Part shown: positions 1 through 22,041 of the stretch, piece after piece
Layout: each line of letters begins with the position of its first letter
Position numbering within the stretch: the first letter of the stretch is position 1
From: a virus
DNA: 22,041 nt
Strand: one strand, 5' to 3'
IMG/VR virus record: IMGVR_UViG_3300020201_000103
Span: 1-22,041 of that record
Program-made: the position numbers and the translations under genes
Notes under the pieces: model-generated
The model's input: only the letters and a program-made list of their open reading frames with translations
What the model was told of the DNA's origin: nothing
The model's database searches: none

Positions 1-45
1 TCTTCAACTTCTTCTTCATCTTCTTCTTCATCTTCATCTTCATCG
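1..45 (-). repeat. GATGAA/GAAGAA simple-sequence repeat encoding an acidic run
   Basis: On the minus strand this is a hexamer-like repeat of GATGAA and GAAGAA units. It encodes about 15 nearly consecutive Asp/Glu residues in the DUF6291-like protein. The unit length is a multiple of three, so gain or loss of a unit would change the acidic run without shifting the frame. Confidence 0.7.
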
Positions 46-377
46 GTTACTTTGCTTACTTTTGCTAAGCTTTGCTTACTTTTGCTTACTTTTGCTTTAA
101 CTCCCCATCTCTTTTGAGAACTGGCTAATCCGCCCTTTCTACCTGCTTCGGCCCTTGCCTCTTTTACTTCTGAGTACTTTTTGTCGTCGATTTTGAGCTG
201 TATTTTTATGAAGTTAAATGCCATTTTTATATGCGAAGGTAAGTCTATAATTTCCCCGGATATTTCGTACTGAAAGATTGCTCTAAAGAGAAGTCCAAGA
301 TCTTCGTTGGAGAAATCCCCTATTGCCTCGTAAAAGGTAAGGTATATTAAAAAAGACTTTTTGTTATTTTTATCCAT
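1..377 (-). CDS. DUF6291-like phage protein, probable replication-module gene (3' end cut by window)
   Basis: The reading frame opens at ATG 377 and runs off the left edge with no stop, giving at least 125 residues. The protein starts MDKNNKKSFLIYLTFYEAIG. It continues with an amphipathic stretch (DLGLLFRAIFQYEISG), then HIKMAFNFIKIQ, and then EARAEAGRKGGLASSQKRW at about residues 73-91. This order (KKSF, two short helices, MAFxFIKxQ, then a RSEAGRKGG-type basic hinge) is what I know as DUF6291. That family is found in phages of low-GC bacteria, usually near replication initiators. After the hinge come a Lys/Ser/Ala-rich stretch built from a DNA tandem repeat and a run of Asp/Glu. The gene lies beyond the late-operon terminator and has its own putative promoter, so it probably opens the replication module. 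A role in replication initiation is inferred; a C-terminal domain may lie outside the window. Confidence 0.75.
   Translation of the reverse strand, partial: MDKNNKKSFLIYLTFYEAIGDFSNEDLGLLFRAIFQYEISGEIIDLPSHIKMAFNFIKIQLKIDDKKYSEVKEARAEAGRKGGLASSQKRWGVKAKVSKSKQSLAKVSKVTDEDEDEEEDEEEVE
51..100 (-). repeat. Five tandem 10-bp repeats inside the DUF6291-like gene
   Basis: On the plus strand the units are tttgcttact (51), tttgctaagc (61), tttgcttact (71), tttgcttact (81) and tttgctttaa (91). They follow each other with an exact 10-bp period and three are identical. Ten is not a multiple of three, so successive units are read in different frames, giving the KVSK/SKQS/LAKVSK pattern. A one-helical-turn period is typical of protein-binding arrays such as iterons. 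Several phages carry their origin inside the initiator gene, so an origin role is possible but only inferred. Confidence 0.6.
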
Positions 378-399
378 AGTTTTATAGTTATAGACCTAA

Positions 400-435
400 A
401 GCTGAACGGCGAATCGTCAGAAGCTCCGCCCAGCT
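400..435 (-). promoter_or_regulatory. Leader hairpin upstream of the DUF6291-like gene
   Basis: Arms AGCTG and GGCG pair with CGCC and CAGCT (5 + 4 bp) around a 15-nt loop, with a 3-nt bulge. It is GC-rich in an AT-rich neighbourhood and sits 22 nt upstream of ATG 377. It is not followed by a U-run in the direction of transcription, so it is not a simple terminator. It could be an operator or an RNA regulatory element. Confidence 0.5.
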
Positions 436-482
436 GTAGAATTATAATCATTTCATGGTAATTTTCATTTTGGTGACGATTC
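411..482 (-). repeat. 9-bp perfect inverted repeat that competes with the leader hairpin
   Basis: The minus strand has GAATCGTCA at 482-474 and its exact reverse complement TGACGATTC at 419-411. The second arm covers most of the loop and one stem base of the hairpin at 400-435, so the two pairings cannot form together. Both arms lie within the predicted leader. Confidence 0.5.
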
Positions 483-489
483 CTTTCAT
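448..489 (-). CDS. Possible 13-codon leader mini-ORF
   Basis: The minus strand reads ATG (489-487) through TGA (450-448) and encodes MKGIVTKMKITMK. It begins within a base or two of the transcription start predicted from the promoter at 497-525, so it would be nearly leaderless. It contains the upstream arm of the 9-bp inverted repeat, so translating it could affect which leader structure forms. An ORF this short can easily occur by chance. The call is speculative. Confidence 0.2.
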   Translation of the reverse strand: MKGIVTKMKITMK

Positions 490-496
490 ACTTTAT

Positions 497-525
497 AAAA
501 TACTCGAAGGAGAATCTATTGTCAA
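497..525 (-). promoter_or_regulatory. Putative sigma70-type promoter for the DUF6291-like gene
   Basis: On the minus strand a perfect -35 box TTGACA (525-520) is separated by exactly 17 nt from TATTTT (502-497), a 4/6 match to the -10 consensus. It lies just beyond the late-operon terminator and reads toward the gene starting at 377, leaving a leader of roughly 110 nt. Placement and spacing are good and the -10 box is weak. It is the only convincing promoter pair I found in the window. Confidence 0.55.
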
Positions 526-547
526 GTTTTCGTTACACTTTTGGAGA

Positions 548-574
548 ATAAAAAACCCCCGATTTGGGGGCTTT
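548..574 (-). terminator. Intrinsic terminator of the late operon
   Basis: The minus strand reads AAAGCCCCC, loop AAATC, then GGGGGTTTTTTATT. The core stem is five G:C pairs, extendable by one G:U and three A:U pairs, followed by six T. It starts 5 nt after the stop codon of the 46-residue ORF. This is a canonical rho-independent terminator for transcription leaving the lysis genes. The plus strand lacks a comparable T-run, so it is directional. Confidence 0.9.
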
Positions 575-579
575 GAAGT

Positions 580-720
580 TTAGTCGTTAGACTCTGGTTT
601 TGGGCCAGATCCTGCTTCATCAGCATTTTCAGGTTTCTTAACTTCCTCTATTTGGTCTACTTGTTCCTCGGGAGTTGGGTTTACTTCCTTTTCTAAATCT
701 TTTGTTGATTCTTTTGTCAT
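580..720 (-). CDS. Small acidic protein of unknown function (46 aa), last late gene
   Basis: ATG at 720 to TAA at 580 encodes 46 residues (MTKESTKDLEKEVNPTPEEQ at the N-terminus, ending in GSGPKPESND). It is rich in Glu, Asp, Pro and Lys. It has no cysteine, no hydrophobic segment and no signal peptide, so it is probably disordered and cytoplasmic. It is the last ORF before the terminator and follows the holin-like gene after an 84-nt gap in which I see no clear promoter. The ORF fills the space up to the terminator, which favours a real gene, but codon evidence at this length is weak. I do not recognise a family. Confidence 0.5.
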   Translation of the reverse strand: MTKESTKDLEKEVNPTPEEQVDQIEEVKKPENADEAGSGPKPESND

Positions 721-804
721 GCTAAAAATAATAAAAAGTATTAATTACAATCTACATGACAATATTAAAGTTAAGGCCAATTCTATGTAAAATTTGTATT
801 AAGC

Positions 805-1164
805 TTAGTGAAGTAACGCTTGTGTTTCTTCTAGCTTAGTATGTAATTTAGCAATAGTCTTTGGGTCGTTCTCTTGAGCCAACATTTTGGTTCCTGAATC
901 AACTGCGTATTGCTGTAGTAAGTTGTAAACAACAGTAAGGAACGGAGTTAAACCATCAAAAATTAGTTTAATGTAATCGTTCGTTAGAGTTGCATTATAT
1001 TCAGTAATATCTCTAATTAAAAGATTAGTAAATCCAGATGCAACGAATGAAATTAAAACCATTAAGGCAATCTTAACTTTTGGATGAAGGGAGTTGTAAC
1101 CCTTAGCAATTAATTTGCTTAAACCTCCGAAGAAGTTTGAAAGTCCTGTTTTTATCTTTTCCAT
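805..1164 (-). CDS. Holin-like small membrane protein
   Basis: The protein has 119 residues. A basic amphipathic N-terminus (MEKIKTGLSNFFGGLSKLIA) precedes two hydrophobic segments at about 30-50 and 64-86, followed by a polar C-terminal tail. The gene overlaps the end of the GH25 lysozyme gene by 13 nt, which fits a lysozyme-holin pair that is translated together. If it is the holin, it would sit in the cytoplasmic membrane and time release of, or access to the wall by, the lysozyme. Size, two membrane segments and position support this; I do not recognise the exact holin family. The second hydrophobic segment contains Asp, Thr and Pro and is less certain. Other phage membrane proteins could look the same. 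Confidence 0.55.
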   Translation of the reverse strand: MEKIKTGLSNFFGGLSKLIAKGYNSLHPKVKIALMVLISFVASGFTNLLIRDITEYNATLTNDYIKLIFDGLTPFLTVVYNLLQQYAVDSGTKMLAQENDPKTIAKLHTKLEETQALLH

Positions 1165-2258
1165 AATTTTTTAATTAAATTAATAATAAATATAATTAGA
1201 TTAAACCCTGTTGTAGGTTTCTCAGGCTCTGTAGGCACCTCTGGTTCAGGTGTTGGCTTTAAGAATGAATCAAGTTTTTCAATTGTACTTTTAGTTTTAT
1301 TAATTCTTAAAAGGTCAATAGTTTTTCCGGGAGTCATTTCTATTTGCTGGATTTTAAAGGCATTGACCGCATCTGATTCTAATTCAAACTCGAATTCTAT
1401 AATATCATTTCCGGAAATATCCACTCCATAAACAATAATATCAGGAGCTATAGGCCTTGTATAAAAGTCTAGTTGATCCTTGGTATTTTTCGTTTTGTTA
1501 ACTCTTATAAGTGCGACCGAGGCTCCTTGAGCAAGTACAGTTTTCTGCTCATTAAATTTAGCTCGGGCCTCATTTTCGTCGTTGAATTCCTGAAGGAGTG
1601 TTCCATTAATTAAAACTTGGAACTTTATAATATCGGGAACTTCAACAACAGGTGGTTGATAACCATACTTTTTAAAGGTATTTATATCTCCGAAGAAGAC
1701 ATTTAAATCTACGTCGCCACCAATTCCGTTAACTCTTCCAGTAGCAGAGTATTGTTTCATAGCAATTACAGGCCATTGAGTTTGAGGGGCAGTGTCGGGA
1801 TTTCCATCCCATAAAGCTAACCACAAACCGAAATCTCCTCTTACCACCCTACCCCAGTCTCCTTGAGTAGCTTTTGAAAGATTTATGTAGAGTAGAGGCT
1901 TATAACCGATTTTATTTTTTATATATTCTAGGAAAATAGATGCCCAGTTTCTCCAGTCGTCAAAAGTTGACCAGTTCTCTTCCATATCCAGAACTAAAAC
2001 CTCATCTTTATCAGGAGTTCCAACAACATCTAAAAACCATTGAGCTTCTTTTTCGGGGATATTATATTGTGGGTAAGCATAGTGATACATTCCATGAGGA
2101 ATGCCTAATCTTCGACATTCATTTCTGCTTCTATCAAATTGAACGTCTCTATACCCAACTCCGTAACTAGATCTAATGATGATAAACTCTTTCACTTGCT
2201 TAACAGCATTGAAATCATAAGCACCCTGCCATGTTGAAGTATCTATTCCAAGAGCCAT
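1152..2258 (-). CDS. Endolysin: GH25 lysozyme with two tandem repeats and a hydrophobic C-terminal tail
   Basis: A 368-residue protein. Residues 1-195 form a GH25 (Chalaropsis-type) muramidase that cleaves the beta-1,4 bond between MurNAc and GlcNAc. Visible signatures are GIDTSTWQG (D6), VLDMEEN (D91 and E93, the catalytic D-x-E) and GGDVDLNVF (D182). Residues 209-269 and 273-334 are two diverged copies of one module, each ending RVNKTK/RINKTK-x-T-x(3)-LD-x-[FY] or similar; I do not recognise a named family and infer a wall-binding or spacer role. A Pro/Glu linker (335-349) leads to GFNLIIFIINLIKKLWKR, a hydrophobic then basic tail. There is no N-terminal signal peptide, so export would need the holin. 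The start ATG at 2258 begins directly with the catalytic fold. The tail is unusual for a GH25 endolysin and could contact the membrane. Confidence 0.9.
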   Translation of the reverse strand: MALGIDTSTWQGAYDFNAVKQVKEFIIIRSSYGVGYRDVQFDRSRNECRRLGIPHGMYHYAYPQYNIPEKEAQWFLDVVGTPDKDEVLVLDMEENWSTFDDWRNWASIFLEYIKNKIGYKPLLYINLSKATQGDWGRVVRGDFGLWLALWDGNPDTAPQTQWPVIAMKQYSATGRVNGIGGDVDLNVFFGDINTFKKYGYQPPVVEVPDIIKFQVLINGTLLQEFNDENEARAKFNEQKTVLAQGASVALIRVNKTKNTKDQLDFYTRPIAPDIIVYGVDISGNDIIEFEFELESDAVNAFKIQQIEMTPGKTIDLLRINKTKSTIEKLDSFLKPTPEPEVPTEPEKPTTGFNLIIFIINLIKKLWKR

Positions 2259-2300
2259 ATTTTGAAATTTAACAAATATAATATTGTATCGAAAACCTCG

Positions 2301-2714
2301 CTATACTTCAAATTTTCCGTAGAAACTTGAGAAAGGCCCAACCCCCTTTTTGACTGACTCGTTTAAATTGCCCCTTAAAACATCGCCTAATGCCTCAAGG
2401 TCTGCTTTTTCTTGGAAAGTGGCACCACGATTCAATACGTTGAAACTAGCGAGGCTAGTGTAGTTTAAAAATAGCAATCGATTCGCTTCCTCCGGATTCT
2501 CTTCCATCCAGAGTCTGTGCTCATTGCATATAACGTACCCGTTATTTAAATCAAATTTGAAATGGAGATTGTCTTCAGGTATAAGTCGAGCTAAACTCAG
2601 CGAATTACCACATTTGATACCAAGAGCGATATTATCCCAGATGCATTGGTTGTGGTAGATCAATGAGATAGCGTGATTGTAAATCGTCTCGAGGTCTTCC
2701 TCAGATTGTGACAT
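2301..2714 (-). CDS. Unknown protein resembling a degraded HNH-type zinc nuclease fold
   Basis: A 137-residue cytoplasmic-looking protein with no membrane segment. Residues 34-80 read KCGNSLSLARLIPEDN...KFDLNNGYVICNEHRLWMEENPEE. This follows the layout of phage HNH/zinc-finger nucleases: a Cys knuckle, the H-x-IP stretch, a W/F-D-x-x-N-G segment, a C-x-x-C-H knuckle, then ENP. Key positions are changed: the first CxxC has only one Cys (C35), the His normally before IP is Arg, and the second knuckle is C-N-E-H. If related, it is probably catalytically dead or has rearranged metal ligands. It lies between the small membrane proteins and the endolysin, away from the packaging genes where phage HNH proteins usually sit. 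The remainder (81-137) is unrecognised. The assignment is pattern-based and tentative. Confidence 0.35.
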   Translation of the reverse strand: MSQSEEDLETIYNHAISLIYHNQCIWDNIALGIKCGNSLSLARLIPEDNLHFKFDLNNGYVICNEHRLWMEENPEEANRLLFLNYTSLASFNVLNRGATFQEKADLEALGDVLRGNLNESVKKGVGPFSSFYGKFEV

Positions 2715-2726
2715 TCTATTATTATA

Positions 2727-3077
2727 TCACTTTGGCGTTACGGTTTTGAAGTTGCACTCGAACTCATCATTTACTGTAGGAGTAGCTCCTAATGAAGAGA
2801 TTTGATTTTGAAGGATACAGATATTGGAAGATAGCTTATCTATCGTTAGTTGTTGGGTTGTAATTTTACCGTTCTGTTCTTCTAATTTTATATTTAATTC
2901 CTCTAATGAAGTTTGATTATTTCTAATTTCTATTAGAAGCCGATCTTGATCATTGGTCTTATCTACAAAGGTAAAGTAGATGAACCACGCAATACCTATG
3001 AGGATGAGAAATCCAAATATGGAGGTTAATAATGGAGTGTTTCGAACCACGAATTTATAGGCCTTATTCATTTTCAT
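2727..3077 (-). CDS. Single-pass membrane protein with coiled coil (spanin-like candidate)
   Basis: I place the start at the in-frame ATG at 3077 (MKMNKAYKF, 116 aa). A longer frame from 3149 would overlap the previous gene by 86 nt, and its extra residues look like an out-of-frame shadow. A second ATG at 3071 has AAGGA 8 nt upstream and is also possible. A basic N-terminus precedes one strong membrane helix (SIFGFLILIGIAWFIYFTFV). A long heptad-like region rich in Gln/Asn/Leu/Ile follows, and then a C-terminal part with two cysteines. This layout (N-in, one helix, external coiled coil) is that of an inner-membrane spanin, and the gene lies near lysis genes. No lipoprotein-type outer partner is visible, so a spanin role is only a possibility. 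A tail-associated or general membrane protein is the alternative. Confidence 0.45.
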   Translation of the reverse strand: MKMNKAYKFVVRNTPLLTSIFGFLILIGIAWFIYFTFVDKTNDQDRLLIEIRNNQTSLEELNIKLEEQNGKITTQQLTIDKLSSNICILQNQISSLGATPTVNDEFECNFKTVTPK

Positions 3078-3351
3078 GTTCCTTCGCTCTGGCGTACTGT
3101 CTGTCTTCAATTCGGGTTTTGAGAGCCCTAACAGTTCTTTTGTTTCCATAATTAGGTATTAAGTTATCAAGTAATTCTAGAAATAAGAAAGACAAATCAT
3201 CGGTGGACTCCGCCTGTTTATCGATTTTCTGCCCATTTGCCTTTGTTACTCTCAACTGTTCTTGAGTAGATGTTTTATCTTTATTTATTAAATATACAAT
3301 AAAAAGACCCGAACCACCAAATGTTGAAATAAAAAGTCCTATTTCATCCAT
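3064..3351 (-). CDS. Small membrane protein of unknown function
   Basis: The protein has 95 residues. An N-terminal hydrophobic segment at about 5-22 (LFISTFGGSGLFIVYLIN) is followed by a Lys/Gln/Glu-rich polar region and then a second moderately hydrophobic stretch (LSFLFLELLDNLIP) at about 53-66. The C-terminus is charged and helical (RTVRALKTRIEDRQYARAKE). It starts after an 86-nt AT-rich gap following the fibre gene, the longest gene-free gap between the tail and lysis genes; I see no convincing promoter there. Its end overlaps the next membrane protein gene by 14 nt, suggesting coupled expression. It may be part of the lysis set (an accessory holin or spanin partner), but no family signature is visible. 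Confidence 0.5.
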   Translation of the reverse strand: MDEIGLFISTFGGSGLFIVYLINKDKTSTQEQLRVTKANGQKIDKQAESTDDLSFLFLELLDNLIPNYGNKRTVRALKTRIEDRQYARAKEHENE

Positions 3352-3437
3352 GATATATCTCGTTTATTAAATTTATTTAATGTGTAATTTCTTATAACAT
3401 AATATCGGAATTCTCTTTAATACACACCCCTTATTTC

Positions 3438-5750
3438 TTATTTATATCTAATAACGAAATAAGTCGTAAAGTATGGATCTAAGTTATTATGTGCATCCCC
3501 CGAGCCTGCGTTTTGATTAGTTGCGGTTGTACTTCCTACAGAGTCATCTCCAACTCCCGGAGTAACCCAACCTCCACCTGCAGATTGTAAACCGGGCGAT
3601 GCGTTATTTTCTATCCATGTACTATGAGTATGCGAGTTCTGTAAATGTGTATGAACCGCTAACTCTGCAGTAGTTAAAGTATGAGTTTTTGAACCACCAG
3701 TAACACCTAAAGTTTTAAATTCCGTTTGAGAATTATCGACCCCGATTGGCTTTCTTCCAGCACCCGGTGGTAAGTTAAAAGTAGTGGATCCATTACCCAA
3801 ACCGTGTGGACAACTTCGCATTGAATGAATTCCTGATTGAGATCCGGTTGTTGCTATTTTTGTGCCAGCAATAGCATTCACAAGAGATGTCGCAAGCCAG
3901 AATGTATTAGTATCGTTCGCAATTACATAGTAAATCGTGTTTACACTGAGCCCTGTTGGCAATGCCCCTGTAGTGGTCATGTAGATTTTATCCCCGGTTT
4001 TGAAAGGATGTGAATTTAATGTGAATACTCCGGGAGTCGCAATTGTTAAAGTAAAATCTCCAATGAGAGGCACTATAGTATTAAATAATTCGGAATAGTC
4101 AGTCCTGCTTATAGCTGAACCGTCTCTTACTAAAAATCCGTAAGGTAATACAATTGTATCCCACATAATAGTGCCTCCCACAGGTATGATCATTCGAGCG
4201 ATATTAATACCACCAATTTGAACATCTCCCCCTTCAGTAGGATCGTATTTCGCATTGAATGCAACTCCTTGTTGAGTCCAATCGATAACCGGGGTTCCAA
4301 TGTTTAAAGTTCCTTCTATTATATAGTTTGTAAGCTTATCGTATAAACGAACTTCGACATCAAAAGATTTTGAAGCATCGAATCCTGAAGATCCTAAGTC
4401 TCCGTCTACATAATCCTCGAATTCTATATTTCCACTAGAGTCTGAAGAAACCGATAATGAATTCCATGTTTGAGCCCCCCACGCATCTGTCGTTTCTTTA
4501 AATCTATAATGTACGGTCGCTGTGTTTAATACTCCAGATCCGGGATCTGAGGTCGTATTCGAGGAGAAGTACTTCTTCCAGAATCTTCCGTTAAATACTA
4601 ATTTTGTTGGAGTATCGATTCCGTTATTTCTTTGAAAATCAAGGCCGAATAGAATCACAGCTTCATACTCGGCCATAAGGGATAATGAATTATTAACTGT
4701 GGTGGTTAAACTTCGGGAATCAAAGGCTGTGACTGAGTTATCCGGAGTGTCGGCATTGTCTATGTCCATCTCAACTGTTGATCCTGCACTATAGGCAATT
4801 TCGGATTGCTGACCACCGGCAACAAATCTGTATTTTATTCCAGTCGCACTATTTAAAGGCACCATTTTATTACCTGAGGTAATTGAAGCCCTTATTTTAG
4901 AGTAACTTTTAATCATCTTTGTGGATGATCCGAGTAGAGTCGCTGTGCTAGACGACACTAGAACATTGCTATACTTATCCGTATTAATTATCGTCTTATC
5001 CACATTAGCGACCGTATATGTCGTAAACGTTGGCTTATTTGTTGTCTGATTTACAGAGGCAGTCCCGGCTTTATCTTGATTAGATCCGACTTGAGTCCCA
5101 TACCCCCCATTTGTAAATGTTTGAAGTCTTACGGTTGCACCTACGCTCGTACCGCTGGGAACTTGAGCATACATTGCATCGATTTCCCCAGAGTTGAAAG
5201 TTAGAGAAATGCTCGAAGTCTGGCCGAGAGTTTGGGTTTTTATCAAAGATCCGTTCACATAAGTTAGAGCTTTTAGATGTAGATTTCCCGGATTGCTTAT
5301 TATAAGAGGGATTGAATCTCCTATTACAAAGTTAACTGAGTTTGAAATACTCGCCTGCCTTGGTATAGTAGGAAGAGAAACGGTCTGTCCAAAATTGAAA
5401 GTTCCCCATGAGATATCTGTATTCCCATCAAATCCCACATAACAGGATTTAGTACCATCTGAATTATGGGCTACGGTTACAGTTCGGCTTCGAACGACTT
5501 GATCAGTTGTCCCACCTTGTAAATTAAATGTTATAGAGGAATTGCTGTCATTTCCATTAATGTTTGAGTTGGCGTTTGCACTCCCGGAAAGGTTAAACCC
5601 GTAATAGGCAGTATTTACCCTTTGAAAGTGAAGCTCTGCGTATACATTCGAAGTATTGTTTACAATATCCTGACTGCTTACATACCACGTTATATACGGT
5701 CTTACGTTTCCTGAACCTATTCCTGAAAATGAACCATAAATTTCTGCCAT
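3438..5750 (-). CDS. Tail fibre: DUF859-like N-terminal region with tail-collar tip
   Basis: A 770-residue protein. The N-terminal ~500 residues are Ser/Thr/Asn/Gly-rich beta structure with features of the DUF859 siphovirus tail proteins, such as AHNSDGTKS and SLPTIPRQA near residues 95-135. From about residue 520 a tail-collar domain (microcystin-dependent/T4 gp12-type) is seen: PVGGTIMW, then YSELFNTI, GNGSTTFNLP, an HTHLQNSHTH histidine cluster (700-709) and the end HNNLDPYFTTYFVIRY. HxH pairs in T4-type fibre tips bind metal ions, so the cluster may hold one. Residues about 565-646 are an extra domain inserted into the collar fold. The product is expected at the distal tail and to contact the host surface. 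ATG 5750 lies 3 nt after the preceding stop. It is the last tail gene before the lysis genes, consistent with a receptor-binding protein. Confidence 0.8.
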   Translation of the reverse strand: MAEIYGSFSGIGSGNVRPYITWYVSSQDIVNNTSNVYAELHFQRVNTAYYGFNLSGSANANSNINGNDSNSSITFNLQGGTTDQVVRSRTVTVAHNSDGTKSCYVGFDGNTDISWGTFNFGQTVSLPTIPRQASISNSVNFVIGDSIPLIISNPGNLHLKALTYVNGSLIKTQTLGQTSSISLTFNSGEIDAMYAQVPSGTSVGATVRLQTFTNGGYGTQVGSNQDKAGTASVNQTTNKPTFTTYTVANVDKTIINTDKYSNVLVSSSTATLLGSSTKMIKSYSKIRASITSGNKMVPLNSATGIKYRFVAGGQQSEIAYSAGSTVEMDIDNADTPDNSVTAFDSRSLTTTVNNSLSLMAEYEAVILFGLDFQRNNGIDTPTKLVFNGRFWKKYFSSNTTSDPGSGVLNTATVHYRFKETTDAWGAQTWNSLSVSSDSSGNIEFEDYVDGDLGSSGFDASKSFDVEVRLYDKLTNYIIEGTLNIGTPVIDWTQQGVAFNAKYDPTEGGDVQIGGINIARMIIPVGGTIMWDTIVLPYGFLVRDGSAISRTDYSELFNTIVPLIGDFTLTIATPGVFTLNSHPFKTGDKIYMTTTGALPTGLSVNTIYYVIANDTNTFWLATSLVNAIAGTKIATTGSQSGIHSMRSCPHGLGNGSTTFNLPPGAGRKPIGVDNSQTEFKTLGVTGGSKTHTLTTAELAVHTHLQNSHTHSTWIENNASPGLQSAGGGWVTPGVGDDSVGSTTATNQNAGSGDAHNNLDPYFTTYFVIRYK

Positions 5751-5753
5751 TTT

Positions 5754-7118
5754 TTAATTATTAACAACTAACATTCCACCGGTATTTGTTGGGATTATTC
5801 GAGTACTTTTTTCTGCGTTTTGATATCTTTGAATGATTAGGTAATCCTGAACGGTTAACTTAGTTACTGTACCGGAGTCTTTATCAACCAATAATATCAC
5901 TCTTTCAGACCCAGAAGAAGTGTCATATACTGCAAACTTTCTGTTATCTAAAAGTGATTTAAAAGGATCCGTTTGAGAGGTAATGGAAAAACCATCTTTA
6001 TCGAATCTGAAGCCTTTCCCATAAACTTCGTTTGGTGCTTGAACCCATCCGTTAATATCGCCCCTTACTATTACTATATCACTAATTGTAAGTTCTCCAT
6101 CTGTATAGGCGGTATTATCTATATTTAAAGTGGTGCTGGATCCTGTCGCAGTAAACTGCCTCTTGAAGGTCGCCCAGCTTAAACTCTCGGGTAAAGTTAT
6201 CCCCCCAGACACACCAGTTAAGGTAATATCGGTATCTTCTGCAGATTTATATCGGAAATATAATGTATACATTTCTCCCTCGATCGTAGATATAGTTTGT
6301 TGAATATACTGCTCCGCCAAGAAGAATGCAGATCCACTTTCAGTATTCACAGTTGTATCAGAAGTTTGATCAATTGTTGCATCGTTGTCCGCATCTATTA
6401 AGTCTCCTTCGGTATCAAATAATTGCCATTCCTCTATACTTTCTTTTAACCCTGCAGAATTCTTAATTAAGTTTATTCCTCCGGTTTGAGATACTTTTAA
6501 CGTTAAAGCCTCGGCAGTTTGCTGAAGCTCGGTTACGTCTTCTTGGATAATCGTAATGCTATCTTCGTTGGCATCGATTCTGTTTTGTGCATTATTTACC
6601 TGCTCGGTAATTGCCGATATGGAGTTTGTAATAGAGTCAGTCAGAATAGATATCTGAGCGGTATTTCCTTCCATATCTGCGTTCAGAATTTCAATCAGTC
6701 CCTTTTGCTTATTTACTATGATTTCAGTATTTCTAATTCTTCGGCCAATGATTCCTGCAGTATCATAATCGGTTTTAGTTTTATCAGGTGTTTTTGCGAG
6801 TATAGTTTCCGATACTCCACCGGTAATGTTTATGGTTATATCCAAAATGACGACTTCTGCTTCTACACCGTTAGGATCTTTCACTATAATTCTGTCTCCG
6901 ACTTCGAAGTATCCTAATCCCATCGTATCTGCAGAAAAGGGTTTAAATGAAGTTCCTATTAAGGCAGTAGCTATGGGGACAATGGCAGTCTCCCTGTCAG
7001 CGTCAACGATTAAATTATTTACTATTCTAAACTCTAAAGGCACGACCTCATCTAGAAGAATGTTTGATCCATTCTCTAAAAGTAATACGTCTCCATTTTC
7101 GAGTAATAAAAAACTCAT
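5754..7118 (-). CDS. Tail-tip (Tal-like) protein, C-terminal half encoded separately
   Basis: A 454-residue protein. Residues 1-24 are a low-complexity LLLENGDVLLLENGSNILLDE segment. Residues 27-140 (FRIVNNLIVDADRETAI, GYFEVGDRI, TPDKTKTDYDTAG, RNTEIIVNKQ) match what normally forms the middle of a Tal/prophage tail-endopeptidase-type protein, where it follows the SRQPQEDN segment that ends the gene at 9426..10160. Residues 145-210 are coiled coil. Residues 213-355 begin NLIKNS and look like a carbohydrate-binding-type beta sandwich. The C-terminus (GFRFDKDGFSIT onward) is a common fibre-tip ending. I infer that this is the detached C-terminal half of the tail-tip protein and that it must assemble with the N-terminal half. 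The start codon overlaps the previous stop (TAATG). No peptidase motif is seen. Confidence 0.7.
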   Translation of the reverse strand: MSFLLLENGDVLLLENGSNILLDEVVPLEFRIVNNLIVDADRETAIVPIATALIGTSFKPFSADTMGLGYFEVGDRIIVKDPNGVEAEVVILDITINITGGVSETILAKTPDKTKTDYDTAGIIGRRIRNTEIIVNKQKGLIEILNADMEGNTAQISILTDSITNSISAITEQVNNAQNRIDANEDSITIIQEDVTELQQTAEALTLKVSQTGGINLIKNSAGLKESIEEWQLFDTEGDLIDADNDATIDQTSDTTVNTESGSAFFLAEQYIQQTISTIEGEMYTLYFRYKSAEDTDITLTGVSGGITLPESLSWATFKRQFTATGSSTTLNIDNTAYTDGELTISDIVIVRGDINGWVQAPNEVYGKGFRFDKDGFSITSQTDPFKSLLDNRKFAVYDTSSGSERVILLVDKDSGTVTKLTVQDYLIIQRYQNAEKSTRIIPTNTGGMLVVNN

Positions 7119-8311
7119 TAAAAGAATGCTAAAAAGTTCGAATTAACTGACGGCCCTGGCCCGCCTCCCGGTTCTGATACCGTTAACAGTAATTCAGCAG
7201 ATTTAGCGAGGCTTTGATCTGCAGAGGCTATATCAGTTGTTCCGGAGTTCCATGTAAGTATTATAACTAATTTTGATCCAGCACTGGCTCTATCTGCCCA
7301 CTCTTGGATTACAGTTTTTATATCCGGTGATAAATCATACCCAGCATTTGATAATGTTTCTGACCATGTAATATGTGCAGTTGTAAGAACTCTGTCACTT
7401 AAATTATCTGAGGCAGATGTAAAATCGGAGGGAGTATCAACGTCTTCTGCGTAAATTTCGCAGTTTAATGTTAAATTACTTCCGTTAAAAGATTGTACTT
7501 TCAGATAGGCAGAATCTATAACTAGACCCTGTATGTCTACTTTTCTAAACATAAACCCGACGTGCCTATTATTTGTATCCAGTCTTAAGCTTGTAGATGT
7601 TAATTGATCTGCATTTCCATTTGTAGCTTGGTAATTATCATCGCCACCACTTGCAACGTGTAGATTTACCACACCACTTCTATTCCCAATGAAGGCGGTA
7701 TCTGCAGAAATAAAGTCTTGGTAATAATCATAAGTTGCGTTAGCAACGTAAGCCATACCCGAGATAAGTTTCCGAGCCGTTATACTTCCTCCTGTATTTG
7801 TATCTCCAGAGTCATAATCGGGTGAACCTGCAAGCCCGTTATTTAGCCAGAGCTGGATTCTTCCAGTCGAACCGTGAAATTTAACACGAATTTCAATAGT
7901 AAATATCTGGTCTAAAGGTAGACTTACACCTGTGTCAATATATCCAGTCGCTGTAGTTGTCGCAGATAAACGAACAACTCCAGTTCCATAGTCTTCAATA
8001 TTAAATTTTGCAATATCTACATCAGAGGCATCCCAGAGCGTAAAGAAACCAGCATATCCCCCGGCACCCCACGTTTGACCACTGGGAATAAAACCTTTCA
8101 ACTGAACATATATATCGGAGTAATTTGCACCTAAATTTTTAACCGCCGAGGCGCTTCCCTCGCCTACAGAATTAAAGAATAGAGATTTACTTCCAATAAC
8201 CTTTCCAGAGGTGTCAAGAGTAACGGTAGGGGCTCCCCAGACCTGAGAAACCGAGTCGAACGAACTGGGTAAACTACCCTCGAAATTGTCAGGGCCGAAT
8301 AATAGAGCCAT
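7118..8311 (-). CDS. Fibre/baseplate protein: LamG-like domain plus extracellular beta-sandwich domain
   Basis: A 397-residue protein. Residues about 1-210 look like a concanavalin/LamG-type fold: FEGSLP near the start, YVQLKGFIPSG, GFFTLWDASD, IEIRVKFHGSTGRIQLWLNN. A second domain at about 217-380 (VGFMFRKVDIQGLVIDSAYL, IYAEDVDTPSDF, TPDI-like SPDIKTVIQEW, then SAELLLTV) resembles a beta-sandwich module that I know from bacterial extracellular proteins rather than from core tail genes. A Gly/Pro linker and the tail SVNSNFLAFF finish the protein. Both domains suggest glycan or surface binding. It lies in the cassette between the two halves of the tail-tip protein and is coupled to the next gene by a TAATG junction. 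Exact function is unknown; recognition of the second domain is from memory of sequence patterns. Confidence 0.6.
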   Translation of the reverse strand: MALLFGPDNFEGSLPSSFDSVSQVWGAPTVTLDTSGKVIGSKSLFFNSVGEGSASAVKNLGANYSDIYVQLKGFIPSGQTWGAGGYAGFFTLWDASDVDIAKFNIEDYGTGVVRLSATTTATGYIDTGVSLPLDQIFTIEIRVKFHGSTGRIQLWLNNGLAGSPDYDSGDTNTGGSITARKLISGMAYVANATYDYYQDFISADTAFIGNRSGVVNLHVASGGDDNYQATNGNADQLTSTSLRLDTNNRHVGFMFRKVDIQGLVIDSAYLKVQSFNGSNLTLNCEIYAEDVDTPSDFTSASDNLSDRVLTTAHITWSETLSNAGYDLSPDIKTVIQEWADRASAGSKLVIILTWNSGTTDIASADQSLAKSAELLLTVSEPGGGPGPSVNSNFLAFF

Positions 8312-8314
8312 ATT

Positions 8315-9409
8315 TTAAAAGTTATTAAGTAAAGCTATTAAGTCCCATTTTGTATCTGCTGAATTATAAACAAACCCTAGATACATCGTTTTACTAATTA
8401 CCGTTGTCGTAGGTAAAGCTAAATCACTAGAAGCTCTATAAATAGCGTTCCAAGCCAAAGTTCCAGCAGTCCCATTATCTTTAATCCTAATTATTAACTT
8501 CTGTCCATCAGTTGGTGTACCAGATGGAGCCGCAAATGTAGCACCAGCCGCAAGAGCGGTAACATTGTACTGGTCGCTTGAATCGCCTGTTGGAGTAGGA
8601 GTACTACTTGATGTGGTTGTTTCTATTCTTGAAGTGATTCTCTTATTTGTTAAAGTTGCACTTGCACTATTTTTAGTTTGATCAGAAGTGTTACTTACAT
8701 TATTTAAATGCAGTATTGATTTTGTTGTGGAAACTGATAGAGCTTCCGGCACTCCAGTACTAGCAGTATTTCTACCAATAAAAGAAGCAGGTGCCATATT
8801 TGCCATTTTCGAGAGGGTTATTGCACTATTATCTATAGTCCAAACACCACTTGAAACGGTAACATCCCCTTTATCGCCATCGCTTACACCTCCGCCGACT
8901 GCACTATCCACGTATGCCTTTATAGCTTTTTGTGAGGGTATTCGTGTGTCACTATTCGCTGTTAAAGATACGTCTGTATCTACCACGTTCGAAGCGAACA
9001 TAGCTGTAGTCAAATTAGAGATCGAGTTATTTGTAGCGTTTATAGTTTTATTCGTTAGAGTGACCGATGCCGAGTTTTTTGTTGAATCCGAGGTATTGTC
9101 TACGTTTCCAAGCCCCACATCTGCCTTAGCAAGAGCAAGGTCGGTTTTTAATTGTGCCATCGTTCTATTAGTCCAAGCACCAGCTTTCCTTTGTAAGATA
9201 TCATCATCTGTAGGAGATAATCCAGCGATAGTGGTTAAATCCGAATCGACAGGTTGTTTACTAGCGTCTAATCCGTAACGAGTATCTAATTGAGAAATAG
9301 CAACCTTCTTAGTAATTGGAGTTCCTCCGGTATCATCAACAATTGGAAGTACATCATCAGTAGCCAAAGCTGGGATTAAGTCTAATTCGGTTATTTTTTG
9401 ATCAGCCAT
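8315..9409 (-). CDS. Tail fibre protein with duplicated LGNVDNTSD-type repeat
   Basis: A 364-residue Thr/Ser/Asn/Ala-rich protein. Opening MADQKITELDLIPALATDD is a frequent N-terminus of phage fibres and upper-baseplate proteins. Residues 98-122 (VGLGNVDNTSDSTKNSASVT) and 232-256 (ILHLNNVSNTSDQTKNSASA) are two copies of the fibre repeat LxNVxNTSDxTKNSAxxTLTNK. IPSQKAIKAYVDS (157-169) is another common fibre motif. The C-terminal 100 residues form a compact domain starting around DQYNVTALAAGATFAAPSGT. Such proteins usually form trimers at the tail tip or as side fibres. The gene begins 16 nt after the stop of the tail-tip N-terminal half, with an A/T-only leader and no Shine-Dalgarno motif. 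Confidence 0.75.
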   Translation of the reverse strand: MADQKITELDLIPALATDDVLPIVDDTGGTPITKKVAISQLDTRYGLDASKQPVDSDLTTIAGLSPTDDDILQRKAGAWTNRTMAQLKTDLALAKADVGLGNVDNTSDSTKNSASVTLTNKTINATNNSISNLTTAMFASNVVDTDVSLTANSDTRIPSQKAIKAYVDSAVGGGVSDGDKGDVTVSSGVWTIDNSAITLSKMANMAPASFIGRNTASTGVPEALSVSTTKSILHLNNVSNTSDQTKNSASATLTNKRITSRIETTTSSSTPTPTGDSSDQYNVTALAAGATFAAPSGTPTDGQKLIIRIKDNGTAGTLAWNAIYRASSDLALPTTTVISKTMYLGFVYNSADTKWDLIALLNNF

Positions 9410-9425
9410 TTTTAAAATTTAATAG

Positions 9426-10160
9426 TTAAATAGTTTGAGCAATATTATCTTCCTGAGGTTGTCTGCTTAATACCACTGATGTTATCGGCCCATATGTTGG
9501 TTCTAATATCAATTTGTTTAAACTATTTTTATCTAAGGTTTCTAATATTGTATCACTTATATTTCGCACCACGAGTTCATCCGAATTATTAAATTCTATT
9601 ATTGCACCAGAAACCTCAGCTATTTGCTCTAAAACGTCTCTAAAGGTTAACTTCTGATCTAAAAATAAATCTGCAGGTATTCCATAATCATCATTAGGGA
9701 ATTCTGTTGTTGCTAACGTCCAGCTGAATCTAACACAGATAGCTTCTAACAATCCGAGTACAGTGGTGGGGTAGGTAATATCATAAATGGGTTCTAAATC
9801 ATAAGGCTGAAGTGCTTCGTACATTTTATCGTATAGAGTAATCTTCGAGCTTGCGTTTGCTTTATTTGTTTCTACCTTCACAACTTTAAACGATCCATAA
9901 TCTAAGTACTCTATGCTTTCATTTGGCAGTACTACCCCTAGTCCTAAATTTACGTATTTATCTAGGTAGTTATGAGAGCCGAGGTATGTAACAACCGCTC
10001 CTCTCATTACTGTTTTACATATAGAGGAACTGGCCGTTAATTTTATAGTCTGTAGATCATCATCTTGGTTAATCATATTTCCAGAGTCGTTTAGGTAGGC
10101 TTTTGCTTCCCTTCCCGGAGTTTTCATTGCTGTTTTAAATTCTTCTGATACGGTTATCAT
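9426..10160 (-). CDS. Tail-tip (Tal-like) protein, N-terminal half
   Basis: A 244-residue protein that matches the N-terminal region of siphovirus tail-tip (Tal, gp27-like hub) proteins: ITVSEEFKTAMKTPGREAKA, then EYLDYGSFKVVKVETNKANA, ITLYDKMYEALQPYD, LTFRDVLEQIAEVSGA and VVLSRQPQEDN. These hub domains cap the tail tube below the Dit ring. In single-chain relatives the chain continues from the QPQEDN segment into the domain found here at the start of 5754..7118. In this gene it stops five residues later (IAQTI, TAA). The start ATG overlaps the previous stop by 4 nt (ATGA), as expected for a Dit-Tal pair. The short length is the unusual feature: Tal proteins are commonly several hundred residues longer. 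Confidence 0.75.
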   Translation of the reverse strand: MITVSEEFKTAMKTPGREAKAYLNDSGNMINQDDDLQTIKLTASSSICKTVMRGAVVTYLGSHNYLDKYVNLGLGVVLPNESIEYLDYGSFKVVKVETNKANASSKITLYDKMYEALQPYDLEPIYDITYPTTVLGLLEAICVRFSWTLATTEFPNDDYGIPADLFLDQKLTFRDVLEQIAEVSGAIIEFNNSDELVVRNISDTILETLDKNSLNKLILEPTYGPITSVVLSRQPQEDNIAQTI

Positions 10161-10519
10161 GGGATTTTTTTAAACGAGATAATATTTACACTAAATGGTG
10201 CATACACTTCAGTATCTTTTCTAAATAATGGGATTTTAAAGTCTCCAGCATAGAAGTCCTGAGTTTTCAATGAATTACTGGCCACGTCATACCAATCTAC
10301 AGAGAAAGTAGAGTTTAGAAAAAGGTTTGTTAATATAGTCATCTCAGCTCGAGTAGTATAGGCAAATTCTAATGTTATTTTTATGAAATTCCCTATAAAA
10401 GTGGCATTAAGTTCTCCGGCCATATTTCGACCCCCGTCGGCCCATAATTTGACATAGTTAGGTTCATAGCTCTTAAGCTTTGGTAAATTTGTACTGTTTA
10501 TCCTTACTAGTGTATTCAT
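10157..10519 (-). CDS. Short distal tail (Dit-like) protein
   Basis: A 120-residue beta-rich protein between the tape measure and the tail-tip protein, the usual place of Dit. It starts MNTLVRINSTNLPKLKSYEP and contains KITLEFAYTTRAEMTILTNL and FSVDWYDVASNSLKTQDFYA. It resembles the short tail proteins annotated DUF6711 in phages of low-GC bacteria more than full-length Dit (about 200-300 residues), so only an N-terminal ring domain would be present. It probably forms the ring joining the tail tube to the tip hub. It overlaps the next gene by 4 nt. Assignment is mainly by position and size. Confidence 0.6.
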   Translation of the reverse strand: MNTLVRINSTNLPKLKSYEPNYVKLWADGGRNMAGELNATFIGNFIKITLEFAYTTRAEMTILTNLFLNSTFSVDWYDVASNSLKTQDFYAGDFKIPLFRKDTEVYAPFSVNIISFKKIP

Positions 10520-10521
10520 AT

Positions 10522-13218
10522 TTATATATTTAATAACGGAGATCCAGATTCCAACGATTTCTGATTATGGTAATCAATGAATCCCTCGTAAATAGTATCT
10601 TCTCCGACTTTAATTACAATTGGTTGTTTTTCACCTCCAGCACCATTAAGCTTATCGGCTATCATATCAATCCAGCCGGTATTGTTTTCAAGAGGAACCA
10701 CAGCTTCTTTTCCAGCCTCTCCAAGCATCGCAAAAGTAGGAGAGTCTATTACTCCTCCTCGAGCTAACTTTTGGATATAGCCTATTCTGAAGTCTATTTT
10801 TGAGCCTCCCGGAATAGCCGAGGCGACATCGGACACACTTTGAATCAAGTCATTAACATGTCTTATAAATCCATTTATTATATCGATGACTCCGTTTATA
10901 GCTCCCTTAATAGAATTCTGTATGCCGTTCCATATATTTTCCACAGTTGTTTTGATTCCATTCCATACCCCTTCGAATTGCTCCTTAAACCTATTTATAA
11001 CCGGCATTATATTATCATTTATCCAGTTGATTACTGGCTGTATAGCCTGCATGATTCCGGCCCATACGTTCTCGGCAATTTCCCTTATTTTATTAAATAC
11101 TATACTGAAGATATTTAATAAGTTTTGAATGACAGGAACTATAAGTTTAGATATAAGATCCCATAAAGCCTGAAGAATTGGTTTTAATATATTATCCCAA
11201 ACAAAGCTCACAATACTTCGAATGGCTTCGAATACCTTAGTAAACGTTTCCCATAAGAAAGTAAGTATAGGTACGATTAAATCGATGATTTTTGATGCTA
11301 ACGCTGAGAATATTTCTATAATTTTTGTAACTATATCAATAGCAATACTGAATGCAGGCACTATGTTTGCAAGGATAAAGTCTACTAATGGTTTTAATAT
11401 ATTTATCCATAGCCAATCGATTATTTGACCCAGTAGTTTTAACGCACCAACTAAGAAGGTCGCAATGCTGTCTATCAAAGGCTGAATTGCGGCTTGAATA
11501 GCTGGCCACTTCTCTTGAAAGACCGCCACCAGTTCGTTTACTTTAATCATGAATGAATCAAATACAGGCACTATATTTTTTTGAATCCAAGTTAGAGCAC
11601 CAGATACCAATTGATCGATAGAGTTTCTAAAACTCTCAGAGTTAGTGTACAAAAGGTAAAACCCAGCGACTAAAGCGGCGATTACCCCAATGACAATTAA
11701 AACAGGACCGACTGTTGTTCCAAATATTGTGGCTATAACACCTAATACAACTTTCACTCCCTCTATAATCCCAGTTAAATTACCGAAGCCTCCAATCAAC
11801 ACCCCAATTATCGGAGATATCAATCGAAACCCTAAAAATAGGATCCCGACCCCTTTGGCAACATCTAAAAGGAATTGAACTATAGGATTCTCTAGTAAAG
11901 GCCCGAAGAGGTTCTTTACCGTTTCTTTTATCCCATTAAATTTACCTATTATTTCATCTGCGGTTTTGTTTATACTCTCGATTCCTGCATTGTCTATAGC
12001 ACCACCACCTCCTACTGCTCCTGTATCAAATCCTCCAATTCCGCTATCTGCAGTCCCCCCACTAGATCCAGATCCAGAGTCCGGCTTACTTAGAATATTC
12101 ATCTCGTCGAATGAAGCCAATCCTAATAATGATTTTTTAAGTTTATCAGCACTACTTGTTGTTGCATCTAAATTATTCCCAGTATCAACTAAAGCTCCTC
12201 CGAGGTTATTTTGAGCACTACTTGTTTTTAAAGACAAGTTCGCAAGACTCTCGAAGTTCTTGCCAATGCCCGGAAGTCTTGAGAGTAGAGTACCTACTAC
12301 ACGAACTATAGCAAGGAAATATCCAGCCACTTTATAAGAAAAGCTTCGGATACTTGATTCAGCACCGTTAAGGGTAGATTGAACTCCTCCGAAAAAGGCT
12401 AATAAAGACGTTTGAACGACTGATTGGATAGGCTTTATAAAATTGCCTAATGTGACCTTGATATTTGTAAGAGTAACCCCAAGTGAAGCTAATTGACCTT
12501 GAGTAGTATTAGCCAATCGAGCCGCATCCCCTTGAAATAAATTACCCTCTTTAAGAAGACCGTTATATAGGGCCTGTCTAATTCCTGCATCACTTGTAGC
12601 TTTATTTAAGTCCTGTTGAGAGTACCCAGCTTCTACTAAAATATTAGATAAGTTTTTTGTAATACCAGCATTGTCAACAAGGATAGAATTTCCATTTTTA
12701 ATACCTTCAGTAGCAGATGTAATTGATTCCCCAAATCCCAATGAAGCTTGTCTTCCAAAAGCGGCAGAGTTTTTGAAAGTATTCATAAGATTTATAGCCT
12801 CCGGAAGACTAAAACCACTTGCAAGTAAATTTTTAAGCCCGAGAGCTGAATCTTGCACAGACATTAAACCATCTTCAGATAGCTCCTTAGCCGCTCTTGT
12901 AGCCTGAGGTATAGCCTCCATGCCGAGCTTCCTGCCTGCGACAGTTTCCAGCCCAATTAAAGCACTTTCGTATTGTTGCGTCGTACCAATAGAATCTCTT
13001 ATAGTTCTATCTAAAAATCCTAAAGATCTATTGAATACATTTGTTACTACTTGAGCGGTAATGAAAGACTTTGTAAGTTTGGAGCCTATACTATTATTAA
13101 ACCGATTAGTGTTCTTCTCCAAGTTACCAAGAGTCGATTGAATCTTGGTAAGCTCAGAGTGGAATTGATCAGCGTTTGCCGAAATTATTGTTTGTAATTC
13201 TTCAACTTTTATTGCCAT
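10522..13218 (-). CDS. Tape measure protein
   Basis: An 898-residue protein, the largest in the window, directly after the chaperone pair. The N-terminal 45 residues are coiled-coil-like (QFHSELTKIQSTLGNLEKN). Residues 75-265 form a helical domain typical of TMPs (TTQQYESALIGLETVAG, SITSATEGIKNGN, LANTTQGQLASL). SLLGLASFDEMNILSK at 363-378 is a recurrent motif in tape measures of phages of low-GC Gram-positives. A Gly/Ser linker (380-412) precedes a hydrophobic stretch at 444-524 that could enter the host membrane during DNA injection. After that come Trp-containing helical repeats (WDNILKP, WAGIMQ, WNGIKT, WNGIQN) and MLGEAGKEAVVPLENN from residue 831. At roughly 1.5 angstrom per residue, a tail of about 130 nm is expected. 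The start overlaps the end of the chaperone frame by 17 nt. No muralytic domain is visible. Confidence 0.93.
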   Translation of the reverse strand: MAIKVEELQTIISANADQFHSELTKIQSTLGNLEKNTNRFNNSIGSKLTKSFITAQVVTNVFNRSLGFLDRTIRDSIGTTQQYESALIGLETVAGRKLGMEAIPQATRAAKELSEDGLMSVQDSALGLKNLLASGFSLPEAINLMNTFKNSAAFGRQASLGFGESITSATEGIKNGNSILVDNAGITKNLSNILVEAGYSQQDLNKATSDAGIRQALYNGLLKEGNLFQGDAARLANTTQGQLASLGVTLTNIKVTLGNFIKPIQSVVQTSLLAFFGGVQSTLNGAESSIRSFSYKVAGYFLAIVRVVGTLLSRLPGIGKNFESLANLSLKTSSAQNNLGGALVDTGNNLDATTSSADKLKKSLLGLASFDEMNILSKPDSGSGSSGGTADSGIGGFDTGAVGGGGAIDNAGIESINKTADEIIGKFNGIKETVKNLFGPLLENPIVQFLLDVAKGVGILFLGFRLISPIIGVLIGGFGNLTGIIEGVKVVLGVIATIFGTTVGPVLIVIGVIAALVAGFYLLYTNSESFRNSIDQLVSGALTWIQKNIVPVFDSFMIKVNELVAVFQEKWPAIQAAIQPLIDSIATFLVGALKLLGQIIDWLWINILKPLVDFILANIVPAFSIAIDIVTKIIEIFSALASKIIDLIVPILTFLWETFTKVFEAIRSIVSFVWDNILKPILQALWDLISKLIVPVIQNLLNIFSIVFNKIREIAENVWAGIMQAIQPVINWINDNIMPVINRFKEQFEGVWNGIKTTVENIWNGIQNSIKGAINGVIDIINGFIRHVNDLIQSVSDVASAIPGGSKIDFRIGYIQKLARGGVIDSPTFAMLGEAGKEAVVPLENNTGWIDMIADKLNGAGGEKQPIVIKVGEDTIYEGFIDYHNQKSLESGSPLLNI

Positions 13219-13854
13219 TTGTAGTACCGCCTAAAATAATAGTATTTTTTAACATCACTCGTTCCATTTCTTCGACCGACATATCTTTCGGTTCCTCTTG
13301 CAAGCTCTCTTCCTTTGCTAGAAATGGTTGACTCGGATATCCTTTCGGATTATTAAAGGCAATACTAACATATTGACCCAGATTGAAATTGTTAAGATCC
13401 ATCTCCCTTGCCCTATTCTTTTCTTTAGAAATGTATGCATTAACATGTTCTTCAAACTGTCTGGGGTTTAAGCTCCAGTAATCCTCGATTGTTAATCCAA
13501 TTGAGAGGGCTGTTCGCTCTCCTTCTGTCCATTGGTCTGCAAAGCTTCGGGATTCTTCATCGCCTTCCTGAAGTTCTCCCCTATCTTCAGTTCCTTTGCT
13601 AAAAAACGATCTTCCTCTAACTTATCGATGATTTCACCATAAAGTGAAAAGACACTTCGATTTTCACCTCCAGCTAAATATGCATCAATAGCATCTAAAG
13701 CTTGATTCTCGTCTTTTTTTTCGAGTCTCATTCCCTTTCTAACTAATAATGTGATATTTCTCATAGAGAAATCTGAAGCAATCTTTACAAAAGATTCTCC
13801 GCCTCGTTCGTTTTCTGCTTCAATGATGCTTCTTGCTGTGAAAGTAAGATTCAT
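13202..13854 (-). CDS. Tail assembly chaperone fusion (gpGT-type) made by -1 frameshift
   Basis: The full product joins the first 85 codons from ATG 13854 to the -1 frame, which is open from the slip site (13600) to TGA 13204-13202. The fusion is 217 residues. The -1 frame is free of stops and reads SKGTEDRGELQEGD, then TEGERTALSIGLTIEDYWSL, NPRQFEEHVNAY and MDLNNFNLGQYVSIAF. The EDYWSLNPRQFEEHV block is typical of the C-terminal part of siphovirus tail chaperones and lies upstream of the only ATG in this frame (13402), so that ATG is not the real start. In lambda-type systems the short and long forms bind the tape measure and recruit tube subunits. The position between tube and tape measure genes agrees. 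Confidence 0.85.
13492..13854 (-). CDS. Tail assembly chaperone, short form (gpG-type)
   Basis: The zero-frame product has 120 residues (MNLTFTARSIIEAENERGGE at the start, ending KESEQPSQLD). It is mostly helical, with ITLLVRKGMRLEKKDENQAL and LAGGENRSVFSLYGEI blocks typical of the N-terminal chaperone domain. Ribosomes that do not slip at TTTTTTA (13606-13600) end here at TAA. The last 35 residues are polar and probably disordered, because that DNA also has to encode the -1 frame. The short form is expected in large excess over the fusion. It follows the tail tube gene across a 71-nt gap holding a strong hairpin. Confidence 0.85.
   Translation of the reverse strand: MNLTFTARSIIEAENERGGESFVKIASDFSMRNITLLVRKGMRLEKKDENQALDAIDAYLAGGENRSVFSLYGEIIDKLEEDRFLAKELKIGENFRKAMKNPEALQTNGQKESEQPSQLD
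13568..13606 (-). promoter_or_regulatory. Programmed -1 ribosomal frameshift site: TTTTTTA slip and downstream hairpin
   Basis: On the minus strand, codons CGT TTT TTA contain the heptamer T TTT TTA (13606-13600) in the correct phase for a tandem -1 slip (X XXY YYZ). After a 9-nt spacer comes a 6-bp perfect stem, CTGAAG (13590-13585) with CTTCAG (13573-13568), and an 11-nt loop. Slip phase, spacing and an uninterrupted downstream -1 frame all agree. Confidence 0.85.
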
Positions 13855-13890
13855 ATGTCCAAAATAAAATATAAAATAACGTACAAATTG

Positions 13891-13920
13891 AGTGGTCCCC
13901 GTTTATTTGCGGAGACCACC
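13891..13920 (-). terminator. Strong hairpin after the tail tube gene (partial terminator or RNA-stability element)
   Basis: GTGGTCTCCG pairs with CGGGGACCAC (10 bp, one G:U) around the loop CAAATAAA, 5 nt after the tube stop codon. The following bases (CAATTTGTACG) are not a proper U-run, so full termination is unlikely. It could lower downstream expression or protect the 3' end of the abundant tube message. Confidence 0.55.
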
Positions 13921-13925
13921 TGGAT

Positions 13926-14348
13926 TTAAACGCTTAATCCGGATGATGGATCGTAGTTTGGTTTACCAGAAACTCTGATAACTGCACTATAAGATCTTAA
14001 TCCCTCTGGTGTCATTTCACCTTCCTTGAACGTTCTAACGTATCCGTTAAAAGTCCAAACGCTTCCGTTAGGAGAGTCGATTTCCCAGCCTTCTATAGTC
14101 TGAGCTTGTGCTAGGGCGTACATTGATGCCACCTGAGCGTCATCTTTGATTAAGCCTTTCAATGCAACTTCTCCCGCATCTTTTAATCCTGCGATAGATT
14201 CTTTATACCCATTTGGTGAGTCTAAAGTTGTTGCATCAAGATCGCCACTCTCCACTCCGATTTCCCCGATTGAAGTCAAATGCATGACTGTCATCAAAGG
14301 AGCGGTAGTCTTTTTCAAGATTGTACCGATTGATTTTTGAGTTGCCAT
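13926..14348 (-). CDS. Major tail (tube) protein
   Basis: A 140-residue protein with the look of siphovirus tail tube subunits. It starts MATQKSIGTILKK and contains TTLDSPNGYKESIAGLKDAG, the typical D-x-T-T-L/x-S-P-x-G-x-K/x-E loop near the first third. It then continues through ALKGLIKDD and WEIDSPNGSVWTFNGYVRTF and ends with SAVIRVSGKPNYDPSSG. Stacked hexameric rings of this protein form the tail tube. It lies between the tail terminator and the chaperone genes, the usual place. The start at 14348 follows an A/T-rich leader (TTAATTAACCAAGA) without Shine-Dalgarno. A strong hairpin immediately follows the gene, compatible with high expression. Confidence 0.9.
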   Translation of the reverse strand: MATQKSIGTILKKTTAPLMTVMHLTSIGEIGVESGDLDATTLDSPNGYKESIAGLKDAGEVALKGLIKDDAQVASMYALAQAQTIEGWEIDSPNGSVWTFNGYVRTFKEGEMTPEGLRSYSAVIRVSGKPNYDPSSGLSV

Positions 14349-14358
14349 TCTTGGTTAA

Positions 14359-14691
14359 TTAATAAGTAAATCTAGTGTTTAGATGGCTAATATCATCTGG
14401 ATCTATTATATCGGTATTAAATGAAAGAAGATAGTTTAAATCCTTCATTTTAGAAACCACTTGTGCTAAGAGCAAAGTAGTCTCACTCGATGTATTTCCC
14501 CAGATATCAATAGTCACTTCAATATTCTGATGTTCTATCTCTCCCGAGACAGCATACAAAGGAACATTGCTTGAAATATAAAAGGTCACACACGGCAAGT
14601 CCGCAAGAATCTCCGGCCTCTGTTGATATACAACAATATTAGCTATCTCACTAAGTTTGTCATAAATTGTGGCTTTTGTATCGGTGTCCAT
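14359..14691 (-). CDS. Tail terminator (gp17/DUF3168-like)
   Basis: A 110-residue protein of the small tail-completion type. The N-terminal helix (TKATIYDKLSEIANIVVYQQ) is followed by beta strands (LPCVTFYISSN, EHQNIEVTIDIWGNT) and a second helix (TTLLLAQVVSKMKDL). The end HLNTRFTY resembles the strand that ends many members (LNTRF-x-Y). The hexamer is expected to cap the tail tube and join it to the head connector. The start codon shares a base with the preceding gene's stop (TAATG at 14691), so translation is probably coupled. It is placed right before the tube gene, as in SPP1-like phages. Confidence 0.75.
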   Translation of the reverse strand: MDTDTKATIYDKLSEIANIVVYQQRPEILADLPCVTFYISSNVPLYAVSGEIEHQNIEVTIDIWGNTSSETTLLLAQVVSKMKDLNYLLSFNTDIIDPDDISHLNTRFTY

Positions 14692-15188
14692 TATTTCTTT
14701 TTAACAGATTTTTTAAATGCGACTTTCGTTACTTTGCCACCAGAGGTTACGTTGTATCCATCGTATCGAGTTCTCCGCTTCTCTCTCTTTTTAGGTTGAG
14801 CTTCTGCAGGCCCCTCGTTAGCAGATACAATAGATCCTTTGGTTGGATTCGCCAATTGCGACTTAATATACTTCCCCATACTTGAAATTATGCCGGCCCG
14901 GTTGATGTTCAGGGCAGGAATCATAAATGGTTGAGCTTTCATTCTTCGAGTACCGAACTCCTGATGGAGAGCATATTCCGTTACGGTGTATACAATTCCC
15001 GTTTGCTCTTTAGGGAAAAGCTTGGTTCGAATGGAACCTCGGAGATTGCCAGTATCAACTGGTGCGAGATCTTTTGCAGACCTTTGCACTTTACGTGTGG
15101 CCTCCTTGATTTCCGGCATTAAATTTATGCCACTTATATCACCGTATCTTTTTATGCACTTATCGATGTCGAGGATTTGGATGACCAT
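14691..15188 (-). CDS. HK97 gp10-like neck/tail completion protein
   Basis: A 165-residue protein with the HK97-gp10 signature: VQRSAKDLAPVDTGNLRGSI at about 33-52, then YTVTEYALHQEFGTRRMKAQ and PFMIPALN. These small proteins act in the neck or in completing the tail end. The C-terminal 50 residues (AEAQPKKREKRRTRYDGYN onward to KKSVKKK) form a Lys/Arg-rich extension beyond the usual domain. A basic tail could bind DNA or the acidic scaffold; this is inferred. It overlaps the preceding gene by 37 nt and the following gene by 1 nt. Confidence 0.85.
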   Translation of the reverse strand: MVIQILDIDKCIKRYGDISGINLMPEIKEATRKVQRSAKDLAPVDTGNLRGSIRTKLFPKEQTGIVYTVTEYALHQEFGTRRMKAQPFMIPALNINRAGIISSMGKYIKSQLANPTKGSIVSANEGPAEAQPKKREKRRTRYDGYNVTSGGKVTKVAFKKSVKKK

Positions 15189-15517
15189 TTCTGAGCAATT
15201 AACAAGTTATGAGTATCGAAAGGAATTGACCTAATAACCTTATATTGCCTGTCTTGATAACCGATGATGGAGTCGTTAGCGACCACTTCATTTGTAGTAA
15301 TTATCATATCGATATCCTCTACAATTCCGTAATCTTCTCTAATTTTATCCAGCTTGGAAAAATTAACATTTCCCTTGAAAGTTTTTACAACTATGGAAGT
15401 CCCGGATTTACGAGCCCACCCGTCTGATTCAACAACATCCTCGTTTTCATACAAGGTTATTGTCTTATCATAGAATGCTTTCGCTATAGTAGTTTTGAAC
15501 GTCGTAGGAATCATCAT
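15152..15517 (-). CDS. Head closure/stopper protein (SPP1 gp16-like)
   Basis: A 121-residue protein. MMIPTTFKTTIAKAFYDKTI and the following ENEDVVESDGWARK, VKTFKGNVNFSKLDKIREDY and IIGYQDRQYKVIRSIPFDTH blocks give the beta-rich layout of head-closure proteins that hold DNA in the filled head. Its location between the adaptor and the gp10-like gene supports this. Two Met codons in a row make the exact start ambiguous by one codon. It overlaps the adaptor gene by 50 nt in another frame, an unusually long overlap that constrains both sequences. Confidence 0.7.
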   Translation of the reverse strand: MMIPTTFKTTIAKAFYDKTITLYENEDVVESDGWARKSGTSIVVKTFKGNVNFSKLDKIREDYGIVEDIDMIITTNEVVANDSIIGYQDRQYKVIRSIPFDTHNLLIAQKWSSKSSTSISA

Positions 15518-15965
15518 GATCAGTTACGGTGGCTAATATATATTTTTTAAGCAATTCCACAGTCCCAGAGAAGATGTCGGCGTCACTGCTAGAATTAAAG
15601 AATCCCATAACTTTATCGGAATAACTAATGCTTTGACCGTTGTCAGAGATACTTTTTATAGCACCTATAGCCTCTGCAGTATTACCGCCTTTAAGAGTTT
15701 TCATACTCTCAACTACGGAACTTGCAAGAACTCTTTCAACTTCTGAAGGTATTGGTAAAACATAGTCACCAGCCTCCACACTACTATCCGCTAAGTCCAA
15801 TTCATATTGAGCAACTAATTGCTGTCTATTCATAAAGCTTAAAGCTCTATCAACCACGCTTGCAATCGTAAAATTCAATTGTACATCGGTTAATTCTAAA
15901 TCCGCCAATAATGTTGGATATAAAATTAAAACGTATCCCTTAATTCTAGCAATGACCTCTTCCAT
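15468..15965 (-). CDS. Head-tail adaptor (SPP1 gp15/HK97 gp6-like)
   Basis: A 165-residue helical protein directly after the major capsid gene. It has MEEVIARIKGYVLILYPTLL at the N-terminus, then TDVQLNFTIASVVDRALSFM, LPIPSEVERVLASSVVE and LKKYILATVTDHDD. This helical-bundle composition and position fit the ring that binds below the portal. The start at 15965 leaves a 17-nt gap after the capsid stop. The C-terminal coding sequence overlaps the head closure gene by 50 nt. Family assignment rests on position, size and helix pattern rather than on a signature motif. Confidence 0.65.
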   Translation of the reverse strand: MEEVIARIKGYVLILYPTLLADLELTDVQLNFTIASVVDRALSFMNRQQLVAQYELDLADSSVEAGDYVLPIPSEVERVLASSVVESMKTLKGGNTAEAIGAIKSISDNGQSISYSDKVMGFFNSSSDADIFSGTVELLKKYILATVTDHDDSYDVQNYYSESIL

Positions 15966-15982
15966 CTTCTCTAGTTTAAAAA

Positions 15983-16846
15983 TTAGACTGAGATGTTGTT
16001 ATCTGCACTCAATGCTGCTTTAAAGATCAAATCTGCCATAACTGCTTTAGTTCCGAGGAAGTAAGGCAAGTATGCGTAAAGATCCTCAGAGAATTGAGCC
16101 TCGTCAACTTTGAAATCTCCCATTACAACTGGCTGAGCAACTGATCCTACAACTTGGATTACAGCGTCTACAGTTTGTCTTACAGCTGGTTCGATCACAA
16201 CTCTGTGAAAGAATCGAGCATTTACTCCACCGTTTAAAGGGTTAGGTAAAGTGCTTGTTAATGTTTCTAATGCATCGTAGAACGCAGGAGCTAACGTTAA
16301 CACCATAAGGCTTCTATCTACCTTTTGAACATGCTCATTTTGAACAGCTTCTAATTTCTCAATTAAAGCTACTAATTTCGCTTCAAGTGTTCCATAAGAA
16401 GAAGTATCGAATGTCGCACCGGCTGTCTGTAACTGAAGGAAGTAGTTATTTTCTAACTCAACTCCCATAGCTAAAGCGTAGTCGTCTTTTCTGTCTTTCA
16501 ATAGAGCATCAGCACCTCCAGCAAGATAAAGTTTTCTATCTTTAAGAGACATTTCTTCTGCGATTTCTCTATCAGTATCGATTTTTACATCAACACCGTT
16601 GTTCTGCAATTTATTACCAGCTTGAGCAGTTCTAGCTGTACCGTATGCTTGAGATACGGATGATTTGAACCTTTTTACATGCACAGTACCACCTTTAACA
16701 GGTGCTTCTGAATAGTTGGTGTTCTTATATCTTTGTGAGATAAAGCCAGCAACTATTGTCCCTTGGATTTTTCCGTAGGTTTGCATTAGTTCATCCCTAG
16801 TCGAACTATTTCCATAGTTGATTGAGGTTGCTTTTTGATTTCCCAT
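15983..16846 (-). CDS. Major capsid protein (HK97 fold)
   Basis: A 287-residue protein following the scaffold gene. Blocks are INYGNSSTRDELMQTYGKIQ, VKGGTVHVKRFKSSVSQAYG, VKIDTDREIAEEMSLKDRKL, DRSLMVLTLAPAFYDAL, GGVNARFFHRVVIEP and DDA-free strands ending in ALSADNNISV. The order (N-arm, strand with E-loop region, long helix with VELENNYFLQL, then P- and A-domain segments) and length suit an HK97-fold coat protein of the Gram-positive siphovirus type. There is no fused protease or long prohead delta domain; assembly would use the separate scaffold. It starts 33 nt after the scaffold stop with the leader TTAGATAACCAAAC and no Shine-Dalgarno, notable for what should be the most expressed protein. 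Confidence 0.88.
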   Translation of the reverse strand: MGNQKATSINYGNSSTRDELMQTYGKIQGTIVAGFISQRYKNTNYSEAPVKGGTVHVKRFKSSVSQAYGTARTAQAGNKLQNNGVDVKIDTDREIAEEMSLKDRKLYLAGGADALLKDRKDDYALAMGVELENNYFLQLQTAGATFDTSSYGTLEAKLVALIEKLEAVQNEHVQKVDRSLMVLTLAPAFYDALETLTSTLPNPLNGGVNARFFHRVVIEPAVRQTVDAVIQVVGSVAQPVVMGDFKVDEAQFSEDLYAYLPYFLGTKAVMADLIFKAALSADNNISV

Positions 16847-16878
16847 GTTTGGTTATCTAACAAAATAAAATACTGATT

Positions 16879-17445
16879 TTAGAAGTAGGCTTGTGGGCCA
16901 GTTCCATCATCGGTTGTTTTGTCGGAATTATTAACGTCTTTAGTGGAACCCTTGCCTTCTAGTCTCTGTTTTACCCTTTCGGCAACAGAAGCATCAAACG
17001 CTTTCTTGAAAGATTGAATTTTTTCACTTTGTTTTTCAACATCTAAGTCTACAACAAAATCTACTAAATCCTTAGGTAGCTCCAGCTCTGCAAATGTTTC
17101 CAATGCAGTAAGTCGATTCTCTCTTCGGGTAGTATTATTCTCTCTCTCTTTAGATTCACTATCTTGTTTGGCTTTTAATTCCTTCTCCTTTTCGTCAGAT
17201 GATAACTTTGCGAGTCTTCTTTCTTCAGCTAAAGCTCTATCAATAGCTTCTTGAGTTTCTTTCTGAGATTTTTCTTTCTCAGCTTTCAATCTCTTTGAAA
17301 TAGTCTCATTCAGTTCCTCCTGAGTGAAAGTCTTAGCGTTGCCCTGTCCGCCGTTGCCATTATCTTTGTTATCCTCATTTTTATTAGCGTTAGTGTTTTT
17401 GTTGGCATCTTCATCACCCGCTTGAGTAGTGGTATTTTGTTCCAT
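16879..17445 (-). CDS. Capsid scaffolding protein (DUF4355-like)
   Basis: A 188-residue, highly charged protein. The first 35 residues are Asn/Asp/Lys/Gly-rich and disordered. KTFTQEELNETISKRLKAEK (38-57) is the hallmark of the DUF4355 scaffold family. A long Lys/Glu/Ala coiled coil follows to about residue 110, then a compact helical segment (LTALETFAELELPKDLVDFV) and a polar tail. It should guide assembly of the procapsid and then leave. It lies between the MuF-like gene and the capsid gene. The 82-nt gap before it has only weak small hairpins (such as GCC-GAGA-GGC) and no clear promoter. Confidence 0.88.
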   Translation of the reverse strand: MEQNTTTQAGDEDANKNTNANKNEDNKDNGNGGQGNAKTFTQEELNETISKRLKAEKEKSQKETQEAIDRALAEERRLAKLSSDEKEKELKAKQDSESKERENNTTRRENRLTALETFAELELPKDLVDFVVDLDVEKQSEKIQSFKKAFDASVAERVKQRLEGKGSTKDVNNSDKTTDDGTGPQAYF

Positions 17446-17527
17446 TTGATTGGAATTAAAATATAAACGATTTTACGCCTCTCGGCTTAATATACAGTAG
17501 TGTATCATAAAAGTTATATGTAGAATA

Positions 17528-18547
17528 CTACCCGATTATTTTTTTTCTCCATCTGTTGGCAATAGTTTCGTTACTAGGGCCGACATTTAATCGATCCGTT
17601 CTAGCCTCGAAAGTTAACGCTAACTCAGCATCTTGCACTAATACAACAACAGTTGTACTTCGGCAATTGGGATGCATCGGAGGATAGTTTTTACCCGGCA
17701 CCGCATCCTTTACTAAAAAAATCTTACGATTTAAACTTCTGCATATTTTGGTCGTTCGATTGTCCATCATCGCATCGTACTCATACTTTGATATTCCATC
17801 GTCGACATAGGATTGCAATTCGGCTTGATTATGTAGGTAGTTGGATTCTGTTCGAACTAATGTTGTGGCCCTATATTTAGAAACATCGTATCTCTCCCTT
17901 AGAATTCGGGCTGTCTTTTGATAACTTTGTCCAGAGGTTAGAGCACCCCCTAATAAAATAGGCAGTTCTTCAGCTAATTGATCAACATTTCCCCATATCC
18001 TAGAGGAGTAATTGCCACCCACCCATTCGGATCTCAACACCGCATCTGCCACTGCTTTATCGAGAGTAGTAAAAGAAGGGGTTAGTCCCTGAAATTCCAA
18101 ATCGGCTTGAATAGTAGAGTAGGCGTTCTCAACAATTCCGAGGTATTCTTGTTCGGATGCGTTTATACTTTCCGGAGCTATCTCGTATATCTTCATTCGA
18201 ACCTGCTCTTTTAGGGCTTCTAAACGAGTAAGCTGTAGTAAATACCGCTCATCATACATGTCATCCGGATCTATACCCAGGTTTTTAGCTGATTCACTAA
18301 CCGCTTTCAAAAATGATCTTCTACCTTCAGGAGTAAGTCCGGTTGCAAGTTGCTCTTTAGAAAGGATCCCATTTTGAGCATAGTTTTTGTATACTTTCTC
18401 TACTTCCCGGTTAACATTCCGGAACGCTTGGTCGTATATTTTAAATAACCGGTTATTCAGCTCATTACCTTGTTCTTCACTTAGTATGAGCCTCTCGAGG
18501 GATCTTGCCTCCCAGTAAGTTTGTGATCTGCTTGGTTTTTTAGCCAT
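17528..18547 (-). CDS. Minor head protein, MuF/SPP1 gp7-like
   Basis: A 339-residue protein. The N-terminus (SQTYWEARSLERLILSEEQG) is the usual opening of SPP1 gp7-type proteins. The MuF domain is at about 217-300: YDVSKYRATTLVRTESNYLH, then YEYDAMMDNRTTKICRSLNR and NYPPMHPNCRSTTVVV, with C269, H292 and C295 in the typical places. These proteins bind the portal and enter the procapsid in a few copies; in SPP1 the homologue influences DNA exit. The domain ends soon after the MuF motif, so no polymorphic toxin is fused. The start shares one base with the portal stop (TAATG), so they are probably coupled. Confidence 0.88.
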   Translation of the reverse strand: MAKKPSRSQTYWEARSLERLILSEEQGNELNNRLFKIYDQAFRNVNREVEKVYKNYAQNGILSKEQLATGLTPEGRRSFLKAVSESAKNLGIDPDDMYDERYLLQLTRLEALKEQVRMKIYEIAPESINASEQEYLGIVENAYSTIQADLEFQGLTPSFTTLDKAVADAVLRSEWVGGNYSSRIWGNVDQLAEELPILLGGALTSGQSYQKTARILRERYDVSKYRATTLVRTESNYLHNQAELQSYVDDGISKYEYDAMMDNRTTKICRSLNRKIFLVKDAVPGKNYPPMHPNCRSTTVVVLVQDAELALTFEARTDRLNVGPSNETIANRWRKKIIG

Positions 18548-19905
18548 TATTTAACAGTTTTACTTTTGGCACTGTCTTTTTTGGAGTCTTTAGATGCTTC
18601 TTCGTTTGTTTTATTAGTACCAAACCCTTCATTACCGCCAGCGTTCGCCTTATCTACATTTTCTTTACTGACCTTTTTTACTTCCTTCGAAGCATCGTCT
18701 ATAAAGGAGAGTTGAGAGATAAGTACTTCCTGACTTACTAGTCCGGTAAGATTGCTTACAATTTGCGAAGTCTCCACATCGTTTTGTGGCAAGTTTCGTT
18801 TGAAGACAGCGTCAACTTTATATATTTCTACAATACTATTACTACTATTAAGGTGATTTAAGTAGGTATTAACAACAGCGAATCTTTTCAATAGACCTCT
18901 TTCAAAGTATCTTTCTTTATTTTTTATATTCTGCTCGAAGGCCAATAGTTTATATCTAATTGCAACACCTGAAGAATTACCCACGAAGTTATCATCTGAC
19001 AAATTAGGAGTCATGGATATTTTATGAATATCAGCTTCGATTACCTTCCTTAATACATCAGCATCTGCTTCGTTTAATTCTTTAGTTAGATATTCAGCTC
19101 GGGCCTCTAGAGGAATTCCTCCCATAACACCGGATTTTTTTAATTCTGCCTTTTGTGTTTTAGTTAAACCGAAACCATACATCACAAGAACAGCTTCAAC
19201 TAATTGTTCTTTATCGTTTATTCTATCGGATTGAAGAAGATTATATGCATCAATAAGAGTTAGTACAGGCTCGAAGTCGCCTAGACACTCGGGGTTATTC
19301 TTGTAGTGAGTTACTGGCACTTGACCGAAGAAATGCTCATCGATTCCGGTCTGGGTCAAATCTTTACTAAAGGTATAAAGGTGATTTTTATCAGCTACTA
19401 ATACATCAAAATATTCATCCTCATTACAGGAGCTATACATTACGGCAAATAACTCATTATGCTCAAAAGTATCATCGTAAACCATGATTGCGTTTCGAGG
19501 ATCAATTGATTTTGTCTTCGGGTCGGTAGTACCTTCTGATATGAAAGTATAATCGTATGCTTCACCCATTGCGGATACTTTCTTAGCTATTTCGTTATCC
19601 GCATCGGCAATGGTTTGCTTTTTATATGCTTCAACAACAGGATCTATATTTATTCCTTCCTCAGCTTGGTATTCCACAGGGTTTCCGAGAAGATAACCGA
19701 CATTAACATCGACTATATATTTGGCATGATTGACAACGATTCTATTGTTTTTTAATCCGGGCAATTTATCTCTGCCACTGATGTCGTGTTTTCCGAGGTA
19801 GTATTTCCAGAGTCTATTTCTTAGGGTACTCTTTTCTTCATTAGCCTTTATAGCTTTTCGAATTGATTCACCATTTACGGTCGTGTCTTTCGAGACTGTA
19901 TACAT
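18547..19905 (-). CDS. Portal protein (SPP1 gp6-type)
   Basis: A 452-residue protein of the SPP1 gp6/Phage_prot_Gp6 family. Typical blocks are RNRLWKYYLGKHDISGRDKL, NNRIVVNHAKYIVDVNVGYL with LLGNPVEYQ (about 50-80), then DPRNAIMVYDDTFEHNELF, FFGQVPVTHYKNNPECLGDF, DAYNLLQSDRINDKEQ, and the C-terminal DDNFVGNSSGVAIRYKLLAF. It forms the dodecameric ring at one capsid vertex through which DNA is packaged and released. The C-terminal 50 residues are Lys/Asn/Ser/Glu-rich and disordered. It sits between the large terminase and MuF-like genes, with a 34-nt gap before its start. Confidence 0.92.
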   Translation of the reverse strand: MYTVSKDTTVNGESIRKAIKANEEKSTLRNRLWKYYLGKHDISGRDKLPGLKNNRIVVNHAKYIVDVNVGYLLGNPVEYQAEEGINIDPVVEAYKKQTIADADNEIAKKVSAMGEAYDYTFISEGTTDPKTKSIDPRNAIMVYDDTFEHNELFAVMYSSCNEDEYFDVLVADKNHLYTFSKDLTQTGIDEHFFGQVPVTHYKNNPECLGDFEPVLTLIDAYNLLQSDRINDKEQLVEAVLVMYGFGLTKTQKAELKKSGVMGGIPLEARAEYLTKELNEADADVLRKVIEADIHKISMTPNLSDDNFVGNSSGVAIRYKLLAFEQNIKNKERYFERGLLKRFAVVNTYLNHLNSSNSIVEIYKVDAVFKRNLPQNDVETSQIVSNLTGLVSQEVLISQLSFIDDASKEVKKVSKENVDKANAGGNEGFGTNKTNEEASKDSKKDSAKSKTVK

Positions 19906-19939
19906 ATTTTTGAGAGTAATATTTAGATTATTGTATCAC

Positions 19940-21523
19940 TTAGCTTTCCGAATCACCATATAAACCACCGGCGTATATCTCCACCTCGGCTGGGAATGCA
20001 TCCCTTGTTTCTAATGCAATAAATCCAGCAAATAGGGAGTCGTCGTGTTTGCCGTCTGCGTGTTCGATTTTTTTATTTTCTTTTATAATAAAAGTTCGCA
20101 TCTCCGATTTAGTTACTTCGGAGTTTATTTCTATTAAATCATCAGTAAATAATTTATTAAAATTGTCCATCATGACGGGTCTAGTTTTCAGATTAGTGGA
20201 GAATCCTAATATCTTAGTTTTTTCTTCAGTTCGCTTACTTTTTTTAACGGTGTAATAGATTCTTGGGTATATCTTACTTAAAACTAGCACGGTTGTCAGT
20301 AAGTTATTCTCCACAGATGCTAATGCATCGTTATAATACTCTGCTACAGTTTTCGTATAGTCAGCGAGGGTATAAGGATCTAAGAAGCCATGCCACTGGG
20401 CCACCTGCTTATAATATTCTATTCCCGGTGTTACATCCCATACATCAATACAGGCACTATCAATTCCTTTCCCGTTCGAAGGGTCGACCCCGACAACATA
20501 CCGATGATCTTTTTCAGGCTCATACCAGATACTTAAACCATAGTCAGTGATCCTTATAGGAGGGATAATATCAATCATTTCTACGAAATCCTGATCGAAG
20601 TAACTATTTCCTGAAGCTTGGAACGCTTCCATTAAGTTTGAAGGATACTCCTGTTTAAACAATTGTAATGGGGATAAACCTTCCTTAGTTTTTTCACTCT
20701 TGCCTAATTCGTTTAGTTTCCAACGCCTCCATGCCAGCTTTCGATCGTAGATATCTTTACCCATATGCTCTAAATACTTGTCTATGATTCTAAGCTCTTC
20801 TTGGTCATAGTTTTCAAGCGGAGGGGTATCTAATCCGTACTCATCATCATCAAACCACGCATAGAAGAAGACGCGAGATTTAAAAGCTTCCGGGATCCCG
20901 TCATTTTTCCCCTGAGCTTGTACAGAGGCTTCCACTTCATCATAGAACTCATTAAATCCGTTCCCGGTAGTTTCTTCAGTAATTCTCCCAGTCATACCAA
21001 CCGCCTGCTTAGATCCAGCATTTAACTCTGCTCTATCTTTGATATAAGCCGCTTCCGATATATGCAGGGCAGTAACCGTCCCAGATCTTAACTTTAGGGC
21101 CACGTATATTTTTGACTTTAAACTTCTGCCAGTAAAGTCTTGTACGAATTGAAGTTCGTTTTTATTATCGTACTTAGCCTGCGGTTTCAAAGCTTCGGGC
21201 ATCTCATCGTATGCAAGCTTTACTATTTCGAATATTCTAGTAACAGCATCCTTCTCGTGAGCAATAATGGCACAGGAAGATCCCGGCATCCACAACGCAT
21301 CGTCAAGCATATCTATACAATGTAGAGTTGTGAAACCCTTTTGTCGTGGTTTCACGATTTTGTTATAACGATGATCACCTCGCCATGTTAAGTAGATTTT
21401 TTGAGCTGTGTTTAATTTGAAGGTTACTATTTGACCCGACTTATCTTTGATTTTATAGAGGTGTTCCATCCTCCATAGCTTGGATTTAAGATTTGCTAAG
21501 TTCTTCGGGCTTATATTTATCAT
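19940..21523 (-). CDS. terL: Terminase large subunit
   Basis: A 527-residue packaging motor. The ATPase domain has a Walker A-like KPRQKGFTT at 58-66 and a Walker B region TALHISEAAY at 151-160 (SE in place of DE, as in many phage terminases). The nuclease domain has D347 in VVGVDPSNGKGIDSA, E405 in SVENN and D494/D495 in KHDDSLFAGF, the three acidic sites of the RNase H-like fold. The protein uses ATP to drive DNA through the portal and cuts concatemers. The ATG at 21523 overlaps the small subunit gene by 38 nt; an internal ATG (21469) would remove the conserved-looking LWRMEHLYKIKDKSG stretch, so I keep the longer form. Confidence 0.95.
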   Translation of the reverse strand: MINISPKNLANLKSKLWRMEHLYKIKDKSGQIVTFKLNTAQKIYLTWRGDHRYNKIVKPRQKGFTTLHCIDMLDDALWMPGSSCAIIAHEKDAVTRIFEIVKLAYDEMPEALKPQAKYDNKNELQFVQDFTGRSLKSKIYVALKLRSGTVTALHISEAAYIKDRAELNAGSKQAVGMTGRITEETTGNGFNEFYDEVEASVQAQGKNDGIPEAFKSRVFFYAWFDDDEYGLDTPPLENYDQEELRIIDKYLEHMGKDIYDRKLAWRRWKLNELGKSEKTKEGLSPLQLFKQEYPSNLMEAFQASGNSYFDQDFVEMIDIIPPIRITDYGLSIWYEPEKDHRYVVGVDPSNGKGIDSACIDVWDVTPGIEYYKQVAQWHGFLDPYTLADYTKTVAEYYNDALASVENNLLTTVLVLSKIYPRIYYTVKKSKRTEEKTKILGFSTNLKTRPVMMDNFNKLFTDDLIEINSEVTKSEMRTFIIKENKKIEHADGKHDDSLFAGFIALETRDAFPAEVEIYAGGLYGDSES

Positions 21524-21971
21524 CGAGATCTTCTAATAACTTGTCGTAATCTACCTCGGTGTTTACATTTTCCACTCTAGTAGAGTAAGTATTCTTTTGC
21601 CTTCGCTCTAATAATTTAAAGGAATTATCAACATCCCCTTTACTCACTGCCTTAGCAATGTTATTTTTTGCGACCGCCATTAAGAACCTTTTCGCACTAT
21701 CCATTTTATCCCGAAACTCAGAACTCCAATTTCGCCAGTTATTATAAGTATCCGGGTGAATTCCTGCGTAATCACTAGCTTCCTCATTATTTAAATCATT
21801 TTTAAATGCATCAACAAGTTTCGTAACCACCTCGTCAGTTAACTTACCACTTCGAAGCATTTTAAGCTGTGCGATAGTGTAATCCTTTCCCTCCTCTATC
21901 TTTACATATTTAATTCTGACTCTTTTTGGTTTTCTATTTTTTCGTGTTGTTTTCCGGTCATTTTTTCCCAT
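21486..21971 (-). CDS. terS: Terminase small subunit
   Basis: I place the start at ATG 21971 (MGKNDRKTTRKNRKPKRVRI), giving 161 residues. The frame extends to an ATG at 22021, but those 17 extra residues lie within the methyltransferase coding end and look unlike a protein N-terminus. A very basic N-terminus is followed by a helix-turn-helix region (about 46-85: TDEVVTKLVDAFKNDLNNEE, ASDYAGIHPDTYNNWRNWSS) that should bind the packaging site. The central helices (RFLMAVAKNNIAKAVSKGD) and LLERRQKNTYS resemble other small subunits with this fold. The C-terminus (VDYDKLLEDLDDKYKPEELS) is acidic and probably contacts the large subunit. It overlaps terL by 38 nt and the methyltransferase gene by 70 nt. 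Confidence 0.85.
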   Translation of the reverse strand: MGKNDRKTTRKNRKPKRVRIKYVKIEEGKDYTIAQLKMLRSGKLTDEVVTKLVDAFKNDLNNEEASDYAGIHPDTYNNWRNWSSEFRDKMDSAKRFLMAVAKNNIAKAVSKGDVDNSFKLLERRQKNTYSTRVENVNTEVDYDKLLEDLDDKYKPEELSKS

Positions 21972-22041
21972 CTTTCTAAAATAACAGATACATAATAAGG
22001 ATCTAACTCCATAGTGTAACATTTTCTATTCAACTGCTCGC
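21902..22041 (-). CDS. C-terminal end of a DNA methyltransferase (5' part outside window)
   Basis: A reading frame enters from the right edge and ends at TAA 21904-21902, encoding the last 45 residues. It reads EQLNRKCYTMELDPYYVSVI, then LERWEKMTGKQ and a polar tail. NRKCYxMELDPxYxxVIxxRWExxTGK is the standard ending of phage and restriction-type N6-adenine/N4-cytosine methyltransferases, where the MELDP segment follows the SAM-binding FxGxG motif. The catalytic and SAM motifs lie outside the window, so target and activity cannot be judged. Phages carry such orphan methylases mostly to protect their DNA from host restriction. It shares 70 nt with the small terminase gene in another frame. Confidence 0.85.
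   Translation of the reverse strand, partial: EQLNRKCYTMELDPYYVSVILERWEKMTGKQHEKIENQKESELNM

Follow-up and report, generated by a model that had tools for sequence, protein, structure and literature searches.

A GH25 endolysin with an unrecognised tandem module and an amphipathic C-terminal end similar to those of other lysins in its phage lineage

Introduction

Endolysins of Gram-positive-type phages are usually viewed as soluble enzymes with a wall-binding domain, and in the lysins of Gram-positive phages these domains mostly follow the enzyme. According to one source, such lysins usually carry wall-binding domains, the Enc34, M4Lys, and Siskin endolysins of enterobacterial phages end in a C-terminal transmembrane domain, and the route by which an Enc34-type enzyme reaches the wall is left open (PMC8943055). 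A C-terminal amphipathic helix that acts on the outer membrane is described for LysTS3, LysTS6, LysSPN1S, LysJEP4, and LysAB2 in a second source (PMC11929351). Both transmembrane and amphipathic C-terminal elements have published precedents (PMC8943055, PMC11929351).

The stretch of DNA analyzed here (the window) is a virus record of 22,041 bases from an uncultured phage. Its endolysin is unusual in two respects: a tandem module that is unrecognised and a putative membrane-seeking end that recurs in the lineage.

Results

The Endolysin Gene and Its Catalytic Domain

The original prediction, made from the sequence, had described a GH25 endolysin with two diverged module copies, a Pro/Glu linker and a hydrophobic-basic tail. 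The region that it covered (1152-1634, minus strand) corresponds to residues 209-368 and the stop codon, and the architecture is as first described (table 1). The GH25 assignment is borne out by PF01183 (E = 1.5e-28; 100.8 bits against a cut-off of 27) and by the PHROGs match to the endolysin family phrog_291 (E = 2.6e-46). GH25 was the sole Pfam family found in the lysin up to E = 1; the PHA02564 enzyme family lies outside the libraries searched. The top PDB match (phmmer, E = 4.8e-18) was muramidase M1 (1jfx), which shares the GH25 catalytic domain, and the catalytic domains of the lysins of Enterococcus phage Athos and Arthrobacter phage Lymara are 33.8% and 38.0% identical to that of the window lysin (approximately residues 1-198). 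Residues D6, D91, E93, and D184, which we take to be the catalytic acids of GH25, are invariant in all five sequences of an alignment (A3). Judged by its sequence, the catalytic part is an ordinary GH25 endolysin.

Table 1. Positions of the endolysin, its parts, and the adjacent holin candidate in the window.
Feature	Position	Strand	Basis
Endolysin gene, 368 aa: GH25, two modules, Pro/Glu linker, C-terminal helix	1152..2258	-	ORF, Pfam, PHROGs
GH25 muramidase domain, residues 5-179	1722..2246	-	PF01183, alignment A3, phmmer to 1jfx
Module 1, residues 209-271, predicted beta-beta-alpha-beta-beta	1446..1634	-	self-alignment, AlphaFold2
Module 2, residues 272-336, diverged copy of module 1	1251..1445	-	self-alignment
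Pro/Glu-rich linker, residues 337-350	1209..1250	-	sequence
Amphipathic basic tail, residues 351-368, motif IKKLWKR	1155..1208	-	sequence, AlphaFold2, shuffles
Holin candidate, 119 aa	805..1164	-	ORF, hydropathy scan

Relatives of the Lysin and Sister Phages

An identical lysin is present on contig IMGVR_UViG_3300020192_000046, which differs from the window by 4 mismatches across a compared stretch of 13,492 bases and is uninformative with respect to conservation. Apart from this copy, no full-length homologue was found in 52 of the 80 portal records, the genome contigs, or the cultured phages. The remaining matches in the 52 portal records cover the GH25 part only (G018 and G019) or are marginal (G043, E = 0.008), and the search of the genome contigs gave no relatives of the lysin. 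A total of 146 records of cultured phages match the lysin. Among the 40 of these that were listed, most alignments end near residue 200 and three run well past residue 250 (H1 to 279, H2 to 329, and H3 to 281). The three were rejected as module carriers: one is a module-free lysozyme, another has a different C-terminal part, and the remaining one is a LysM lysin; a module profile gave nothing significant against their proteins, and in lacking the modules they differ from the window lysin.

Because full-length homologues were missing, sister phages were identified through the portal and two tail genes. Loci L145-L155 show 42-52% identity to the window tail protein at 5754-7118, and L203 was found through the other tail gene (48% identity). 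Either a Pfam family or a position after the tail genes served to locate the sister lysins; no lysin was found in the fragments L149, L152, and L154. The ten lysins of the lineage are those of the window (GH25), four with an M23 domain (G026, G024, G457, and G455), three with an Amidase_2 domain (G033, G460, and G456), and G030 and G459, which were counted as lysins by position and show no catalytic Pfam match up to E = 0.1.

Several side observations were made on these loci. By eye, the lysins at L203:3335-4267 and L155:14670-15797 share an unrecognised domain (ELYxKxNNLxMRVxSGSIN...ATVKNxTKGTSW) and differ in their N-terminal parts. Past the window, the near-identical contig contains several ORFs that by eye resemble glycosyltransferases and a methyltransferase (L087:10329-15957). 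This contig also carries a phage-borne bPH_2 domain protein (L087:16743-17150, PF03703, E = 1.7e-16) and a tRNA-Met gene (anticodon CAT, L087:9309-9380) that is the sole tRNA gene in the 16 loci scanned.

The Tandem Module

The two copies of the module (about 63 residues) are 39% identical to each other. Their Smith–Waterman score is 98, whereas 2000 shuffles averaged 22.8 and did not exceed 49, and the shared endings RVNKTK and RINKTK begin at lysin residues 252 and 318. Neither module alone matched any Pfam or PHROGs family up to E = 10, including SH3b, LysM, CW_7, and choline-binding modules, and residues 202-368 gave a single match in the two libraries (phrog_21127, nucleotidyltransferase, E = 0.12). 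A tblastn search with residues 202-336 against 50,697 phage records returned no match at E = 10. Scans of IMG/VR with patterns from the module pair and from a two-row alignment of the copies (A1) found nothing except the contig with the identical lysin; such scans require exact short patterns and may therefore miss distant relatives. Alignment A1 gave three weak matches in 392 genomes of the phylum of G058, by eye a long helical protein, a PheT-like protein and a UvrB-like protein, which were judged to be chance matches. The claim of an unrecognised tandem module thus withstood the profile search that had been proposed for it.

A structure prediction of one repeat had also been suggested. With the two copies as alignment, AlphaFold2 predicts for module 1 a beta-beta-alpha-beta-beta fold with a pLDDT of 95.6 (95.6, 92.9, 92.6, 90.4, and 57.4 for the five models), consisting of strands 3-9 and 12-17, helix 20-33, and strands 39-46 and 51-59. 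In the model of the full-length lysin the order of the elements of module 1 is retained at lower confidence and module 2 is not resolved (residues 254-316, pLDDT <50). A Foldseek search of the PDB with the module 1 fold returned 543 matches, none of which reached E = 0.001, and VIA-align ranked LepA first (Z = 6.5), followed by Rubisco small subunits and others, a list from which absence does not exclude a family. The PDB matches (fungal immunomodulatory proteins, Rubisco small subunit, and LepA) were non-significant and were not used. Among 1019 matches in a viral structure library, one reached E = 0.001: A0A223LHJ1, an uncharacterised protein of 68 aa from Erwinia phage RisingSun with a predicted structure (TM 0.80, 25% identity). 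Further small phage proteins of no known function have TM values of 0.75-0.80 at weaker E-values, and a peptidoglycan hydrolase of Bacillus phage G matches weakly (TM 0.58, E = 0.081).

The position of the modules suggests a role in wall binding. Alternatively, they might serve solely as spacers or oligomerisation units, corresponding to coiled coils in the sister lysins. Several sister lysins have weak coiled-coil-type Pfam matches at the position of the modules, which in G026 and G030 are preceded by an SH3-like match, and the resemblance of the fold to free-standing small phage proteins points in the same direction. However, a duplicated compact domain suits binding, and wall-binding domains are usual in lysins of Gram-positive phages (PMC8943055); a role solely as spacers or oligomerisation units is rather unlikely.

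The C-Terminal Tail and the Overlapping Holin Candidate

After the Pro/Glu linker the lysin ends in GFNLIIFIINLIKKLWKR, the hydrophobic-basic tail that had been described at the outset. AlphaFold2 predicts residues 352-367 to be helical, with block pLDDT values of 72 and 74. No 19-residue stretch of the lysin attains a mean Kyte–Doolittle value of 1.4, which argues against a C-terminal transmembrane domain; predicted helix, hydrophobic moment and charge characterize the end as an amphipathic basic helix.

The last 13 bases of the lysin gene, at the end of the tail, are shared with the start of the holin candidate, which raises the question of whether it is functionless, a by-product of the A+T-rich start region of the next gene. 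The G+C content of the tail DNA is 7.4%, a level to which only 0.018% of all 54-nt stretches in the window fall, and 15 of the 18 shuffled codons (stop included) consist of A and T only, as such a by-product would have it. Nevertheless, the properties of the tail exceed those of shuffled versions of this DNA (54 nt, 1152-1205, covering 17 of the 18 tail codons and the stop codon; 5000 shuffles each of bases and of residues). The best hydrophobic moment over 11 residues (0.86) was reached by 0.08% of the base shuffles and 1.0% of the residue shuffles, and four K/R among the last six tail residues by 0.36% and 0.42%, respectively. Together with the similar tails of sister lysins that are free of such an overlap (see below), this makes a functionless tail unlikely.

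The holin candidate exceeds the hydropathy cut-off at residues 32-50 and by eye contains a second, weaker segment. It has no Pfam match, matches phrog_36143 (function unknown) at E = 0.014, and in an IMG/VR pattern scan returned a 98%-identical copy and nothing else. A frameshift fusion of lysin and holin was considered and dropped: by eye there is no good slippery site, and a stop codon lies just before the holin start. The ORF to the left of the holin candidate, cut off by the window edge, contains a Glu-rich repetitive stretch (TTC repeats on the plus strand; window 1-60, L087:4666-5367).

Similar Ends on Other Lysins of the Lineage

The tails of the sister lysins were assessed from sequence. 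A motif, [ILVMFW].K[ILVF][FW].{0,2}[KR] within the last 25 residues, was formulated after the tails had been seen. Six of the ten lineage lysins carry it in amphipathic helix-like ends (window IKKLWKR, G026 LHKLFGTK, G033 IGKVFGK, G030 LVKLFSK, G024 LDKLFPRK, and G457 LKKFFEKK), where it is confined to the end and absent elsewhere in the protein, and these six include three Pfam-confirmed catalytic families (GH25, M23, and Amidase_2). The motif was absent from all 21 distinct complete wall-hydrolase proteins of more distant relatives. These controls were chosen by Pfam domain (24 proteins of five families in 40 other records, minus one contig-end fragment and two duplicates), and some of them, for example CHAP proteins, may be virion hydrolases rather than lysins. 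In the sister loci, 2 of the 235 remaining ORFs with a length of 100 aa or more have the motif near their end, as do 9 of 2136 in a broader collection of loci, part of which is also sister sequence. The hydrophobic moment of the last 22 residues is higher in the ten lineage lysins than in the 21 controls (Mann–Whitney, p = 2.9e-4; p = 6.6e-4 without the window lysin); as the motif is post hoc and the phages are related rather than independent samples, the motif counts and p values are descriptive.

In G026, G030, and G033 the next listed ORF on the same strand begins 62 to 172 bases past the lysin stop codon, indicating that such a tail is more than the product of an overlap with the next gene; in G024 an ORF of 76 aa overlaps the lysin end. 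In G459 the amphipathic end is weaker, and a clear tail is missing from G460. Two further lysins have borderline C-terminal hydrophobic segments: G455 (L145:8605-9915, M23) at residues 369-387 of 436 and G456 (L146:6648-7511, Amidase_2) at residues 257-275 of 287, with values of 1.56 and 1.53 against the cut-off of 1.4. A comparable segment of G460 (1.52, residues 230-248) lies by eye within a domain. By eye, hydrophobic ORFs lie upstream of both G455 and G456, whereas directly downstream no membrane ORF of at least 70 aa is evident. A profile comparison of their segments with the holin candidates of the sisters revealed no homology (L145 at E = 0.2, L146 not listed up to E = 100), and calling them holin fusions is only a guess. 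The lysin of L145 ends in a weak EF-hand match. Outside the lineage, the control amidase G481 combines a Pro-rich linker with an amphipathic end that lacks the motif, which shows that amphipathic ends are not limited to the lineage.

The comparison shows that ends alike in predicted character recur on unrelated catalytic domains within the lineage, and recombination or convergence may account for this. The original prediction had proposed that the tail inserts into or disrupts membranes, as in some endolysins active on cells with an outer membrane, or tethers the enzyme before lysis. The recurrence in six of ten lysins across three enzyme families lends indirect support to a membrane-active or tethering tail, and the tail probably has a genuine role in host lysis through contact with a membrane.

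Translation Signals, Host, and the Membrane Contacted

With a Shine–Dalgarno site defined as a 4-base match at -18 to -5, no site precedes any of the 25 window genes, and among 19 additional genes on the sister contig 1 has such a site. The share in L145-L155 and L203 is 0% to 33% (at most 3 of 9, in L150), and in the more distant L157-L201 it is 29% to 100%, touching the range of the sisters; L156, which has only a short match to the window, has sites in 5 of 9 genes. Fifteen portal or terminase relatives, the near-identical contig included, have shares of at most 17% and the remainder 27% to 100%. In the window, L087, L145-L155, and L203 the leaders are A+T-rich with few or no Shine–Dalgarno sites. 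Portal relatives in genomes belong to Bacilli, Clostridia, and their kin and, unlike the window, most of these loci use Shine–Dalgarno sites. A monoderm host with little Shine–Dalgarno use, for example a Patescibacterium, would fit. A literature search on Shine–Dalgarno use and phage lysis in Patescibacteria and their kin yielded nothing useful.

A diderm host, whose outer membrane the tail would break or cross like the helices of some Gram-negative phage endolysins, would account for part of these data. A lack of Shine–Dalgarno sites is also known from Bacteroidota, cultured-phage matches of the terminase have mostly Gram-negative hosts, and the G024 lysin has three cultured-phage matches, one of them in a Microcoleus (cyanobacterial) phage. 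The general shape of the tail, moreover, matches that of the helices described in PMC11929351. However, the cultured-phage matches of the portal, tail, and lysin have mostly Gram-positive hosts, and no spanin pair was recognised in a PHROGs run that covered 10 of the 25 window genes, the nearest candidate being the ORF at 2727-3149 with an Rz-like match (phrog_739) at E = 0.065. An outer-membrane role, as the original prediction had offered, is therefore quite improbable, and contact with the cytoplasmic membrane is favored over disruption of an outer membrane because the relatives are mostly of the Gram-positive type.

At 2727-3351 lie two small ORFs of 95 and 140 aa that overlap, each with one hydrophobic segment over the cut-off. 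In the second ORF a region resembling a coiled coil by eye comes after this segment, and a role in lysis is possible. The ORF at 15983-16846 (probable capsid protein) has no match among cultured phages.

Discussion

The preferred reading, to which a probability of roughly 0.55 is given, is that the window lysin is a wall-binding lysin with a membrane tether. As expected for its family, the GH25 domain would cut glycan strands; the two modules, lying between enzyme and linker, would attach to the host wall or keep the enzyme at a distance from the membrane, and the Pro/Glu linker and the amphipathic basic helix would dock the lysin on a membrane. Most likely the tail would hold the lysin at the cytoplasmic membrane, beside both wall and holin lesion, and the tethered enzyme would thereby act at the export site without diffusing away. 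A weak membrane perturbation that aids export is possible.

A wider and rather speculative extension concerns the lineage as a whole, with its low Shine–Dalgarno use and, perhaps, hosts among the Patescibacteria. In this lineage a short C-terminal membrane helix might be a portable lysis part that is attached to muramidase, M23, and amidase enzymes and that in some members is swapped for a transmembrane domain, which maybe does the job of the holin. If this is true, membrane-held endolysins would be the rule in the lineage, and unrecognised modules, among them the tandem module of the window, would belong to its set of wall-binding modules. Recurrent membrane elements at the ends of a lineage's lysins, independent of the enzyme, would suggest that lysis there involves contact with the membrane. 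These points are relevant to how phages lyse uncultured hosts, and unrecognised modules would be new parts for lysin design.

The window lysin resembles the Enc34, M4Lys, and Siskin endolysins in having the enzyme first and a membrane element last, and differs in its parts: an Enc34-type endolysin joins a PHA02564 enzyme to a two-helix transmembrane domain, whereas the window lysin joins a GH25 domain to two extra modules and a short amphipathic end (PMC8943055). With LysTS3, LysTS6, LysSPN1S, LysJEP4, and LysAB2 it shares an amphipathic, charged C-terminal helix; those helices belong to enzymes active on Gram-negative cells, whereas the helix of the window lysin follows two modules and a Pro/Glu linker and the cultured-phage matches of this lysin are mostly Gram-positive (PMC11929351 for the five enzymes). 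As far as found in a non-exhaustive literature search, the new part is the recurrence of such an end on unrelated enzymes in one lineage.

Follow-up and report, generated by a model that had tools for sequence, protein, structure and literature searches.

The hub of a phage tail connects the tail tube with the receptor-binding parts and opens when DNA is released; it is commonly regarded as an indivisible core protein into which domains are inserted. Single-chain hubs are found in T4, T5, 80alpha and VgrG (PMC10721106). In lambda, HDI is carried by gpL and HDII to HDIV by gpJ, with genes K and I between them, and gp13 and gp15 of RcGTA are similar to lambda gpL and gpJ, with gene 14 between (PMC10721106, PMC7296036). 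The chains of both systems assemble 3+3: the first contributes HDI, the second HDII-IV, and the HDII-insertion domain is shared between them.

We analysed a 22-kb viral record of 38% GC (IMGVR_UViG_3300020201_000103, all 22,041 nucleotides, hereafter the window). In the window the domains of a gp27/Tal-type hub are not in one chain, and are divided over two ORFs, A and B, with two genes between them (Table 1). The original prediction had proposed a tail-tip protein split into two genes by a fibre cassette; all four of its ORFs are present exactly as placed, on the minus strand, with the 364-aa and 397-aa genes lying between the halves. The four genes are tightly packed, and B begins with a start codon that shares bases with the stop of the 397-aa gene (TAATG). 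Gene order and matches place A and B in the tail module, after the tape measure and a short distal tail-type protein and before the tail/collar gene.

Table 1. Genes and predicted hub segments of the split locus in the window.
Feature	Position	Strand	Description	Basis
Gene A	9426..10160	-	244 aa; C-terminal end VVLSRQPQEDNIAQTI, then stop; putative N-terminal hub chain: first ring barrel, alpha/beta domain and first strands of second ring barrel	phrog_6616 match; aligned with residues 1-239 of single-chain L003; hub fold of L003
A residues 207-243	9432..9542	-	Predicted first half (four strands) of second ring barrel; ends in QPQEDN segment	L003 model strands 203-239; gp27 equivalent 207-239 (PMC3004832); mapping inferred
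364-aa fibre-type gene	8315..9409	-	Putative tail fibre with N-terminal anchor	phrog_3030, phrog_35419 (tail fibre)
397-aa probable adhesin	7118..8311	-	Lectin-like N-terminal part (by eye), weak DNRLRE-like C-terminal part	
Gene B	5754..7118	-	454 aa; N-terminus MSFLLLENGDVLLLENGSNILLDE; putative C-terminal hub chain: helical stalk and C-terminal beta domains	phrog_6616 match; residues 28-454 alignable to single-chain relatives
B residues 1-27	7038..7118	-	LLLENGD-type repeat leader in place of the single-chain linker	
B residues 28-150	6669..7037	-	Putative hub part: helical insert, rest of second barrel, linker	Profile match, alignment
B residues 76-108	6795..6893	-	Predicted second half (four strands) of second ring barrel	L003 model strands 298-330; gp27 equivalent 307-368 (PMC3004832); mapping inferred
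120-aa tail protein, upstream of A	10157..10519	-	Tail protein, position same in relatives	phrog_1194, weak DUF6711
770-aa tail/collar protein, downstream of B	3438..5750	-	Tail/collar protein	phrog_372, Gp10_C, Collar; synteny

A profile search placed the two proteins at consecutive positions of one single-chain tail family, phrog_6616: residues 71-211 of A match positions 89-220 (E 9.9e-14) and residues 30-118 of B match positions 263-351 (E 3.1e-9). The same profile is matched by 27/27 aligned family sequences, the halves included. The family (also phrog_9680, 'host range and adsorption protein') is described by a profile of one chain, whereas the window phage has two genes with two others between. 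A search for related phages with an unsplit gene identified, on viral contigs and in two bacterial MAGs, about 21 distinct relatives with A and B in one uninterrupted ORF, some of which run off the contig edge. These are L003 (734 aa), L007 (735), L009 (838), L010 (760), L011 (744), L012 (659), L014 (657), L073 (597) and L074 (582), together with L081 to L097 apart from L093 and from L084 and L086, which repeat L007 and L009.

The single ORFs align first with A residues 1 to 240-243 and then with B residues 27-29 to 454, with an identity in L003 and L007 of 51-53% for A and 45% for B. Single-chain homologues run from the QPQEDN segment on into the KTKTDY/NTEIIV domain, the continuation on which the original prediction had staked the split, and B matches the second part of single-chain hub proteins rather than independent baseplate proteins. 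The sequence blocks quoted for that domain are close to those of the window, not identical with them (GYFEVGDRI, KTPDKTKTDY and RNTEIIVNKQ), and the hub blocks start at B residue 28 instead of 30. In the unsplit relatives the end of A and the start of B (residue 27-29) fall at neighbouring positions, so that the loss amounts to a linker of about 10 residues and no hub block is missing. The leader of B (residues 1-27) is missing in all single-chain relatives, and the gene after the unsplit hub is a relative of the window's 770-aa gene in 7/7 checked. Judged by alignment, the colinear matches of A and B are not due to chance. Pfam and NCBIfam searches matched no hub family for A or B, PDB sequences gave no match with the profile of the hub family, relatives of A and B in the phage collection were weak and partial, and a DNA pattern for the QPQEDN segment matched only seven stretches.

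The fold was predicted for a single-chain relative. An AlphaFold2 model of L003 residues 1-385, built from an alignment of 27 rows, has a pLDDT of 84.8 overall and of ∼92 over residues 1-330, and its Foldseek matches are hub proteins at E 1e-17 to 1e-10 with probability 1.00 (contractile injection system hubs, Mu gp44, MuSo2, gp27, VgrG, Listeria A118 gp18 and a tail-associated lysin). By this model single-chain L003 has the hub fold, the same as in T4 gp27, Mu gp44, VgrG and the Tal proteins of p2, A118 and 80alpha, all of which are single chains, unlike the hub of the window phage. The model begins with strands up to residue 110; an alpha/beta part spans 112-195, strands follow at 203-239, a mix of helices and strands at 241-287 and further strands at 298-330. 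T4 gp27 has two homologous barrels, one at residues 2-111 and the other at 207-239 plus 307-368 (PMC3004832). On L003 the split falls at 239/250, where the first segment of this second barrel would end, so that each of A and B would hold about four strands. The secondary structure, read against the gp27 ranges in the literature, suggests that the break separates the two second-barrel segments. Modelled alone, B reached a pTM of 0.31, with a pLDDT of ∼41-74 in the C-hub region versus ∼92 in the single chain. Such a poor model is as expected if B needs A, and it may also come from the thinner alignment (11 versus 27 rows).

The same break point is found in four phages, the window phage and three diverged ones, all of them uncultured. 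The number of genes between the halves of the three is 0, 2 or 3. In L075 (also L075/G001), which is contig 79 of a MAG labelled Lacinutrix and may be a misbinned phage contig, the N-half ends in QPQEDNILQNL and a stop, three unrelated genes follow (182, 85 and 147 aa), and the second half is a protein of 1795 aa that has Laminin_G_3 and DUF2341 domains, with its C-hub at 1365-1488. Contig 92 of that MAG carries the remainder of the L075 N-half at its end; the two contigs share a 13-bp end overlap, across which the frame is continuous. In L093 the N-half (246 aa) is followed directly by a gene of 970 aa whose C-hub lies at 547-680. L109/L117 has a 332-aa N-half ending in QPQGDDIIQSI and a stop, then genes for a 769-aa fibre and a 72-aa protein, and last a C-half of 457 aa; the leader of this C-half (LLQAEGGKLLQEDGGGLLLE, L117 4374..) resembles the leader of the window's B. 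In 2/3 of the other split phages the second half begins with a large adhesin fused to it. A search of three phyla and families for prophages returned, besides the L075 MAG itself, the unsplit genes of two MAGs and a single remote match, and nothing else. With three further phages opened at the same point and holding different contents there, the proposal of an exchangeable cassette has gained strength.

The anchor of the 364-aa gene (∼residues 3-77) shares homology with the 769-aa fibre, which in L109/L117 is the gene next to the N-half (blastp 33% over 79 aa, E 4e-6). Apart from this shared N-terminal anchor, the intervening genes of the split phages do not match each other. Fibre relatives of the 364-aa gene sit in loci without the phrog_6616 hub family. 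The 397-aa protein matches NCBIfam DNRLRE at E 0.009, below the cut-off of that model, and it has no relative in the phage collection, being found only in the window phage.

Unsplit hubs carry inserts as well. L004 and L011 have at the QPQEDN linker an 85-aa domain that resembles the 770-aa protein of the window at its residues 561-644; L009 (563-3076) has a CBM_4_9 carbohydrate-binding domain at A residue ∼151-152; and seven members have inserts near A residue 82 (L083, L088, L091, L092, L096, L097 and the L109 N-half). The alignments indicate that the hub accepts inserts at three places and that only the QPQEDN linker has been opened into separate genes among the phages seen. A small mobile domain (..TTTGALP..YYVI..TFxLA..) recurs in different tail proteins and at two hub insert sites (window ∼3819-4070 in the 770-aa protein; L011 8748-9005; L117 ∼1060-1330).

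We propose that A and B each form one half of a four-domain baseplate hub of the gp27/Tal type, which is one protein in most relatives. A cassette of fibre genes would interrupt the hub gene directly after the QPQEDN segment, at a linker that tolerates the 85-aa insert of L004/L011, and B would have gained a start codon of its own along with a short leader of repeats. In the virion the chains would reunite, three A with three B, as a trimeric hub. We think it probable that A and B co-assemble in this 3+3 form and that the break serves as an exchangeable slot for adhesins. On balance we also favour, with less assurance, a second ring barrel completed by strands from A and from B, and a break kept in the lineage as a modular site of adhesin swapping. 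A barrel built from both sets of strands would make the association of A with B obligatory. Host-binding parts could enter by two routes, as separate genes between the halves or as adhesins fused to the new N-terminus of B; the fibres would attach at the hub, and their exchange would be the benefit of the break.

A two-chain hub cut cleanly between two whole domains, with no shared barrel, is unlikely: the linker is variable and receives a whole domain in L004/L011, as such a cut would allow, but the L003 secondary structure has four strands on each side of a helical insert, like the two-segment barrel of gp27. If instead the hub gene had been broken by an insertion, A and B would be decaying remnants in a phage that is defective or relies on another hub protein, and the loss of the linker helix along with the gene break would fit such a damaging insertion. 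The state of the halves makes this improbable. Both are without internal stops across three or four split phages, identity among the split phages is 39-54% for the N-halves and 47-51% for the C-halves (pairs measured), and third codon positions change most. Open halves of ∼50% identity with third-position change imply that both halves are kept under selection, as far as codon comparison can tell; no dN/dS value is given because dS is saturated. The split is also present in two near-identical contigs and three diverged phages, and no other hub N or C match was seen in the searched parts of the contig: IMGVR_UViG_3300020192_000046 (34,343 bp) has one N-half and one C-half only in ∼1882-34343, so that no intact hub copy was seen there.

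That contig bears equally on an artefact of assembly or binning, which could be suspected since all records are metagenomic and L075 is spread over two contigs. It has the same layout as the window and was deposited separately, with 99.955% identity over 20,134 bp (9 mismatches, no gaps; full independence of the two records is unproven). With the same break in three other phages, an artefact is highly improbable. We give even less credence to the rejoining of A and B into one chain by an intron, an intein or programmed recoding. The two are colinear and in one operon, as rejoining would require, but two full genes separate them, B starts at an ATG overlapping the upstream stop, the next stop past that of A comes after seven codons (by eye), there is no Rfam match in the window and no direct repeats flank the insert for excision. 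A gene split by an intein, intron or DNA switch was rejected as a model for the locus for lack of an intron and of flanking repeats, inteins being judged by eye only.

Hub trees placed the split phages in one clade, among unsplit members. A topology test did not reject one origin for the split (p-AU 0.238 when three split rows were included and 0.392 when four were); the best hub trees require two changes. One split with later cassette exchange and two separate splits are both possible.

The proposed two-chain hub resembles lambda gpL/gpJ and RcGTA gp13/gp15 in being spread over two genes with others between. In contrast to the first chain of those systems, A extends past the first barrel (to ∼110) and the alpha/beta part (112-195) into further strands. 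The lambda and RcGTA first chains have four conserved cysteines and an iron-sulfur cluster, whereas A has two cysteines in all, and the genes between have plug or peptidase functions there and encode fibres or adhesins in the window phage. The evolved Tal proteins of streptococcal and lactococcal phages likewise bring host-binding modules into the hub, but their carbohydrate-binding inserts are domains of one chain, not separate genes that break it (PMC7291167). The suggestion that the layout might be undescribed thus holds in part: two-chain hubs with genes between are known from lambda and RcGTA, while the cut point and the adhesin slot seem to be new. The open-licence papers that we searched do not describe a hub divided at this position. 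The core hub gene is open at one point in this lineage, where the host-binding genes differ between phages. Should A and B together restore one barrel, this hub would be a split protein of natural origin, and its unsplit, domain-inserted and split relatives, taken as a series, would offer a testable path from one-chain hubs to two-chain hubs such as that of lambda.

Several other features of the two records were observed. A clear Shine-Dalgarno motif is absent upstream of most window genes. The gene at the window's end (3-377) contains a coding repeat (WGVKAKVSKSKQSLAKVSKV..), and the near-identical contig has an extra repeat copy (L002 19784-20485), where the alignment of the two records ends. 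An endolysin of GH25 type was recognised by eye at 1152-2258; endolysins of this type are usual in phages of monoderm hosts. The near-identical contig also carries several glycosyltransferase-like genes and an FkbM-like methyltransferase in a row (by eye; L104 3329-8957, ∼27.3-33.0 kb of IMGVR_UViG_3300020192_000046), an unusual cargo for a phage of ∼35 kb.
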